Assembly (NCBI GenBank): GCA_021156365.1
Contig: JAJNDK010000001.1
Coordinates: forward strand, 558,001-622,000
Length of the DNA stretch: 64,000 nucleotides
Reading direction: 5' to 3'
From: Bacteroidota bacterium
Lineage (GTDB): Bacteria > Bacteroidota > Bacteroidia > B-17B0 > Aurantibacillaceae
Shown here: positions 1 through 64,000 of the stretch, in pieces
Layout: each line of letters starts with the position of its first letter
How positions within the stretch are numbered: the first letter of the stretch is position 1
Made by a program: the position numbers and the translations under genes
The notes under the pieces: model-generated
What the model saw: the letters and a program-made list of their open reading frames with translations, nothing else
Databases searched by the model: none
What the model was told of the DNA's origin: nothing

Positions 1-321
1 TGTTTCGGTGATCACTGTAGACTGATAGTCATGAACAAACTGACGATCAAAAGAAGTGGACCACAAATGATCCCTCCAGCCCCAGCCTGCGTATAATCCG
101 ATGATCGTTTTCCCGGAAAAAAAACGGGCGGGATTGATCCCTGCTTCTATAGCTATACCATGCCCGGAATTAAGAATGCGGCTTTTGTTTACAGGAAGGC
201 GGTAAGAGGCGCTAAATAAAATAAAACGTCTTCCGGCTATGGAAGTATCCGGATTTGTTACCTGGCCCGAAAACAGGAGAGGGCAGATCGCTAACAGAAT
301 AAGAATTGGTTTTTTATTCAT
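1..321 (-). CDS. Partial secreted protein of unknown function (N-terminal 107 residues)
   Basis: The reading frame opens at an ATG at 321 and runs off the left edge of the window, so only the N-terminus is visible. It begins MNKKPILILLAICPLLFSG followed by Q, a clear Sec signal peptide with a cleavage site of the type common in Bacteroidota. The mature part mentions no recognisable motif, but its alternation of aromatic and glycine residues (IIGLYAGWGWRD) and its start pattern (RRFILFSASYRLP) resemble small outer-membrane beta-barrel proteins; this is inference. A promoter-like TTTG-N21-TATGTTTT lies upstream on the same strand. The gene is divergent from the large protease gene at 735. Confidence 0.75.
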   Translation of the reverse strand, partial: MNKKPILILLAICPLLFSGQVTNPDTSIAGRRFILFSASYRLPVNKSRILNSGHGIAIEAGINPARFFSGKTIIGLYAGWGWRDHLWSTSFDRQFVHDYQSTVITET

Positions 322-371
322 AAAGAAAAATTAAAATGCCGTTTTGAGAAACAACAAGGATCTTTCGCACA

Positions 372-404
372 AAAACATAGCTTACCAAAGATTTATCCCG
401 CAAA
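372..404 (-). promoter_or_regulatory. Candidate promoter of the partial secreted-protein gene
   Basis: On the minus strand TTTG (401-404) is followed after 21 bp by TATGTTTT (372-379), one mismatch from the Bacteroidota -7 consensus TAnnTTTG. Transcription would begin near 368 and give a leader of about 47 nt before the ATG at 321. Confidence 0.4.
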
Positions 405-609
405 CTAAATGCCTGCGATATTTCAGGATTGTGTGAAATTCGTTCCACAGGATCATTTTTATCAGATGTGGTTTACCCCTTCAATGTACAAAACACAGGA
501 GCCTTGAAGAAAAACAATTCAGCCCGATCATGCATACATTATTATAAGTACACATCTGGTGTCAAAACCGACCGTTCACAACGTTTTTTTCACTTTTCGC
601 TTTTATTTT

Positions 610-639
610 TTTGTAATTAATATGAATAGTTTACTTTAG
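610..639 (+). promoter_or_regulatory. Candidate promoter of the 1810-aa protease gene
   Basis: TTTG at 610-613, an 18-bp spacer and TACTTTAG at 632-639 (one mismatch to TAnnTTTG). The predicted transcription start is near 643, only about five bases before the long hairpin at 648-686. The same -7 variant with a TTTG 20 bp upstream precedes the MBL-fold gene at 24261. Confidence 0.5.
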
Positions 640-647
640 CCCTACCG

Positions 648-693
648 GCCTGGGTATTTCCTTTTTTGAAAAGGAAATACCCAGGCTTTTTTT
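648..693 (+). terminator. Intrinsic-terminator-like hairpin in the 5' leader
   Basis: GCCTGGGTATTTCCTTT pairs perfectly with the reverse complement at 669-686, a stem of about 17 bp with a very small loop, and is followed directly by seven T residues (687-693). This is a textbook Rho-independent terminator for plus-strand transcription. No plus-strand gene lies upstream of it in the window; instead it sits between the predicted promoter (610-639) and the ATG at 735, so it may be a leader attenuator, a 5' stabilising stem, or the end of a short RNA. Confidence 0.7.
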
Positions 694-734
694 ATTCTCC
701 CGGTTTAAGTATTCATTTATTAAACAACAAAATC

Positions 735-3700
735 ATGAAAAAAACAAATTGGATTTTATTGCTGATCATCTGCGGAGCATTTGGCCGGCTACTGTCCCAG
801 ACGGTGTACCCCGATGCCGTAGATGGGAAGATATCATTGAATAAAAAGGAGCCACAAGTGGAACAATGCGGTTTCGATAAAATGATTCAAACACTTAAGA
901 AGACGAATCCCGATTTTGAGCAACAAATACAAAACATCAATGTGAAAATCATGGAACAGAAACGGGAGAATGAAAATGCGCGGAGAAACAGTGGAAACAA
1001 TAGTTCCCAGGCTGTATCTCCCACCGCATTGTACGTAATACCCGTTGTCGTACATATCGTGAGGCACCCTTCCGAAACGTTACCCGTCATCAGTTATGTG
1101 CAGGTCCAGTCTCAGATCGATGCGCTAAACACTGCTTTTGCAAATACCTATTCAAACGGCAATGGAACCTATGCAACAGATACGCGGATCCAGTTCTGTC
1201 TTGCACAAACACCCATGGGCGACAGCTGGACAAACGCACTGGAACCGGGAGTGATGCGCCATACGGATGCACGTGCGGACAATAACATGCAGATAACAGG
1301 TACCGGCAGTACCAACGATTTGCTGGATCTTACACATCCGGGGCTTACCACAATCGGAAATTCTCCTAATTTCCCGTTCCGGAATTATCTCAATATCTGG
1401 GTGGTCCAGTCGATCAATGGTCTGTGCTCGGGCGTGCAGGGATATAGTATATTACCACTCGGTCCACAGGTAAATATGAATGGTTACCTGATCGATGGCG
1501 TGGTAATAAGAGGAGATGCTTTTGGCGACAACACAAGCGGAAGCTATACACTGCAACCACATAGCGTATATGGCAGTTCCTGTCCTTCGGCCTATGCGAT
1601 GCGGGACGAAGGAAAAGTACTGGTGCATGAGGTCGGCCATTATTTGAACTTATTTCACACTTTTCAGGATGATATTGTAACAGCTGCTACCTGCGCGGGC
1701 TCTACTTCAGTTACCTGCACTTCCGAAGGTGATTTTTGCTGCGATACCCCGCCAAGTAATATCAATAATCTCAGTACATTTCCCTGCGGCGGAACACGTA
1801 ATACCTGTTCGGAAAGTTATCAGCCTTACCTTATCAATTATAGCGACGCTACTTCCAACCCCAATGACCAGGTCGAAAACTTCATGTATTATTCCAACGA
1901 CGCCTGCTGGAATACCTTTACAATAGATCAGACCGCCCGGATGGTTGGTTATCTCACGGCCTTTCGCAATGACCTGTATACAACACAGAATCACTACGAA
2001 ACAGGTATTTTAGGTCTCGCCGGATGCCTCCCTCCTGTTTTGTTCGACGGGATCACTTCCAGCAATGCTATGTGTGTTCCCGGGAATAATTCCACTACCT
2101 TTGAAAATCCCACCGGCGCTTTTAATACAGCCACTTCCTGGTCCTGGTCTTTTCCGGGAGGAAGCCCTTCTACTTCCACCAGCTCCAGTATAACTGTTAC
2201 TTATCCCGTTGCCGGAACTTATACAGCAACACTTGTTGTGGGTGATGGAGTCATCACGTACACCAATTCCATAACAGTAGTGGTTTCTCCCTGCTCACTT
2301 GCTGCGAATGGGATCGCACAGGCCAATTGGTATTTCGGGGAATTCGGCGCCATTGATTTCTCTTCGGGTTTGCCTGTACCCAACAATACAGCCCTTGCCA
2401 ATAATACCATCGATACGGACGAAGGCTGTGTTTCCGTGTCAGATCCTGTTAATGGCTCTGTGCTTTTTTACACCGATGGCAGCACTGTTTGGGACAACTC
2501 GCACGCAGCTATTATTAGCGGGCTTCCGGGTACCACTTCTACATCACAGTATATTGCGGTGCCCGACCCTACCAATTCTACCCGGTATTACCTGATCATA
2601 CCACCTGTTGCCACGGGAGGTGGCGGCCTCACAGCATCACTGATCGCTACCACTCCTTCAGTGAGCCTGGTAAGCACTTTCACCTTGACAACACCCGTTG
2701 GAATCGATATGAGCGAAATGATCACTGCCATACCCAATTGTAATAACAGTGATTACTGGATCATTGCCCATGGCCGCAACACCAATTTCTATGTCTACAG
2801 GCTCTCAGCCAACGGATTTACGAATGCGGATTTCAGTTCTGCTTTACCGGATGCATATACATTTACTGCAGGCGCCTGCTTAGGTAACCTGAAGGCTTCC
2901 CCGAACTCACAACGAATAGCCTTATCCAACTGGGGAGGCTGCGGAACAGGCACGAACGGTTTACACACCTATACATTTGATAATACTACGGGAGTCGTTT
3001 CTGCAGAAGTAAACAGGGGTACAAGCGGTTTTTATGGCTGTAGTTTCAGTCCTAATTCAGATATACTGTATGCGTCCAATTCATTTGGTAATCTCAACAG
3101 TTATGATCTGGTTAACAATACAAGTACCACCAACTGGGGAAGTGTGTCAAGTGCCCTGGGCATTCAACTGGGGCCGAACAACAGGATATATGTTGCCAGC
3201 AGCGGATCCAATTTTTTGCACTCGTTCGATAACCCGGATAATTATACCACGCCTGTGTTTTCAGCTAACAGCGTCTCTTTTGTTCCAATAAGTACCGCTA
3301 TTATTCCGAAGCTTGGTTTACCCAATATGATAGACGCTATCGGAGGCGCACCTGTTCCGGCCGATTTTACCTATATCGTTCAAAACGATTGCAGGACCGT
3401 TGACTTCACCGTTGACGCCTGCTGGCAGAATTTAACAGCTAACTGGAACTTCGGCGATTCCAATACGGGAAGTGGCGCTACACCCAGCCATACCTATTCT
3501 GCTGCAGGAACCTATACCGTCACACTTACACTGAGCGGGACTCTATTGTCTCCGTCGATAGTAGTGACTCACACCATTTCAATCAATAATACCACTACCA
3601 CCATCACCGGGTCCACCACAACTTGTCTGGGCAATCCAAATGCATATACCTACTCGGTTCCGGCTGTTCAAAATGCAACTTATAACTGGAGTACTTCCGT

Positions 3701-6167
3701 CAACGGATCAGTGATTACCAATGGAGGATCGCAGTCGCAGATACAATGGAATAGTGGAACTACCGGTACGGTGAGTGTAACCGTTACCAACGGGTTATGT
3801 GTTTCAACCGGTACTCTTTCCGTAACGATCGATCCGCAACCGACTGTTTCGATCCTGCCATCTTCGCCAACCGTATGCACCGGATATTCCGTTACACTGA
3901 TCGCAAGCGGTGCTTCCACCTATAGCTGGAACACCGGACCGACTACAAACACTATTTCGGTAAGCCCAGCCATCAACACCAGTTATACTGTTACAGGAAC
4001 AAGTGCCGCGGGTTGCGTAAATACGGCATCAGTAACCGTTACGATCAGCTCACCCGGCCCTTGCTGTGTATCGCCCACTGTGACATTTACGGGAAGCAGT
4101 ACTACTTCCACTGCGGCAGGAACATTTAGCCCAGGATCAGTGGTGGTGATACCAACCAACCACAATTTTATTATCGACAACGCTCCAACCTATACCAATG
4201 TGATTTTCCGGCTTCAATCCAATGCCAGAATAACCGTGTTGTCTCTCACTTCATCCAGTTCAGTCAATACGCTTACACTTAACAATTGTCAATTGTATTC
4301 AGACTGCGGATGGGAAATGTGGGATGGCATTTTCCTGGAGCATCTTGGGAGCAACTATGGTAACATTACAATGAATAATGGAACCAGCATGGAAGATGCC
4401 GAGTACGGAATTGTCGCGGCAGGGAATACTGCAACCGGGAATAATACCAATATAAGTGCGGTGATCAATATCAGTGACTGCGTTTTCAATAAGAACCATT
4501 ATAATGTGCAGATCTCCAATTACACCAATACGGTCACACCCTACAGTCTTAGTATAAATACCACAACGCTTTCCTGCGTACCCTCTACCAACTCCCCTGG
4601 CAGCACCTTACTGATACCTCACGCGGGAGAACGAACCTATGCTGGTTTCAGACTGATCAATGTAACGAATTGTACCATAGGGACAACCACTGCTTCTACA
4701 GATGTCAATTATTTCAGCGATATGGATTACGGTGTATATGCAACTACTTCCGGGGTGCAGGTAGTGAACAATAATTTTTCCTCTATGGCGGGGAATGTGG
4801 TTGCGTTGGTGCCTACCGGCGTAGGTGTATATGCTCCCAATACTTCTACCAATTCGCGTATAATATCCGTAGGTGGTTCAGCTACCTATGCGCCGAATGT
4901 ATTCTCCGATCTGTTCAGGGCGGTAGATGCTACCTTTTGTGGCGAAGTGGAAGTGCTGAACAACCAGATGAGCTGTACCACTACTCCAACTACTTTCACC
5001 GTTAGCGGGAACATTACTTCCCAATTCGGTGTACGCGCATTCAACACCGCAACAAAAGTCGATATCGAGGACAATACCATTACTAATTTTGCCAATGCGA
5101 TCGGCATGCGACGGAATGTAACTACCTCCACTACTTTCAATCCGAACACGATCATTCAGACAAATACGATAACCGTTTCCGGATTGGGCTATGTGAGCAA
5201 CGGAATTGTAGTGGCTGATGCAAATGGCAACTCTATCACTACAACAGGACCTGTACGCATCCGCGACAATTCCTTATCCGACATACGCGACTTCGGGGTG
5301 CAGTGCCATCACATCCTGAATCACCCGGTCGTAGCAGGCACCTCCGCTGGAGCCCAAAGTATAGGCATGCTCTTTGGTTCCGCCTCCACGGTTTCCAATG
5401 GTGTATATATGCTCAGTTGCCGGGAATCTAATATTTCCAACAACGAAATATACAGTACCAACAATACGGCCACAGGAATGGTGGGCATTTACCTGAATAA
5501 AAGCAGGAACTCACTCGTAAGCTGTAATGATATCCATGATATCGGGATCGCTTTCAGAGCAGAAGGCAATTCACAAAGCGCTTACGTAAGCGCCACCAGT
5601 TACCAATATGGAGTAGTAAGCAATACCTTTACGGCTACCAAAGGCGGGATCTCGCTCGTGCTTTCCGGCGATATAGGCAACCAAGGGGATGTCACTCATC
5701 CTGCAGGTAATGTGTGGGCCAGCAGCGTTGGATCGTATACCTCAGGACAGTTACTGACCGACGGTACGAGCACGACTAATATATATTTCTACGATTCCTC
5801 GCAGCCAACGCAAGACCCTTCTGCAAACCGTGTGAACTGGGGAGCATCCGGAATAGCCACAGCTACCGGATCCATTCCTTCCTGCCCTGGCTCATCCAGC
5901 AGGATGGCTAAAGGAATGGAGGGAACAAACTCTTCCATCTATATATTCCCGAATCCCGGTGACGGTCATTTTACCATCAGCAGTCAAAGCATCCTTGATT
6001 TTGTAAGGATAGAGGTATATGACCTCATGGGTAAAAAACTGAAAGTGCTGGAAGTAACCGATTTCATTTCGGAACAGATCGATCTGTCCGGCTTCAGCAC
6101 AGGCGTTTATTATATCCACCTGAGTGGTAACGGAATAAACGAAACGAAAAAAGTGATAAAGGAATAA
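735..6167 (+). CDS. T9SS-secreted M43-family zinc metalloprotease with PKD and beta-helix regions
   Basis: An 1810-residue secreted protein. Residues 1-22 are a signal peptide ending LLSQ. The catalytic region (about 95-425) carries the zinc motif HEVGHYLNLFH starting at His298 (HExxHxxxxxH) and a downstream NFMYYSND stretch that fits the Met-turn of pappalysin-type M43 peptidases. A PKD-like domain follows (about 453-512), then a long segment that reads like repeated beta-structure, a second PKD (about 892-935, HTYSAAGTYTVTLTL), and from about 1150 to 1655 a right-handed parallel beta-helix with many N-rich turns. Residues from about 1734 to the end (FPNPGDGHF, then VYDLMGKKL and TGVYYIHLSG) form a T9SS type A sorting domain, so the protein is expected at the cell surface or released. 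The ATG at 735 is used rather than an in-frame TTG at 666, which lies inside the leader hairpin. Confidence 0.9.
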   Translation: MKKTNWILLLIICGAFGRLLSQTVYPDAVDGKISLNKKEPQVEQCGFDKMIQTLKKTNPDFEQQIQNINVKIMEQKRENENARRNSGNNSSQAVSPTALYVIPVVVHIVRHPSETLPVISYVQVQSQIDALNTAFANTYSNGNGTYATDTRIQFCLAQTPMGDSWTNALEPGVMRHTDARADNNMQITGTGSTNDLLDLTHPGLTTIGNSPNFPFRNYLNIWVVQSINGLCSGVQGYSILPLGPQVNMNGYLIDGVVIRGDAFGDNTSGSYTLQPHSVYGSSCPSAYAMRDEGKVLVHEVGHYLNLFHTFQDDIVTAATCAGSTSVTCTSEGDFCCDTPPSNINNLSTFPCGGTRNTCSESYQPYLINYSDATSNPNDQVENFMYYSNDACWNTFTIDQTARMVGYLTAFRNDLYTTQNHYETGILGLAGCLPPVLFDGITSSNAMCVPGNNSTTFENPTGAFNTATSWSWSFPGGSPSTSTSSSITVTYPVAGTYTATLVVGDGVITYTNSITVVVSPCSLAANGIAQANWYFGEFGAIDFSSGLPVPNNTALANNTIDTDEGCVSVSDPVNGSVLFYTDGSTVWDNSHAAIISGLPGTTSTSQYIAVPDPTNSTRYYLIIPPVATGGGGLTASLIATTPSVSLVSTFTLTTPVGIDMSEMITAIPNCNNSDYWIIAHGRNTNFYVYRLSANGFTNADFSSALPDAYTFTAGACLGNLKASPNSQRIALSNWGGCGTGTNGLHTYTFDNTTGVVSAEVNRGTSGFYGCSFSPNSDILYASNSFGNLNSYDLVNNTSTTNWGSVSSALGIQLGPNNRIYVASSGSNFLHSFDNPDNYTTPVFSANSVSFVPISTAIIPKLGLPNMIDAIGGAPVPADFTYIVQNDCRTVDFTVDACWQNLTANWNFGDSNTGSGATPSHTYSAAGTYTVTLTLSGTLLSPSIVVTHTISINNTTTTITGSTTTCLGNPNAYTYSVPAVQNATYNWSTSVNGSVITNGGSQSQIQWNSGTTGTVSVTVTNGLCVSTGTLSVTIDPQPTVSILPSSPTVCTGYSVTLIASGASTYSWNTGPTTNTISVSPAINTSYTVTGTSAAGCVNTASVTVTISSPGPCCVSPTVTFTGSSTTSTAAGTFSPGSVVVIPTNHNFIIDNAPTYTNVIFRLQSNARITVLSLTSSSSVNTLTLNNCQLYSDCGWEMWDGIFLEHLGSNYGNITMNNGTSMEDAEYGIVAAGNTATGNNTNISAVINISDCVFNKNHYNVQISNYTNTVTPYSLSINTTTLSCVPSTNSPGSTLLIPHAGERTYAGFRLINVTNCTIGTTTASTDVNYFSDMDYGVYATTSGVQVVNNNFSSMAGNVVALVPTGVGVYAPNTSTNSRIISVGGSATYAPNVFSDLFRAVDATFCGEVEVLNNQMSCTTTPTTFTVSGNITSQFGVRAFNTATKVDIEDNTITNFANAIGMRRNVTTSTTFNPNTIIQTNTITVSGLGYVSNGIVVADANGNSITTTGPVRIRDNSLSDIRDFGVQCHHILNHPVVAGTSAGAQSIGMLFGSASTVSNGVYMLSCRESNISNNEIYSTNNTATGMVGIYLNKSRNSLVSCNDIHDIGIAFRAEGNSQSAYVSATSYQYGVVSNTFTATKGGISLVLSGDIGNQGDVTHPAGNVWASSVGSYTSGQLLTDGTSTTNIYFYDSSQPTQDPSANRVNWGASGIATATGSIPSCPGSSSRMAKGMEGTNSSIYIFPNPGDGHFTISSQSILDFVRIEVYDLMGKKLKVLEVTDFISEQIDLSGFSTGVYYIHLSGNGINETKKVIKE

Positions 6168-6185
6168 CACATAGCTGACCTTAAG

Positions 6186-6222
6186 ATCCCTGCCTTTGGT
6201 TTATCCGGGCAGGGATTTTTTT
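6186..6222 (+). terminator. Intrinsic terminator of the protease gene
   Basis: ATCCCTGCC (6186-6194) pairs with GGCAGGGAT (6208-6216) and is followed by a T run. It lies 19 bp after the protease stop and overlaps the end of the convergent DUF1543 gene. Confidence 0.85.
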
Positions 6223-6793
6223 ATTCTTCTAACCTGTCGAGCCGGAAATAGCCTAAGTGCAGCTCATCTTCTTTGCCCTCTTCCTGAACGATCCGGAGCT
6301 GGAATTTATCTTTGTACAATGGAAGCAGGATCTCTTTCATTTCATGTATTTCATCTACATCGACTCCGTATTTATCATCAATATGAGAAGGAGCTTCGGA
6401 AAAACCCACATGCTTATAAAATGCTGTTTGTTTGGCTTGTTTTATTGCATCAGCCTTATCCGGTGCTACAATGAGCACTTTGTAATGAAACTCATCGAAT
6501 TCACCCTGCTTATATCCTCCGAGATTAATAAAGAAAAGTTTGTTTGCAGCCGGATCCGCAGTTTCCGTCCTTTCTTCGACACATATCCTGTAGGAACCAA
6601 CCTGTGTCACCTGGCGCCAGGCATCGATATGAATATTCCCTTTCGCCTCTTTCCAGGATGCTTTGATGGCAGGAACCAGTTCTTTCAATGAAGAGGCAAC
6701 GCCTAAGAAAATATCGTGCTGTTCGGTCAATCGTCCGGCAGGCCGACAACCCAGTAAAAGCATAAAAAGACGCGGTGAATGATCAACAGGCAT
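6221..6793 (-). CDS. DUF1543 domain protein
   Basis: A 190-residue cytosolic protein. The N-terminal block LFMLLLGCRPAGRLTEQHD and the following DIFLG, together with HIDAWRQVTQVGSY, match what I know of the DUF1543 family, whose function is unknown. A second, related half (FFINLGGYKQGEFDEFHYKVLIV, here split by residues in between) suggests the internal duplication seen in that family. The ATG at 6793 (MPVDHSPRLF) is preferred to a TTG at 6808 five codons upstream because the family normally starts only a few residues before MLLLGC. The gene is convergent with the protease gene and its last codons overlap that gene's terminator. Confidence 0.8.
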   Translation of the reverse strand: MPVDHSPRLFMLLLGCRPAGRLTEQHDIFLGVASSLKELVPAIKASWKEAKGNIHIDAWRQVTQVGSYRICVEERTETADPAANKLFFINLGGYKQGEFDEFHYKVLIVAPDKADAIKQAKQTAFYKHVGFSEAPSHIDDKYGVDVDEIHEMKEILLPLYKDKFQLRIVQEEGKEDELHLGYFRLDRLEE

Positions 6794-6850
6794 TTCGTAA
6801 AAATACAATTTCCTGTTTTACCGGGCAATTCTATGCCAGGTGACTAAGAT

Positions 6851-7723
6851 CTATTTCAAGTGAAAGTTTATGCATACCGAGAATCTCATTGGTTTCAGAA
6901 GTTTGGACTGATAACTATTTGTCTGCCCACAGGCGAGATCAGAATAACTTTCTGCAACTTTCCAGCGTGGCATAGCGGCAATAACGCGGGTCGCCTCGAT
7001 GACGAGCAATGGATTTTTACCCCGGAGCAGTTTTATCTTTTGAACCTGCCCCATGCTATCTATTACAAAACTAAACCAGATCCGCTCTTCTATCCCGAAT
7101 TCCCTTGCCATTTCAGGATATTGGATATTCGCTGAAAAATAGTTATGTGGATTTTTTGAAGGAAGAGCCGGCTTTTTAAGCGAATCGGGCATCTTCCAGG
7201 TCCCTGCTTTTATGGCTTCATACATGGCTATCTGTTCCTTTGAACAAACCGGTTGCCTTTCCACTACCTCTTCTTCCTCTGGCTTCTGTTTTTTATGCCT
7301 TTTGTTCGCTTTTTGAACGTCGGGATCTATCATCGGAATTTTGTACGAGATAACATGAACTTCATCCAGCTGTACGGGAAAACAATTAACACACACAAGA
7401 ATTGTATCTTTATGAAATAAAGTGTCGGCATTCAATTCAATCGCCTCGAATTTAGAAGAATTCAACCGGATCAATACTGCAGGATGTTCTTTTACTATAC
7501 TTTTCGGGATGGTAATATACCCATTGTCATTCACCTGCCAGGAGCTGATTTTTATGGTGTCTGACCAGGCTGTTACTATGGCAGAAGATACCGGAGTCGT
7601 ATCTTCCTCACATACCAGGCGGAGATACCAAAACGATCCTGTCTCCTGTGAATGCAAACAGTGAATTTTAAACAGAAGGAACAGCAGGACAAGACCATTT
7701 TTCATAAACACAAATTGGTTCAT
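6851..7723 (-). CDS. Secreted/periplasmic protein with a TonB C-terminal-like domain
   Basis: About 290 residues. An N-terminal hydrophobic segment (KNGLVLLFLLFKIHCLHSQ) is a signal peptide or membrane anchor. Residues about 20-130 look like a carboxypeptidase-regulatory-like beta sandwich (SSAIVTAWSDTIKI, DNGYITIP). A charged linker (KRHKKQKPEEEEVVERQP) leads to a C-terminal domain with YPEMAREFGIEERIWFSF, GQVQKIKLL and AAMPRWKVA, the pattern of the TonB C-terminal fold that contacts outer-membrane receptors. It lacks the long proline-rich spanner of a classical TonB, so it may be an accessory protein. The ATG at 7723 is given; a second ATG at 7705 would start the signal peptide more tightly and is equally possible. 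Confidence 0.65.
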   Translation of the reverse strand: MNQFVFMKNGLVLLFLLFKIHCLHSQETGSFWYLRLVCEEDTTPVSSAIVTAWSDTIKISSWQVNDNGYITIPKSIVKEHPAVLIRLNSSKFEAIELNADTLFHKDTILVCVNCFPVQLDEVHVISYKIPMIDPDVQKANKRHKKQKPEEEEVVERQPVCSKEQIAMYEAIKAGTWKMPDSLKKPALPSKNPHNYFSANIQYPEMAREFGIEERIWFSFVIDSMGQVQKIKLLRGKNPLLVIEATRVIAAMPRWKVAESYSDLACGQTNSYQSKLLKPMRFSVCINFHLK

Positions 7724-7833
7724 CAAAAATGAGGATTAATTTCCTTAGTAAAAGGAAAAATTTATATCTGGTCATTTCCGGAGAATAAGTGGCAGGATCC
7801 GTATGCGATGAATGGTACCTGGTACCCTTGCTC

Positions 7834-8286
7834 CTACTTGTAATGCCCCGGTTTTTTTGCTGAATAGGTTCCGTTCTTATCAAACCATAGTGTTTTACCT
7901 TTCCTTACGGAATAATATACAGCTTCTCCATAATCGTCATTACTGAACCATACCGTATATTTGTCTTTCGGGTAATTTTTTTTGAAGTAATCGCCGATAG
8001 CTGAAGGATAACCTGCGCTGGCTTCCATATCCGAACGGATGAAGTCTGCTTTTTTATCATACACCACTGTTTTTCCCATACCGTTCTTGTCCTTATAGGT
8101 AGCAACATAATATTTCCCGTCCATACTCCAGGTGGCGGTAGTGTTGGGGTAATCGCTGCCAAACCGCGTTTCAATATTAGAAGGCACACTTACCTTCGCT
8201 GCTGTGGTTGGTTTTGCTTTTTTTGTTTGCGCTGTCATGACATTCATTCCAAATGCCAGGAGCAAAAATAAAATGGTCTTTTTCAT
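7834..8286 (-). CDS. Secreted PepSY-like protein
   Basis: A 150-residue protein with a signal peptide (MKKTILFLLLAFGMNVMTAQ). The mature part has two similar halves: RFGSDYPNTTATWSMDGKYY with ATYKDKNGMGKTVVYD, and YFKKNYPKDKYTVWFSNDD with AVYYSVRKGKTLWFDKNG. This duplicated pattern of a helix followed by an antiparallel sheet is the one seen in PepSY-like/BLIP-like periplasmic proteins of Bacteroidota, whose roles are mostly unknown. It stands alone, downstream of the twin small-RNA region and divergent from the TPR protein gene at 8982. Confidence 0.65.
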   Translation of the reverse strand: MKKTILFLLLAFGMNVMTAQTKKAKPTTAAKVSVPSNIETRFGSDYPNTTATWSMDGKYYVATYKDKNGMGKTVVYDKKADFIRSDMEASAGYPSAIGDYFKKNYPKDKYTVWFSNDDYGEAVYYSVRKGKTLWFDKNGTYSAKKPGHYK

Positions 8287-8372
8287 GGGGGATTGTTTTA
8301 AGCAATGTTCTTATTCAGAAAATGGTCCGGATAGTATACGGTTCCTTATACTTACCTTATCCGGTAATGTTA

Positions 8373-8408
8373 CAAAAAAAGAAAAGCCGGGAGAGAGAAC
8401 CCGGCTTT
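8373..8408 (-). terminator. Intrinsic terminator of small-RNA copy 1
   Basis: AAAGCCGGG (383-391 of 8 kb) pairs with CCCGGCTTT (8400-8408). Read on the minus strand the stem is followed by TTTTC and seven T residues, so it terminates minus-strand transcription. On the plus strand there is no T run. Confidence 0.8.
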
Positions 8409-8509
8409 CAAAAAACAAAGGGAAGATGGCTTTTTTGCAGATCCGTGTCCAACCTCGGCTTTAGCCTTTGGTCCCGGTGCATGGTTTATATGCTATCTTT
8501 CAGTAACTA
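8373..8509 (-). ncRNA. Candidate small RNA, copy 1 (unrecognised family)
   Basis: On the minus strand a promoter-like TTG-N17-TACTTTTA (8513-8540) is followed by a conserved block (8485-8437), a short A-rich linker and an intrinsic terminator (8408-8373), predicting an RNA of about 137 nt. The block can fold as GCACCG (8480-8475) paired with CGG and UGC at its 3' end with a 3-nt bulge, an inner GACC/GGUU helix and a GGC-UAAA-GCC hairpin. It contains no open frame of note. I do not recognise the family. Confidence 0.55.
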
Positions 8510-8512
8510 GTG

Positions 8513-8540
8513 TAAAAGTAAACCGGCTTTATTACCGCAA
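8513..8540 (-). promoter_or_regulatory. Candidate promoter of small-RNA copy 1
   Basis: Minus strand TTG (8538-8540), 17 bp, TACTTTTA (8513-8520). The same TACTTTTA with a TTG 18 bp upstream precedes the acyl-CoA synthetase gene at 50200, which supports it as a usable -7 variant. Confidence 0.5.
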
Positions 8541-8583
8541 TATGAACAGCACATTATGCCGGCATGGTGTCTGAAAATTTCTT

Positions 8584-8629
8584 TTAACAGGCAATCAACA
8601 TTTAAGCTATTTTTTTCATTACCTGTTAA
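8584..8629. repeat. Inverted repeat between the two small-RNA units
   Basis: TTAACAGGCAAT (8584-8595) and ATTACCTGTTAA (8618-8629) are reverse complements with one mismatch, separated by 22 bp. It lies between the terminator of copy 2 and the promoter of copy 1. It could be an operator or a stem-loop at the end of copy 2 read-through; no evidence separates these. Confidence 0.5.
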
Positions 8630-8745
8630 CTAAATAAAAAACGTCTGTCCGCCCCGGAAGCGAACAGACGTTCGTAATATTATTTGCATACCGTGTCCGA
8701 CCCTGGCTGTAGCTTCTGGTCCCGGTGCGTGGTACTATTACTCAT
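8629..8745 (-). ncRNA. Candidate small RNA, copy 2 (unrecognised family)
   Basis: Same architecture as copy 1: conserved block at 8733-8686, linker, then a strong terminator in which AACGTCTGT (8640-8648) pairs with ACAGACGTT (8664-8672) and is followed on the minus strand by TTTTTTATTTA. The outer helix GCACCG with CGG-UA-UGC is preserved with a 2-nt instead of a 3-nt bulge, and the GACC/GGUU helix of copy 1 becomes GACC/GGUC. The linkers and terminator stems of the two copies are unrelated in sequence, so the conserved part is specifically the folded block. No clear -33/-7 pair was found upstream; the 5' end is a guess. Confidence 0.5.
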
Positions 8746-8945
8746 TAAAAAAACATGCCAGCAGAAGGAATATACCCATAAAAAAAAGCTGTAGAAGTGT
8801 TGATTTTACTGATGAAAAAGACTTATTTAAACAATTCATCAACAAATTTCTGCTGATTGTTGAAAGTATGTTTATTTCATGCTTTTTTATGGAAATAAGC
8901 AGTGGAAACATCCATATATCAGTATAAAAACCGTGAATTTTAATG

Positions 8946-8953
8946 TATTTTTG
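8946..8953 (+). promoter_or_regulatory. -7 element of the TPR-protein gene
   Basis: TATTTTTG matches TAnnTTTG exactly, 29 bp before the ATG at 8982. No clear -33 TTTG is visible at the usual distance. Confidence 0.4.
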
Positions 8954-8981
8954 AGGGTTTCCGTATCAATGTTATAGTCCT

Positions 8982-10673
8982 ATGAAAAGATCGCTTCATT
9001 TCCTTGTCCTGATTGTGCTTATTACCGTCTCTCCCTTATTTTCGCAGGGTTGGGAACTTGACTTGAGAAGCAATGTAGAGATCCGTACCTGGAAACTGAC
9101 CACCAAAGCTGAAGAAAGCCTGAAACCACTTGGAGGTGCAAGCATCAAACTAATGAGAGGCTCAACAGTTGTGAAACAAACCACCAGTGATGGCAACGGC
9201 GATTTCATCATCCAGGTGCCAGCCAATGGTGATTTTATACTGGAAGTGTCTTATGCAGGCTGTAATACCAAAAGGGCTTCGGTCAATACCATGAATGTGC
9301 CCGATTTTGGTGAGGAAATTTTCAAACCGACTTTCGGTATAGGCGGATTCATTATGTCGAAACCGTTTCCTGGGATTGACTACACCGGCTTGCAGCAAGC
9401 CCTGGTAAAAGTGGCCTATGTTCCGCGGGTAAAGAATTTTGATGATGATGAAGCCTATACACAGCAAAGTCTCGGATCTGTATCCAAAATTGCAGAAGCG
9501 GAAAAGATATTGATGGAACGGTTTTGCTCCACCAACAAATCGGGCGACGAAGCGATGAAAAAACCGGACTGCCCGCTTGCCAAAACACTGTATGAAAAGG
9601 CAATGACGATCATTCCGGGCGAAGCCTATCCCGTTCAGCAATTGGTGAAAGTAGGTGAATGCCTGAAAGAAAAAGAACTGGCAGCGCAAAAAGCCAAAGA
9701 AGAAGCCGCTAAAGCCGAAGCGGAAAAACTGGCAAAACAAAAAGCAGAGGAAGAAAAAGCGCTGAAGGCAAAAGAAGAAGCGGAAAAAGCGGCAGCCGAA
9801 AAGCTCACTCAGGAAAAAGCAAAAGCGGAGGCTGATAAGCTCGCTAAACAAAAAGATGAAGAGCAAAAAATTCAAAAAGCCAAAGACGATGCGGCTAAAG
9901 CAGAAGCAGCTAAAATAGCAAAACAAAAAGCGGAGGAAGAAAAAGCGCTGAAAGCAAAAGAAGAAGCGGAAAAAGCGGCAGCCGAAAAGCTCGCTCAGGA
10001 AAAAGCAAAAGCGGAGGCTGATAAGCTCGCTAAACAAAAAGATGAAGAGCAAAAAATTCAGAAAGCCAAAGAAGAAGCCGCTAAAGCCGAAGCAGAAAAA
10101 TTAGCCAAAATTGCTAAGGATGCCGAACTCAAAGCACAAAAGGAAAAAGAACTCGTAACTAAAACTGAGGCAGACAAGCTCGCCAAACAAAAAGATGAAG
10201 AGCAAAAAATTCAGAAAGCCAAAGACGATGCGGCTAAAGCAGAAGCAGCTAAAATAGCAAAAGCGGCCAAAGAAACGGAAACCAAAACGCAAAAAGAAAA
10301 AGAGCTGGCTGCCAAAGCAGAGGCAGAGAAACTGGCAAAAAACAAAACACCTGCTCAGGCCGAACCTCCTAAAACGGTTGCAACAGCAACCACTTCCGCC
10401 ACCCCAAAGAAAAATAATGGCATTACCGTCATAAGCACCGGCACGCCAAAAGAATCGAATACAAAAGTAAAATCGGGAAGTGCAAACTATGCTGTCAGGC
10501 AGGAGTTAGGATCGGGCAAATACAACGATGCCATACACAAAGGCGACAATCTGATGGCCAACAAACACTATGCAGAAGCAAAAACTGCCTACCAGGAAGC
10601 ACTGAAGCTGAAACCGAAAGATGAGTATGCTACCTCACGTCTGAATGAGGTGGAAAAACTGATGAAGCAGTAA
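8982..10673 (+). CDS. Secreted protein with regulatory-like domain, long Lys/Glu/Ala coiled coil and C-terminal TPR
   Basis: 563 residues. A signal peptide (residues 1-22, ending SPLFSQ) is followed by a carboxypeptidase-regulatory-like beta sandwich at about 40-105 (GGASIKLMRGSTVV, DGNGDFIIQVPANGDF). A globular part to about residue 225 contains two CP motifs and a TPR-like EKAMTIIPGEAYP. Residues about 228-460 are a low-complexity helix rich in Lys, Glu, Ala and Gln that must form a long charged coiled coil or single alpha helix. After a Ser/Thr/Pro-rich linker, the last 70 residues form a TPR motif (HYAEAKTAYQEALKLKPKDEYA). It probably spans part of the periplasm, perhaps anchoring at the cell wall; the exact role is unknown. 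The coil is encoded by long near-identical DNA repeats. Confidence 0.7.
   Translation: MKRSLHFLVLIVLITVSPLFSQGWELDLRSNVEIRTWKLTTKAEESLKPLGGASIKLMRGSTVVKQTTSDGNGDFIIQVPANGDFILEVSYAGCNTKRASVNTMNVPDFGEEIFKPTFGIGGFIMSKPFPGIDYTGLQQALVKVAYVPRVKNFDDDEAYTQQSLGSVSKIAEAEKILMERFCSTNKSGDEAMKKPDCPLAKTLYEKAMTIIPGEAYPVQQLVKVGECLKEKELAAQKAKEEAAKAEAEKLAKQKAEEEKALKAKEEAEKAAAEKLTQEKAKAEADKLAKQKDEEQKIQKAKDDAAKAEAAKIAKQKAEEEKALKAKEEAEKAAAEKLAQEKAKAEADKLAKQKDEEQKIQKAKEEAAKAEAEKLAKIAKDAELKAQKEKELVTKTEADKLAKQKDEEQKIQKAKDDAAKAEAAKIAKAAKETETKTQKEKELAAKAEAEKLAKNKTPAQAEPPKTVATATTSATPKKNNGITVISTGTPKESNTKVKSGSANYAVRQELGSGKYNDAIHKGDNLMANKHYAEAKTAYQEALKLKPKDEYATSRLNEVEKLMKQ
9740..10115 (+). repeat. 186-bp direct repeats inside the coiled-coil coding region
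   Basis: The stretch beginning with CGGAAAAAGCGGCAGCCGAA at 9781 recurs at 9967, a shift of 186 bp (62 codons), with only scattered substitutions over about 170 bp. A third, shorter relative beginning GACAAGCTCGCCAAACAAAA starts near 10174. The repeats are in frame, so loss or gain of a unit would change coil length by 62 residues without breaking the gene. Confidence 0.85.
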
Positions 10674-10865
10674 CCATTAATTATCTAAACTTTGTATGAT
10701 GATTGCTGTATACCCGAAACCCAGATAATTGAACCATATAAGGCACACATCGACAAGCTCAGTGGGAAGCTATAAGGACATCTAAATTCTGTAAAACAAG
10801 AAAACTGTTCTGAAAACATACTAATAACCCGAAACACAAAACCAGAAACCAGAAACAAAAAATCA

Positions 10866-11600
10866 TCAAACCTCTACTCCTTTTTCTTCCAGTGTTTTGA
10901 TGGCGATTTCTGCGGCTAATTGTTCTGCCCTGCGCTTGGATGTATGCTGGCTTTGCGCGATAATTTTCCCGCCGATCTCTGCAGCGATCACAAATTCTTT
11001 TCTATTTCCCGTTCCCACTTCTTTTACGAGGTTGAAGCTGAGCTTTTTCTTTTCACGCTGACAGTAATTGATCAGGCGGCTTTTGAAATCCGTATCCGTT
11101 TGTTCAATAGCATCGATATCGAGGTGGATCTTGATAATACGTTCCACTACAAATTTCCGTGTCTTGATAAAACCTTTATCGAGATAGATCGCACCAATGA
11201 ATGCCTCGAAGGCATCGCCCAGGATAGAAACAGCATTGGCATTGCGCAGATCGGCCTGAACTAACTGATCGAAACCAAGCTTTTTTGCCAACTGGTTCAG
11301 CTGAGCCCTGTTAACGATACGTGAACGGATCTGCGTAAGGAATCCTTCCTCGCGGAAAGGAAACATACGAAAAAGATATTCGGCTACAATAGCTCCCAAC
11401 ACAGCATCACCAAGATATTCGAGACGCTCATTACTGTTGCGCACTCCTTCTTTGATCTCTGTTGCAACGGAAGTATGCCGGAATGCCTGTTTGTAAAGGG
11501 AAAGATTATCAGGTGTGAGACCGGAAATAAGCCGAATGGTCTCACTTAATTTTTTATCTGAAGAAGATTGGATCGGTGATTTAAAGATAGACTTCAGCAA
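10866..11600 (-). CDS. rnc: Ribonuclease III
   Basis: A 244-residue double-strand-specific endoribonuclease for rRNA and other RNA processing. The catalytic domain has the signature NERLEYLGDAVL (residues 57-68) and the second metal-binding block GDAFEAFIGA with Asp129 and Glu132. A double-stranded RNA-binding domain follows from about residue 172, ending SKRRAEQLAAEIAIKTLEEK. No ATG exists near the N-terminus; the start given is a TTG at 11600, 12 bp after the fabF stop, and an adjacent CTG is the only alternative close by. It is the last gene of the acpP-fabF-rnc operon, an arrangement common in Bacteroidota. Confidence 0.93.
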   Translation of the reverse strand: MLKSIFKSPIQSSSDKKLSETIRLISGLTPDNLSLYKQAFRHTSVATEIKEGVRNSNERLEYLGDAVLGAIVAEYLFRMFPFREEGFLTQIRSRIVNRAQLNQLAKKLGFDQLVQADLRNANAVSILGDAFEAFIGAIYLDKGFIKTRKFVVERIIKIHLDIDAIEQTDTDFKSRLINYCQREKKKLSFNLVKEVGTGNRKEFVIAAEIGGKIIAQSQHTSKRRAEQLAAEIAIKTLEEKGVEV

Positions 11601-11612
11601 AGGAACTATTCT

Positions 11613-12866
11613 TTAGGAATATTTTTTCACGATCACACAGGCATTGTGTCCGCCAAACCCGAAGGTGTTGCTCAATGCATAGTTGAGTGTTCTTTTCTGC
11701 GCAGTGTTGAATGTGAAATTCAAACGGCTGTCAAACTCCGGATCATCTGTAAAATGGTTGATGGTTGGAGGAACGATGTCGTTTTTCACCGCCAGTACAC
11801 AAGCCAGGGCTTCGATAGCACCCGCAGCACCTAATAAGTGGCCTGTCATGGATTTGGTAGAGCTGATGTTCATTTTATAAGCATGCTCACCGAATACTTT
11901 TTCGATCGCTTTCACTTCTGCAATATCACCAAGTGGTGTAGAAGTTCCGTGTGTGTTTACGTAATCGATCTGTTCTGCTTTCAATTCACCGTCTTTCAGC
12001 GCATTGAACATTACATTCATAGCTCCCAGACCTTCCGGATGCGGTGCAGTAAGGTGATGTGCATCTGCACTCATTCCTCCACCCACGATCTCAGCGTATA
12101 TTTTTGCTCCGCGTTTTTTCGCGTGCTCGTATTCTTCTAAAATAAGTCCTGCACCACCTTCGCCTAAGATAAAACCATCGCGGTCTTTATCATACGGACG
12201 GGAAGCAGTTTGAGGAGAATCGTTGCGTGTGCTCATGGCATGCATAGCATTAAAACCACCTACACCCGCTTCGTTGATCACAGCTTCGGAGCCACCTGCA
12301 ACGATAGCATCTGCCATTCCCAAACGAATATAATTGTAAGCATCGATCAGTGCATTCGTGGAAGAAGCACAGGCAGATACCACACAAAAATTAGGTCCTC
12401 TGAAACCAAAACGCATGGAGATGTGTCCTGCGGCGATATCCGAGATCATTTTCGGGATAAAGAACGGATTGAACCGCGGTGTCCCGTCACCTTTTGCAAA
12501 ATTAGAACACTCTTCGAGGAAAGTATCCAAACCGCCGATCCCGGAAGCCCAGATCACACCGATCCTGTCTTTGTCTGCCACTCCTTCTGCATCCAATCCT
12601 GCATCTTTCACAGCCTGCGATGCCGCAGCAATACCAAAATGAGAAAAGCGATCCATTTTGCGGGCTTCTTTTCTATCGAGGTATTCTTCCACATTGAAGT
12701 TTTTCACTTCACATGCGAATTGTGATTTAAACTTGGATGCGTCAAAACGAGTAATAGGCGCAGCACCGCTGACACCGTTAATTAAATTATTCCAATAATC
12801 ATTAACGTTATTGCCCAAAGGCGTAACCGCCCCTACACCAGTAACTACAACTCGTTTTAACTGCAT
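11613..12866 (-). CDS. fabF: 3-oxoacyl-ACP synthase II
   Basis: A 417-residue condensing enzyme that extends acyl-ACP with malonyl-ACP in fatty-acid elongation. The Cys-His-His triad is visible: Cys166 in VSACASSTNA, His306 in VNTHGTSTPLGD and His343 in KSMTGHLLGAAGA. Length and N-terminus (RVVVTGVGAVTPLG) agree with the family. It follows acpP by 21 bp and precedes rnc by 12 bp, so the three are almost certainly one transcript from the promoter at 13158-13186. Confidence 0.97.
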   Translation of the reverse strand: MQLKRVVVTGVGAVTPLGNNVNDYWNNLINGVSGAAPITRFDASKFKSQFACEVKNFNVEEYLDRKEARKMDRFSHFGIAAASQAVKDAGLDAEGVADKDRIGVIWASGIGGLDTFLEECSNFAKGDGTPRFNPFFIPKMISDIAAGHISMRFGFRGPNFCVVSACASSTNALIDAYNYIRLGMADAIVAGGSEAVINEAGVGGFNAMHAMSTRNDSPQTASRPYDKDRDGFILGEGGAGLILEEYEHAKKRGAKIYAEIVGGGMSADAHHLTAPHPEGLGAMNVMFNALKDGELKAEQIDYVNTHGTSTPLGDIAEVKAIEKVFGEHAYKMNISSTKSMTGHLLGAAGAIEALACVLAVKNDIVPPTINHFTDDPEFDSRLNFTFNTAQKRTLNYALSNTFGFGGHNACVIVKKYS

Positions 12867-12887
12867 ACAAATTATTTAATTCAAAAA

Positions 12888-13127
12888 TTACTTTTTCGCG
12901 TTTGCCTCGATGTAAGCAACTGCATCACCAACAGTAGAAATTTTTTCCGCCTGGTCATCCGGAATAGCGATGTTGAATTCTTTTTCGAATTCCATGATCA
13001 ATTCTACTGTATCCAAAGAATCTGCTCCTAAGTCGTTTGTAAAACTTGCAGTTGGAACCACTTCTTTTTCATCAACCCCTAATTTATCTACGATGATTGA
13101 TTTTACTTTTGATGTAATGTCTGACAT
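12888..13127 (-). CDS. acpP: Acyl carrier protein
   Basis: A 79-residue acidic helical protein that carries growing acyl chains on phosphopantetheine. The attachment site is Ser37 in [13 protein letters not shown]. It is the first gene of the acpP-fabF-rnc operon and has the best promoter in the window just upstream, giving a leader of about 27 nt. Confidence 0.97.
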
Positions 13128-13157
13128 TGTGTTTAGTTTTTTGATTAATTACGGCTG

Positions 13158-13186
13158 CAAAGATAGGCTTATCGCTATAAAACAAA
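13158..13186 (-). promoter_or_regulatory. Promoter of acpP-fabF-rnc
   Basis: On the minus strand TTTG (13183-13186), 17 bp, TATCTTTG (13158-13165), an exact match to both Bacteroidota promoter boxes. The predicted start of transcription is near 13154. Confidence 0.8.
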
Positions 13187-13429
13187 AATTTTAAAGGCTA
13201 TTTTAACGTAATGAAAATCAATAGTTTAATTACCGCTAAAGCTCCTCGTGTCACTTAAGTACTTTACAACCAACCTATTAATCCCTCTAAAGCAGAAAAA
13301 AATAAGATTATCAAAGGGGATATTAACAATCCTCGCTATGTTCCCTCAAAATCAGCTGTATACACCCGTTTTGAAGTCTTTACCTGCGTTAAATAAGTTT
13401 CTTTCCCGATCTCTTTGTCCTTACGGACT
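13187..13429. other. Intergenic stretch between acpP and the SpoIIAA-like gene
   Basis: About 240 bp with no gene. Nothing recognisable is seen apart from a hairpin at 13431-13452 (CGGACTT with AAGTCCG) that straddles the stop codon of the next gene and could help end its transcript. Confidence 0.5.
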
Positions 13430-13891
13430 TTATAAAAAAGTCCGAAGCCACTTTACTGCCTCGGGTTTTGTATTGAATATTTTAGTGGTACGTCCCGGTT
13501 TATTAAAGCGCAGGTAGATGCCACCAATGATCCGGTGTCCCATATTAGTGGCCACATATGCATCGGCCAGCGACCAGGGGCAGGATTCTTTCCTTGCCCA
13601 GAAAACACGGGTATCGGCCGGTGGAATGGCAAATTCATCAAAGGTTATCAATAAAGGGGCTTTTTTGTAATTCAACATCCTTCCCATTACTTCGTTGAAT
13701 TTTTTCAGGGAATTTATATCAAAATCAATATTGCTGGATGTATGCGAATGCAGGATCCCATCGCTTCGTAATTCGATGGTAAAGGCTTCGCAATATTCGA
13801 GCGCTATTATCTCAACGGTATCTTCGGCTATTTTTTCCACTGACCTTGTTGTATTACAAATATACGCTTTCCGGCAGGTAAATAAAAGCAT
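13430..13891 (-). CDS. SpoIIAA/STAS-like small protein
   Basis: Unknown function. The conserved core (EAFTIELRSDGILH, then NYKKAPLLITFDEFAIPP, then YVATNMGHRIIGGIYL and KPGRTTKIFNTKPEAVKWL) follows the pattern of a Bacteroidota family that resembles SpoIIAA/STAS folds, with a sheet-helix alternation and a C-terminal EAVKWL helix. Bounds are those of the ATG at 13891. A GTG at 13840 is probably the real start: an exact -7 box TATATTTG lies inside the longer frame at 13857-13864, transcription would begin near 13853, and family members begin close to this point. With the GTG start the protein has about 136 residues. Downstream of the MORN protein gene by 33 bp. Confidence 0.6.
   Translation of the reverse strand: MLLFTCRKAYICNTTRSVEKIAEDTVEIIALEYCEAFTIELRSDGILHSHTSSNIDFDINSLKKFNEVMGRMLNYKKAPLLITFDEFAIPPADTRVFWARKESCPWSLADAYVATNMGHRIIGGIYLRFNKPGRTTKIFNTKPEAVKWLRTFL
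13857..13864 (-). promoter_or_regulatory. -7 element inside the longest frame of the SpoIIAA-like gene
   Basis: Minus strand TATATTTG, an exact TAnnTTTG. The -33 box is weak. If used, it excludes the ATG at 13891 and favours the GTG at 13840, giving a leader of about 13 nt like others in this window. Confidence 0.45.
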
Positions 13892-13924
13892 TTGGGCAGA
13901 TAGTTTCCGCTACTGCTAAGAAGG

Positions 13925-15304
13925 CTATTTTCTTTTTACCAACCTGTTCTGAACAGGGTCCAGCTCCTCGAAATTGATCAGCTTACCCGAGCGATCATAG
14001 TTCTTCCGTTCAGTCATCCGGCCGCCGGAATACTTCAATTCCGCTTCTTTTCTTCCATCATCATACCATACCAGGTACGAATAGCCATCCTTATTTTGTC
14101 CATTCTCCAAAAACTGCTCCCAGCGGGCCTGGCCATTTTCATGATAGGAGACCATATGTCCGTGATAATTTCCCGCTTCGTTGAAAGGCTGAACGAATTC
14201 CAATTGTCCTGATTTAAACCAGCTTTTCCATTCTCCTGCCGGCCGCTTGTCTTTATACAGCCGGATTTCTTTTAGTCGCCCATTATCGAACCACCATTTT
14301 GCTTCACCCTCTATATGATCATTGATATAAAAGGCTTCGTGTTTGAGCTGCCCGTTTTTATGAAACTCTTTGATAATACCGTTTTTTATAAACTGATGGA
14401 TCTTACTTTGCGGATCTTCCAGGAACTTTTTGATGTACGTTTCCTTGTCATCCCAGTTTTGCAGGATGTGATCGATCTGCCACGGATACAATACTTCTAT
14501 CAGCTCCAGTATATCGAATTGTGTCTCCTGCAGGTCCTCTACCACTTGCATGATCTCTGCCACCCGGGGTGCCACTTTAAGATTGCTGTATGCTGCCAGC
14601 TTGTGATGCCCGTCGAGAATATAATTTTCCGACTCAAAGGAACGAACCGAAATACCACCCATATCAGGGATCTCCTTATAATAATAAGCTTTACAGATGA
14701 TCGCAAAAGGCCGTTTCCCCACTCGGATCTGTTCTTCGTAATACTGTATTCTTTCCGGATCGAGTTCTTCCTGCGGTTGGGTGGCAACAAAAGAAAGACT
14801 ACAGCCATCGTAAAAGCCAGGTGTTGTATACTCAAGCAGGTCCCAGGTCATTTCACCCTGTGATTCACGGTCTGCCATAAATTCTTCGTGTTTCTTTTTC
14901 TTTTCTTCAATATCTTTTATATCGTTAGACGGAGAATTAATAACAGACCAATCATAATAGGTTTCTCCGGCATATTCTGTTAGATGGGTTTTGAAATATT
15001 CGCTTTCTTCCGTATAGAAATTCAGTGAATAGTCTCCGTTTGGGAACAATTTCAACAACGGATCGAGTAAAGTCTTCAGCTCTGCTTCTTTTGAGGTATA
15101 ATCCACATCGAGGTTATCATATAGATTCTTCCGGACCTCTTCCCTGTATTCTTTTTCATAAGGCAGCAGGCACAGGTATTTCCCTACAGAGCCGTGGCAA
15201 TCATACCACACTGCTGTAAGCGGTTTTCGGAAACGGAAATAACTCCCGATCTCACTGAGGCGTACCGATACGATCCCTGTTCCGTATGTTATTGAAAATT
15301 TCAT
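13925..15304 (-). CDS. ParB-like domain protein with C-terminal MORN-type repeats
   Basis: 459 residues, no signal peptide. The central region has QEELDPERIQYYEEQIR followed by ENYILDGHHKLAAYSNL at about residue 235-250, the DGHHKLAA motif of the ParB/sulfiredoxin-like nucleotide-hydrolysing fold. From about residue 310 there are five or six repeats of the MORN_2 type (IIKEFHKNGQLKHEAFYINDH, in part; WWFDNGRLKEIRLYKDKRPAG; WKSWFKSGQLEFVQPF; VSYHENGQARWEQFLENGQ; VWYDDGRKEAELKYSGG). Such repeats occur in YwqK-type proteins paired with toxins. I do not recognise the first 150 residues. The gene starts 3 bp after the stop of the 153-aa gene upstream, so the two are co-translated partners. Confidence 0.6.
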   Translation of the reverse strand: MKFSITYGTGIVSVRLSEIGSYFRFRKPLTAVWYDCHGSVGKYLCLLPYEKEYREEVRKNLYDNLDVDYTSKEAELKTLLDPLLKLFPNGDYSLNFYTEESEYFKTHLTEYAGETYYDWSVINSPSNDIKDIEEKKKKHEEFMADRESQGEMTWDLLEYTTPGFYDGCSLSFVATQPQEELDPERIQYYEEQIRVGKRPFAIICKAYYYKEIPDMGGISVRSFESENYILDGHHKLAAYSNLKVAPRVAEIMQVVEDLQETQFDILELIEVLYPWQIDHILQNWDDKETYIKKFLEDPQSKIHQFIKNGIIKEFHKNGQLKHEAFYINDHIEGEAKWWFDNGRLKEIRLYKDKRPAGEWKSWFKSGQLEFVQPFNEAGNYHGHMVSYHENGQARWEQFLENGQNKDGYSYLVWYDDGRKEAELKYSGGRMTERKNYDRSGKLINFEELDPVQNRLVKRK

Positions 15305-15307
15305 TGG

Positions 15308-15769
15308 TTAGCGTATTTGATCTGCCTGCACAATTCCCGACTTTATAAGTTCCTTATTATGGTTGTCTATATACACATCTGCTTTCCATTTACCCTCTTT
15401 GTAAATAAATGACAGGTATCCCCATGTGCCCTGCCGTAGCTTGTTCCTTGTCTCTACACGCACATATTCACGCTCAATATATAAATTATCACCTTCACCG
15501 GGCGTATACTCAAAAGTAAAAAGAAGTCTCGTATTCAGATCTTTAGCAATGTATTCATTGATTAGAACCGGGTTTAACTGCTCCGAGGGCATATGCATAG
15601 AAAATTGAAATGAATTATCCAACGGCCCTATATATTTATACAAGTGCCAAACAATCTCCGTTTCATTATACAGCTCATCATTGATGTTCTGTTTGTGGCG
15701 TCGGGAGTTTTTGTGATGAATAACCGGCTTTTCCTGCAGTTTATCAATAACTATGAATTGCATATTCAT
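15308..15769 (-). CDS. Unknown protein, partner of the ParB-like/MORN gene
   Basis: 153 residues with no signal peptide and no membrane segment. It is rich in aromatic and charged residues (TEIVWHLYKYIGPLDNSF, LLFTFEYTPGEGDNLYIERE) and ends with a beta-rich part containing WGYLSFIYKEGKWKADVYID. I recognise no family. Two ATGs (15769 and 15763) are possible starts. Its stop is 3 bp before the ATG of the 459-aa protein, so both are one operon. The tight pairing with an uncharacterised ParB-like protein suggests a shared role, which is inference. Confidence 0.6.
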   Translation of the reverse strand: MNMQFIVIDKLQEKPVIHHKNSRRHKQNINDELYNETEIVWHLYKYIGPLDNSFQFSMHMPSEQLNPVLINEYIAKDLNTRLLFTFEYTPGEGDNLYIEREYVRVETRNKLRQGTWGYLSFIYKEGKWKADVYIDNHNKELIKSGIVQADQIR

Positions 15770-15852
15770 TCAAATATATGGTGGAATAAGATCCGGATAA
15801 GGTATCACAACTTGTGATGCCTAAAAACAAATATATTTATTTTAACCTCAAT

Positions 15853-15884
15853 AAAAAAGGCTGCTCTTATTCAGAACAGCCTTT
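15853..15884 (-). terminator. Intrinsic terminator of the M16 peptidase gene
   Basis: On the minus strand a 12-bp stem (AAAGGCTGTTCT with one G-U pair) closes on a short loop and is followed by TTTTTTATT. Its sequence closely resembles the cspA terminator at 39097-39128. Confidence 0.85.
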
Positions 15885-15906
15885 CCCTTTTGGTTCTTTC
15901 ATTCAA

Positions 15907-18870
15907 TTAATACCCAAACACATCTTTCAGTGTGAGGTATTTCACTGTACCATATTTCTCAAGGGTTTTAATATCTAATTTATCTTTCTTGCCCAACACC
16001 AGGACGGTCAGCGGCAGGTCTTTTACATATTTGGTCTGGAAGCCTTTCAGGTCTTCGTAGCTCATCGTTTGGATCTTGTCGTAGATAGATTTACGAATAT
16101 CATAATCCAGTCCCATTTTTTTTGCCTGCTCGTAGGTGAAGAGGATCTTGGATTTTGTGATGCGCTCTGTGCGGATCTTCGACAGTACTGCATCTTTGGC
16201 ACCGCTGAACATTACATCCGACTGCGGCATATTATTCAGCAGGTCGTACATACCTCCCATCGCTTCCGGCAATTTATCCGCCTGCGAACCGATGTACGAA
16301 TAGGAATAATAGGACTTATCTTTTTTCGCCGGATTGCGATACGCCGACTGTACGCTGTATGCAAGCGCTCTCGATTCTCTCAGTTCCTGGAAAACGATAC
16401 CCGACATGCCACCACCGAAATACTCATTATACAAAGTAATACCCGGAGATAATTCGGAATTATAGCTTACACCTTTTCCTACCATCAGGATCTCCACCTG
16501 CTTCATTTCATAATCCACCACATATACGGTTTTTCCGGTAGCTTGTTCTTTGAACTCAATCGGCGCAGGTATCGGGATCAGCTTGTCAGGAGCGTTATGC
16601 AATTTGTTCAGGGCGGCTTTCAGCTCCTCCTGGGTTTTTGTTCCGTAATACAGCACCCGGTGCTCGTAACCCGAAAGTTTTTTGATCTTCTCCACTAGCT
16701 GCTCCGGCTTCAACGCTTTCATTTCGTCATCCGAAAGCACATTGGTGAATGGGTTCTTCGCTCCGTACACTCCGTAATTATACATCGCCTGGCGCAGGAT
16801 CACATTTTTTTCCAGCTTCGCATCTTCTCTTGCCTTCATCTTATCTGCTACCAGGTTGTCCAGTACGTCTTTGTCCGGCTGCGCATCGCTCAACAGACTT
16901 TCAAACAGCTCAACAGATTTATCAAAATTCTCTGTAAGACCATTCAGGTTTACATATACCTGATCGGCAGAATTAAATACGTTGAAACTGGAACCGAACT
17001 TGTACAATTCCTTCTGGATCGCTTCTGCCGATAACTTGGAAGTCCCGAGATACGGCAGATAATCGATCGCAATAGGCAATACTTTGTCGTTGTTAGAGCC
17101 CATATCGAATACATAAAACAGATCAAAGGTTTGGTTCTCCTTATTCTGCGTGTACAGAACAGGGATATTGGATTTCATGTTGAACTGTACCAGGTCTTTG
17201 GAATAATCAAGGAATACCGGCTCGATGTTCGCTGCTTTATATTCCACAACGTTTTTCAGGAAAGGCGACTGATCTTCGCGGTTCACCGGAACAGGTGTGA
17301 TCGCAGGTTTATCTACTTTCTGCGCATTTGGATTTTCACCGATGCGTTTGTAAACCACTACATAATTGTTCCCGAAGTTCTTTTTGGCAAAATCAACTAC
17401 TTCTTGTTTGGTTAGTTTGGAAAGACGGTTGATCTTGTTTACCTGATCCGACCATGTTTTATCAGTGGTGAAAGACATGGCCATTTTTATAGCCCTCGAT
17501 GAGTTCTCTTCCATCTCCTTGGTTTGATTATACTTAATATCTGTAATAATAGCAGGGATCAGCCAGTCGGCAAATTCACCTTTTTTCAGTTTTTCAATTT
17601 CTTCCAGCACCAGCTTCGATACATCTTCCAGCTTCTGTCCTTCTTTCGGCTCACCACCTACTATCAGTGTCGAATAATCCTTCATGCCTTCAAAATAACT
17701 GAAAGAGTTCAGCACTTTCTGGCTTTGGTTCAGATCGAGATCAAACAAACCCGCCTTACCGTTACTAAGGATCAATCCGCACAGCATAGTCAGGTCGGCA
17801 TCTTTGGTTCCGGCACCGCCAAAACGGAAGCCCATCATTACGTTTTCCGAATTAGGCCCCAATACTTCTTTTACGATAGGTGCTGTGATCGGAGCTTCCG
17901 GCTCGAATTTAAAAGCAGGCACCGGTTTGGCCTGCATACCGCCGAATTTTGCTTCAATGATCTTAATGGCCTGGTCCGGATCAAAATCACCGCTCATACA
18001 AATAGCCATATTGTTGGGCACATAATTTTTGTAGAAATATTTATTGATCTCCGTCATCGAAGGATTTTTCAAATGGTCGATCGTACCAATGGTTGTCTGC
18101 GTTCCATAAGTGTGTTTTTTGAACAGACCTGACATCAATTGCTCGTATGCCTGGTTGTTGTCATTGTCCAGACCGCGGTTCTTCTCTTCATATACCGCTT
18201 CCAGCTCAGTATGGAACAAACGGAGAACAGGTTTGCGGAAACGCTCTGCTTCCATCGTGATCCAGTTTTCCAGCTGGTTGGAAGGAATATCATTTACATA
18301 CACTGTTTGCTCAACCGAAGTAAAGGCGTTGGTTCCTCTGCAGCCCATAGCAGCGGTCATTTTATCATACTCATTGGCAATAGCATACGTAGCCGCTACG
18401 CCAGATACACTGTCGATCTGGTGATAGATCTTTTCGCGCTGTTTCGGATCTTTGGTTTTGCGGTATACTTCATACAGATTTTCTATTTGCTTGATCATCG
18501 GCTCCTCTTTGGCAAAATCCTTGCTCCCGAATTTATCGGTACCTTTAAACAGCATATGTTCGAGGTAATGCGCCAGTCCGGTAGCATCTGCTGGATCGTT
18601 TTTACTACCGGCCTTCACCGCAATATAGGTCTGAATGCGTGGCTCATTCTTATATACGCTCAGGTATACTTTTAAACCATTCTTCAGGGTATAGATCCGT
18701 GTATTCATAGGATCTCCCGGCACTGTTTCATAGGGAGCCACTGTTTTCGGGGCGGATTTGTCGGCAGGTTTTGCGGTAGAATTTGTTTTCGGTTTCTGAG
18801 CCAGTGCCAGCATAGGCAGCATTACAAGTGCAAAAAGGGATTTACTGAAATAATTGATCATAGTTTTCAT
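15907..18870 (-). CDS. M16-family zinc metallopeptidase (pitrilysin type), secreted
   Basis: 987 residues. The signal peptide (residues 5-25, FSKSLFALVMLPMLALAQ) places it in the periplasm or outer envelope. The inverted zinc motif HYLEH is at residues 101-105 within GLAHYLEHMLFKGT, with the third ligand expected in ELEAVYEEKNRG. Two M16 repeats are present: an active N-terminal half and an inactive C-terminal half from about residue 530, the usual clam-shell arrangement of pitrilysin/PqqL-type enzymes, which degrade peptides. The ATG at 18870 is given; another at 18861 would shorten the protein by three residues. It is divergent from aroE. Confidence 0.9.
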   Translation of the reverse strand: MKTMINYFSKSLFALVMLPMLALAQKPKTNSTAKPADKSAPKTVAPYETVPGDPMNTRIYTLKNGLKVYLSVYKNEPRIQTYIAVKAGSKNDPADATGLAHYLEHMLFKGTDKFGSKDFAKEEPMIKQIENLYEVYRKTKDPKQREKIYHQIDSVSGVAATYAIANEYDKMTAAMGCRGTNAFTSVEQTVYVNDIPSNQLENWITMEAERFRKPVLRLFHTELEAVYEEKNRGLDNDNNQAYEQLMSGLFKKHTYGTQTTIGTIDHLKNPSMTEINKYFYKNYVPNNMAICMSGDFDPDQAIKIIEAKFGGMQAKPVPAFKFEPEAPITAPIVKEVLGPNSENVMMGFRFGGAGTKDADLTMLCGLILSNGKAGLFDLDLNQSQKVLNSFSYFEGMKDYSTLIVGGEPKEGQKLEDVSKLVLEEIEKLKKGEFADWLIPAIITDIKYNQTKEMEENSSRAIKMAMSFTTDKTWSDQVNKINRLSKLTKQEVVDFAKKNFGNNYVVVYKRIGENPNAQKVDKPAITPVPVNREDQSPFLKNVVEYKAANIEPVFLDYSKDLVQFNMKSNIPVLYTQNKENQTFDLFYVFDMGSNNDKVLPIAIDYLPYLGTSKLSAEAIQKELYKFGSSFNVFNSADQVYVNLNGLTENFDKSVELFESLLSDAQPDKDVLDNLVADKMKAREDAKLEKNVILRQAMYNYGVYGAKNPFTNVLSDDEMKALKPEQLVEKIKKLSGYEHRVLYYGTKTQEELKAALNKLHNAPDKLIPIPAPIEFKEQATGKTVYVVDYEMKQVEILMVGKGVSYNSELSPGITLYNEYFGGGMSGIVFQELRESRALAYSVQSAYRNPAKKDKSYYSYSYIGSQADKLPEAMGGMYDLLNNMPQSDVMFSGAKDAVLSKIRTERITKSKILFTYEQAKKMGLDYDIRKSIYDKIQTMSYEDLKGFQTKYVKDLPLTVLVLGKKDKLDIKTLEKYGTVKYLTLKDVFGY

Positions 18871-19096
18871 TTAATAGACTCCCGGTTGGCCGGATCTGTT
18901 TTTACATAAAAGTACTGGATTTTTTGAATTTACCCGGCCATTTTTTTCTTTCGGTGTATTTGTCCTTTTAACGGTAGATAATACGGTTCAGCTGCAAAAG
19001 TGCCAAAACATTTTTTTTCATTTCGGCAAGGGTAAATGCAATTTGGATGCCGTTTTTGACAAGAATGGAGTACTTTCGTATCGTTTTATATAATTT

Positions 19097-19843
19097 ATGA
19101 AGAAACTGGGGCTGATCGGCAAACAACTTTCTCATTCTTTTTCGAAGGTCTATTTCGAAGAAAAATGGATGAAAGCAGGAATAAGTGACTATACCTATGA
19201 TCTGTTCCCGCTTCCTGATATTTTGATGTTCCCTGCCCTGTTGGAAACAATGCCGGAGCTCGTGGGATTAAATGTCACGATCCCCTATAAAGAACAGATT
19301 ATACCCTACCTTCATGACCTGGACCCAACAGCCCGGGAGACCGGAGCGGTCAATTGCATTAAGGTCCTTACTGACAAACAGCTGATCGGATACAACACGG
19401 ATACATTTGGCTTTCAGCAATCCATCAAACCCTTCCTGGAGCCTCAACACGATAAAGCCCTGATCCTTGGTACCGGAGGTGCTTCCAAAGCCGTAGCTTT
19501 TGTACTGAAAAATATTGGTGTGGAATGTTTTTTTGTTTCGAGGTCAACTACAGCCGGGAAAAGCAATGTATTTACCTATGACCAGTTAAATGATGCGATG
19601 CTGGCTCACTTCAAGCTGGTGATCAATACCACACCGGTAGGAATGTATCCGGATGTCAGCTCCTGCCCCTCTGTTCCGTTTGAGAGCGTTGGACCCGGGC
19701 ACCTGATGTATGATCTTGTGTACAACCCGGAAGAAACGGAGTTTGTAAAACGGGCAAGACAAAAAGGTGCGGTGGCGGTTAACGGATTGAGTATGCTGTA
19801 TCACCAGGCGGATAAGGCCTGGGAGATCTGGACAAAGGAATGA
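19097..19843 (+). CDS. aroE: Shikimate dehydrogenase
   Basis: 248 residues; reduces 3-dehydroshikimate to shikimate with NADPH in aromatic amino-acid synthesis. Substrate-binding residues are seen in LSHSFSKVYF (residues 11-20), Lys65 in NVTIPYKEQ and Asp102 in NTDTFGF. The nucleotide-binding loop GTGGASK lies at 125-131. The conserved C-terminal NGLSMLYHQADKAWEIW is intact. A TACTTTCG at 19071-19078, one mismatch from the -7 consensus, lies 18 bp before the ATG. Confidence 0.96.
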   Translation: MKKLGLIGKQLSHSFSKVYFEEKWMKAGISDYTYDLFPLPDILMFPALLETMPELVGLNVTIPYKEQIIPYLHDLDPTARETGAVNCIKVLTDKQLIGYNTDTFGFQQSIKPFLEPQHDKALILGTGGASKAVAFVLKNIGVECFFVSRSTTAGKSNVFTYDQLNDAMLAHFKLVINTTPVGMYPDVSSCPSVPFESVGPGHLMYDLVYNPEETEFVKRARQKGAVAVNGLSMLYHQADKAWEIWTKE

Positions 19844-19865
19844 TCCGGCTGTCGATTTAGTTTTT

Positions 19866-20006
19866 GCCGCAGATTTCGCAGATGAAAATTACCTTTAGTA
19901 TGTAGTTTATCTGTTGAAATTTTTACCGGATACAAAATTACAATATATATACTGAATGCTTTGACCGCTGTATCCCCAATCCGCGTAATCTGTGGAAATC
20001 TGCGGC
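19866..20006. repeat. Dispersed inverted repeat, copy A
   Basis: GCCGCAGATTTCGCAGAT (19866-19883) is mirrored by AATCTGTGGAAATCTGCGGC (19987-20006), flanking about 100 bp of unrelated sequence. The same arm words recur at 55634-55752. It lies between aroE and the convergent LytTR gene. Confidence 0.75.
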
Positions 20007-20013
20007 TGACAGT

Positions 20014-20757
20014 CTATATCCCCAGTTTTTCTTTCAGCCTGGAGTAACCGCTCCTGCTGAGCGGAATACGTTGCCCGGTTTTCAAAAGGGCGATATGGCT
20101 GTTTTTTTCCATAGGCTCTATGCGCGTTAATTCCTGCAGGTTGATGATGAAGGAACGATGCACGCGAAGGAATTGTTTTTCATTCAGACTCGCTTCGTAA
20201 GAAGACATTGTTTTTTTCTTCAGGTACCAGCTGTCTTTGGTAAAGATCTTTACGTAATCGTCAAAGGCTTCTATATAACAAATATCATCTATAGGTACGA
20301 TACGGATGTCGCTTCCGTTCTTCACCACGATACGGTTCTGCTCTTCGGCCTGGTGATTGATATTCATCAGCAGGTCTTCCGTTTTTTTTATGGCAGATGA
20401 ATTACCCCTTTGCTGCAGGAATTTCTGGAAAGCTTTGTCGAAACGCTCCTTACTGAATGGCTTCAACAGGTAATCAACGGCATTTGCCTCAAAAGCGCGC
20501 ATCGCATATTCATCAAATGCCGTGGTAAAGATCACTGCGGGCATCTCTTCCACCAGCTCCAGCATTTCGAAACCCGATATCTTCGGCATTTGTATATCGA
20601 GAAAAATAAGATCCGGCTTGTGCTGCTGGATGGCTTTTAATCCTTCATACCCGTTATTGCATTCCTGCACGATATCCACCTCCGGATAGCTTTGCAGGTA
20701 TTCGACAACAATGCTTCTTGCCAGCGGTTCATCATCTATTACAACGATCTTTATCAT
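20014..20757 (-). CDS. LytTR-family response regulator
   Basis: 247 residues. The receiver domain has the acidic pair DDE at 8-10 and the phospho-acceptor Asp54 in IFLDIQMPK, with the conserved Lys in KPFSKERF. The C-terminal LytTR DNA-binding domain runs from about 145 to the end (IVPIDDICYIEAFDDYVKIF, FLRVHRSFIINL). It overlaps the upstream kinase gene by 4 bp (ATGA), so kinase and regulator are a coupled two-component pair. Confidence 0.93.
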   Translation of the reverse strand: MIKIVVIDDEPLARSIVVEYLQSYPEVDIVQECNNGYEGLKAIQQHKPDLIFLDIQMPKISGFEMLELVEEMPAVIFTTAFDEYAMRAFEANAVDYLLKPFSKERFDKAFQKFLQQRGNSSAIKKTEDLLMNINHQAEEQNRIVVKNGSDIRIVPIDDICYIEAFDDYVKIFTKDSWYLKKKTMSSYEASLNEKQFLRVHRSFIINLQELTRIEPMEKNSHIALLKTGQRIPLSRSGYSRLKEKLGI

Positions 20758-21794
20758 GATTGAGGGATTTTAATAATGGTGGTAAATACGTTCTGATCTT
20801 TCCGGATAACAACGAGGTCACTTTGTGCAAACAGCAGATACAACCTGCGCTGAACACTCGATAGCCCGAATCCTGTTCCTTTGTTGACCGATTGGGTATC
20901 CGGGTCAAAAGGATTCTCCACTTTTACGATCAGTTGGTTGTTGCTTATTTCCGCTTTAATACGGATCGTGATCGCATCAATGGTATCGTACAGCCCGAAC
21001 TTGATCGCATTTTCCACTACCGGCTGCAGGAGTAAAGCAGGGATCAGCAGTGCATTAGCCTCTTCATTACACTCTATCTCCGTTTGCAGGCGGTTGCCGA
21101 AGCGTACTTTTTCTATTTCAAGATACAGGTTCAGGTGTACCAGCTCATCTTTAAAAGGAATAAGTGAGCGGTCTTCATGTTTGATCGTACCCCGCAAGAA
21201 ATCAGACAGCTGCTGGATCATTTTTCGTGCTTCCTGTGGTTTGCTTCCTACCAATGCGTTGATCGAATTGAGGCTGTTAAATAAAAAATGTGGCTGTAGC
21301 TGCAAACGAAGCTTACTTAATTCGGCTTCTTTAGCAAGGCCTGTATATTCGGTTTCCCGGAGCTTTTTCTCCTGTTGTTCCTGGTCGTACTGAACTACCC
21401 AGCGGGATATCTGCAGCCAGGAGATCAGGAGCAGGAAGAAAACGAAACGGAGCGGAAGTGATTTGTGAAGAAAAGCAAGGTAGATAGTTTCTTTCGGAAA
21501 AACCTGCTGCAATACAAACTGCAATGCATAGACCGCGAGAAAAGTAAAGGCCAGCCCCCAGATCAGCCGCTGGAAGCGCTCACCGGACTTGGGTTTGTAG
21601 AACCGGAACATGTTATTGGAAACATATACGGCCAGTAAAAGCAGAAAATTGGAAAGTATACTATCTATGAGACTGATGGCAAACCCCTGCTCATAATAAT
21701 ACAGGAGAATGGTCTGGATGCTGGTCCATACCACGAACCAGGCCACGCTTACAAAAAGTACTCTTCTTGAATATGTAACAGAACCGGAGAGCAA
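20754..21794 (-). CDS. LytS/YehU-type sensor histidine kinase
   Basis: 346 residues with four membrane segments in the first 130 residues. The His_kinase domain has the phospho-acceptor His169 in LQLQPHFLFNSLNSINAL and an ATPase domain with QPVVENAIKFGLYD and GTGFGLSSVQRRL. No ATG is available: the start given is TTG at 21794, 6 bp after the DUF4288 stop. It lies in an operon with a LiaF-like protein, DUF4288 and the LytTR regulator, which points to envelope-state sensing. Confidence 0.9.
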   Translation of the reverse strand: MLSGSVTYSRRVLFVSVAWFVVWTSIQTILLYYYEQGFAISLIDSILSNFLLLLAVYVSNNMFRFYKPKSGERFQRLIWGLAFTFLAVYALQFVLQQVFPKETIYLAFLHKSLPLRFVFFLLLISWLQISRWVVQYDQEQQEKKLRETEYTGLAKEAELSKLRLQLQPHFLFNSLNSINALVGSKPQEARKMIQQLSDFLRGTIKHEDRSLIPFKDELVHLNLYLEIEKVRFGNRLQTEIECNEEANALLIPALLLQPVVENAIKFGLYDTIDAITIRIKAEISNNQLIVKVENPFDPDTQSVNKGTGFGLSSVQRRLYLLFAQSDLVVIRKDQNVFTTIIKIPQS

Positions 21795-21800
21795 AATAGC

Positions 21801-22157
21801 TTAGAATGTTAATGAATCGATCAGCGTGTTACTTTGAATCGTTTTGGATTTAAAGTGAGCAAATTTAATGTATTCTGTGCTTTGTTCTGCTTCATGCACT
21901 CTCGAATAGATCTCTATACCGCTTTTTAATTCCTTGATCTCGTTCAGCTCTACTACATTGATGAATTTCCATTTCACTTTGCGGAAACCATCGTTTGCCA
22001 TTTCGGTCTCTTCGTTCTTCCCCATCAGCTGGGCCTGCGCAAAGGCCTGTGCATGGCTTTCGGCCTGTATCATACGAAGCTGCTCGTCGAACTGACTGCT
22101 ATTCTCTGCTCCGTTGTCGAGAATATTAAACACCAGTTTTGCAATGTACCAATTCAT
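21801..22157 (-). CDS. DUF4288 family protein
   Basis: 118 residues, cytosolic. The pattern MNWYIAKLVFNI, then FDEQLRMIQAESHAQAFAQA, then WKFINVVELNEI and GIEIYSRVHE fits DUF4288, a small family of unknown function. It stands between the LiaF-like gene (18 bp upstream) and the sensor kinase (6 bp downstream) and is presumably co-transcribed with them. Confidence 0.75.
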   Translation of the reverse strand: MNWYIAKLVFNILDNGAENSSQFDEQLRMIQAESHAQAFAQAQLMGKNEETEMANDGFRKVKWKFINVVELNEIKELKSGIEIYSRVHEAEQSTEYIKFAHFKSKTIQSNTLIDSLTF

Positions 22158-22175
22158 AATTTTGTTTTTAATAGA

Positions 22176-22967
22176 TTAATAACTTACTATTTCTATTCCG
22201 CCGAATACTGCATTTCCTTTTAGCACCAATACTTTCTCCCTGTCCACTGCACTTGGCTCGATCACACGTTTATCTTCGATCCCACCGCAAAAAGTGGTTA
22301 TTTCGGATTGCACATCCCAGTTACGGGGCACCACTAACTTCACTCCTCCGAATATAGCTGTGATCTCCAGCGACACTTTCCCTCCGATATCTGCCTGTGT
22401 AAGGTTCAGTTCACCTCCTCCGAAAAAATTGGTCAGCTCACCGCCTTTAAAATTTTTGGATACTACATGTTTTTTGAACCCGCCGAACACATTGGATGCA
22501 TCCATATAGTCGTCTGTATCCTCTGTCTTTTCTGCATCATTTTCCTTCCAGTGGAATCTATGATCATGGCGACCATGACGGTGATGATGGCGATGCCAGC
22601 GGTCAAAGCTTCTGCGTGGCTTGAATATGATGAACAATCCCAGCAGGATGATCACTACCGGCCAGATGAATTGACCTATATGAATATTAGGAACATAATC
22701 AGCAACGATAAAAGCCGTACCGATCAGAATAGGTATGATCCAGACCATTTTTTTGAAGCCGTGTTTAATGGCTGCAATAAATCCGAATCCGATCAGCAGC
22801 ATTTTCCAGGAGAGTATCCAGTCCGGAAATTCCACGCCTGCTTTTTTCAAAAAGAACAATACACCAGCTGTAACAACAACGATCCCCCCTCCTATCTTAC
22901 CACGTCTGTGCCTCAGATCCCAGTCTTTTTTACACTCCATGTGGTCATATACTTTCTCTGTACTCAT
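22176..22967 (-). CDS. LiaF-like membrane protein
   Basis: 263 residues. Basic N-terminus (RHRRGKIGGG) then four hydrophobic segments between residues about 28 and 110 (GIVVVTAGVLFFLKKAG, MLLIGFGFIAAI, VWIIPILIGTAFIV, PVVIILLGLFIIF), a His-rich stretch (RWHRHHHRHGRHDHRFHWK) and a C-terminal beta-solenoid of the LiaF/DUF2154 type (NFFGGGELNLTQADIGG, AIFGGVKLVVP, FCGGIEDKR, AVFGGIEIVSY). LiaF proteins inhibit envelope-stress two-component systems, and here the gene heads an operon with one. An in-frame ATG at 23021 lies upstream of the promoter (22985-23015), so the ATG at 22967 is the start. Confidence 0.85.
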   Translation of the reverse strand: MSTEKVYDHMECKKDWDLRHRRGKIGGGIVVVTAGVLFFLKKAGVEFPDWILSWKMLLIGFGFIAAIKHGFKKMVWIIPILIGTAFIVADYVPNIHIGQFIWPVVIILLGLFIIFKPRRSFDRWHRHHHRHGRHDHRFHWKENDAEKTEDTDDYMDASNVFGGFKKHVVSKNFKGGELTNFFGGGELNLTQADIGGKVSLEITAIFGGVKLVVPRNWDVQSEITTFCGGIEDKRVIEPSAVDREKVLVLKGNAVFGGIEIVSY

Positions 22968-22984
22968 TGGTTTTAATTTTTTGT

Positions 22985-23015
22985 CAAATGTAGGACAGGA
23001 AAAGCCACTGTACAA
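22985..23015 (-). promoter_or_regulatory. Promoter of the LiaF-like/DUF4288/LytS/LytTR operon
   Basis: Minus strand TTG (23013-23015), 20 bp, TACATTTG (22985-22992), an exact TAnnTTTG. Transcription would start near 22981, leaving a 14-nt leader and excluding the ATG at 23021. Confidence 0.7.
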
Positions 23016-23164
23016 TGGCATTTAGGCGGCAGGTCGGGTGAAGTCGGTGAATGGTACTTTAGAGAGGGTAATAAGGAAGGTGCTTTTAACTGCCACATAC
23101 ATAAAGTAATACTCCCCGGAAAATTCATAAAAAAATGCAGACAGGCCTACTTTAAAGTAAACAA

Positions 23165-23208
23165 AAAACTCAGCGCTCTTTGCGCCAACTTTGTGTTCTT
23201 TGCGGTTA
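23165..23208. repeat. CTTTGCG-type dispersed repeat
   Basis: The words CTCTTTGCGCC and TTCTTTGCGGTTAA occur in tandem just after the ftsX stop. Short repeats of this wording are scattered through intergenic DNA in many unrelated bacteria; function unknown. No second full copy was seen in this window. Confidence 0.45.
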
Positions 23209-23211
23209 AAA

Positions 23212-24078
23212 TCAGAAATACAGATCTTCTGCTTTCAGCCGCAGATAGCGGCGTACGGACAGCGCAGAGCTGAGCCCCGATATGAGCACCCCGATGAGTA
23301 TAATAACGCCGAACAGCAGCAATAATCCATTGGGATCCTGTGCTACGAGTATATCCGGGATATAGAGCGTGATCAGGTAAATGCAGCCGGCCAGCAAAGA
23401 CATGGCAAATATGGCGGAAATAATACCATTCCGGATCCCTTTCAGTATAAAAGGTCCCCGGATAAAACCTTGTGTGGCTCCCACCAGGTACATGGTACGG
23501 ATCAAAAAACGTTTGGAATAAATAGATAAACGGATCGTGTTATTAATAAGCCCAACCGCTACCACCACTAATAATGAAGCGAAGATCAACACGATCAGGC
23601 CGATTTTTTTTGTATTGTCATTTACGTTATCGATCAGTACTTTCTGATACACGACTTCTCGAACGATCCGGTTGGAAGTGATCTCTTTTTCTATCCAGGC
23701 CACACTGTCCTGGTTGGCATATTCCGACTTCAGATTCACATTGATAGAAACCGGTAATGGATTATACCCAAGAAACGCAACGAAATCATCGCCCGTTTCT
23801 TTTTTCATCTCTTCGGCAGCCTCTTCTTTTGATTTGTAAACGGCGCTTTTAACGTATACGGCAGCATCCATGTCTTTCCGAAGCTTCTCTATATCCGATT
23901 CGTTCGCTGTTTCTTTCAGATAGATCTGGAATCCGATATTTTCCTTGTAATGATCCGTCAGTTTTTTGGTATTCAATAATAACCAGCCTACAAAGGCCAG
24001 CATGAATAACACCAATGAAAGGCTAACAATAACGGTAACGGAAGATGTTTTGAGCTTATTTACAGGACTTTTTGCCAC
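23212..24078 (-). CDS. ftsX: Cell-division protein FtsX
   Basis: 288 residues. One membrane segment at about 13-35 (SSVTVIVSLSLVLFMLAFVG), an extracytoplasmic domain to about 155 (IGFQIYLKETANESDIEKL), and three more membrane segments in a C-terminal FtsX permease domain. FtsX forms an ABC-type complex with FtsE that couples division to peptidoglycan hydrolase activation. ftsE is not adjacent here. The start is GTG at 24078; no ATG is near. Confidence 0.9.
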   Translation of the reverse strand: MAKSPVNKLKTSSVTVIVSLSLVLFMLAFVGWLLLNTKKLTDHYKENIGFQIYLKETANESDIEKLRKDMDAAVYVKSAVYKSKEEAAEEMKKETGDDFVAFLGYNPLPVSINVNLKSEYANQDSVAWIEKEITSNRIVREVVYQKVLIDNVNDNTKKIGLIVLIFASLLVVVAVGLINNTIRLSIYSKRFLIRTMYLVGATQGFIRGPFILKGIRNGIISAIFAMSLLAGCIYLITLYIPDILVAQDPNGLLLLFGVIILIGVLISGLSSALSVRRYLRLKAEDLYF

Positions 24079-24204
24079 GATCTGATCGGTTTAATAAAGC
24101 ATCTAAGTTAACCGATGTCTTGTTCTGTTTTTAATTGCCTGCGTCAATGTAATTAACAGGCGGGTGTTAAGAGCCGGATTTAGTATCCTTTTTGAAAAAA
24201 TCAA

Positions 24205-24236
24205 TTTGCATTTTACCTTCAATACAGCTACTTTAG
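24205..24236 (+). promoter_or_regulatory. Promoter of the MBL-fold hydrolase gene
   Basis: TTTG (24205-24208), 20 bp, TACTTTAG (24229-24236), one mismatch to TAnnTTTG. Leader of about 21 nt to the ATG at 24261. Confidence 0.55.
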
Positions 24237-24260
24237 AAAACTCAATTTCAAATCTTTACT

Positions 24261-25106
24261 ATGAATATATTTTCTGTGAACAGTGGCAATTTTAAACTGG
24301 ACGGCGGCGCCATGTTCGGGGTGGTACCCAAAAGCATCTGGAACCGGACGAATCCCGCAGATGAGAACAATATGTGCAACTGGTCCATGCGCTGTATGCT
24401 GGTTCAGACCGGCAACAGACTGATACTGATAGACAATGGCATCGGCGACAAACAGGATGCGAAATTTTTCAGTTATTATTTTCTTAATGGTGATGATACC
24501 CTTGAAAAATCGGTTAACAAGGCAGGCTTCAGCTTTGATGAGATCACGGATGTATTCCTGACGCACTTGCATTTCGATCACTGTGGAGGAAGCATTAAAT
24601 ATGCAGATTCGGAACGGACAAAACTGGTACCTACTTTTAAAAATGCCACCTACTGGAGCAATGCCCAGCACTGGAAATGGGCCACAGAGCCGAATCCACG
24701 GGAAAAAGCCAGTTTCATAAAAGAAAATATTTTACCGATCGAACAAAGCGGGCAATTAAAGCTCATTGAAAAAGAAGGTGAATTCCTGCCCGGCTTCGAT
24801 GTGAAATTTGTGTATGGGCATACCGATGCTATGATGCTGCCGCTTATTACCCATAAGAACAGAAAAATATTGTATACTGCAGATCTTACGCCATCCGTAG
24901 GTCATCTGCCAATACCATATGTGATGGGCTACGATGTGCGTCCGCTTGAAACACTGAAAGAAAAAGAACGATTATTAAACACAGCTGCGCAGGAAGACTG
25001 GCTACTGTTTTTTGAGCACGACAGTGTGAACGAATGTTGTTCGCTGGAACAAACCGAAAAAGGTGTACGCCGGAAAGAGGCAGGCAAACTCGCAGACTTC
25101 ATTTAA
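24261..25106 (+). CDS. MBL-fold metallo-hydrolase
   Basis: 281 residues, no signal peptide. The dinuclear zinc motif THLHFDHCGG gives His102, His104, Asp106 and His107; further ligands are expected in FVYGHTDAM, LYTADLTPS and FFEHDS. The arrangement matches the lactonase/hydrolase branch (AiiA-like) of the superfamily, but substrate cannot be read from the sequence. It stands alone with its own promoter. Confidence 0.9.
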   Translation: MNIFSVNSGNFKLDGGAMFGVVPKSIWNRTNPADENNMCNWSMRCMLVQTGNRLILIDNGIGDKQDAKFFSYYFLNGDDTLEKSVNKAGFSFDEITDVFLTHLHFDHCGGSIKYADSERTKLVPTFKNATYWSNAQHWKWATEPNPREKASFIKENILPIEQSGQLKLIEKEGEFLPGFDVKFVYGHTDAMMLPLITHKNRKILYTADLTPSVGHLPIPYVMGYDVRPLETLKEKERLLNTAAQEDWLLFFEHDSVNECCSLEQTEKGVRRKEAGKLADFI

Positions 25107-25154
25107 ACCGGTTCCTGATAAGTACTGAATTTATTGGACTTTCGAAGCCGGGTG

Positions 25155-25246
25155 CGTAAAAACACCACGGTCGGGTGCGTAGTTTGCGCAATAAAACTAC
25201 CGTAGTTATACGTATGAAAGTCCCGTAGTTCTACGCTTGATAATAA
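25155..25246 (+). promoter_or_regulatory. Four 23-bp iterons upstream of the secreted nuclease
   Basis: CGTA-starting boxes recur at 25155 (CGTAAAAACACC), 25178 (CGTAGTTTGCGC), 25201 (CGTAGTTATACG) and 25224 (CGTAGTTCTACG), exactly 23 bp apart. The last two are imperfect dyads (CGTA-N4-TACG). The array ends at the -33 box of the promoter at 25237-25267, a typical position for activator binding sites. Confidence 0.7.
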
Positions 25247-25267
25247 GCCGGAATTAGTTTAGGTTTG
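25237..25267 (+). promoter_or_regulatory. Promoter of the secreted nuclease gene
   Basis: TTG (25237-25239), 20 bp, TAGGTTTG (25260-25267), an exact TAnnTTTG. Start of transcription near 25271, leader about 15 nt to the ATG at 25286. Confidence 0.7.
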
Positions 25268-25285
25268 ACATCAAATCTCCACTTC

Positions 25286-25909
25286 ATGAAAAATAAGATC
25301 CATTACCCTTTTCTTATCGCCCTGTTTTTTCTGCAGGCATTTGTCTGTAGCGCGCAGATCATTGTGCAGAATGCTGTATACAAAGTCAATTTCAGCAACA
25401 GTCTGCATCAGCCGCGTTATGTAAGTTACATGCTTTACAAAGGAGGTGGGGATTGCGACAGAACGCCCTTCAAATTCCATAATGACAAAGATAATCTGCA
25501 ATGTGCCACTGATGATGATTATTCCAAAACCGGTTATGACAAGGGCCACCTTGTAAATGCGGAGGACTTTGCTTTCGACTGCGAGAAGGACGAAATGACC
25601 TTCCGGTATTACAATTGCCTTCCTCAAACGGCCAATCTCAACAGGGGTGTATGGAAAAGTAATGAAACGCTGGTGAGAAAATGGTCACAAAAAGAAAAAC
25701 TGTTCATCATTTGCGGCGGATATTTCAAAAGCAAAAAAGTCAATAACATGGCAGTACCCGATTATTGCTGGAAAGTTGTACAATCCGTAAAGACCAAAGA
25801 AGTTCTTTTCTGTGGCTGGTTCAGCAATACGAATCACGCAACTGTGGAAGAGATCTCCATAGCAGAATTGGAGAAGAAGCTGAAAACAAAGATTATCCTG
25901 ATAAAATAG
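25286..25909 (+). CDS. Secreted DNA/RNA non-specific endonuclease
   Basis: 207 residues with a signal peptide (YPFLIALFFLQAFVCSAQ). The active-site motif DKGHLVNAED (the DRGH motif of the family, with Lys for Arg) is followed by NCLPQTANLNRGVW, which carries the metal-binding Asn and the surrounding helix, and by LFIICGGYF. The protein is therefore a betabetaalpha-metal nuclease of the NucA/Endonuclease_NS type, exported to the periplasm or medium for nucleic-acid degradation. The ATG at 25286 is used; a TTG at 25265 lies inside the -7 box. Confidence 0.88.
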   Translation: MKNKIHYPFLIALFFLQAFVCSAQIIVQNAVYKVNFSNSLHQPRYVSYMLYKGGGDCDRTPFKFHNDKDNLQCATDDDYSKTGYDKGHLVNAEDFAFDCEKDEMTFRYYNCLPQTANLNRGVWKSNETLVRKWSQKEKLFIICGGYFKSKKVNNMAVPDYCWKVVQSVKTKEVLFCGWFSNTNHATVEEISIAELEKKLKTKIILIK

Positions 25910-25921
25910 TTCCTGTGAAAC

Positions 25922-26440
25922 TTAGATAGCCAGCCGTCTTTTTACAAATTTGGTTTCCTGGCTTCGGATGAAACTGTCTGTTTGCAAGGCATGCTCCTTT
26001 TCCTTTTCAAGAAGCCTGTACCAGCTTAAAGCGGGAATTGTATTATGGGAATGGATCTCCAGGCGGATAATGGTTTTCTCGCTGGGAGAGCGGTGTTTAT
26101 TCAGTATCTGGCTAAGCTCGGTTTCATCCAGGTTCATGTCTTCAGCAAACTGTTTGTTTACTTTATAGCTTAGGTTTATGTATTGCCGGAGGAAGTAGGC
26201 AAAGGATAGTTGCTCATCGTAGGCATCCGAATTTGAATAGTCTTCCATTTGGAAACGCAATTGCAATACTTTCGCATACAAGACCTGCTTATCGGTAAGG
26301 TGGGTTTTGTTTTTCAGGCGGGCTTCGGCCAGCTCTTTTTGTGCATCTTCTTTTTGACGGGTAGTCAGACGGGTTCTGAAAACGAAAGATTCGGCCAGTT
26401 CGGCGTCTGTATATTTTTTTGCTAATGTTTTGTTTTTCAT
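25922..26440 (-). CDS. XRE-type helix-turn-helix protein, probable antitoxin
   Basis: 172 residues, beginning MKNKTLAKKYTDAELAESF. An N-terminal charged helical region (to about 85) is followed by a helix-turn-helix at about 95-140 (FAEDMNLDETELSQILNKHR and RSPSEKTIIRLE). It overlaps the upstream GNAT gene by 4 bp (ATGA). This coupling and the dyad operators upstream of the pair suggest that the protein binds the acetyltransferase and represses the operon, as in type II toxin-antitoxin modules; that is inference. A longer in-frame extension to 26569 begins with TTG inside the upstream gene and is not used. Confidence 0.75.
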   Translation of the reverse strand: MKNKTLAKKYTDAELAESFVFRTRLTTRQKEDAQKELAEARLKNKTHLTDKQVLYAKVLQLRFQMEDYSNSDAYDEQLSFAYFLRQYINLSYKVNKQFAEDMNLDETELSQILNKHRSPSEKTIIRLEIHSHNTIPALSWYRLLEKEKEHALQTDSFIRSQETKFVKRRLAI

Positions 26441-26901
26441 ACCTCGTATTTTTGTAATAATCTCAATAGTGGCAAACCCTCCAGAAATAGCTGCCGGCCC
26501 GCGGGCAACATTCCGTATTTTCTCATATAATGTGTTCTCAACTCTGTTTTCGGGAGCAGGGAGACGCAACCGTTTTCTGCGTATAACTTCACTGCCAGCC
26601 TGCAGGCATATGCGATCAGGTTCCCTGCAATGCCATCATACATTTTTGTCCTCCCCCTGTTTTCCTTTGATACAGCCAGCAAATTTATTTCGTAGCGCTG
26701 TTCATCAGCAAAGTGTATAAGTGATATCAATCCCAAAATCTCATCACTATCCTTAAACATCAGCTTATAAACAAGGTTTCCTTTTTCTGTCTTCCAGTCG
26801 AACCAAAACCGGTTTTTGTTGATCCGCTTATAATCCCTAGCCAGCAACGGCTCTACAATGACCTTCTTTTTGCTCTGTGTTCTTACCTCACTAATATTCA
26901 T
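26437..26901 (-). CDS. GNAT-fold acetyltransferase-like protein, probable toxin
   Basis: 154 residues. The sequence YEINLLAVSKENRG (beta4 and the acetyl-CoA loop region), KMYDGIAGNLIAYACRLAV (helix) and GCVSLLPKTELRTHYMRKYG (beta5 and the following helix with a Tyr/His-containing end) is the GNAT core; the canonical QxxGxG/A loop is degenerate (SKENRGRTKMYDG). A basic first part (EPLLARDYKRINKNRFWFDW) precedes it. Being first in a two-gene operon with an XRE protein, with overlapping stop and start and an operator array in front, it fits a GNAT/XRE toxin-antitoxin pair. Toxicity is inferred, not seen. The ATG at 26901 is used rather than TTG at 26904. Confidence 0.65.
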   Translation of the reverse strand: MNISEVRTQSKKKVIVEPLLARDYKRINKNRFWFDWKTEKGNLVYKLMFKDSDEILGLISLIHFADEQRYEINLLAVSKENRGRTKMYDGIAGNLIAYACRLAVKLYAENGCVSLLPKTELRTHYMRKYGMLPAGRQLFLEGLPLLRLLQKYEV

Positions 26902-26905
26902 CAAA

Positions 26906-26961
26906 TTTACAAATTTATTTACAAATTCCGTAAACTATTTACATTTTTTGTAAACATTTAC
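26906..26961. promoter_or_regulatory. Operator array of the GNAT/XRE operon
   Basis: Two dyads TTTAC-N7-GTAAA lie at 26918-26934 and 26938-26954, 20 bp apart, flanked by further TTTAC half-sites at 26906 and 26957. A minus-strand -7 box TAAATTTG (26910-26917) overlaps them and would start transcription near 26906, almost at the ATG (26901). The layout fits autorepression by the XRE protein. Confidence 0.65.
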
Positions 26962-27007
26962 CTGATGGCCGGCAGAAGCAAAAATAGCAAACTTCTTTAT
27001 TTTTCAA

Positions 27008-27015
27008 TACCTTTG
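27008..27015 (+). promoter_or_regulatory. -7 element of rnpB
   Basis: TACCTTTG matches TAnnTTTG exactly and ends 5 bases before the predicted 5' end of the RNase P RNA. No strong -33 box is visible. Confidence 0.6.
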
Positions 27016-27020
27016 CAGTA

Positions 27021-27434
27021 AAGAGGCTGTTCTATCGCTTCCTGACAGGCTTGCCTCGTCAGGAGGAGGAAAGTCCGGGCAACAAAGAGCATTCCGCCTT
27101 GTGATAAGCAAGGGATTGTGCTGAAAGGCATGAGACAGAAAGTGTCACAGAGAATATACCGCTCAGACAGGACGTGTTCCTCGTCAGAGTAAGGGTGAAA
27201 ATGTGAGGTAAGAGCTCACAGCTGCTTTGGTAACAAAGCTTGCAGAAAAACCTCGGAAGTTGAAAGGCCAAATAGGCTGCATTTGTGGAGCTGCTCGCTT
27301 CCTTTGCCGTCCCGATTCTTCGGGAGGCATTAATGCAGTGGGTAGGTCGATTGACCCTGACTGTCAACGTCAGGGCAGATAAATGATAGAAATTCGCCTT
27401 CGGGCGGAAACAGAACCCGGCTTATACGCCTCTT
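27021..27434 (+). ncRNA. rnpB: RNase P RNA, class A
   Basis: The catalytic RNA of RNase P, about 414 nt. The universal P4 strand GAGGAAAGTCCGGGC is present at about 27065-27080 and its 3' partner ACAGAACCCGGCTTAT near 27410-27425. The terminal P1 helix pairs AAGAGGCT at the 5' end with GCCTCTT at the 3' end (27428-27434), and a T-rich run follows that probably serves in termination. It lies alone, between the GNAT/XRE operon (divergent) and the TonB receptor gene. Confidence 0.95.
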
Positions 27435-27666
27435 TTATTTTTCCTTCTTATTTTATAAAGAAATACCGTCTCTGAAATGCGCCCTGCAATCGGTCCGGAC
27501 CACCCCGATTTGATAGTTATTGAATCCGGTTGATCCGGGGCTTTTCTTTGCCTTTTGCTCTGATTTCGGGCTTCATCTATGTTAATTTAATCTTTGTCGT
27601 ACCTTGTTTTTTCCTTAAAAAATTCTTTTTATATTGTCATCAATATCATAAGCCCTGACAGCAGCT

Positions 27667-30057
27667 ATGCCTAAAAATATACTCGTTTTTTTGTTTCTAT
27701 TGCCCTTCGTTTATCATGCCCAGACCAATGGGTTCGTAAAAGGGAAAATTTCCGACAAATCCACCGGGGAGCTCTTGCCAGGCGCTACCTTAGCTGCCGG
27801 ACCGGCAACGGGTGTTTTAAGCGATATAGACGGGAATTACCTGATCGCATTGCCGGAAGGTGAACAAACGCTCGAAGCAAACCTGCTTGGATACAAAAGC
27901 CTGAAGCAAAAAGTAATCGTGGTAGCCAACGATACCCTCCTGCTTGATTTCAGCATTGAGCCGGAAAACAAGATATTGGATGAGGTCGTTATCAGTGCCG
28001 GGAAATTTGAGCAAAAACTTTCGGACGTCACCGTTTCCATGGAAGTGATCAAACCTTCCCTGATCCAGAATAAAAATGCCGTACAGCTCGACCAGATCAT
28101 GAACCAGGTGCCCAGCGTTAATATCAGCGATTCGCAGGTAAGTATTCGTTCGGGCAGCGGATTCAGTTATGGAGCAGGAAGCCGCGTTCTCATGATGGTG
28201 GACGAAATGCCGATGATCAGTGCTGATGCTGCAGATATTAAATGGAACTTTATTCCTATCGAGAATATTGAGCAGGTAGAAGTAATAAAAGGCGCTTCCT
28301 CTGCCCTCTTCGGCTCTTCGGCACTGAACGGTGTCATCAATTTCCGCACCGCCTATCCCAAAGACAAGCCCCAGACATCTTTCACTACTTTTTATGGTGT
28401 GTACGGCGATCCAAGAGCAGAGCAGGTAAATTATTACAAAGGGCAAAAAAATCCGGAATATAAAGGCACCAATTTTTTTCATTCACAAAAGATCGGGAAA
28501 CTGGATTTCATAGTGGGCGGACAGTTGTACGACAGTGATGGATATCGCTTGTATGAAAGTGAAAAAAGAGGCAGAGCCAATATGAACCTACGGTATAATT
28601 TCGATAAAAAGCTGCAGGGACTCGCAATCGGTATTAACACCAATTATATGGCTACACAGGGAGGTCTTTTCTTTTTGTGGGCAGGGCCTGATTCCGCTTA
28701 TTACCCTCAACATACTGTCGACTCGCCCACCCGCTCCATCCAGATATATGATAACCGCCGCCTGAGCGTGGATCCCTATATCGTTTTCAATACAGAAAAA
28801 ATAGGCCGCATTTCTCTCCGTACGCGCTACTTCAACACCACCAACACCAATAATAAAAACCAGGAATCGACTGCCAATCTTTTTTATTCCGATCTGCAAT
28901 GGCAAAAACGTTTCAAAAAGAACTTTACCATGACCATGGGGTATGTGTACACCCACCAGGACGTACAATCCGATTCGTTATATGGAAGACGGGAAGGATT
29001 GAACCACGCAGGTTATATACAGTTCGATAAAAAAATAAAAAAACTTACGCTGTCTCTTGGATTAAGAGGTGAATATTATAAAGTGGATACAGCCGAAACA
29101 AAAGGTACCCTGTTCAATGACAAAGTAACGGGATTGCCTTTCCAACCGGTAATGCGGGTGGGTGCAAATTACCAGCTGTTCGAATACACTTTTCTTCGTT
29201 CCTCTTTCGGGCAGGGTTATCGCTTTCCATCGATCGCAGAAAAATTCATCAGCACCAATGTGAGTGCATTGAAGCTCTATCCGAATAATGCTTTGCAACC
29301 TGAAAGAGGCTGGAGCGCAGAGATCGGTGTGAAACAAGGATTTAAGCTGTTTAATTTCAAAGGCTTTTTTGATGCGGCCTATTACTGGACAGAATACCGC
29401 AACATGATGGATTTTGTGTATACTCGTACGATCCCGGATTCCCTGATCTTCCAGGGCTTGTATTCGATCCAGGAAATTGTCGCCAGTAGCGGGTTCCAGT
29501 CGCAGAATATCGGAAATGCAAAGATCACCGGTATCGATCTTTCCATGACCGGCACCGGGAACATCGGCAAATTCAATCTTACCTTGCTCACCGGATATAC
29601 TTATAGCAATCCCATCGATCCGGATTTTGATCCTGCCAAAGACACCACGGGCTCCTTTCCCGGAAGTAACCTGCTCAAATACCGGAGCCAGCATATGTTC
29701 AAAAACGATATCCAGATCGATTACAAAGGATTTTCCGTAGGCTTCAGCTCACGCTTTACCAGCTATATGGAAAATATTGACAAGCGTTTCGAAGAGCCGA
29801 TCATTTATGACCTGATGAATTCAAATTCTTCTTTATACAACAACCCGGCTTTCTATGTGCTTCCGGGTTTGAAACAGTACAGGAGAGAACATAAGCACGA
29901 TGGCTGGCAACACGATATGCGGATCTCTTATACACTCTCCAAACACCTGAAAGTATCTTATATCGTCAACAACGTGTTCAACCAGCTATACATGTCGAGA
30001 CCGGGATTTGTAGAACCGCCTAAAACAAGGATCATCCAGGTAGCAATGAAATTCTAA
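27667..30057 (+). CDS. TonB-dependent outer-membrane receptor
   Basis: 796 residues. Signal peptide (residues 1-19, ending FVYHAQ), an N-terminal carboxypeptidase-regulatory-like domain (GFVKGKISDKSTGELLPGAT to about 100), a plug domain (about 115-225: VVISAGKFEQKLSDVTVSME, VEVIKGASSALFGSSALNGV) and a 22-strand-type beta barrel ending in a TonB receptor C-terminal pattern (YIVNNVFNQLYMSRPGF, final Phe). No SusD partner is adjacent, so a role in siderophore, vitamin or peptide uptake is as likely as glycan uptake; the ligand is unknown. Confidence 0.92.
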   Translation: MPKNILVFLFLLPFVYHAQTNGFVKGKISDKSTGELLPGATLAAGPATGVLSDIDGNYLIALPEGEQTLEANLLGYKSLKQKVIVVANDTLLLDFSIEPENKILDEVVISAGKFEQKLSDVTVSMEVIKPSLIQNKNAVQLDQIMNQVPSVNISDSQVSIRSGSGFSYGAGSRVLMMVDEMPMISADAADIKWNFIPIENIEQVEVIKGASSALFGSSALNGVINFRTAYPKDKPQTSFTTFYGVYGDPRAEQVNYYKGQKNPEYKGTNFFHSQKIGKLDFIVGGQLYDSDGYRLYESEKRGRANMNLRYNFDKKLQGLAIGINTNYMATQGGLFFLWAGPDSAYYPQHTVDSPTRSIQIYDNRRLSVDPYIVFNTEKIGRISLRTRYFNTTNTNNKNQESTANLFYSDLQWQKRFKKNFTMTMGYVYTHQDVQSDSLYGRREGLNHAGYIQFDKKIKKLTLSLGLRGEYYKVDTAETKGTLFNDKVTGLPFQPVMRVGANYQLFEYTFLRSSFGQGYRFPSIAEKFISTNVSALKLYPNNALQPERGWSAEIGVKQGFKLFNFKGFFDAAYYWTEYRNMMDFVYTRTIPDSLIFQGLYSIQEIVASSGFQSQNIGNAKITGIDLSMTGTGNIGKFNLTLLTGYTYSNPIDPDFDPAKDTTGSFPGSNLLKYRSQHMFKNDIQIDYKGFSVGFSSRFTSYMENIDKRFEEPIIYDLMNSNSSLYNNPAFYVLPGLKQYRREHKHDGWQHDMRISYTLSKHLKVSYIVNNVFNQLYMSRPGFVEPPKTRIIQVAMKF

Positions 30058-30070
30058 GTGTAAGATTGCA

Positions 30071-30158
30071 GGTTTCTTGTTGGATTTATAATATTAATAT
30101 ATAACTCTTATTCTATATACAGTTCTAATAAAGATTATGTAACCAAAAACAAGAAACC
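30071..30158. repeat. Inverted repeat between convergent genes
   Basis: GGTTTCTTGTT (30071-30081) and AACAAGAAACC (30148-30158) are perfect reverse complements 66 bp apart. The word GGTTTCTTGTTTC also occurs at 42650, and relatives at 10845, so it may be a dispersed repeat rather than a terminator. Confidence 0.5.
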
Positions 30159-30176
30159 CGGACCCGAAATTGTAGC

Positions 30177-30590
30177 CTACATCAGGAACACTTTATACTT
30201 CTCCGCCATTTTTTTCAGCTGCTCCTCACTAACGTTGTGCACGTTCTTTCCATTGTGACGACGCTCCACCGTTACTACAAAAATGCGGTAGCCATATTCG
30301 GCAGCGATCCGGAAATACGGTTCCAGCTCCCATTCAAGTGTAAAAGCATTATCCACCAGTATCTTCTCCGTTTGTGCCCTGGCATGGGCTGTTGTTTGCT
30401 CTTCGCAGCGTTTATAAGCAAGGTAGTTTTTGGTATGATCAAAAAAATATTCGCCCGTTTCTGCATTCACAAAATACGAATCGATGGAAGTGACCGGATA
30501 TTTTCCGTTTTCACTAAGTACGGCTGCTAATGTGCTTTTGCCGCTGCCCGGCAAACCACGAAGAATGATCAGAGAGGATTGTTGCTCCAT
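30177..30590 (-). CDS. P-loop kinase-like ATPase (N4BP2-like)
   Basis: 137 residues. Walker A motif GLPGSGKST at residues 12-20; then SIDSYFVNAETGEYFFD and ILVDNAFTLEWELEPY, which fit the Walker B and lid regions of small polynucleotide-kinase-like ATPases. Family members phosphorylate small molecules or RNA ends; the substrate here is unknown. It stands alone, convergent with the TonB receptor gene and divergent from the glutamate-synthase-like gene. Confidence 0.75.
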   Translation of the reverse strand: MEQQSSLIILRGLPGSGKSTLAAVLSENGKYPVTSIDSYFVNAETGEYFFDHTKNYLAYKRCEEQTTAHARAQTEKILVDNAFTLEWELEPYFRIAAEYGYRIFVVTVERRHNGKNVHNVSEEQLKKMAEKYKVFLM

Positions 30591-30739
30591 TGGTATAAAG
30601 ATAAAGGTTTATTGGATAAATTAAACAGTGGAATTGTCCAGGCCGGCAAATCCCCTACCCTTCCGGCAAGTCAAGATAACCGGGTCCCGACTTTGAATAA
30701 AAAAATCACTCATTCCTGTACAAGCAATAACTTTATTTC

Positions 30740-30747
30740 TATATTTG
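30740..30747 (+). promoter_or_regulatory. -7 element of the glutamate-synthase-like gene
   Basis: TATATTTG, exact TAnnTTTG. Start of transcription near 30751 gives an 18-nt leader to the ATG at 30769 and excludes a TTG at 30745. Confidence 0.55.
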
Positions 30748-30768
30748 ATTAAACTAACCACAAAAATT

Positions 30769-32373
30769 ATGCGTAGCTCGTTTTTGATTTTTTCCCTTAT
30801 CGTCTGTGTTGCTATCGGCAGCATTGCATGGTTCTTATGGACACCTTTCTGGTGGGCATTTGTATTAGCAGCCCCTGTGATCATTGTCGGGCTCATGGAT
30901 ATGTCGCAGAACAAACATACCCTACGGAAAAATTACCCGATCCTGGGAAGGATGCGCTGGATGGCAGAATGGATGCGTCCGAAGGTATACCAATACTTTA
31001 TTGAATCAGACACGGATGGCGCTCCTTTCAACCGCCTGAGCAGAAACGTTATCTACCAGCGCGCAAAAAAAGTGAACGACACAACTCCTTTCGGAACACA
31101 GCTGAATGTATACGAAACCGGTTATGAGTGGCTGAATCATAGCATCGCCCCTCTTCATCATGATAAACTGAATCACAACCCACGGGTTTTAGTAGGTGGA
31201 CCTGCCTGTAAGCAGCCCTATTCTGCCAGCGTATTGAATATTTCTGCCATGAGCTACGGTTCTCTGAGTAAGACTGCTATCATGGCCCTGAATGGCGGAG
31301 CTCAGTTAGGAGGTTTTGCACACAATACGGGAGAAGGCGGGTTAAGCCCTTATCACCTTAAACCCGGTGGCGATGTGATCTGGCAGATCGGTACCGGTTA
31401 TTTCGGATGCAGGAATACGGATGGCACTTTTAATTTCGATTCTTTTGCAGAAAGAGCGGTACTGCCGAATGTAAAAATGATCGAGATCAAACTTTCGCAG
31501 GGAGCCAAGCCCGGACATGGCGGTATTTTGCCGGCTTCCAAAGTAACCGATGAAATTGCAAATATTCGTTTGGTAGAAAAAGGAAAGGATGTTTTGTCAC
31601 CACCTTATCACACTGCTTTCTCTACACCGATAGAAATGCTGCAGTTCATCAAAAGACTGCGTGATCTGTCAGGTAGCAAGCCGGTCGGGTTCAAACTCTG
31701 TGTCGGACAAAAAAATCAGTTCATTGCTATCTGTAAAGCGATGATCAAATTAGATATTATGCCTGATTTTATAACCGTTGACGGTGGTGAAGGAGGAACA
31801 GGCGCTGCACCGCTGGAATTCAGCAATTCGGTGGGGATGCCACTGAGAGATGCCCTCGCTTTTGTCTGCGATACACTGAACGGCTTCAGTATCAAAAAAC
31901 ACATCAAGATCATTGCATCCGGTAAGGTTCACACCGGCTTCGATCTGATCCGGAATTTCTCCATGGGAGCAGATATGTGTAACTGTGCACGTGCAATGAT
32001 GCTTGCCCTTGGTTGTATCCAGGCGCTTGAGTGCAACAACAACAAATGCCCGACAGGTGTGGCTACCCAGAACCCGAAACTCTACAACGGGCTGGATGTG
32101 GATGATAAAAAAGTAAGGGTAAAGAATTTTCATCACGAGACCATCAAAGCAGCTGTGGAATTAATGGCGGCAGCGGGCATCAGCCATCCGGACGATCTTC
32201 ACCGTACGCATATCTATCGCCGGGTTTCTGCCAACCAGATTCAGACTTATGCCCAGCTGTACCCGTACATGCTGAAAGGTGCACTGCTGGAAGCTCCGTT
32301 CCCGGGCGGATGGGAGCTGGACCTGATGAACAGCAGCGCCGAAACCTTTGATTATTCATTAAAGCATGCCTGA
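30769..32373 (+). CDS. FMN-binding glutamate synthase family protein
   Basis: 534 residues. Two N-terminal membrane-like stretches (FLIFSLIVCVAIGSIAWF, WWAFVLAAPVIIVGLMDM) precede a TIM-barrel glutamate synthase-type domain: SVLNISAMSYGSLSKTAIMAL, NTGEGGLSPYH, IEIKLSQGAKPGHGG, FITVDGGEGGTGAAPLEF and CNCARAMMLALGCIQALEC with CPTGVATQNP, the FMN- and Fe-S-binding regions of GltB-like proteins. It is the shorter single-domain family without the glutaminase part, so it may be another flavoenzyme rather than a true glutamate synthase. The ATG at 30769 is used. Confidence 0.87.
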   Translation: MRSSFLIFSLIVCVAIGSIAWFLWTPFWWAFVLAAPVIIVGLMDMSQNKHTLRKNYPILGRMRWMAEWMRPKVYQYFIESDTDGAPFNRLSRNVIYQRAKKVNDTTPFGTQLNVYETGYEWLNHSIAPLHHDKLNHNPRVLVGGPACKQPYSASVLNISAMSYGSLSKTAIMALNGGAQLGGFAHNTGEGGLSPYHLKPGGDVIWQIGTGYFGCRNTDGTFNFDSFAERAVLPNVKMIEIKLSQGAKPGHGGILPASKVTDEIANIRLVEKGKDVLSPPYHTAFSTPIEMLQFIKRLRDLSGSKPVGFKLCVGQKNQFIAICKAMIKLDIMPDFITVDGGEGGTGAAPLEFSNSVGMPLRDALAFVCDTLNGFSIKKHIKIIASGKVHTGFDLIRNFSMGADMCNCARAMMLALGCIQALECNNNKCPTGVATQNPKLYNGLDVDDKKVRVKNFHHETIKAAVELMAAAGISHPDDLHRTHIYRRVSANQIQTYAQLYPYMLKGALLEAPFPGGWELDLMNSSAETFDYSLKHA

Positions 32374-32383
32374 AAAATCATTT

Positions 32384-32414
32384 TTTGATATTTAATAGTA
32401 TTCTGTTATTTTTG
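32384..32414 (+). promoter_or_regulatory. Promoter of the His-rich small membrane protein
   Basis: TTTG (32384-32387), 19 bp, TATTTTTG (32407-32414): both boxes and spacing are exact. Leader about 12 nt. Confidence 0.75.
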
Positions 32415-32429
32415 ACAAAAATTAATATT

Positions 32430-32660
32430 ATGAGCCACGATACACATCATCATAGTGAGGGGAAAAAAGCAGTTTTTGGACCACCGGTAATTATGGGTCT
32501 TTCTTTTTGGCTATTTGCCTTCTTTTTCCTGAGCCTTTGCAATGGAAAAAAAGAGCACGGACACGAAGCAAAAGGCGAAGAGCATGGTATAAAAACCGAG
32601 CAGGTTGATCATGAGAAAAGCCATCTCGAAAAGGATGCGATAACTCACGAAGCACATTAA
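32430..32660 (+). CDS. Small His-rich single-pass membrane protein
   Basis: 76 residues. A His-rich N-terminus (MSHDTHHHSEGKK), one hydrophobic segment (PPVIMGLSFWLFAFFFLSLC) and a charged, His/Glu/Lys-rich tail (KKEHGHEAKGEEHGIKTE). I recognise no family; the composition suggests metal binding or a small subunit of a membrane complex. An exact promoter (32384-32414), a 12-nt leader and its own terminator (32690-32718) support a real gene. A TTG at 32385 within the -33 box is rejected as start. Confidence 0.65.
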   Translation: MSHDTHHHSEGKKAVFGPPVIMGLSFWLFAFFFLSLCNGKKEHGHEAKGEEHGIKTEQVDHEKSHLEKDAITHEAH

Positions 32661-32689
32661 TAAAATACTGAATCCACAATAGTTAATAG

Positions 32690-32718
32690 AAGCACCGGCC
32701 CAGCGTCGGTGCTTTTTC
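32690..32718 (+). terminator. Intrinsic terminator of the His-rich protein gene
   Basis: AGCACCG (32691-32697) pairs with CGGTGCT (32707-32713), followed by TTTTT. Confidence 0.75.
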
Positions 32719-32806
32719 ATATGTAGAAAGAACAAGCTGATATCATTGATGGCAATAGGATCCTGAAATTTAATCCTTCCCGTTTCACTTTCACTTCAAA
32801 AACGAC

Positions 32807-32814
32807 TATATTCG
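32807..32814 (+). promoter_or_regulatory. -7 element of sodA
   Basis: TATATTCG, one mismatch to TAnnTTTG; predicted transcription start near 32818. Confidence 0.4.
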
Positions 32815-32816
32815 CA

Positions 32817-32836
32817 AGGAGATTTTTTGATCTCCT
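32817..32836 (+). promoter_or_regulatory. Hairpin at the 5' end of the sodA leader
   Basis: AGGAGAT (32817-32823) pairs with ATCTCCT (32830-32836) and has no T run after it. It begins at the predicted transcription start, which would place a stem at the very 5' end of the mRNA. Confidence 0.5.
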
Positions 32837-32880
32837 GAAGATCATCGGTCAAATTATTAACTTTTTAAAACTATAATACT

Positions 32881-33495
32881 ATGGCATTTGAATTACCGGC
32901 GCTACCTTACGCGCCTACAGCACTCGAACCACACATCGATGCAAAAACAATGGAGATCCATCATGGCAAACATCACCAGGCATACGTTACCAACCTGAAC
33001 AATGCAGTGGCAGGTACCGATGCAGAAAAAATGAGTATTGAAGACATCTGTAAGGGCATTTCCAAATACCCGGCAGCTGTTCGTAACAATGGTGGCGGGC
33101 ATTACAACCATTCCCTGTTCTGGACGCTGATGGCTCCGAATGCAGGCGGCGCTCCTTCCGGGGATCTTGCTGCAGCTATCGATAATTCTTTCGGCAGCTT
33201 GGATGAGTTCAAAAAACAATTTGCCAATGCAGCGGCTACCCGGTTCGGTAGTGGCTGGGCATGGCTCTGTGTGAAAGAAGACAAATCCCTTGCTGTTTGT
33301 TCCACTCCTAACCAGGACAATCCGCTTATGGATGTAGACACAGCTGGCTGTAAAGGTACCCCGATCCTTGCACTGGACGTGTGGGAACACGCATATTATC
33401 TGAACTACCAAAACCGTCGCCCGGATTATGTAGGTGCCTTCTGGAATGTGGTAAACTGGAAAAAAGTGGAGGAATTATACGCAAAAGCAAAATAA
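32881..33495 (+). CDS. sodA: Superoxide dismutase, Fe/Mn family
   Basis: 204 residues; converts superoxide to hydrogen peroxide and oxygen in the cytosol. All four metal ligands are visible: His27 (MEIHHGKHH), His77 (HYNHSLFW), Asp166 and His170 ([12 protein letters not shown]). GAG at 88-91 and the DxWEHAYY motif suit the Mn/Fe type; metal preference cannot be settled by eye. It has its own leader hairpin and terminator (33525-33560). The sodA symbol is a family label. Confidence 0.95.
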
Positions 33496-33524
33496 GCTTG
33501 TATTTAATACTTAAGTATTTATCC

Positions 33525-33560
33525 AAAAGAGGGGAAAAAATTCCCCTCTTTTGTTTTTTT
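33525..33560 (+). terminator. Intrinsic terminator of sodA
   Basis: AAAAGAGGGG (33525-33534) pairs with CCCCTCTTTT (33543-33552), followed by GTTTTTTT. Confidence 0.88.
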
Positions 33561-33597
33561 ATCGTACTTTTAGCCTGATTTAAATAACAAAACCAAT

Positions 33598-34242
33598 ATG
33601 AAAAAACTAAAACTATCTATTTTTGCAATCATGCTTCTTTTCAGCGGAAGTAACATCTTTGGCCAGGCCCTGGAAAAAGGCAAAGTTGCTTTCAACGCGT
33701 ATTATGGGGTGAACATCTTCACCGCTATCTTCAAAACTGCCTATCAAAATAATAATGTAAATGGGGCTGCTCAAACCGATTTCAAGATCAAAGGAATGGG
33801 ACCTATCGGCCTTTCCGGAGAATACATGGTAACAGATAAAGTAGGTTTGGGTGGAGATTTCTACTATGCCAACACTTCCATTTCCTGGAATGAGACATCT
33901 ACTGATAACTACAATACCGTTACCGGTAACTACGAAACAAGAACGTACAACTACAAAGTATCCGTTCCTCGTTTTGCTGCTTTGTTCAGAGCTAACCTTC
34001 ACTTTACCGAAGACGATAATTTCGATTCTTACGGTATCATTGCTGCAGGTTACAAAAACATGTCTTTCAAATTCGAAACAAACGATCCGGATTACCAGTT
34101 CGCGAAAATCAGCTCCCTGATCCCTGTTGGATTGAAATTAGGTATCGGGTTCCGTTATTTCTTCACGGACAATATCGGTATAAATGCAGAGATCGCTGCG
34201 GGTACCCCACTTTTGTGTGGAGGTCTGAGCGCAAAGTTCTAA
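33598..34242 (+). CDS. Outer-membrane beta-barrel protein
   Basis: 214 residues. Signal peptide (residues 1-22, ending SNIFGQ). The mature chain alternates hydrophobic and polar residues in about eight strands (KVAFNAYYGVNIFTAIF, GLSGEYMVTDKVGLGGDFYY, FRYFFTDNIGINAEIAAG) and ends with Phe, the OmpW/OmpA-like small barrel pattern. Function unknown. A TACTTTTA at 33565-33572 lies 26 bp before the ATG but no -33 box is visible. A terminator follows at 34264. Confidence 0.75.
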   Translation: MKKLKLSIFAIMLLFSGSNIFGQALEKGKVAFNAYYGVNIFTAIFKTAYQNNNVNGAAQTDFKIKGMGPIGLSGEYMVTDKVGLGGDFYYANTSISWNETSTDNYNTVTGNYETRTYNYKVSVPRFAALFRANLHFTEDDNFDSYGIIAAGYKNMSFKFETNDPDYQFAKISSLIPVGLKLGIGFRYFFTDNIGINAEIAAGTPLLCGGLSAKF

Positions 34243-34263
34243 GCATATTAACATCATTTAATG

Positions 34264-34300
34264 AAAAGGGATTGGCTTATGCTGATCCCTTTTCTATTTT
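34264..34300 (+). terminator. Intrinsic terminator of the beta-barrel gene
   Basis: AAAAGGGAT (34264-34272) pairs with ATCCCTTTT (34285-34293) and a T-rich run follows. Confidence 0.75.
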
Positions 34301-34306
34301 TATGAT

Positions 34307-34966
34307 ATGAAATCGTTCCTGCTTATATTGTTTACACTTACCGGCAGTACCTTTTTTGCACAGAAAGACAGTGTCAGCACAAAACCCGCTCCCGATAGCT
34401 ATCGGAATGGCAGCAAACGCAACCTCATTTCAGGTGGTATTGGTTTCAGCAATGTACAATTCGTTTATACCCAGGCCAAAGTGCTTATCGAACAGCCCAG
34501 CCTGAAACGCTCTCCTATCAATGCCAATTTTCAACCACATTCGAGCGTAGTACTCAATGCCGAATATGATTTCCGGCTGTTCAGGCATTTTTCCATTGGT
34601 GCCGCATACTCCCACCAGTCCTTCCGCTTCAATTTCAACAACTGTTATTCCGGCGACAGCCTCATGTCGGGTAGTTTCTCCGATCTCTTCCACATGCATA
34701 ATGTTGGTCTCAAAACACTTTTTTATCTTTCGAAACCCGGCGACAAAGGCGATGTATATGGTGGTTTTCGCTGGAGCTTCGTGAAATGGGACATTCGGTC
34801 GGAAAGCGGGCAAAAATACAGGGCTGTGAAATTTTTCCAGGATGGATTCCGAATGCAGGGGATCATTGGGTACCGGCTCTTTTTCAGTAAGTATTTCGGC
34901 ATGACATTCGAAACGGCCTTTGGTCCGCCCTTTTTCGGCCAGATAGGACTCAATACCCGGTTTTAA
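34307..34966 (+). CDS. Secreted protein, probable outer-membrane beta barrel
   Basis: 219 residues. Signal peptide (residues 1-18, TLTGSTFFAQ). The mature chain is rich in aromatic-glycine beta segments (ISGGIGFSNVQFVYTQ, FRHFSIGAAYSHQSF, YGGFRWSFVKWDI, IIGYRLFFSKYFGMTFE) and ends in Phe, again a small barrel pattern. It is not clearly homologous to the preceding barrel. Starts 7 bp after the previous terminator region, so it is probably transcribed from its own promoter or by read-through. Confidence 0.65.
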   Translation: MKSFLLILFTLTGSTFFAQKDSVSTKPAPDSYRNGSKRNLISGGIGFSNVQFVYTQAKVLIEQPSLKRSPINANFQPHSSVVLNAEYDFRLFRHFSIGAAYSHQSFRFNFNNCYSGDSLMSGSFSDLFHMHNVGLKTLFYLSKPGDKGDVYGGFRWSFVKWDIRSESGQKYRAVKFFQDGFRMQGIIGYRLFFSKYFGMTFETAFGPPFFGQIGLNTRF

Positions 34967-35032
34967 TTACTTTGTTAACATCATTCTCCCGGAAGGGAAT
35001 TACCGATACGAATCCTTTTTTATTTTTAAGCC

Positions 35033-35539
35033 ATGAAGAGATGGTCCTTTCTGATCGTTTTATTGACTTGCCTGCAGGCGGGATACGCCGGCAATTTTAG
35101 CGAGGGAGTGCATCCGGTAACAGGTTTATCGGATAGCCTGGACGCTATTTTTACGTCCGCACCAGCCGAAACACAAAACAATGAATTATCGGCTGAAAGC
35201 TTCGGACAGCCTGTAGCAGCTCCCGATAATACACTGATCGATTCCATTTCTGTACCTGCGGCCATACCCACTGATCTCATTCCTAAAACCATAGCTCCCG
35301 ACAAGATCAAAAAACGTAAACGGATCGTTGCTGCCCTGCTCGCTTTTCCTTTTCCTTTTGGTATCATTGGCTTACATCGCATTTACCTCGGTTCCAAACC
35401 ATACATACCGCTTATATATATCGGCACACTGGGCGGAGGCGTCGGTATTATTCCATTCATCGATTTTATTGTGATCTGTCTTGAAAAGGATATTACCCGC
35501 TATTGCAACAATCCAAACCTGATCATGTGGGCAAAATAA
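35033..35539 (+). CDS. TM2 domain membrane protein
   Basis: 168 residues. Signal-like N-terminus (SFLIVLLTCLQAGYAG), a long polar linker of low complexity, then a TM2 domain: basic KKRKRIVAALLAFPFPF, GIIGLHRIYLGSKPY (the conserved G-x-HRxYLG turn), and a second helix (IGTLGGGVGIIPFIDFIVI). TM2 proteins are small two-helix membrane proteins of mostly unknown role. It lies 8 bp upstream of the SixA-like phosphatase and is probably co-transcribed with it. Confidence 0.8.
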   Translation: MKRWSFLIVLLTCLQAGYAGNFSEGVHPVTGLSDSLDAIFTSAPAETQNNELSAESFGQPVAAPDNTLIDSISVPAAIPTDLIPKTIAPDKIKKRKRIVAALLAFPFPFGIIGLHRIYLGSKPYIPLIYIGTLGGGVGIIPFIDFIVICLEKDITRYCNNPNLIMWAK

Positions 35540-35547
35540 TTATGCAA

Positions 35548-36045
35548 ATGAAAACACTTTATCTTGTAAGACATGCCAAATCGGATTGGGGAGACGAATT
35601 CATCAGGGATATTCACCGCCCGCTCAATAGCAGAGGTTATTCGGATGCATATGCCCAGAGCAAAAAATTCGCAAAGGAACAGAAACACCCGGAGCTTATC
35701 ATCTCCAGCCCCGCTACAAGGGCATTTACCACTGCCTGCATTTTTGCGCGTGAGCTGAGTTATTCATTGGACACGATCCGTATCGCTGAAAAACTGTATG
35801 AAGCATCCTCCTCTATCATAGCAAACACGATTGCGGAAACAGACGATTCCGTTTCCTCCGTAATGGTATTCGGACACAACCCCGGCTTTACGGATGCCTT
35901 TGACGAGCTCAGCGATTCGTATGTAGACAACCTGCCAACCTGTGGGATCGTCGGCATCAGCTTTGCATTTGATAGTTGGGCAGATGTGCTATCGGTCAAA
36001 GGGACCTGTTTCCTTTCGATGTTCCCAAAGGATTTTAAACAATAA
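35548..36045 (+). CDS. SixA-like histidine phosphatase
   Basis: 165 residues. Begins MKTLYLVRHAKSDWG with the catalytic RHA motif, and has the second catalytic His in VMVFGHNPGF. The length and the SSPATRAFTTA block fit the SixA branch of the histidine-phosphatase superfamily, which removes phosphate from histidine phosphotransfer proteins or small molecules. An ATG at 35542 two codons earlier is also possible; a TTG at 35503 overlaps the TM2 gene and is not used. It precedes ppk1 by 51 bp. Confidence 0.88.
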   Translation: MKTLYLVRHAKSDWGDEFIRDIHRPLNSRGYSDAYAQSKKFAKEQKHPELIISSPATRAFTTACIFARELSYSLDTIRIAEKLYEASSSIIANTIAETDDSVSSVMVFGHNPGFTDAFDELSDSYVDNLPTCGIVGISFAFDSWADVLSVKGTCFLSMFPKDFKQ

Positions 36046-36096
36046 ACTAATGCTGCGTTAACACAGTATAAAAAAACAACACGTAATTTTACACGA

Positions 36097-38190
36097 ATGC
36101 CGAAAAAACACCTTCCTTACATCAACCGCGAAATAGCCTGGTTATCTTTTAACGACAGGGTATTACAGGAAGCAGAAGATGCAAGTACTCCACTGATCGA
36201 ACGGGTGAAATTCCTTGGGATCTATTCCAATAACCGCGATGAGTTTTACCGTGTAAGGGTAGCTACCGTAAAACGGCTCTCAAAAATAGGGAAACGCGCA
36301 GTTCCACTCATTGGTGAAGATCCGAATGAACTCTTAGGTATCATCCAGAAACGCGTGCTGGAGCAGCAAAAGAAATTTGAAAGTATTTATCAGAACATTT
36401 TAAAAGAGCTGAAAAAAAATAATATCTTCATTATTGACGAAACCCAGCTGGACAGGGAACAACAGACCTTTGTAAAAGATTACTTTCACAACGAGCTTGT
36501 ATCGAACCTTTTTCCCATCATGATCGATGAGAATACTTCGTTTCCCTATCTCAATGACAAGTCCAGCTACCTGTTCACAAAACTGGTGGCGATCGACGGT
36601 TCCAAAAAGATCAAATACGCAGTAATAGAAGTTCCTACAAAGAACATCTCCCGTTTTGTTGTGCTACCAGCGAAACAAAACAAACAATTTATTATCCTGC
36701 TGGACGACGTGATGCGCTTTTGCCTCGATGAGATCTTCGAGATCTTCGGGCTGCGTGCAACGGAAGCGTATAACATCAAACTTACACGTGATGCCGAAAT
36801 GGACCTGGATAAAGATCTCTCACAAAGCCTGCTGGACAAAGTGAGCGAAGGGATCAAGAACCGGAAAAAAGGAAATCCCGTGCGATTGGTATATGACGGA
36901 AGCATGTCGAAAGATATGTTGTCTTTCATGATGCGCAAGCTGAACTTCACAAAAAAGGATGCGCCGATCCCCGGTGGAAGATATCACAATTTCAAAGACT
37001 TCATCAATTTCCCGAAGCTCGGAAGAAAAGACCTCGTGTATAATCACCGCCGCACCCTTCACAACAAATACCTCGTAGATGCCAAACAAAGTGTGATCAA
37101 AGCCGTCAAACAGCGTGATATACTTCTTTATTATCCATATCAGTCTTTCGATCATATTATTGCCTTGCTGCGCGAAGCGTCCATCGAGCCAACCGTTGAA
37201 TCGATCAAAATAACACTCTACAGGGTGGCCGATTCATCAAAAATCGCTAATGCGCTTATCAATGCGATCAAGAATGGCAAACAGGTGATGGTAGTGGTGG
37301 AATTGCAGGCGCGCTTTGATGAAGAGAATAATATATACTGGGCCAATAAGCTGAATGAAGAAGGTGCAACGGTTATATACGGTGTGCCCCGCCTGAAAGT
37401 GCATTCCAAGCTGTTCCTGATCACCATGCGCGAAAAAGGTAAGGAAACACGGATTGCACATGTGGGCACCGGTAACTTCAATGAAAAAACAGCGAAGATC
37501 TATACTGATGCGGCATTGCTTACAGCCGATAACAGGATCACGGAAGAAGTAAGCCAGGTATTCAATTTTTTCAATGACAACTTCCGGATAGGGAATTATA
37601 AGAACCTGGCCGTGTCTCCTTTCAATATGCGTAAATCCCTCGTAGGGCTTATCGTCCGCGAGATCCAGAATGCGAAAGAAGGGAAAACGGCTTATATGAT
37701 CATCAAGGTGAATAACCTCGTGGACCGGGAAATGGTATTAAAATTATACGAAGCATCACAGGCCGGCGTAAAGATCAAACTGATCGTAAGAGGCTCCTGT
37801 TCCATTGCTTGCGGTGTACCCGGCGTAAGTGACAATATAGAAGGTATCAGTATCGTTGACAAATTCCTGGAGCACAGCCGCATTTTTGTTTTTGCCAACG
37901 GAGGTCAGGAACGCATTTTTATTTCATCCGCCGACTGGATGACACGAAACCTTGACCAACGCTGCGAGGTAGCGGTACCTATCTATAGCAAAGAGATCCA
38001 GCAGCAATTGAGAGATATCCTGAATATACAATTGAAAGGTAATATAAAGGCGCGGGTGCTGGACGAAACACTCTCGAACAGGTACAAAAAACCGGTAGGG
38101 CGCGAAAAACCGCTCCGGGCACAGGATGCAGTCTACGACTATTTCCTGAAAGATAAATTAAGTTATTTAAAAACACTCGAAGAAAAATGA
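36097..38190 (+). CDS. ppk1: Polyphosphate kinase 1
   Basis: 697 residues; makes polyphosphate reversibly from ATP. The four-domain layout is complete: N domain (INREIAWLSFNDRVLQEAED), head domain, and two phospholipase-D-like catalytic domains with the phospho-histidine in RIAHVGTGNFNE (His455), the partner His in LKVHSKLFLI and RIFISSADWMTRNLDQR. Its stop overlaps the ATG of ppx by 4 bp (ATGA), so synthesis and breakdown enzymes are translationally coupled. Confidence 0.96.
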   Translation: MPKKHLPYINREIAWLSFNDRVLQEAEDASTPLIERVKFLGIYSNNRDEFYRVRVATVKRLSKIGKRAVPLIGEDPNELLGIIQKRVLEQQKKFESIYQNILKELKKNNIFIIDETQLDREQQTFVKDYFHNELVSNLFPIMIDENTSFPYLNDKSSYLFTKLVAIDGSKKIKYAVIEVPTKNISRFVVLPAKQNKQFIILLDDVMRFCLDEIFEIFGLRATEAYNIKLTRDAEMDLDKDLSQSLLDKVSEGIKNRKKGNPVRLVYDGSMSKDMLSFMMRKLNFTKKDAPIPGGRYHNFKDFINFPKLGRKDLVYNHRRTLHNKYLVDAKQSVIKAVKQRDILLYYPYQSFDHIIALLREASIEPTVESIKITLYRVADSSKIANALINAIKNGKQVMVVVELQARFDEENNIYWANKLNEEGATVIYGVPRLKVHSKLFLITMREKGKETRIAHVGTGNFNEKTAKIYTDAALLTADNRITEEVSQVFNFFNDNFRIGNYKNLAVSPFNMRKSLVGLIVREIQNAKEGKTAYMIIKVNNLVDREMVLKLYEASQAGVKIKLIVRGSCSIACGVPGVSDNIEGISIVDKFLEHSRIFVFANGGQERIFISSADWMTRNLDQRCEVAVPIYSKEIQQQLRDILNIQLKGNIKARVLDETLSNRYKKPVGREKPLRAQDAVYDYFLKDKLSYLKTLEEK

Positions 38191-39077
38191 TTTTTGCAGC
38201 AATCGATATAGGGTCCAACGCAGTACGGCTTCTTTTCAGTCATGTACATGAACAAAAAGGGAAAGCTATTTTCAAAAAAGGAGAATTGATCCGCTTACCG
38301 ATCCGGCTCGGAGACGATGCCTTCATCAAAAAGGAGATCTCGGAGGACAAAGTAGAGAAGCTGGTCACCGCGATGAAAGGTTTTTCGGAGATCATCAAAG
38401 TATTTGATGTGGTATCGATGAAAGCATGTGCCACTTCTGCCATGCGGGATGCTTCTAATGGAGCAGCCATCATCGAGCGTATTCATAAAGAAGCAGGTAT
38501 TAAGGTAGAGATCATCGATGGGAAAACGGAAGCTGCCACCATTTTTTCCAATCACATAGAAGACATGCTGGATCCGAGACAGGCATATCTGTACATCGAT
38601 GTAGGCGGAGGTAGTACAGAGCTCACACTTATTTCCAATGGAAAAGTTTTGGCATCCAAATCTTTTAATGTAGGGACGATCCGTATGCTATGTAATATGG
38701 TTGATAAAGAAGAATGGGAAGGTTTTAAATCCTGGGTAAAAAAGAACACGACCGGCATTAAACCGCTAACAGCTATTGGTTCCGGTGGGAATATCAACAA
38801 GCTCTATAAAATGAGTGGCAAAAAGGAAAGCAAGCACCTGAGCTATGACAAGGTAAAAGATATGCACGACATGCTCAGCGCCTATACGTATGATGAGCGT
38901 GTGACGGTGTTAGGGCTCAATCCGGACCGGGCGGATGTGATCATTCCCGCTACCAAGATCGTGCTCTCTACTATGAAACACGGAGACATCGACAAGATCC
39001 TCGTGCCACAGATCGGTCTTTCAGATGGGATCATCCACCAACTGTATGATGAGCATGTGGCAAAAAGGAAAAACTGA
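38187..39077 (+). CDS. ppx: Exopolyphosphatase / Ppx-GppA phosphatase
   Basis: 296 residues. ASKHA-fold ATP/phosphate-binding motifs: FAAIDIGSNAVRLLF at the N-terminus and YLYIDVGGGSTELTLI in the middle, with the conserved RDASN region. It is the short, two-domain form of the family. It removes terminal phosphate from polyphosphate, or the pentaphosphate of pppGpp; the neighbouring ppk1 favours polyphosphate. Coupled to ppk1 by the 4-bp overlap. Confidence 0.92.
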   Translation: MIFAAIDIGSNAVRLLFSHVHEQKGKAIFKKGELIRLPIRLGDDAFIKKEISEDKVEKLVTAMKGFSEIIKVFDVVSMKACATSAMRDASNGAAIIERIHKEAGIKVEIIDGKTEAATIFSNHIEDMLDPRQAYLYIDVGGGSTELTLISNGKVLASKSFNVGTIRMLCNMVDKEEWEGFKSWVKKNTTGIKPLTAIGSGGNINKLYKMSGKKESKHLSYDKVKDMHDMLSAYTYDERVTVLGLNPDRADVIIPATKIVLSTMKHGDIDKILVPQIGLSDGIIHQLYDEHVAKRKN

Positions 39078-39096
39078 GTCAGGCTTCACCCGGAAA

Positions 39097-39128
39097 CAAA
39101 AAAGGCTGCCCTGATTCAGGACAGCCTT
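39097..39128 (-). terminator. Intrinsic terminator of cspA
   Basis: AAGGCTGCCCTGA (39102-39114) pairs with TCAGGACAGCCTT (39116-39128). On the minus strand TTTTTTGTTT follows, so it serves cspA. Its stem wording repeats that of the terminator at 15853. Confidence 0.85.
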
Positions 39129-39148
39129 CATTCAAAAAATAAAGTATA

Positions 39149-39337
39149 TTAAGCTAAGCGTACATTGATCGCATTCAGGCCTTTTCTGCCATCCTGAGTA
39201 TCGTATACTACTTCGTCATTTTCCTGAATTTCTTCGCTTAGTCCTGAAGCGTGGACAAAAATCTCTTGTCCGTTTTCTCCTTTAATAAAACCGAAACCTT
39301 TGGCATCGTTAAAGAATTTTACTGTTCCTTTGTTCAT
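39149..39337 (-). CDS. cspA: Cold-shock protein (single CSD domain)
   Basis: 62 residues forming one cold-shock domain: RNP-1 in AKGFGFIKGE, RNP-2 in EIFVHAS. Such proteins bind single-stranded nucleic acid and act as RNA chaperones. The long region upstream (39338-39717) could hold a structured 5' leader, as in other cspA genes. Confidence 0.95.
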   Translation of the reverse strand: MNKGTVKFFNDAKGFGFIKGENGQEIFVHASGLSEEIQENDEVVYDTQDGRKGLNAINVRLA

Positions 39338-39717
39338 TGTGTTGTTTTTTTGTGCCCACCGGATTTGTTTGCTGGTGAGCGGGTTATTATACTGTTACTG
39401 AATTATGCAAACGGAATGGACAAAATGCCATACCCTTGCGGCGCTGCTGAGGAAAATGTAAAGTGATCGAATTGCAATTGGTATTTACAAACAGATTGAG
39501 ATACAATCTTCAATAGAAGACTGTAAACATAGTCTTTAAAATCCGGTAATCCGGAATTAATTCATAAGTAGCTAAAAATGAGCCGAATAATTTATTCAGC
39601 TACTATCCAATTCCGATTTTTTTCCTTCAAAGGATCAATATCATTGTGCTCAATAATTCAGGGCTGATGGACTGTCTTTAAACTTTCCTCTTTATATTTA
39701 TATTTACAAAAAACACT
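39338..39717. other. Intergenic region, 380 bp, between cspA and the secreted 117-aa gene
   Basis: No gene. Contains an inverted repeat AAGACT...AGTCTT (about 39515-39536) and a longer stem AGTAGCT...AGCTACT (about 39568-39606) enclosing a palindrome GAATAATTTATTC. On the minus strand a TACATTTT near 39455 could be a -7 box for a cspA leader of roughly 110 nt; this is uncertain. Confidence 0.5.
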
Positions 39718-40071
39718 ATGAAAAAACTCATTTTAGCTGCACTAATCTGTATAGGCTTTAATAGTTACGGGCAGGTAACGAAAGCCGATTTTATAACTCT
39801 TTTTAATAAATTCCCTTCTTATAAACACGAAAAGATCGTGGTAAGCAATATCCGGATATTTGAGAATGACAGTACCAGCAGCGGGAGATGGGGAGTTCGT
39901 ACCTTTAAAACGAAGCTCTGCTCCTATGAGATAGATGACCACGCTTTCTATATCAAGTCATACAAAGACACCTCACAGTTTTTCCTGACGAATGTATATA
40001 TGATCCCATTCCAAAGGATCGCAACCCTCTCGGTAGAAGAAAAAGCACTCACCATTTATATGTCGGAATAA
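39718..40071 (+). CDS. Secreted protein of unknown function
   Basis: 117 residues with a signal peptide (MKKLILAALICIGFNSYGQ). The mature part has one Cys and a beta-rich look (KIVVSNIRIFENDSTS, YEIDDHAFYIKSYKD, FLTNVYMIPFQRIATL). No family recognised. It is followed 52 bp later by the zinc-ribbon-like gene. Confidence 0.6.
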   Translation: MKKLILAALICIGFNSYGQVTKADFITLFNKFPSYKHEKIVVSNIRIFENDSTSSGRWGVRTFKTKLCSYEIDDHAFYIKSYKDTSQFFLTNVYMIPFQRIATLSVEEKALTIYMSE

Positions 40072-40123
40072 GCCCTGGCCGGGTTTTCAATAAAAATTGT
40101 ATATTTAAACAGTTCAAAGCGCC

Positions 40124-40522
40124 ATGCAAAAGATCAACATACCTGAGCCCTGCTCCGTTCCCTGGAACGAAATGTTGCCCCATAACGACAATATGCGCCA
40201 TTGCGAGTCCTGCCAGACACCGGTGATAGATTTTACAAATAAGTCGCTTGCTGAAATAGAAGCCTTCATTGCTGCAACAGCGGATAAAAATGTATGCGGA
40301 AATTTCAAAGCAAGTCATACACAACAAACAAGCAGGCACTGGACTCTTATTAACCGGATGGAAAACTTCCTGTTCCGGCACAATATGAGAAAGCTCTTTG
40401 TGCTGCTGATCGGGGGACTGCTCCTGTTCGCTTCCTGCCGCAGACATGTGCGGGGAAGGATGAGTGCATACGGCTATATGCCAAAAAAACAGGAAAATAA
40501 ATCACAACAGCAAAGAAGATAA
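40124..40522 (+). CDS. Zinc-ribbon-like N-terminal domain protein with one membrane segment
   Basis: 132 residues. The N-terminal block (IPEPCSVPWNEMLPHNDNMR, then HCESCQTPVIDFTNKSLAEI and VCGNF) has four Cys/His and is the module often found in front of TonB- or carboxypeptidase-regulatory-type Bacteroidota proteins. One membrane segment follows (KLFVLLIGGLLLFASC), which may be a lipoprotein-like end, then a basic Gln/Lys/Arg tail. The role is unknown. It lies 4 bp upstream of murQ, so the two are probably one transcript. Confidence 0.65.
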   Translation: MQKINIPEPCSVPWNEMLPHNDNMRHCESCQTPVIDFTNKSLAEIEAFIAATADKNVCGNFKASHTQQTSRHWTLINRMENFLFRHNMRKLFVLLIGGLLLFASCRRHVRGRMSAYGYMPKKQENKSQQQRR

Positions 40523-40526
40523 TTTC

Positions 40527-41342
40527 ATGTCCCAATTCACAAAAACCACCGAAAGCGACTCCTACTACAGTGACCTCGAAAAGATGAGCGTTCATGAACT
40601 GCTGGTGAATATGAACCGGGAGGACAAAACCGTTCCGGATGCCATTGAAAAAGTGATTCCGGCCATAGAAGCACTGGTGAATATTACGGCAGAGAAAATG
40701 AAAACCGGAGGGCGCTTGTTTTATATCGGGGCGGGAACGAGTGGAAGACTTGGTATTGTAGATGCTTCCGAGTGTCCTCCTACGTATGGCATTGAGCACG
40801 GCAGAGTGATCGGCATCATTGCCGGTGGTGACACCGCCATCCGCAAAGCAGTGGAGTTTGCCGAAGACGATGCCCAACAGGGATGGGAAGATCTGGCGGC
40901 CCATCAGATCAATTCCAATGATGTCGTAATAGGGATAGCTGCATCCGGCACCACTCCTTATGTAGTAGGCGCGCTGGAAAAGTGCAACGAGCTGAATATA
41001 ACAACAGGCTGTATTACCTGCAATTCGGGAAGCCCGGTGGCAAAAACAGCGAAATACCCCGTAGAAGTGGTCGTAGGGCCCGAATTCGTAACGGGTTCCA
41101 CACGCATGAAATCCGGAACTGCGCAAAAACTGGTGCTGAACATGATCTCCACTTCGGTTCTGATCCGGCTCGGCCATGTAAAAGGCAATAAAATGGTGGA
41201 TATGCAGCTGTCGAACAACAAGCTGATAGAGCGTGGCGCACAGATCATTGCAAAAAACTGTTCCATTGATCTATCTTTGGCAAAAGATTTGTTATTGCAA
41301 CACGGCTCCGTCAGAAAAGCTATTGAACAATTCAAAAAATAA
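40527..41342 (+). CDS. murQ: N-acetylmuramic acid 6-phosphate etherase
   Basis: 271 residues; splits MurNAc-6-phosphate into GlcNAc-6-phosphate and lactate in recycling of cell-wall sugars. The sugar-isomerase domain shows GGRLFYIGAGTSGRLGIVDA, VVIGIAASGTTPYV, ITCNSGSPVAK and GPEFVTGSTRMKSGTAQKL, including the catalytic Glu in the SECPPTYG block. It is shorter than the Escherichia coli enzyme (about 298), lacking part of the C-terminal helical extension. ATG at 40527 (MSQFTKTTESD) is used; a GTG at 40464 overlaps the upstream gene. Confidence 0.95.
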   Translation: MSQFTKTTESDSYYSDLEKMSVHELLVNMNREDKTVPDAIEKVIPAIEALVNITAEKMKTGGRLFYIGAGTSGRLGIVDASECPPTYGIEHGRVIGIIAGGDTAIRKAVEFAEDDAQQGWEDLAAHQINSNDVVIGIAASGTTPYVVGALEKCNELNITTGCITCNSGSPVAKTAKYPVEVVVGPEFVTGSTRMKSGTAQKLVLNMISTSVLIRLGHVKGNKMVDMQLSNNKLIERGAQIIAKNCSIDLSLAKDLLLQHGSVRKAIEQFKK

Positions 41343-41349
41343 AAACACC

Positions 41350-42624
41350 ATGATCAGAAAACTATCCCTCCTATCCTTAGCCTTCGGCATCGCATTATGT
41401 AACTCCGATGCAATAATTGCCCAGGATATTGACAACAACGATCTGTACTTTACGTATATTCAGTTGCCGCTCAGTCCTATCAAATCCACAAAGAGCTATC
41501 AGGCCAGCGTGATACAGAAATTTGAGGATGTGATCAAAACAAAAACGGACCTGTATAACCAGGACCTGGCCAAATCAGAGGAAGAGTTTAAAAAAGCAAT
41601 GGAAGCGCATACGCTTTTGCAAAAAATGGAAGACGACAAGTATGCCGCTGCTATGACTGCCTGGAACAAAAAGCCGAAAGCCGAACAGATCCTGTACGCA
41701 AACCAGTTCCCGCAGCGTACCGTGATCCCGATGCCGACCAAACGGGAAGTGCTTCCTCCCGATCTTCCAAAAACCTACGATACCCAATTGCTGGCAGGCA
41801 AATACATAAGGTTAGAGGGATTCAACAATACGAACGACAATCCTGTCAACATCAGTGTTTCCCTATACGGATTCAATTCCGAACCTCCGGTAGTGAAGGA
41901 TCGTGTTTCGCAAAAAGCGACAGCTGCCACGGGCACTATACCTGCAAAGCCGGAAATAAGAAAATACTATTACGAGATCCGTTACAAACACATGATGTCC
42001 TATAAAATGGAAGTAGCAGGACAAGGTGTGATCACCGAACAATTTCCTGCCGAGCTTGATACGTATAGCGAGTTTAAAACCACGGAATATGACAGCATCA
42101 GCACCCTCGAAAGGAACTGGCCGCTGAATAAGGCAAAAACCATGGAGCAGATCCAGGATAAAGTGGTATACGATAACCTTGCTTATATCACCAGCCTCAT
42201 CAATGACAAGTATGGTTATGTAAGAGTAAAATATGGCACCTTGCTGAGTGTAGTAGATGAGAAAAAGGATTACCAGGACTACAAGGAAGCATACGTGGCA
42301 GCAGAGAACGGATACAAGCTCATTACAGAGAGCGCCAACAAATCGGCTGCATATCCTGAACTGGACAAGGCGATCGGTCTTTGGGAAAATGCGATGAAAC
42401 AATCGCAGCCCAACAATAAAAAAGCCCGGGTGGATGGCGATGTAACAGAGATCACGATCCTGAACCTGATCGAAGCCTATATCTGGAAAGATGATTATAT
42501 CAATGCAAAAGCCTGGATCGACAAACTAAAAACATTGGACCCTTCGCGTAAAGGCAAAAGAAGGCTTGAAGGATATGAAGCGTTGCTCAAAAGAAATAAA
42601 ACACGGTTTGATGCGAATCAGTAA
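41350..42624 (+). CDS. Secreted protein of unknown function with C-terminal helical repeats
   Basis: 424 residues. Signal peptide (LSLLSLAFGIALCNSDAIIAQ). A beta-rich first half (DLYFTYIQLPLSPIKSTK, RYKHMMSYKMEVAGQGVITE) and a helical second half with TPR-like pairs (YKEAYVAAENGYKLITESAN, DDYINAKAWIDKLKTLDPSR). I recognise no family. It starts 8 bp after murQ and may be part of the same transcript. Confidence 0.6.
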   Translation: MIRKLSLLSLAFGIALCNSDAIIAQDIDNNDLYFTYIQLPLSPIKSTKSYQASVIQKFEDVIKTKTDLYNQDLAKSEEEFKKAMEAHTLLQKMEDDKYAAAMTAWNKKPKAEQILYANQFPQRTVIPMPTKREVLPPDLPKTYDTQLLAGKYIRLEGFNNTNDNPVNISVSLYGFNSEPPVVKDRVSQKATAATGTIPAKPEIRKYYYEIRYKHMMSYKMEVAGQGVITEQFPAELDTYSEFKTTEYDSISTLERNWPLNKAKTMEQIQDKVVYDNLAYITSLINDKYGYVRVKYGTLLSVVDEKKDYQDYKEAYVAAENGYKLITESANKSAAYPELDKAIGLWENAMKQSQPNNKKARVDGDVTEITILNLIEAYIWKDDYINAKAWIDKLKTLDPSRKGKRRLEGYEALLKRNKTRFDANQ

Positions 42625-42830
42625 TTTGTTTATTCCTGGTTTCTTGTTTCAGGTTAGATTACAGGAGACACAAAAGCGCATTATTCAACTATAAAAACAA
42701 AAAAAATCCGGTGAGATTCATCTGTTTTTTTTTTGGTTGACTGATTTTAACTGCATATATATTCCACAAGATGTCGGATCAAGGCAAACAACGGTAATTT
42801 CATACAAAGAAATTGATCACGGCACGGTGC

Positions 42831-42868
42831 AAAAAAGAAAAGCCCGTCTGCATAAAACAGACGGGCTT
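42831..42868 (-). terminator. Intrinsic terminator of the T9SS adhesin gene
   Basis: AAGCCCGTCTG (42840-42850) pairs with CAGACGGGCTT (42858-42868). On the minus strand a T-rich run follows, 21 bp after the adhesin stop. Confidence 0.85.
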
Positions 42869-42888
42869 CGCAGTATAGAAAAGATCAA

Positions 42889-45423
42889 TTACTGAACTAC
42901 GATCTTGTAATATGAAGATTTGTTATTGGAACGGATTTCCATCGTGTATATACCTTTTGCAAAAGCGCTCAGGTCAAACGATCTTGAATAAGAACCTGCA
43001 AAGGACAGCTGTGCATCTTTCGCTACCACTCTGCCCTGGATATCAGTAATATTTACAGCCAGGTCTGTTTTCTCATTCTGAACGAATTCCAGTACAAATG
43101 TTCCTGTAGTAGGGTTCGGGAAATATTTCACAGCACTAACGGCAGTGTTATTCGCCAGACCAATACATGGATCAACAGTGATCGATTGCACAGCGCTGTC
43201 TGTACAGCCATTGGCATCTGTGAACGTATACGTGATATTGGAAGTGCCAACTACCGAAGGATCGAAAGTTCCGAAAAACACATTCGGCCCGCTGTAATCA
43301 CCAATTGCAGGCGAACCGCCGGTTAATGTGATACTGCCGCTGTTTACACACACATTGCTGAAAGGAGTAAGTGTTACTACCGGCAATGCATTCACTACCA
43401 TAGAAGTAGTATCGTCTTCCGAACAGCCGTTTGCATCTGTATAAGAATAGATTACATCTGTAGTACCTGCTGCGATTGGAGAGAACATACCTGCAGCAAC
43501 ATTGGTTCCGCTGTAAGTTCCTCCTGAAGGAGATCCACCGCTTAAGGTAACATCGCTGCTGCCTTCACAAACTGCCGGTAATGCAGACTGAGTAACTGCC
43601 GGTAATGCATTTACTACCATTGAAGTAGTGTCGTCTTCTGTGCAACCGTTTGCATCTGTGTAGGTATAGATCACATCTGTTGTACCTGCTGCAATTGGAG
43701 AAAAAATACCACTGGTAACATTCGTACCAGTATAAGTTCCACCTGCCGGAGATCCGCCGCTTAAAGTAACATCACCACTTGCTTCACAAACCGCCGGTAA
43801 TGCAGATTGAGTAACTGCCGGTAATGCATATACCACCATGGAAGTAGTATCATCTTCCGAGCAACCGTTTGCATCCGTATACGTATAGATCACATCTGTA
43901 GTACCAGCTGCAATCGGAGAAAACATCCCTGCTGCAACATTGGTTCCGCTGTAAGTTCCACCTGCAGGAGATCCGCCGCTTAAAGCAACATCACCACTTG
44001 CTTCACAAACCGCCGTTAATGCAGATTGCGTAACTACCGGCAATGCATTCACTACCATGGATGTAGTGTCATCTTCTGTACAACCGTTTGCATCTGTATA
44101 GGTATAGATCACATCTGTAGTACCCGCTGCTACAGGAGAGAATACACTTCCTGAAACATTGGTTCCGCTGTAAGTCCCTCCTGCAGGAGACTCACCGGTT
44201 AAAGTAACATCGCCGCTTCCTTCACAAACAGCTGTTAAAGCCGGTATCGTAACAGAAGGGGCTGTATTTACCGTGATCATGCTATTGGATTGATGCGCAC
44301 AACCATAAGGATCTGTATAATCATACGTGATCGTTTGTGAGCCTGCTGCAGGATCAAAAGAATTACCTGTTACACCCGCCGGAGCGGAAAATGTACCACC
44401 CGCAGGAACTGTAGAAACAGAAAGATCCACCGGGCTTGCATTGCTACAAACTGCTAAAAAATTCATACCGATCGGGTTGGCAGGACAAACAACGGTAAGC
44501 GAATAAGCACGTGAACCTGAACAACCGCTGGCATCGCTAACTGATGCTGTAAAGTTGAAGGTACCTGTTGCTGTGGGTGTACCGCTGATCGTTCCTGAGG
44601 CCGAAAGAGTAAGCCCCGGAGGAAGTGCACCTGCAGTAACTGCATAGCCTGGAGCTCCCAAAGCACCGGTTTGTGATAAAGACTGGCTATACGATGTACC
44701 TGCTGTTCCACCTGGTACAGTGGTAGGATTAACAGTCAACACAGGACATACATATGGGGTATATGCAAATTCATCGATCCCGATATAATCAGAGTTTGCA
44801 CCTGTTGGTCCGGCACTGGTAACAAAGTACCGGAATGCTACACGTCCTGAGGTCGGAGCCGGAAGACCGGATATAGTAATCGTATATTGTGTCCATACCA
44901 GCGGATAACCGCCTGCAACAAGTGTTGGATTAATGCTTATCAGCATGGTGGTGAAATCTCCAACTGCAGTTGGGGTTGCTCCTACATTTGTACTTGCCCC
45001 ATTCGTGCTCAAACGCACTTCCAGCCTGTCGGGATAATCTGTCGGATTAGGGGTGGGTTTTCTTGTATAGAAAGTAATTACATCACCGTTTCTGAATGTC
45101 CTGTTGGGGGTTACCAACCATTGGCTGATGGTACCGGTGCCGCCCGCTGTACTGGCAAAATTGACAGCGATATAAGCGTTATTAGCTCCGGCAAATGCAT
45201 TAAAAGGGCCTGGTGTTGGGGTTGCCGTGGTAGGTGTTCCTTGAAACCACACTGGATTGGCTCCCACAGGATTGCTGTTATTCTGTCTAAACCAGCCGCT
45301 GCCGGCAAGCGTAGTGATATCATTAAATCCTTCGTTGATCGCCTGCGCCTTTATCTCTGTATATCCTATGGATACAACCGCTGAGAAAAGGGCCAGCTGT
45401 TTGAGTGTAAATAGTTTTTTCAT
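42889..45423 (-). CDS. T9SS-secreted repeat adhesin
   Basis: 844 residues. Signal peptide (residues 1-27, ending EIKAQ), a choice-of-anchor/cleaved-adhesin-like lectin domain to about 225 (FNDITTLAGSGWFRQNN, VAFRYFVTSAGP), a putative Ig-like (He_PIG) domain with PGLTLSASGTISGTPTATG, and then a row of SprB-like repeats, four of them nearly identical (73 residues each: AVCEASGDVTLSGGSPAGG, TTDVIYTYTDANGC, EDDTTSMVV). The last about 75 residues (YFPNPTTGTFVLEF, KGIYTMEIRSNN, YKIVVQ) form a T9SS type A sorting domain. It probably acts in surface adhesion or gliding-like motility; gene family is recognised, role inferred. It lies 24 bp downstream of a small secreted protein gene. Confidence 0.88.
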   Translation of the reverse strand: MKKLFTLKQLALFSAVVSIGYTEIKAQAINEGFNDITTLAGSGWFRQNNSNPVGANPVWFQGTPTTATPTPGPFNAFAGANNAYIAVNFASTAGGTGTISQWLVTPNRTFRNGDVITFYTRKPTPNPTDYPDRLEVRLSTNGASTNVGATPTAVGDFTTMLISINPTLVAGGYPLVWTQYTITISGLPAPTSGRVAFRYFVTSAGPTGANSDYIGIDEFAYTPYVCPVLTVNPTTVPGGTAGTSYSQSLSQTGALGAPGYAVTAGALPPGLTLSASGTISGTPTATGTFNFTASVSDASGCSGSRAYSLTVVCPANPIGMNFLAVCSNASPVDLSVSTVPAGGTFSAPAGVTGNSFDPAAGSQTITYDYTDPYGCAHQSNSMITVNTAPSVTIPALTAVCEGSGDVTLTGESPAGGTYSGTNVSGSVFSPVAAGTTDVIYTYTDANGCTEDDTTSMVVNALPVVTQSALTAVCEASGDVALSGGSPAGGTYSGTNVAAGMFSPIAAGTTDVIYTYTDANGCSEDDTTSMVVYALPAVTQSALPAVCEASGDVTLSGGSPAGGTYTGTNVTSGIFSPIAAGTTDVIYTYTDANGCTEDDTTSMVVNALPAVTQSALPAVCEGSSDVTLSGGSPSGGTYSGTNVAAGMFSPIAAGTTDVIYSYTDANGCSEDDTTSMVVNALPVVTLTPFSNVCVNSGSITLTGGSPAIGDYSGPNVFFGTFDPSVVGTSNITYTFTDANGCTDSAVQSITVDPCIGLANNTAVSAVKYFPNPTTGTFVLEFVQNEKTDLAVNITDIQGRVVAKDAQLSFAGSYSRSFDLSAFAKGIYTMEIRSNNKSSYYKIVVQ
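43380..44260 (-). repeat. 219-bp tandem repeats in the adhesin gene
   Basis: Units recur every 219 bp, for example CTTCACAAAC at 43563 and 43782, with the same wording at about 44001 and 44220. Neighbouring units differ at only a few positions, and the word GCCGGTAATGCA marks each junction. The array codes for the 73-residue modules of the adhesin and remains in frame. Confidence 0.88.
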
Positions 45424-45447
45424 TTATGTGTGTGTTTTGGGGTAAAA

Positions 45448-45789
45448 TTATTTTGATTTAGTGGATGTAGCAATGCCCAGTTTTTCGTTTACCAGCTTCA
45501 ATTCTTTATCGATCGCTGTTTTCAGAACATTATCGTTACTCAGCTCTTTTTGTTTGTTCAACTCGACTGCGTACTCAGTGTAAGCAGCAGTAAGTTCGGT
45601 CTGAGCTTCCTGGTTAGCTGAACGGGATGAAGCCGCTGCATCTTTCACTTTTTGTGTTTTTACATCCACTTTTTCTGCAAGTGTTTTTAATGATGGAATT
45701 TTAAGCAATTCCGGATCAGTGGGGTTTACTGAAAACCCAAGGCTGCTTATTAATAATAGCATGCCAATGAGGATACTTATTCTTTTCAT
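45448..45789 (-). CDS. Small secreted helical protein
   Basis: 113 residues. Signal peptide (MKRISILIGMLLLISSLGFS) followed by a helical, Ala/Lys/Gln-rich chain (KVDVKTQKVKDAAASSRSAN, AYTEYAVELNKQKELSNDN) that should form a coiled coil. Function unknown. Its promoter (45828-45857) is exact, and the adhesin gene follows 24 bp after its stop, so it is probably the first gene of the adhesin transcript. Confidence 0.7.
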   Translation of the reverse strand: MKRISILIGMLLLISSLGFSVNPTDPELLKIPSLKTLAEKVDVKTQKVKDAAASSRSANQEAQTELTAAYTEYAVELNKQKELSNDNVLKTAIDKELKLVNEKLGIATSTKSK

Positions 45790-45827
45790 GATTTAAATTG
45801 TTTAAGGATACGTAAATTAATTCTTAT

Positions 45828-45857
45828 CAAAGATAGAACATTCCGGCATCCCCGCAA
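45828..45857 (-). promoter_or_regulatory. Promoter of the small secreted protein/adhesin operon
   Basis: Minus strand TTG (45855-45857), 19 bp, TATCTTTG (45828-45835), exact TAnnTTTG. Leader about 35 nt. Confidence 0.75.
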
Positions 45858-45869
45858 GCGTAAAATATA

Positions 45870-47039
45870 TTATTGTTTCGTCTGCGTTCTCAGATAACAG
45901 GAGATGGGATAATGATCGGTGATGGTCTCGCCGATCACTTTATAGTTGTAGGAAGAAAAACTTTCGTCATGCAGGATATAATCGATGCGCTGAAAAGGGA
46001 TCTTCCCTGCATAGGTGGTACCAATGCCTCTTCCGCTTTCCATAAATGCATCTTTCAAATCTCCGCGCACCGTGCGATATGCATACGAAGAAGGCGTATC
46101 ATTAAAATCCCCGCAAACGATCATTTTGTAGCGGCAGGACCTCATATGCTCTGCCACCATAGCTGCCTGTCTCGAACGTGTTACAAATGCCCGCTTCAGC
46201 AAACGCAGTATATTTTTAGAACCTTCCAGCTCTTCGGTATCGTTCTTTTCTATAACATCTTCAATGAACTGGTGGTCTTTTTTTCCGAAATGAATGGAAG
46301 CAAGATGCATGTTGTAGATCCGCACCGTATCCTTATTGATCAGCACATCCGTATAAATACACATATTGTTCCAGCGGGTATTAAAATCGATCTTTCCTTT
46401 ACGTACGATCGGGTATTTGGTGAAGGTGGCCACTCCCCAATGATCCACATCCCGCAATGTCATTGTGTATTCAATGTGCGAATAATTCGTTTTTAAGAAA
46501 CGGGTAAGTGTATCGGTATTATTAAAATCACCTTTCTGCTCGGATGTGTAATATTCCTGAATGCAAAGTATATCCGGATTTTCTTCGGACAGCATGGTGA
46601 AGATCGTTTTTCTCGATTCACTGTTCTTGCTCCAGTTATAAAGATCAAAAAGCATACTATTGTAGCTCATCACCTTTATATCCTTGTTGTTGGGTAATTC
46701 GCTGCCAAAGTGGATCTGTGCAAAAGAGGATAAAGTGTTCCAGCCAAACAAAATAACTACGAGGGACCAGAGCGCGATCGGCTTCCATTGGATGATCCAG
46801 TACAATACAAAAAACAGGTTCAGCAGGAGTATGATGGGATAACCGATCCCGAAAAAAGCCAACAGCCAAAAAGTTTGCGGATTGATAAAACGGGCACAAT
46901 ACGAAAGGATGATACACAGCATTGCCAGGTAATTGAGCCACAGCATGAATTTATTGAAGCGGGAGAGCTCTTTGCGTTTTCTGTAAATGACCAGCTCGCG
47001 TAACTCGGCAAAGGAGATATTTCTATTAAACAACTGCAC
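45870..47039 (-). CDS. Endonuclease/exonuclease/phosphatase-family protein, membrane-anchored
   Basis: 389 residues. Three hydrophobic segments in the first 105 residues (LWLNYLAMLCIILSYCARF, FWLLAFFGIGYPIILLLNLFFVL in part, ALWSLVVILFGW) then an EEP domain: KVMSYNSMLFDLYNW, DILCIQEYY (the metal-binding Glu), YNMHLASIHFG, MIVCGDFNDTPSS and DHYPISCYL, the catalytic His end. Substrates of the family range from DNA to phospholipids and sugar phosphates; unknown here. The start is GTG at 47039. Confidence 0.85.
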   Translation of the reverse strand: MQLFNRNISFAELRELVIYRKRKELSRFNKFMLWLNYLAMLCIILSYCARFINPQTFWLLAFFGIGYPIILLLNLFFVLYWIIQWKPIALWSLVVILFGWNTLSSFAQIHFGSELPNNKDIKVMSYNSMLFDLYNWSKNSESRKTIFTMLSEENPDILCIQEYYTSEQKGDFNNTDTLTRFLKTNYSHIEYTMTLRDVDHWGVATFTKYPIVRKGKIDFNTRWNNMCIYTDVLINKDTVRIYNMHLASIHFGKKDHQFIEDVIEKNDTEELEGSKNILRLLKRAFVTRSRQAAMVAEHMRSCRYKMIVCGDFNDTPSSYAYRTVRGDLKDAFMESGRGIGTTYAGKIPFQRIDYILHDESFSSYNYKVIGETITDHYPISCYLRTQTKQ

Positions 47040-47086
47040 AGTTCAACGGGAAGATTTTAGTGAATATTTTGATCTGCTTTGCCCCA

Positions 47087-48289
47087 TCAATACGTTTCTT
47101 TCACGCGTTTTTGCTTGGCCAGATCATACACATGGCTCAGTATATCCTTTTCCGTTTTTGTAAAAGGAATGCTTCTCCTTGCCATTACTTTTTCTGCCAC
47201 TTCCAATGCCTTGTCCAGCTTATAATCCACAAACTCCTCGGCTCCTCCCCAGCTGAACGAACGAATGAAATGGATCGGGAAATCGGCTCCGTAAATATTT
47301 GCATTCACACCCACCACCGTGCCGGTATTGAACATGGTATTGATCCCGCATTTACTATGATCGCCCATAAAAAGTCCGCAGAACTGAAGCCCTGTGTCTA
47401 CCATTTCCTGCATACCATAGTTCCATAGTTTTACATTCCCGTAATTGTTCTTCAGGTTGGAGTTGTTGGTATCCGCACCTAAATTGCACCATTCGGAGAT
47501 CACCGAATTACCCAGGAATCCATCATGTGCCTTATTACTGTATCCGAAAATAACTGAATTGTTAACCTCTCCTCCTATTTTGCAATGCGGACCGAAAGTA
47601 GTAGGTCCGTATATTTTGGCGCCCATCTTCACTTCGGCATGCTCACATAGTGCAAAAGGCCCGCGGATAAGGGAACCTTCCATTACCACTGCATCTTTCC
47701 CGATATAAACATTGCCTTTTGTTGTATTAAATATAACACCTTCTACCGATGCACCTTTTTCGAGGAACACTTTCCCTTTCCCGATCACCCGGTTCGATTT
47801 GCTGAGTGGCTGCGAAGTCCTTCCTTTGGTCTGCAATTCAAAATCTTCTTTGATGGCTTCTCCGTTCTTTGTAAAAATGTCCCAGATAAATTTGATAACG
47901 ATCGGTGTTTGCGCCGATTCTTTGAAAGAGAAACCCGGGTTGGATCGTTCCGGATGAAAGCTCTTTGATTTCCCTGTATTTACGGCAACCACTGTTTTGT
48001 TGTGCAGGAGCACTTCATTTTCTTTCAGCGACAGGATCTCTTTTACCAAAGCCGGTGTCGGACATACTTTGCCATTGATCCAGATATTGCTTTTGCCGGC
48101 CTGGTAAACACAGCCGAATTTTTTGCCCAGGTACTCTTCCGTTTGGAAAGATACACTCGTTTTCAGGAGCTTTTCCCATTTCTCCGTGATAGTAAGGATC
48201 CCGATGCGGATACCTGAAACAGGTCTGAGATAAGTGAACGGAAGCAGGTCTGTTCTGCTGTGGTCATCAAACAAAATGAAGTTGCTCAT
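47087..48289 (-). CDS. GlmU-family sugar nucleotidyltransferase-like protein with left-handed beta-helix
   Basis: 400 residues. The N-terminus (FILFDDHSRTDLLPFTYLRP) resembles the putative-nucleotidyltransferase branch, and from about 185 a long row of hexapeptide repeats (VFLEKGASVEGVIFN, VYIGKDAVVMEGSLIRGP, KIYGPTTFGPHCKIGGEVNN) forms a left-handed beta-helix. The classical GXGT(R) nucleotide-binding loop is not obvious. It probably makes or modifies an acetylated sugar nucleotide for surface glycans. 47 bp separate it from the EEP gene, so it may be the upstream member of the same transcript. Confidence 0.8.
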   Translation of the reverse strand: MSNFILFDDHSRTDLLPFTYLRPVSGIRIGILTITEKWEKLLKTSVSFQTEEYLGKKFGCVYQAGKSNIWINGKVCPTPALVKEILSLKENEVLLHNKTVVAVNTGKSKSFHPERSNPGFSFKESAQTPIVIKFIWDIFTKNGEAIKEDFELQTKGRTSQPLSKSNRVIGKGKVFLEKGASVEGVIFNTTKGNVYIGKDAVVMEGSLIRGPFALCEHAEVKMGAKIYGPTTFGPHCKIGGEVNNSVIFGYSNKAHDGFLGNSVISEWCNLGADTNNSNLKNNYGNVKLWNYGMQEMVDTGLQFCGLFMGDHSKCGINTMFNTGTVVGVNANIYGADFPIHFIRSFSWGGAEEFVDYKLDKALEVAEKVMARRSIPFTKTEKDILSHVYDLAKQKRVKETY

Positions 48290-48400
48290 AGTACGGGTTG
48301 TATTTTAGCAAATACCGTTTTCGAACGGAATTAATTTTTACTAAAAGTGCAAAATAAATTCCATACTAAAGCTCTAAAAAATCAAAAAAAAGACTCTTTT

Positions 48401-50200
48401 TTAATCTTCCCCGGAGGCGAAGATCTTATCTATCAGCGCTTTATTATTTTCCTTGATCACCTTACGTTTCATACTGAGTTTAGGCGTCATTTCTCCCGAA
48501 TCGATGGTCCAATTTTTAGACAATAGCTCCACGCGTTTTATCTGTTCATATGGAGCCAGCGATTTATTCATTTCACGCAAAAAAGTATTGATCTCTTTTC
48601 GCAATTGTTCGTTCTGGATAATATGCTCGTTCGAAACAAAATCGATCTTATTCGTTTTGCACCAGTCTTTCACATTCTCAATGGCCGGAACAACAAGCGC
48701 CGAAGCAAATTTCTGACCTTCGCCTATCACCATTGCCTGCTCTATCAAACGGCATTCCTTCATTTTGTTCTCTATCATCAACGGAGCGATGTACTTCCCG
48801 GCAGAGGTTTTAAAGATCTCTTTTTTCCGGTCGGTGATCTTCAAAAACCTGCCTTCTACAAATGTTCCTATATCACCTGTATGGAAATAACCGGCATCAT
48901 CTATTACTTCTTTTGTCGCTTCTTCATTTTTATAATAGCCTTTCATCACACTTGGACCTTTCACTAATATTTCGCCATCTTCTGCTATTTTCACATCGAG
49001 ATCTTTCAGCACCGGACCTACTGTCCCGATCCGGATCGAGTCGGGTTCCATACTGTTCACCGCGATCACCGGAGAGGTCTCCGTTAAACCATACCCCTCC
49101 AGAACAGTGAGCTTCGCACAGTTAAAAACCATGGCCAGGCGTGGCTGAAGCGCTGCCCCACCCGATGCGATACATATGATCTCTCCGCCAAGTGCCTCGC
49201 GCCATTTGCTGTACACTAACTTATCCGCTATTTTACGTTTCAGTTCGTATATCGCACCGTTTTTACCGTACATCTCGTAGTTCAATGCAAGATCCAGCGC
49301 CCAGAAAAATATCTTTTTCTTTGCACCCCCAAGCTTTTCGCCTGCACTCACCAGCTTATCATACACCCGTTCCATCAAACGCGGAACAGTCACGAACATT
49401 TGCGGATGTATCTCTTTCAGGTTATCGGCGATCTTGTCAAAACCTTCCGCATAATAAATACTGATATTGTTGTATAGGTAGAGCGTATTCAACATTCGCT
49501 CGTATACGTGGTTCAGCGGGAGGAAGCTCAGTGCCTTACTCATTCGTTCAAAAGGAGCAAAATTAAGACAGGCCTTTACATTGGAAATGATATTCTCGTG
49601 CGAAAGCATCACCCCTTTTGGTTTTCCCGTCGTCCCTGAAGTATACAGGATCGTGAGCAGGTCGTCCTTTTGGATCCCGTTCGAAATATGCCGGATCTTT
49701 GTCTTTAGCTCCGCTCCTATTGCCGGACTTTCAAACAAGGCTTTTCCTTTTTCGATAAATTCTTTGAAAGATTCAAAACCGGTTACATCATCGTTAAATG
49801 TATACATATGTTTCACCGAAGGTAATTCGGCTTTGAACGCTTCTATTTTGTTTGCAATGTCCTTCGAAGAGAAAAAGATCGCTTTTACCTCCGAGTCTTT
49901 TAATATGAATTCCATATCATGTGCACTCGCCGTAGGAAAAATAGGCACCGTTACCACACCGATCTGCTGTGCACCGTAATCGATAAAGTTCCAATCGGGA
50001 ATATTGTTGGCAATGATAGAGACCTTGTCGCCCGGAAGAATTCCTGCATCCAGTAAGGCCGCACTGATATGATCCACTTTGCTGAGGAATTCCTGTGTGG
50101 ACACTTTTTTCCACTCTTTGTTTTCTTTAAATGCAAGAATATCCGGTTTAGGAGTATTTACATGCATTTGCAGTATGTCGAAAACCCGTGTAACTTCCAT
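48401..50200 (-). CDS. Long-chain acyl-CoA synthetase (AMP-forming)
   Basis: 599 residues; activates fatty acids with ATP and CoA. The ATP-binding motif YTSGTTGKPKGVMLSHENI, the second core motif YGLTETSPVIAVN and the hinge/third motif FHTGDIGTFVEGRFLKITDR are intact, as is the C-terminal Lys (PKLSMKRKVI). FadD-like in size and pattern. It has its own promoter and is not next to other fatty-acid genes. Confidence 0.93.
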   Translation of the reverse strand: MEVTRVFDILQMHVNTPKPDILAFKENKEWKKVSTQEFLSKVDHISAALLDAGILPGDKVSIIANNIPDWNFIDYGAQQIGVVTVPIFPTASAHDMEFILKDSEVKAIFFSSKDIANKIEAFKAELPSVKHMYTFNDDVTGFESFKEFIEKGKALFESPAIGAELKTKIRHISNGIQKDDLLTILYTSGTTGKPKGVMLSHENIISNVKACLNFAPFERMSKALSFLPLNHVYERMLNTLYLYNNISIYYAEGFDKIADNLKEIHPQMFVTVPRLMERVYDKLVSAGEKLGGAKKKIFFWALDLALNYEMYGKNGAIYELKRKIADKLVYSKWREALGGEIICIASGGAALQPRLAMVFNCAKLTVLEGYGLTETSPVIAVNSMEPDSIRIGTVGPVLKDLDVKIAEDGEILVKGPSVMKGYYKNEEATKEVIDDAGYFHTGDIGTFVEGRFLKITDRKKEIFKTSAGKYIAPLMIENKMKECRLIEQAMVIGEGQKFASALVVPAIENVKDWCKTNKIDFVSNEHIIQNEQLRKEINTFLREMNKSLAPYEQIKRVELLSKNWTIDSGEMTPKLSMKRKVIKENNKALIDKIFASGED

Positions 50201-50220
50201 ATTGTTTGTTATTAGTAATG

Positions 50221-50249
50221 TAAAAGTACTATTAAATTATATGCCACAA
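50221..50249 (-). promoter_or_regulatory. Promoter of the acyl-CoA synthetase gene
   Basis: Minus strand TTG (50247-50249), 18 bp, TACTTTTA (50221-50228). Leader about 17 nt. Confidence 0.55.
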
Positions 50250-50328
50250 CCGGCATTGATCGGATTTTGACCTGGATCAAAAAAGGAGTACGCTTTGTCA
50301 TAAAAAGTAAAAAAAATCGTCACGTTCC

Positions 50329-51004
50329 TCAGCACTCCCGGTAAAACAAGTGAAAGATCAGCCGGTAGATCTTTGGCTGATTATTTATGATGGCCGTCAC
50401 TTTCAACTCATAAGCATAATCCAGTACTTTTAATTTTTTCGGAAGTTTGGTCCCGTTCTTTTTTAACGCATAACAAATGCTCAGCTTTTTAAGATCGGCA
50501 GAAGGAATATAATTTACGCTATCCTTCACGATCTTTGGAGTACTATAATAATATCCATCCTTTCGCCGCGAAAGATCCCTGTATTCTGTTTCGGCAAATA
50601 CCTTCTTGGGCTCGCATTTCAGTGAAGTATCCAAAAAAACTAACGCCTTCCGTTTCGGAAACGAGAAGTCCGTAGCATTTTATTTTTTTCAGGTACACAC
50701 TGCTTACTTCTACTCCTTTCACTACCGAAAAACCGAAAGCCTCTCTTACCGTATTCCCGGCATTTTCGCTGATACCTCCCGGTCCAATGATCTTTTCATC
50801 CACATGTAAAGGTGCTCCGAAAAGAAACGAGCCATCGGGTTGTTTTTTAAAAACAGGCTCCCGGCCACAACTTTCATGATTTTTCAGCTTCAGGCCCAGA
50901 TACTCATCGATGGAAGCCCGCACTACTATGATCTCTTCCTGCTTCATCGAAAGGAAGAAGAGCAGCAGGAAAGGCAGAAGAAATATATATAGCAGGTACT
51001 TCAT
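50329..51004 (-). pseudogene. Frameshifted gene for a secreted or anchored protein
   Basis: An ATG at 51004 opens a frame with a membrane segment (LLYIFLLPFLLLFFLSMKQ) that leaves the expected course at about 50636. The continuation is found in the next frame after removal of one T: VSFLDTSLKCEPKKVFAETE, where the join falls in a run of seven A (50633-50639, T on the coding strand). Together they make about 225 residues ending FHLFYREC. Without the shift the first frame ends at 50543 with unrelated sequence. It could be a real inactivated gene, a programmed slippage site, or a sequencing error in a homopolymer. I recognise no family. Confidence 0.7.
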
Positions 51005-51039
51005 TTATTAAAACCGATGGCTAATTTAGCGATTATCCG

Positions 51040-51047
51040 TATCTTTG
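51040..51047 (+). promoter_or_regulatory. -7 element of the DUF1851 gene
   Basis: TATCTTTG, exact TAnnTTTG, with a predicted transcription start near 51051. It excludes the TTG at 51045 as start codon and favours the TTG at 51069. Confidence 0.5.
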
Positions 51048-51068
51048 TGGCAGATTAATTCACACGCC

Positions 51069-51533
51069 TTGAACATAGAACAATTCATTATATCATCCGA
51101 CAACATCGATTCCGAAAAGCTGCTGAATGCCTGGAAATGGCTGATCGGAAAGGATAAAGAGATCCTCGTGATCACCAAAATGGGAGACCTTGTTTTAAAG
51201 AACAAAGAAGGGCATCTTTTTTTCCTGAATACCGAAGACGGCAGCCTTGAGCATCTTTCCAATTTCTACAGCGATTTTTACAAGAACAAACTGAGCCCGA
51301 AACAATACCTGGAGATCTTTAAGCCCGATCTGTTAGAAGATATGATGGAGGATGAAAAGTTCCTGGAGGACACAGAGGTGTATGGCTACAAAACCCTGCC
51401 TGTGTTAGGAGGTAAAACGCATCCCAGCAATATGTTCCCGGTAGATATCTACAAACATTTTATGGCTACGGCCTATGTGCATGAGCAGTTAGATACAATC
51501 GATCCGCCGATCGAATCGGAGCAGGATATGTAA
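51069..51533 (+). CDS. DUF1851 / Tdi1-like protein
   Basis: 154 residues. It has the pattern of the DUF1851 (GAD-like/T6SS immunity Tdi1) family: AWKWLIGKDKEILVITKMGD, LVLKNKEGHLFFLNTEDGSL, and the C-terminal CYGFKPLPVLGG-like block GYKTLPVLGGKTHPSN. In type VI secretion such proteins neutralise cognate toxins, but no effector gene is nearby. The start is taken as TTG at 51069, since the only upstream alternative (TTG 51045) overlaps the promoter. Confidence 0.75.
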   Translation: MNIEQFIISSDNIDSEKLLNAWKWLIGKDKEILVITKMGDLVLKNKEGHLFFLNTEDGSLEHLSNFYSDFYKNKLSPKQYLEIFKPDLLEDMMEDEKFLEDTEVYGYKTLPVLGGKTHPSNMFPVDIYKHFMATAYVHEQLDTIDPPIESEQDM

Positions 51534-51734
51534 TACACCACATTGTTTCGCGCAAAGATGTATGATTTAAGTCAGATTCATGTGCATGAAATCTGCTTCT
51601 GCGTGCTGGGTTTACTGATTTATAAAAGATAACAAACAACATTCTTCAAACTCCAACCTTATATGGTTCAAAAGGCCAGCTTCTCTTACGTATCTCCATG
51701 TTCTCTCTGCTGTTAACAATTGACGAAAAATACC

Positions 51735-51742
51735 TACTTTTG
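51735..51742 (+). promoter_or_regulatory. -7 element of prfC
   Basis: TACTTTTG, exact TAnnTTTG. Transcription near 51746, leader 13 nt, excluding the TTG at 51720. Confidence 0.55.
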
Positions 51743-51758
51743 CACCCTATTTAGCGCT

Positions 51759-53339
51759 ATGACAGTAAAAGAAGAAATTGAACGCCGCCGTACCTTTGGT
51801 ATCATTGCCCATCCCGATGCAGGAAAAACCACCCTCACCGAAAAATTACTTTTATTCGGGGGGGCCATCCAGAGTGCAGGCGCTGTAAAATCCAACAAGA
51901 TCAAAAAATCCACTACTTCCGATTTCATGGAGATCGAGAAGCAGCGGGGGATCTCTGTTGCCACTTCCGTTATGGCTTTTGAATACCAGGGCAAAAAGAT
52001 CAATATCCTTGATACACCCGGTCACGAGGATTTCGCAGAAGATACCTACCGTACATTGACCGCCGTGGATAGTGTGATCATGGTGATCGACTGTGTGAAA
52101 GGTGTGGAACCTCAAACCCGCAAGCTGATCGAAGTGTGCCGGATGCGGAATACACCGGTGGTTACTTTCATCAACAAGATGGATCGCGAAGGACAAAATG
52201 CATTTGATCTCCTGGATGAAATTGAAAAAGAGCTGAAGATCCGTGTACGACCACTTGCCTGGCCTATCGGCATTGGCAAGTCGTTTAAAGGTGTTTACAA
52301 TTTATATGAACATAACCTGATCCTTTTCCAGGGTGATAAGAAATCGGTGATCGAAGAATACGTAAAGATCAATGATCTCAATGATGGTGAAATTGATAAA
52401 TTGATCGGTGTTGATTTTGCCAACCAGCTGCGTGCCGATATTGAATTGATCGACGGAGTGTACGATCCTTTTGATGTGGAAGCATACCGGGCAGGAAAAC
52501 TGAGTCCTGTATTTTTCGGAAGCGCTGTAAATAATTTCGGGATCAAGGAATTGCTCGATTCTTTTATTGAGTTCGCTCCTACTCCCATGCCGCGTGAAAC
52601 AGACGAAGGCATTATCGATCCGCTGGATCCTAAATTCAGCGGCTTCGTATTCAAGATCCACGCCAACTTAGATCCGAAACACAGGGATCGTATTGCATTC
52701 TTACGTATCTGTTCGGGTGTATTCGAGCGCAACAAATATTATTACCATGTACGGGATGGCAAACAGGTACGTTTCAGTAATCCTACCGCTTTTATGGCGC
52801 AGGACAAGCAGGTGATCGACGAAGCATTTCCCGGAGATATTGTAGGTCTTTATGACAGCGGCACTTTCAAGATCGCAGATACACTGACCGAGGGAAAGAA
52901 AATGAATTTCAAAGGCATTCCAAGTTTTTCGCCGGAGCTTTTCCGGTATGTAGAGAACCTGGATCCAATGAAAACAAAACAGCTGCAAAAAGGTTTGGAG
53001 CAATTGACAGATGAGGGTGTTGCCCAGCTCTTCACCAAAAAGACGGATGGGCGTAAGATCATTGGTACAGTTGGAGCACTCCAGTTTGAGGTGATCCAGT
53101 TCCGTTTGAAAGGTGAGTACAATGCCTCTTGCGGATATCAGCCTGTTCAGCTTTACAAGGCTTTGTGGATCAGCTGCGATGATGATAAAAAACTGGCAGC
53201 TTTTATTACCGACAAAGCCAATCATATTGCCAGCGATAAGGAAGGCCGGCCTGTGTTCCTTGCCGAATCCGCCTGGGCTCTGCAAATGGCACAGGAGAAA
53301 TTCCCGGATATACAATTCCATTTGAAGAGTGAGTTTTAA
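51759..53339 (+). CDS. prfC: Peptide chain release factor 3
   Basis: 526 residues, close to the Escherichia coli factor (529). A translational GTPase that recycles RF1/RF2 from the ribosome. G1 is [12 protein letters not shown], switch II is DTPGHEDF, and the NKMDR motif gives G4. It also has the C-terminal domains of the EF-G/RF3 type ([20 protein letters not shown]). The ATG at 51759 ([10 protein letters not shown]) is preferred to the TTG at 51720, which is part of the promoter region. Confidence 0.96.
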
Positions 53340-53408
53340 GTTATTAGCTATTTCAAGTAACTACTTCTGCACCTGCAATAAACCCGAAAATCTTCCGTTT
53401 CAATACGG

Positions 53409-54212
53409 ATGTTTAAACGGATCTTCTTCTTTTTTTCAAAACCCTGGAACCTGGCTATTCTGAATGCTGTGCTGATCATGGCGGCTATCGTCACCAACAG
53501 TATTTACCAGGCTTTCTGCCGGCCTGTTACCTGGGCTGCTGTTGTACTTGCTCTTACTTTTTGTAATACGATCGTATATCCTCTTTTTCGTGAGCGTACG
53601 ATCCTTTTTTACATTTCCGGTTTTATAAGTGGTATTGCTACCGGTGTTTTTATCTACTGTATTTTCTTTCTTGAGCATATCAACTTCTTAGCATTGTTTC
53701 TCATACCCTTTTTTGGCCTCGGGCTCATTGCTTTCATTCCTCATTTTTTCACCTTACAGCTTGTTATAAAACACCTGGTGAAAAAAGACCGGCTGACACG
53801 TATTCTTTTTATTTCCGGGTTGGCGGTTTTCATTGCAGCAGGCGCTGTATTCGGAATACTCTATAAACAATCTCTCCGTGAAATGGAAACGTTCAAAAAA
53901 AACAATTTCACTTCACTGGATAAAAGTTTTATGAACGAAAAAATAGTAGGGATGTATTTTAAATACCATACGGAGTTTTGTGAATACGATGGCTGGAGAC
54001 CACCCTTGCATGATCCTGCTTTGGTGATCGGGCAATGGTTCAATGGCCGGGAAGATCCGCTAAGCAGTATCCCTTTTCACCGTCTTGAGCTTGCAAAACG
54101 GATACAACTTTATAAGGCCTGTTTCCCGGAAGAGCCCGTGAAGCTTGATTGCAGCTGTGCAAGCCAATATAGTTCAACGTATCACGGGGATCCCTTGTTT
54201 AAGCAGAAATAA
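53409..54212 (+). CDS. Multi-pass membrane protein of unknown function
   Basis: 267 residues. About five membrane segments in the first 165 residues (LAILNAVLIMAAIVTNSIY, WAAVVLALTFCNTIVYPLF, ILFYISGFISGIATGVFIYC, LFLIPFFGLGLIAFI, ILFISGLAVFIAAGAVFGIL) followed by a cytosolic or periplasmic domain of about 100 residues with several Cys (FKYHTEFCEYDGWRPPLHD, CSCASQ). No family recognised. It follows prfC by 69 bp. Confidence 0.65.
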   Translation: MFKRIFFFFSKPWNLAILNAVLIMAAIVTNSIYQAFCRPVTWAAVVLALTFCNTIVYPLFRERTILFYISGFISGIATGVFIYCIFFLEHINFLALFLIPFFGLGLIAFIPHFFTLQLVIKHLVKKDRLTRILFISGLAVFIAAGAVFGILYKQSLREMETFKKNNFTSLDKSFMNEKIVGMYFKYHTEFCEYDGWRPPLHDPALVIGQWFNGREDPLSSIPFHRLELAKRIQLYKACFPEEPVKLDCSCASQYSSTYHGDPLFKQK

Positions 54213-54247
54213 TATTTTCATCCGGACTGATTGGAGGATTTCCAGGC

Positions 54248-54276
54248 TTGCTTCATTAAAATACTTCGTATCTTTG
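54248..54276 (+). promoter_or_regulatory. Promoter of the T9SS endonuclease gene, placed for a leaderless mRNA
   Basis: TTG (54248-54250), 18 bp, TATCTTTG (54269-54276), exact TAnnTTTG. The ATG is at 54281, only 4 bases after the box, so the transcript would start at or next to the start codon. Confidence 0.65.
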
Positions 54277-54280
54277 TGTC

Positions 54281-55345
54281 ATGAAAAAAGCGGTGCTGTT
54301 CTTCCTGTGTATTCAAAGTTATGTGTGGGCGCAAATCCCTTCGGGTTATTATAATTCCGCACAGGGATTGACCGGGATACCATTAAGACAAGCGCTGCAC
54401 AACATTATCGACAATCATACTTCCATTTCCTATAATGCCCTTTGGACTGCCTACCAGACCACCGACAAAAAAACAAATGGAAAAGTATGGGATATGTATT
54501 CGGATATTCCTTCCGGAACACCTCCTTATCAATTTACGTTTATCAGTGATCAGTGTGGCAACTATGTAAATGAAGGAGATTGTTACAACCGCGAGCATGT
54601 ATGGCCACAGTCTGCCTTCAACAGCGATCCGCCGATGGTCTCCGATCTTTTTCACATCTATCCTACCGACGGAAAAGTGAATGGCATACGAAGCAATTAT
54701 GCCTTTGGCAATACCGGGACTACTGTTTATAATACAACGATGAACGGAAGTCAATTGGGGATCTGCGACAATTGCGGAGGTTTTTCAGGTGTGGCCTTCG
54801 AACCGATCGATGCTTACAAAGGTGATATAGCGCGTTCCATATTTTATATGAGCACACGGTATTATACCGAAGATGCTTCCTGGAATGCAGCTGCCTTTGC
54901 AAACAAGGCTGAACTATACCAGTGGGCAATCGACATACTCATTGGCTGGCATCACCTGGACCCGGTAAGCCAGAAAGAAACAGACCGCAACAACGATGTG
55001 TATGGCATACAGGATAACCGCAATCCTTATATCGATCATCCGGAGTGGGCGGACAGTGTTTTTCCTGCAACAGCTGTCGGCTTAAAAGAATCTGCGACTG
55101 CTCTTTCCTTCAGTTTGTATCCGAATCCATCTACCGGTTCTTTCCGTATTCATACCGATACCAATGGCGAAGAATATTCAGTAACACTGTTTAACAGTCT
55201 TGGAGAACAGGTGCTGAAAGAAAAATACGCTACTGCTGAGATCAGCCTGGAGCCGCTGCTTCCGGAAGGTATTTATCTGATCCGGATAGAAACAGCAAAC
55301 GGAAAAAGCAATACTGCAACATTCATCCGGGCGGCAGGAAACTGA
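54281..55345 (+). CDS. T9SS-secreted endonuclease I
   Basis: 354 residues. Signal peptide (MKKAVLFFLCIQSYVWAQ), Endonuclease_1 domain (about 20-260) with the characteristic NREHVWPQSAFN active-site block and GDIARSIFYMSTRYY, and a C-terminal sorting domain from about 275 (YPNPSTGSFRI, SLGEQVLKEKY, EGIYLIRIETANG). An exported DNase/RNase. It is the second secreted nuclease in the window (the other is at 25286), by a different route and fold. Confidence 0.92.
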   Translation: MKKAVLFFLCIQSYVWAQIPSGYYNSAQGLTGIPLRQALHNIIDNHTSISYNALWTAYQTTDKKTNGKVWDMYSDIPSGTPPYQFTFISDQCGNYVNEGDCYNREHVWPQSAFNSDPPMVSDLFHIYPTDGKVNGIRSNYAFGNTGTTVYNTTMNGSQLGICDNCGGFSGVAFEPIDAYKGDIARSIFYMSTRYYTEDASWNAAAFANKAELYQWAIDILIGWHHLDPVSQKETDRNNDVYGIQDNRNPYIDHPEWADSVFPATAVGLKESATALSFSLYPNPSTGSFRIHTDTNGEEYSVTLFNSLGEQVLKEKYATAEISLEPLLPEGIYLIRIETANGKSNTATFIRAAGN

Positions 55346-55352
55346 CCTGCCC

Positions 55353-55568
55353 CTACATCATCGGTGAATACGAACTCTTATCTCCCCATTTATACTGCGC
55401 CGCAACGGTAAGCGAAAAGATCAGCATATACACGGCAATGATCATTCCAGCTGTAAGCATCAGTATGCCTGTAACACCCATGCTATCGTTAAAAATAACG
55501 AAGAAGAAAGAAAAAAGGAGCAGCAGGATCATACTTGCCATCATCCCGATAAAAGAAAGAATTTTCAT
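55353..55568 (-). CDS. Small membrane protein
   Basis: 71 residues. Two hydrophobic segments (ILSFIGMMASMILLLLFSFFFVIF and ILMLTAGMIIAVYMLIFSLTVAA, each shown in part) and a short cytosolic tail (YKWGDKSSYSPMM). Function unknown. The ATG at 55568 (MKILSF) is preferred to one at 55592 because it puts the first membrane segment near the N-terminus. It lies upstream of no other gene on its strand in this stretch. Confidence 0.6.
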   Translation of the reverse strand: MKILSFIGMMASMILLLLFSFFFVIFNDSMGVTGILMLTAGMIIAVYMLIFSLTVAAQYKWGDKSSYSPMM

Positions 55569-55633
55569 GTGTTTAAATTTTTGGTAGTGCATCCGTTTGA
55601 TTCATTTCCATGCATTAGTGTTAAAAATGTAAA

Positions 55634-55752
55634 GCCGCGGATTTACACGGATTCCACAGATTTGATATGCTTTTAACTATGAAATAGTTGATGACTCCAC
55701 AAGCAGTTTTAATTCTTCAAATTGTATCTGCGAAATCTGTGCAATCTGCGGC
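55634..55752. repeat. Dispersed inverted repeat, copy B
   Basis: Arms GCCGCGGATTTACACGGATT (55634 onward) and AAATCTGTGCAATCTGCGGC (55733-55752) enclose about 80 bp. Wording such as CTGCGGC, AATCTGTG and CAGATTT is shared with copy A at 19866-20006. Confidence 0.7.
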
Positions 55753-55827
55753 GGTTTTTACACTAGCGGGTTTATTTATTGATCTATTAATTGTCTTCCA
55801 ATGGGGTCAATGCGCCTTGGCGCTATT

Positions 55828-56418
55828 CTATTCTGAAAATTGTTTGTTGATACGTTCAAATTCTGTTATCAATCCGTTGATCTCCGATTGTTGTTTTTTG
55901 ATAGTACGCGGGCGCAGATAAAACCAGCTAAAAGCGAACCAGGCAGCTGTGATAACATACACGGCTATTGCGCTCCCCCACTCCATCCGGATCGTGTATT
56001 CGATCATGTATAAAAAAACACCGGTGCAAAGGAAAATAAAATACAGGCTCATGATCACCCGGTGCATAAATTCCTGTTTTTGTTTTAAACGGATCAGCTG
56101 CTGCAGGTACGAGGTACTTGATACATCCGTGTTTTTTTTCAGGAGCAATTGCAGGCTGCCGGTGTTATAGACCACATTCATTACAATAGCCAGTATGGTC
56201 AGGCCGATGCCGATGGTGGTCGTAAGCATTTGTGGATGTGCGTAAAATGCGATCCAGCAGATGAAAGCCATGGTAGCAAGCATCAGCAGGCTAAGACCGA
56301 TCAGCTTGTTCCGCGTTTTATTTTTCAATGTCTTCGCTTTGGCGATAAGCTCATCGACAGAAGGCTCCGGCGCTGATTGTCCGTGCCACAGGTCCGAAAA
56401 GTTGATCTCAGTGCTCAT
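55828..56418 (-). CDS. Membrane protein downstream of the ECF sigma factor, probable anti-sigma
   Basis: 196 residues. A short N-terminal cytosolic part (INFSDLWHGQSAPEPSVDEL) is followed by four membrane segments in the next 130 residues and a charged C-terminal helix (KKQQSEINGLITEFERINKQ). It overlaps the sigma gene by 11 bp, so the two are translationally coupled, the usual position for an anti-sigma factor; it has no classical ZAS zinc motif, so the role is inferred. It is the last gene of the sigma operon. Confidence 0.65.
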   Translation of the reverse strand: MSTEINFSDLWHGQSAPEPSVDELIAKAKTLKNKTRNKLIGLSLLMLATMAFICWIAFYAHPQMLTTTIGIGLTILAIVMNVVYNTGSLQLLLKKNTDVSSTSYLQQLIRLKQKQEFMHRVIMSLYFIFLCTGVFLYMIEYTIRMEWGSAIAVYVITAAWFAFSWFYLRPRTIKKQQSEINGLITEFERINKQFSE

Positions 56419-56893
56419 GCTTCTTAAATTTCATTGTTAGTTTTTCTTTGATCCGGTGGATCTTCACACGCACATTGGCCTCAGAGATCCCAACGATCTG
56501 CGCTATTTCACTTTGCTTCACATTTTCCAGCTCCAGGGAAATAATGATACGATCCGTTTCACTCAGCTCCGAAATGCATTTGTACAAAAACCGGATCCGC
56601 TCTTCCTTCGATTCCTGGTACGCTTCGGGTTCCGCCTGCTCTTCCACCCGGAAAGGTAATTCGTTCTGTTGCGCGCGATTTTTCTTCTCCAGCTGCCGCA
56701 GACACTGGTTCGAAGCTATCCGAAAGATCCAGGTGCCAATAGCCGATTCATTCCGGAACTCCGGTAGTTTTTGCCAGACCGTTATAAATGTCTCCTGGGT
56801 AATGTCTTTGGCCCAGTCATGATCGTTCACATAACCCATGCATACACGGAAGATCTTCTGCCAATATTCTTTATAGATGCTTTCGAAGGTCAC
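56408..56893 (-). CDS. ECF-family RNA polymerase sigma factor
   Basis: 161 residues. Region 2 (KEYWQKIFRVCMGYVNDHDW, AKDITQETFITVWQKLPEF) and region 4 with helix-turn-helix (ELSETDRIIISLELENVKQS, IAQIVGISEANVRVKIHRIK) are complete. The start is GTG at 56893. It lies 34 bp downstream of the alpha/beta hydrolase and overlaps the membrane protein, so hydrolase, sigma and probable anti-sigma form one operon. Its likely promoter is the TGTAACA-N14-GTATC motif upstream of the hydrolase. Confidence 0.93.
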   Translation of the reverse strand: MTFESIYKEYWQKIFRVCMGYVNDHDWAKDITQETFITVWQKLPEFRNESAIGTWIFRIASNQCLRQLEKKNRAQQNELPFRVEEQAEPEAYQESKEERIRFLYKCISELSETDRIIISLELENVKQSEIAQIVGISEANVRVKIHRIKEKLTMKFKKHEH

Positions 56894-56927
56894 AGGCTCA
56901 ATTTAAGTTTAAGCGAATTTATAAACA

Positions 56928-57851
56928 CTATTTTATCCGGTTTTTCAGTGCCCCGATAAACTGCGTCTGCTGATCAATGAACACATTGTGCGAGCAATCA
57001 TCCAGGTACTTTACTTTATCAGCACCAATCAATGACTGAAGATCCTGAACCTGTTTTGCTGAATATAAACCATCATCCTTTCCATACAAGCCGAAGATAT
57101 TCATTTTTTTTACAAGCAGATTTTTGATAGCAGCTGTAAGATCCAGTGAGGTATAGTGTTCATTTGTCCAGAAACCCTGTGGAGCCTGGTAGGTCATTTG
57201 TCCGGCATATTTCCCCATCGAATCGGTTGCGAGGGTTTTGTACAGTGCCGTGGCCTCTTCGCTCCTGTTCTTCGGACTGTAAAAACCATTCTGCATCGCA
57301 TGTCCGAAACAATAGGATGCATACGGAATGGATTTTGGATCCATTTTTTCAATCATGCCGAGATACATCAGGTTCATCGTATCATTTTTTGCCAGGTACA
57401 ACTTTTTGGAAGACTCCCGGATCGTCAGGAACGTTTCCTGTAAAGCAACGGGGGCCCCGACTAAAATAACCGCACTTACCTGTTGAGGGAATTTCTCTGC
57501 ATATAGGGTGGCAACGATGCCTCCAAAGCTATGACCAATGAGGCCGGCCTGTTGGAGTCCATATTGTTTATAAACAGCGTTCAGGTCTGTAAATGTTTCT
57601 TCGAAAGTAAATTTCGCTTTTGCATCAGTAGAGCGCCCCTCCCCGCGCCTGTCGTAAACGATCACATAATACCCGGCATCGGCCAGCTTTTGTGCGCTGG
57701 TAACTTCGAAATTAGCACAGTTGTAGCCGGGGCCACCGTGCAGAAATATAAGGGCTTTGTTCTTTTTATCCCCGAAAGCCTTACTGTATAAAGTTTGTGC
57801 CGGTGCGGAGCTGATCACAAAAGCAATGATGAGTGTAAGAATGTTTTTCAT
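56928..57851 (-). CDS. Alpha/beta-hydrolase, first gene of the ECF operon
   Basis: 307 residues with a signal peptide (MKNILTLIIAFVISSAPAQ). Oxyanion block LIFLHGGPGYNCANFE, nucleophile elbow LIGHSFGGIVA and C-terminal catalytic His in CSHNVFIDQ match the prolyl-aminopeptidase/hydrolase family; the acid is expected in GLYGKDDGLYS. Substrate unknown; being exported, it may act on peptides, lipids or esters outside the cytosol. Its promoter is the putative ECF motif at 57871-57896. Confidence 0.85.
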   Translation of the reverse strand: MKNILTLIIAFVISSAPAQTLYSKAFGDKKNKALIFLHGGPGYNCANFEVTSAQKLADAGYYVIVYDRRGEGRSTDAKAKFTFEETFTDLNAVYKQYGLQQAGLIGHSFGGIVATLYAEKFPQQVSAVILVGAPVALQETFLTIRESSKKLYLAKNDTMNLMYLGMIEKMDPKSIPYASYCFGHAMQNGFYSPKNRSEEATALYKTLATDSMGKYAGQMTYQAPQGFWTNEHYTSLDLTAAIKNLLVKKMNIFGLYGKDDGLYSAKQVQDLQSLIGADKVKYLDDCSHNVFIDQQTQFIGALKNRIK

Positions 57852-57870
57852 TTGTTGTTTTTATTCTTTA

Positions 57871-57896
57871 GATACGGAGTATATAAAAATGTTACA
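57871..57896 (-). promoter_or_regulatory. Putative ECF-sigma promoter of the hydrolase/sigma operon
   Basis: Minus strand TGTAACA (57890-57896), 14 bp, GTATCTAAA (GTATC at 57871-57875). The same two words at identical spacing precede the 72-aa gene. No TAnnTTTG box is present. Confidence 0.65.
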
Positions 57897-57910
57897 GCAG
57901 CCTTAAAATT

Positions 57911-58129
57911 TTAACGGATAGCGTTAATTTTCAACTGAATACCCATAAGCCGCCGCTCGTTTGCCTGCACCTGCTCTTCCACATATTCTTCATAACATTT
58001 GCGTAAAGTGGATTTGGAACCGAAATCCAATTGCTCCAATAGGTATTTACGATACTGAAGCAGCCCTTTTTTCCTGGATTCAAGAAGCATCCTGTATAGT
58101 TCCAGGCAGATGGTGTTGAACGTTCTCAT
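57911..58129 (-). CDS. Small helical protein, second member of the ECF regulon
   Basis: 72 residues, strongly helical and charged (CLELYRMLLESRKKGLLQYR, LRKCYEEYVEEQVQANERRL). No family recognised. ATG at 58129 (MRTFNTI) is used; the longer frame begins with GTG inside the promoter. The putative ECF promoter at 58147-58172 has an 18-bp leader distance from GTATC to the ATG. Confidence 0.6.
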   Translation of the reverse strand: MRTFNTICLELYRMLLESRKKGLLQYRKYLLEQLDFGSKSTLRKCYEEYVEEQVQANERRLMGIQLKINAIR

Positions 58130-58146
58130 GTTGTTTTTTCTTTTTA

Positions 58147-58172
58147 GATACAACAACACACAAAATGTTACA
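58147..58172 (-). promoter_or_regulatory. Putative ECF-sigma promoter of the 72-aa gene
   Basis: Minus strand TGTAACA (58166-58172), 14 bp, GTATCTAAA (GTATC at 58147-58151). Identical in wording and spacing to the site at 57871. Confidence 0.65.
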
Positions 58173-58219
58173 ACATAAAGAAAGTATTTTCAAAAACACT
58201 GTAAAATAAGATCTTTGGG

Positions 58220-58849
58220 CTATTTCTTCCGGGCGAAAAAGAACATATCGGTCGACATACTTCCGTCATGCTTTTTATATTCCTGCCTTTTCAGCTCTGT
58301 CAGCTCAAAGCCGTTTGCTTTCAACTGCTGTTGCAGAAAATCAGCCGGGTGATAATACATATAACACTGGTCCTGCCCGTTGCTTGCCGTTTCGTACCCC
58401 GAATGATCACCTTCCATCGTGCTGAAATAGAAAACACCCCCGGCATTCAGCAAGCCCGCACAATCCCTGATGAGCTTCGCGCAATCCTCTTTCGAAATAT
58501 AAGGCATGCAAAAGCCACAGAAAACCGCATCGAAAGTCTCTTTCACTTTATCGATCTCCCTGCAATCCATCACTTCGAAGCGGGCCGTGGGATTATTGAC
58601 TTTAGCCAGCTCCACCATATTCGGCGCTATATCCGTTCCATAGATGCGGAAATCCTGACGTTTGGACAAAAGATACCGCGTCACATTTCCAGGACCGCAG
58701 GCGATCTCAAAAATGCCCGCACCCGGTTTCTCTACCAACTCACAAAAACGATCGTAGGTAGCCAGGTAGATATCAAGATCCATCATTTTATCCTGGTAGA
58801 CTTTTGCCAGCTTGTTCCAGGTATTGAAAGTGGTTTGGTGGGGATCCAT
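58220..58849 (-). CDS. Class I SAM-dependent methyltransferase
   Basis: 209 residues, cytosolic. Motif I (IFEIACGPGNVTRYLL), the acidic end of beta2 (YGTDIAPNMVELAK), motif with FEVMDCREID and the YISKEDCAKLIRDCAGLLNAGG block are those of a Rossmann-fold methyltransferase. Substrate not predictable. It is divergent from the FIST gene and shares that intergenic region, where a TATTTTCG lies on the minus strand at a suitable distance. Confidence 0.88.
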   Translation of the reverse strand: MDPHQTTFNTWNKLAKVYQDKMMDLDIYLATYDRFCELVEKPGAGIFEIACGPGNVTRYLLSKRQDFRIYGTDIAPNMVELAKVNNPTARFEVMDCREIDKVKETFDAVFCGFCMPYISKEDCAKLIRDCAGLLNAGGVFYFSTMEGDHSGYETASNGQDQCYMYYHPADFLQQQLKANGFELTELKRQEYKKHDGSMSTDMFFFARKK

Positions 58850-58978
58850 GTTTTGTATGTGCTAAAATTTGTTTCTTATCTGTCAGCTATCATCAGCCGG
58901 GCTTATGCGAAAATACATAAAATCTTACATCGCACAGATTTATCAGGAATCGGGAAAAAATATGCCTTTTATGTAGCC

Positions 58979-58986
58979 TAAATTTG
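58979..58986 (+). promoter_or_regulatory. -7 element of the FIST-kinase operon
   Basis: TAAATTTG, exact TAnnTTTG, with predicted start near 58990 and a leader of about 56 nt. The -33 box is weak. Confidence 0.45.
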
Positions 58987-59045
58987 TTTTGTGGACAGGC
59001 AGGAGGTATCCCGGTCTTTCAGTATACGAAACTTAAACGCTAATT

Positions 59046-60191
59046 ATGAAGATTTTACAAAAAAAATTCTCTGCAGCTAATGGCTGGGAAATAATAAGAG
59101 ACGATCATTTTGATCATAGCTTATGCACCATAGTATTTGCATTTGGCCACGGTGAATTACTTTCAGATGCCTCAATATATACTTCACTTCGAAGCAGTTT
59201 TCCTACGGCCGAAATACTATTGAATTCATCCTCAGGAGAAATAATCGATACACAGGTCAATGATGATACCGTATCATTAACTGCCATCCTGTTTGAGCGA
59301 ACACCTATTGCAGTCAGCACTATTCCTATTGAAAATGCTGAGAATAGCTTCAGCCAGGGAAAAGTCCTCGCCAGTCAACTTGATCATACAGGTCTGAAAC
59401 ATGTGATTGTGATTTCGGACGGGCAAAAAGTCAATGGCAGTGAGCTTGCGAGAGGAATGCAGGAAACATTGCCGGCAGGAGTTATCATCACGGGCGGACT
59501 GGCGGGTGATGGCGCCCGGTTTGAAAAAACGGTTGTCGGATTGAATAACGTACCTACCGAAGGACAGATTGTGGCAGTTGGTTTATATGGCGACCATATT
59601 CTTACCTCTTTCGGAAGCGTGGGCGGATGGGGACCTTTCGGACCTGAAAGGCTTATTACAAAATCCAGGGGAAATATCTTATATGAGCTGGATGGAAAGC
59701 CCGCCCTCAGTATCTACAAAAACTATTTAGGCGAATACGCCAACGACCTGCCCGGCTCCGGGTTGTTATTTCCATTAAGCATCCGTAACAATGGTTCGGA
59801 AAACGCATTGGTAAGAACGATCCTTTCCGTTAACGAGGAGAACAACAGCCTGACATTTGCAGGGAATATGCCTGAAGGGGCGTATGCAAGGCTTATGAAG
59901 GCTAATTTTAATAAATTGATCGAAGGTGCTTTCGATGCGGCGCAAAACAGTATGATCAATCTGACTCAAAAACCGGACCTGGCACTATTGATCAGCTGTG
60001 TCGGAAGAAAGCTTGTTCTTAACCAGCGGGTAGAAGAAGAAATAGAAGTCATAAGAGCCATTTATGGAAACGAGACCGCAATTGCCGGTTTTTATTCATA
60101 CGGCGAAATTTCCCCGTTTTTGAATTCAATAAAATGTGAGTTACATAACCAAACAATGACCGTAACAACCTTTACAGAAATAAACTTATGA
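59046..60191 (+). CDS. FIST-domain sensory protein
   Basis: 381 residues, cytosolic, no signal peptide. The FIST N domain covers about 30-220 (LCTIVFAFGHGELL, ITGGLAGDGARFEKTVV) and FIST C about 230-360 (ALSIYKNYLGEYANDLPG, ALLISCVGRKLVLNQR, AGFYSYGEISPF). FIST domains are thought to bind small ligands such as amino acids and to feed signal-transduction proteins. It overlaps the PAS kinase gene by 4 bp (ATGA), so it is the ligand-sensing partner of that kinase. Confidence 0.9.
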   Translation: MKILQKKFSAANGWEIIRDDHFDHSLCTIVFAFGHGELLSDASIYTSLRSSFPTAEILLNSSSGEIIDTQVNDDTVSLTAILFERTPIAVSTIPIENAENSFSQGKVLASQLDHTGLKHVIVISDGQKVNGSELARGMQETLPAGVIITGGLAGDGARFEKTVVGLNNVPTEGQIVAVGLYGDHILTSFGSVGGWGPFGPERLITKSRGNILYELDGKPALSIYKNYLGEYANDLPGSGLLFPLSIRNNGSENALVRTILSVNEENNSLTFAGNMPEGAYARLMKANFNKLIEGAFDAAQNSMINLTQKPDLALLISCVGRKLVLNQRVEEEIEVIRAIYGNETAIAGFYSYGEISPFLNSIKCELHNQTMTVTTFTEINL

Positions 60192-62248
60192 ACCTGAATA
60201 AACTCTTAGTACGGCAAATTCAAAAACATTTCGGAGGACTGGAAAATGTTTCTCCGGACATGCATGACTTTCTATTGGCTGTGACGGAAGCATACGACCA
60301 CTATGAAAAAGACCACAGTATGCTGGAACGCAGCATAGATCTTAGTTCGGGCGAAATGATCGAACTGAATAAGGAATTGCGGGAAGAGACAAAAAAACTG
60401 AGGGCGGCACATCACGAACTGAAAACCTTATTTGAAAACATTGACGAAACATTTTTCTCGGTTGACATGAGGTCGAATAAGCTGACACAAATGTCTCCTT
60501 CCTGCGAAAAAACATACGGGTACAGACCTGATGAGTTTTTTTCCCTGCCGGATCTTTGGCGGGACACTATCCATCCTGAAGACAAGCAGGTCTCGGAGCA
60601 GCAGCTTCAGGACCTGTTCATAGGAAAGAAGGTTGTAAATAATTACCGGATAATACATAAGAACGGAAGTGAAAAATGGATTGAGAACAGAGTGATCCCC
60701 ACATTAGACGAAGAAGGAGTGCTTATACGAATAGATGGAGTCACCAGTGATATAACCGAAAGGAAGAAAGCCGAAAAACTGCTTATTGAATCCGAGAAAA
60801 AATACCGCTTGGTATTTGAGAATCCTTTTCTCGGAGTCGCTCTCGGAACAATAGACGGCCTGGTTATGAATGCTAATAAAGCCTTTTATACTTTATTGGG
60901 CTATACACAGGAAGAGATACAAAACATTCACTTTTCAAAATTCACCTATGCTCCCGACCTGGATAAGGAGTTGCCCTATTTACAAAGCATGGCAAACGGG
61001 GAGATCAATGATTATGTCCTGGAAAAAAGATATGTTACAAAATCAAATGAGATCATCTGGGTTGAATTAAGCCTTAGTTGTGTAAAAGACGAAGCACAGC
61101 AAATACAATTCGTCATTGCGGTCATCCAGGATATTACTTCGAAAAAACATGCAAAAGAATCGCTGCTTAAATCCGAAGCAAACTTAAGGAATATACTGGA
61201 AAACACCGACACAGGCTACATCCTGCTAAATACGAAAGGCGATATTCTTTCCTATAACACGATCGCGCAACAAATGGGAATGGATGAAATGAAAGAAAAG
61301 CTCGGGGTGGGAAAAAACTATGTGGATCTTATGATCGAAGAAAAAAAAACGGAAATGAGAAGGAAGATCGGGGACGTACTGACCAGTGGAGAGCAAATCA
61401 AAGATGAAGTTTGTTACCCGCAACCTGACAACTCCCTGAAATGGTTCTATATAAGTATGCATCCCGTTTTCAGCGAAGACAGAAAAGTGATCGGGCTAAG
61501 TATTGCCGCTACAGATATTACAAGTGAAAAGACACTTTCAATTGAACGCGATAAGATCACCTCTGATCTTATGCAGCGCAACAGGGATCTTGAGCAGTTC
61601 GCTTTTATCATTTCACATAATCTCCGGTCTCCGGTAGCCAATATAATCGGGCTTATAAACGTAATCGAAAATAGCCCGACTTTAAACGGAGAAGACCGGA
61701 AAGAATGTATGAATGGTTTGCTTTTGTCTGCAAACAAACTGGATAGCGTAATAAAAGATCTGAGCCACATTCTCCAGGTACGCCGTGAAATAAGTGAAAA
61801 GAAAGAGCCCATTTTATTTTCAGAGCTGGTGTCAGATATTAAGATCAGTATCGGAAATCTGTTGCAAAAAGAAAGTGCGGTTATCCATACGGATTTCACC
61901 GAAACCGACAAGATCATTACATTAAAAAGTTATTTATACAGTATATTTTTTAATCTTATCTCAAACAGCATTAAATACCGTAATGGTGAATCCCCGGTTA
62001 TTACAATCGCCAGCCGGAAAGTCAATAACAAGGTCATGTTAACCTTTAAAGACAATGGGATCGGGATTGATCTCGCTACACAGGGAAATAAGATCTTTGG
62101 TCTTTACAATAAATTCCATTTTCATACAGAAGGTAAGGGAATTGGTTTATACATGACAAAAACGCAGGTTGAAATGCTGGGAGGAAAAATCACCGTGGTA
62201 AGCTCAGTAAATAAAGGCACAGAATTTCAGATCGAACTGCAGGAATAA
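60188..62248 (+). CDS. PAS-domain sensor histidine kinase coupled to FIST
   Basis: 686 residues, cytosolic. An N-terminal coiled-coil region (to about 75) precedes three PAS domains (about 77-190, 203-320 and 330-440; each begins KTLFENIDETFFSV, YRLVFENPFLGVALG, LRNILENTDTGYILL). The kinase core has the phospho-acceptor His477 in FIISHNLRSPVANIIGL, the N box LISNSIKYRN, and the G boxes DNGIGID and GKGIGLYMTK. No receiver or response regulator is adjacent. The operon with FIST suggests that a ligand, rather than light or redox alone, controls the kinase. Confidence 0.93.
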   Translation: MNLNKLLVRQIQKHFGGLENVSPDMHDFLLAVTEAYDHYEKDHSMLERSIDLSSGEMIELNKELREETKKLRAAHHELKTLFENIDETFFSVDMRSNKLTQMSPSCEKTYGYRPDEFFSLPDLWRDTIHPEDKQVSEQQLQDLFIGKKVVNNYRIIHKNGSEKWIENRVIPTLDEEGVLIRIDGVTSDITERKKAEKLLIESEKKYRLVFENPFLGVALGTIDGLVMNANKAFYTLLGYTQEEIQNIHFSKFTYAPDLDKELPYLQSMANGEINDYVLEKRYVTKSNEIIWVELSLSCVKDEAQQIQFVIAVIQDITSKKHAKESLLKSEANLRNILENTDTGYILLNTKGDILSYNTIAQQMGMDEMKEKLGVGKNYVDLMIEEKKTEMRRKIGDVLTSGEQIKDEVCYPQPDNSLKWFYISMHPVFSEDRKVIGLSIAATDITSEKTLSIERDKITSDLMQRNRDLEQFAFIISHNLRSPVANIIGLINVIENSPTLNGEDRKECMNGLLLSANKLDSVIKDLSHILQVRREISEKKEPILFSELVSDIKISIGNLLQKESAVIHTDFTETDKIITLKSYLYSIFFNLISNSIKYRNGESPVITIASRKVNNKVMLTFKDNGIGIDLATQGNKIFGLYNKFHFHTEGKGIGLYMTKTQVEMLGGKITVVSSVNKGTEFQIELQE

Positions 62249-62256
62249 TAACATTA

Positions 62257-62292
62257 AAAGCCGGGCAATTTTCTGCCTGGCTTTAATTTTTT
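62257..62292 (+). terminator. Intrinsic terminator of the FIST-kinase operon
   Basis: AAAGCCGGGCA (62257-62267) pairs with TGCCTGGCTTT (62274-62284, one G-U pair), followed by AATTTTTTT. It may also work on the minus strand for the GyrI-like gene. Confidence 0.8.
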
Positions 62293-62294
62293 TG

Positions 62295-62753
62295 TTAACG
62301 GATAGCAACAAAAATATCCACTTCTGCATCCATCGGATTCTGTGCCTTCTCTCCATACACTTCAAAATCGGCAGTAAAAGTACGCGGCAGATCCGCAGCC
62401 CATATTTTCAGCCATTCGTTGTACACCAATCCTTCCATAATATTTCCTTTGGCGGTCCGCACATCGTAGGTGCCTCCTTCAAACTGCTTGCCTACCATTC
62501 CCTCCGGGATCGTTTCGAGGCTCGAAACCCTGCATCCGAGAATTGTGGTATAGGGACGTGTGTGGTCCTTTTCGTACTCCGTGTAAATACTATAAATGGA
62601 CGAATCGATCTTGTTGGGGATCTTTTGGAGAATGCCTTCCGACATAAATTTAGCCCACAGGACAGGAATATCCTGCGCCGCCTGGTTGTTTTCATTGGTG
62701 GTACGGATGGAAATGCCAATTACGCTGAATGGCTGAAGTGTTTGTTTGTTCAT
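62295..62753 (-). CDS. GyrI-like / effector-binding domain protein
   Basis: 152 residues forming one GyrI-like (SOUL-type) small-molecule-binding domain: FSVIGISIRTTNENNQAAQD, IYSIYTEYEKDH, YTTILGCRVSSLETIPEGM, and the C-terminal ADFEVYGEKAQNPMDAEVD (with the conserved Glu of the binding cleft). No DNA-binding domain is fused to it, so it may bind ligands directly or partner a separate regulator. It is convergent with the FIST-kinase operon. Confidence 0.9.
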   Translation of the reverse strand: MNKQTLQPFSVIGISIRTTNENNQAAQDIPVLWAKFMSEGILQKIPNKIDSSIYSIYTEYEKDHTRPYTTILGCRVSSLETIPEGMVGKQFEGGTYDVRTAKGNIMEGLVYNEWLKIWAADLPRTFTADFEVYGEKAQNPMDAEVDIFVAIR

Positions 62754-62775
62754 ATATAGTAGTTTTTGATTAAGG

Positions 62776-62783
62776 CAAAGCTA
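62776..62783 (-). promoter_or_regulatory. -7 element of the GyrI-like gene
   Basis: Minus strand TAGCTTTG, exact TAnnTTTG, 22 bp before the ATG. The nearest TTTG is only 14 bp upstream, so the -33 box is doubtful. Confidence 0.45.
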
Positions 62784-62927
62784 AATGAGGTGAGTGACAA
62801 AGGTATGTCAGCAGAAAGAAAATTACCGGAAATTTAATCGTTTTTTCATTTTTGGCACAGTTTAGTGAATTGTCTCCCATAAAAAGCACTCTGAACTAAT
62901 TTTTCATTACTTCGCTTCTATGCTAAG

Positions 62928-63683
62928 GTAATTAAAAGTGGAAAAACAGTGTCCTTGTGCGATCCTTTAGTTGTCTCTACCTGTTTAAAAGTGGTATCCG
63001 GCAGAAAAAAGGAGAGATGGGATCAGTTTTCAGGATTCTTCACTCATTTAAAAGTAAAATCGGATAAAAAAAAGGCGTTATAAAATCAGTTCCCATTACT
63101 TTTCATCCCTTAAAATATAATATACCCCGGAAAAAAAGCAATACAAAACCAGTTTTCATTACTATAATTTCTCTTTTCAGTAATATGCACCGGAAAAAAA
63201 GTAATATGAAATCAGTTTTCATTACTATAATTCCCCTTTTCAGTAATATACTCTGAAAAAAAAGTAATATGAAATCAGTTTTCATTACTAGAATTACCAT
63301 TTTCAGTAATATGCGCCGGAAATAAAGTAATATGAAACCAGTTTTCATTACTAGAATTCCTCTTTTCAGTAATATACGCCGGAAATAAAGTAATATTAAA
63401 CCAGTTTTCATTGGTAGAATTCCTCTTTTCAGTAATATACTCTGAAAAAAAAGTAATATGAAACCAGTTTTCATTGGTAGAATTCCTCTTTTCAGTAATA
63501 TGCGCCGAAAAAAAAGTAATGAAATCAGTTTTCATTACTCTTCAACCCATTTTAAAGTAATATTTCACCGGAAAAAAAGTAATATAAAATCAGTTTTCAT
63601 TACTATTCGATCATTCAAAATTAATATCCAGGAGAAAAATACCGCTATAAAATGGTCTTTCATTAACAGGTGCAAAAAAAATA
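62928..63683. repeat. Tandem array of about twelve 63-bp units
   Basis: Unit starts are at 62928, 62992, 63055, 63118, 63181, 63244, 63307, 63370, 63433, 63496, 63558 and 63621, spaced 63 bp apart apart from 64- and 62-bp steps. The core units read TAATATGCGCCGGAAAAAAA, then GTAATATGAAATCAGTTTTC, then ATTACTAGAATTCCTCTTTT and CAG. Within each, AGTAATATGAAA and TTTTCATTACT can pair into a hairpin; in the unit at 63496 the pairing is perfect. Units in the centre are nearly identical and those at both ends decay, the mark of homogenisation by unequal exchange. Confidence 0.85.
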
Positions 63684-63691
63684 TTTATCTA

Positions 63692-64000
63692 TTAAAGTCC
63701 GTTATACAGCTTTCTTAGCTCTTTTATCCTGTTTTCCGTTAACTCCGTCAGGCAATACAAATATTCTATGGCTCTCAGGTGACAGCCACCACAATCCTCA
63801 TAACTATCATAAATTATAACACAATGGCTATCCCGAAAATCTCTCCAGTTTTTCTGCATCCGGATGACCTTATATTCCAGACTATCGATAAAGTGCGTTT
63901 TTGCTTTTAAAAGCAAAGAATCATAAACAAGGGTGAGAATGGAATCACTTTTCTGAAAGGCAAGATTGGCGCAGATCCTCGCCGACAAGTTGTCGCCCGG
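63692..64000 (-). CDS. Partial LprI-like protein (N-terminus beyond the window)
   Basis: The frame runs from the stop at 63692 to the window edge without a start. It contains CANLAFQKSDSILTLVYDSL, MQKNWRDFRDSHC and YLYCLTELTENRIKELRKLY, the pattern of the lysozyme-inhibitor LprI domain (DUF1311), with Cys residues that probably form disulfides in the periplasm. About 102 residues are visible; the signal peptide is off the edge. Confidence 0.75.
   Translation of the reverse strand, partial: PGDNLSARICANLAFQKSDSILTLVYDSLLLKAKTHFIDSLEYKVIRMQKNWRDFRDSHCVIIYDSYEDCGGCHLRAIEYLYCLTELTENRIKELRKLYNGL

Follow-up and report, generated by a model that had tools for sequence, protein, structure and literature searches.

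A probable family of stand-alone structured small RNAs, present as two neighbouring copies in a Bacteroidota bacterium

Features of the locus

The DNA analysed here, referred to as the window, is a stretch of 64,000 nt from a genome of the family Aurantibacillaceae (Bacteroidota). Two related elements lie close together near one end of it, both on the minus strand. Each has a conserved core, an intrinsic terminator behind the core, and a short direct repeat ahead of it. The features of the locus, including the neighbouring genes, are as follows.

8443–8487, minus strand: core of copy 1 (match to covariance model R1 at 8433–8487 and to model R2 at 8435–8487; homologue covariation), made up of ACCA, CCGG, a hairpin GACC/GGUU with GGC-UAAA-GCC, a GGA bulge, C, a bulged A and CGG
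8382–8409, minus strand: intrinsic terminator of copy 1, with stem and T-run kept in the same-genus genome G002
8513–8540, minus strand: promoter of copy 1, TTG-N17-TACTTTTA, with a comparable layout in G002
8584–8600, minus strand: upstream 11-bp direct repeat of copy 1, TGTTGATTGCC-TGTTAA, located by pattern search
8683–8735, minus strand: core of copy 2 (R1 match 8682–8735, R2 match 8683–8735), made up of ACCA, CCGG, a hairpin GACC/GGUC, a GGA bulge, C, a bulged A and CGG
8639–8673, minus strand: intrinsic terminator of copy 2, with 16 pairs
8828–8844, minus strand: upstream 11-bp direct repeat of copy 2, TGTTGATGAAT-TGTTTA
8982–10673, plus strand: divergent neighbour, a CarboxypepD_reg-like/TPR protein (Pfam scores below the curated cut-offs)
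7834–8286, minus strand: downstream ORF of 150 aa, with no Pfam match

The original prediction for this locus described a repeated 43-bp block on the minus strand, at 8443–8485 and 8691–8733. The repeat is borne out, as the two blocks are identical at 36 of 43 positions, while 500 first-order Markov shuffles of both flanking regions reach at most 28/43. The minus-strand terminators predicted after the blocks are both present (8409–8382 and 8673–8639), and the interval 8280–9000 contains five terminator-like sites, compared with 0.5 in shuffles. The promoter predicted for copy 1 could also be located, at 8540–8513. Judging from its position, transcription of copy 1 would start near 8507 and produce an RNA of about 130 nt. 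For copy 2, a convincing Bacteroidota-type -10 element was not seen; a scan for E. coli-type promoters gives a site at 8831–8803, with four sites in total against 2.3 in shuffles, an excess that is unclear. A third copy did not turn up in the window's genome.

Folding alone is unconvincing, because the isolated blocks fold no better than shuffles (z-scores of -0.10 and 0.80). The minimum free energy (MFE) structure of copy 1 also differs from the fold that covaries among homologues.

Homologues and their distribution

Model R1 was built from both window copies and the homologue in G002. This genome carries a single copy, whose promoter region, core and terminator give a 188-column alignment with 75% identity. 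Its setting differs from that in the window: the genes on its two sides are an OmpA/PD40 gene and one for a peptidase S51 that has a type 9 sorting tail. This tail and the promoter type are in keeping with the Bacteroidota. In G001, the third genome of the genus (66% complete), there is no R2 match.

Among the 87 genomes of the window's family, R1 has matches in 25 at E ≤ 1, many of them weak. Selection by eye for the motif gave 23 R1 matches, which were aligned with MAFFT. This alignment, A5, has the consensus CCGR-CAYC...GRUG-GGA-Y-A-CGG and is the source of model R2, which gives 68 matches at E ≤ 0.1 in 48 of the 87 genomes, with one to three per genome. Good-quality genomes are positive in 39 of 62 cases, and genera in 7 of 10. 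Two or three R2 matches occur in 16 genomes (G074 is counted solely through a match at E 0.015), and in four genomes, G000, G068, G082 and G036, the copies are no more than about 3 kb apart.

Counts out of 64 refer to fetched matches, which lie in 60 loci. The matches left out are G027:C58, G016:C388, G074:C84 and G060:C1 at 1837985, the last two with E about 0.015. A further alignment, A6, was fitted to model R2 and holds the 64 members together with an antisense partial match (L079 3913–3934) that is left out of the per-64 counts, giving 65 rows, 64 of them distinct.

Outside the family, only weak matches were detected, the best with E 2.7e-4, in 345 genomes of the class and in 296 (R1) and 395 (R2) genomes of the phylum. 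With no more than 14–19 candidates scored in each genome, and at most 67 in the search of the family, members may have been missed in all of these samples. The weak matches represent 13 loci (3, 5 and 5), all of which were inspected. L119 is the sole locus among them that combines CCGR...GGAYACGG with a four-pair helix P2; this locus falls within a reading frame of 660 aa, which we take to be MnmG-like. At L196 the motif ends are present with two of the four P2 pairs, and the opposite strand is covered by a 548-aa frame.

The conserved core

The conserved module can be written ACCA-N4-5-CCGR-(hairpin)-GGA-Y-A-CGG. None of the 64 members departs from CCG, GGA, the bulged A or CGG, a constancy that is partly built in by the choice of A5 rows by eye for the motif, and CCA is nearly invariant.

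The helices differ in how they can be assessed. P1, consisting of the three CCG/CGG pairs, is beyond a covariation test because it never varies. Across A6, 105 cells are changed on both sides of a pair (28.9 in shuffles). The paired share is 93.3% of cells, against 7–35% when the partners are slid. These counts are biased by the fit to the model. The same picture emerges from A5, which was aligned without a model (33 both-side changes against 10.2 in shuffles). P2 is paired in 99.2% of A6 cells, and six pair types occur at one of its positions. P3 is weaker, with 76.6% of cells paired, 7 G.U and 15 A.C. In L135, L164 and L169, a near-continuous hairpin, as judged by eye, takes the place of P2, loop and P3. 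MFE folding of the core recovers P1 in 36/64 members, P2 in 51/64, and the whole motif in 2/64.

The fold as originally drawn changes in two details. Its inner helices stand, and its outer GCA/UGC pairing fails as a general feature: GCA...TGC occurs in 4/64 members, and any three outer pairs of this type are possible in just 7/64. The drawing also lacked one covarying pair, formed by the R of CCGR and the Y of GGAYACGG, which leaves GGA and A bulged. This pair is A-U in 53 distinct A6 rows and G-C in 10. The G-C carriers are the window's genus, G036/G068/G082, and G083, and since these are separate groups, more than one event is likely.

The window's minus strand is favoured as the RNA, because P1 and P2 together contain 8 G.U against 1 A.C, an argument that the excess of A.C over G.U in P3 counts against. 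Core length is 34, 35 and 36 nt in 31, 29 and 4 of the 64 members, respectively, and thus no reading frame is kept. Peptide coding was rejected on the grounds of this variation by 1–2 nt, and because an ATG in copy 1 corresponds to ACG in the other copy.

Gene anatomy and genomic setting

A strict terminator lies downstream of the core in 57/64 members, compared with 3/64 upstream and 28/640 random windows. The stem starts at a median of 27 nt past CGG, and the remaining seven members have terminators that are, by eye, imperfect or short. The contrary case named alongside the original prediction, a plain repeat without terminators, is therefore not what these loci contain. Upstream, a TAnnTTT[GA] motif of the -10 type occurs within 90 nt in 34/64 members against 195/1280 random windows; the motif is absent in the other 30, and the random controls are mostly coding DNA.

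Neighbouring ORFs were defined with a simple in-house caller rather than taken from annotation. Of the 59 other loci, 10 have a homologue of the divergent neighbour at 8982–10673 (first 300 residues) close to the RNA. Relatives of the protein encoded by the downstream 150-aa ORF were not found in a scan of named genomes. Several sites recur. Those near FKBP, Hsp20, HhH-GPD, DUF2461 and DUF480 genes are for the most part in genus g2. In g6, groEL is no more than four ORFs away from the RNA at L154, L156, L157, L162, L163, L165, L166, L168 and L171. Counting up to four ORFs on either side of the RNA, FKBP is present at 19/64, Hsp20 at 10/64 and GroEL at 9/64. Hsp20 and FKBP genes were observed near the RNA elsewhere, among other loci at L133, L147, L169 and L170.

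A separate observation concerns L069, L070 and L071 (from G068, G082 and G036), where short repeats, mostly of the form RGC-GGTCCGGGATA-GCY, lie upstream of the RNA. Their stems are GGC/GCC or AGC/GCT, and GGATA is common to the repeats and the core. Two such repeats precede five of the six copies, and none was seen at L071 9771.

The upstream direct repeat

An exact TGTTNA-N5-TGTTNA repeat, with a period of 11 bp, lies 109–127 nt upstream of the matched core in 14/64 members, including both window copies. The exact repeat occurs in 2/64 on the other strand and in 2/313 regions before other ORFs. Allowing one mismatch gives 17/64 (9 on the other strand) against 13/313. With two mismatches allowed, the figures are 28/64 (37 on the other strand) against 83/313, and distinctiveness is lost. 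The 14 exact-repeat members include close relatives, and the repeat marks just part of the family.

A stricter version of the pattern has 18 matches in 14 genomes, compared with 7 for a reversed control. Eight of the 18 are directly upstream of the sRNA, and three, in three genomes (L178, L179 and L191), are upstream of ORFs that appear nadA-like. In these three, the direct repeat TGTTAATTACGTGTTAA precedes the ORF by about 110 nt.

We take the repeat to resemble a PHO box, that is, a PHO-type direct repeat. Control by a PHO regulon is possible but was not adopted: a PstC model matches in three of 14 genomes and has no match in the other 11, among which is the window's own, and no phosphate gene was recognised at the 10 strict-pattern matches inspected out of 18. 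The repeat is described here as a putative site of response-regulator type.

Proposed explanation and alternatives

The covariance search turned up homologues with compensatory changes in many related genomes, supporting the predicted duplicated family of structured sRNAs. That the family is one of stand-alone structured sRNAs is very probable. The region 8373–8745 would then hold two paralogous minus-strand genes for such an RNA, each transcript being about 100–130 nt long and comprising the conserved module, then a linker that varies and an intrinsic terminator of its own. An OmpR/PhoB-type regulator, acting as a dimer through the 11-bp repeat, would switch the gene. The RNA would act in trans, and its bulged module would bind a protein, either as a decoy or as part of an RNA–protein complex. 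We consider this whole explanation, with two paralogous stand-alone genes, switching through the repeat and action in trans through a protein-binding module, to have an even chance of being correct.

Protein binding is the most likely way of working, because it is the bulges, the adjoining CCG/CGG and the CCA that are conserved, while loop, linker and terminator drift. It is nonetheless a tentative reading of conservation patterns, to which we give a little under an even chance. What is conserved, a bulged helix together with CCA, is more readily explained by protein recognition or a tertiary fold than by a linear antisense seed. A more specific version, which must be regarded as rather unlikely, is that the RNA might be a decoy or scaffold for a putative RNA-binding regulator, forming a CsrB-like or 6S-like layer switched by a two-component system. 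The invariant CCGR/GGA-Y-A-CGG bulge would be the recognition site, and CCA would form a small pseudoknot by docking on its GG.

Hfq and CsrA are unlikely protein partners. The Hfq model has no match in any of 14 genomes (control matches in 5/14 named genomes), and the CsrA model likewise has none in 14 (control matches in 3/14 named genomes). Being compact, with a bulged module that is invariant and with covariation across dozens of genomes, the RNA could be used as bait for an RNA-binding protein in bacteria that gave no Hfq or CsrA match.

The main rival is base pairing through ACCAC. An sRNA of the GibS kind would use its unpaired 5' ACCAC, or GGAYACGG, as a seed for mRNA, with the hairpin as a scaffold. 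The position of the core agrees with this, since CCGR starts 12–16 nt past the -10 motif in 12 of the 34 members that carry one, which would put the core close to the 5' end; so does the near-invariance of CCA. The conserved unpaired stretch is, however, just 3–5 nt long, and within GGAYACGG the Y position covaries with the R on the opposite side of the helix. As a precedent, the paper on GibS describes a single-stranded 5' seed in a bacterium with no obvious Hfq or ProQ, but also an RNA that is relatively unfolded, whereas the present core is a helix (PMC7366714). Overall, base pairing is possible but doubtful.

It is improbable that the core and terminator form a riboswitch-like or protein-controlled leader that attenuates a downstream gene. 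A core followed by a terminator does have the layout of an attenuator, the 150-aa ORF of the window is downstream on the same strand, and in 23/64 members the closest ORF downstream shares the strand of the RNA, being Hsp20 at four loci, 192–275 nt away. But that ORF is on the opposite strand, and thus convergent, in 41/64, which argues for a stand-alone gene rather than a leader. No single gene family is consistently downstream, and the G002 element is convergent with the OmpA-domain gene.

It is very improbable that these are mobile elements or short interspersed DNA repeats with a fold arising by chance: they are short, have one to three copies and are at times in tandem, but copy number is low, neighbours recur across species, terminators, promoter motifs and compensatory changes are present, the exact A-U-type pattern has 0 matches in viral contigs, and copy 1 (148 nt) has no match in plasmids and two marginal ones in phages (E 0.4).

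Comparison with known RNAs

The preferred reading, a stand-alone structured sRNA that would bind a protein, can be compared with several known systems. The family itself is found in no catalogue searched. The original prediction could not match it to SRP, 6S, tmRNA or a known riboswitch class. Rfam 15 at gathering thresholds gives no match over the core in the window, in 20 homologue loci or in 16 more, and permissive thresholds give nothing significant there. A bacterial class A RNase P RNA was also noted in the window, at 27019–27440. A literature search recognised no description of the motif in the texts available, and supplementary motif lists may contain one.

Decoy sRNAs of the CsrB/RsmZ type present GGA in a structured context at many sites per RNA and bind protein. 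The present RNA shares GGA in a structured context, with protein binding only proposed. It differs in that each RNA has a single conserved site, and in the lack of a CsrA match in the 14 genomes.

Flavo-1 (RF01705) is a catalogued Bacteroidetes motif, marked as an RNA and not as cis-regulatory (PMC2864571). Its sequence and fold are unlike those of the present RNA, and it has no match in the window. Matches occur at L160 (5065–5145, 7184–7267 and 7484–7563, three within 2.5 kb) and at L165 (1879–1960). The one at L160 5065–5145 is directly downstream of the sRNA core without covering it; the others are kilobases away.

In the pan motif, which mostly occurs in tandem, a stem carries conserved bulged A residues, and binding of a dimeric protein has been suggested; panB/panC-type operons are located downstream of pan RNAs (PMC2864571). 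A stem with a conserved bulged A and a tandem arrangement are features of both. The present RNA differs in being without a constant downstream gene, and pan is not among the Rfam matches for the window and the 20 homologue loci.

GibS of Bacteroides thetaiotaomicron, an intergenic sRNA, is described as about 145 nt long and relatively unfolded, with a potential terminator and a single-stranded 5' seed that is conserved; its host has no obvious Hfq or ProQ (PMC7366714). How an sRNA works without Hfq in this phylum is an open point raised in the same paper (PMC7366714). The present RNA is like GibS in being an intergenic sRNA with a terminator in a bacterium without obvious Hfq. It differs in what is conserved: a 5' seed in the relatively unfolded GibS, and here a bulged helix.
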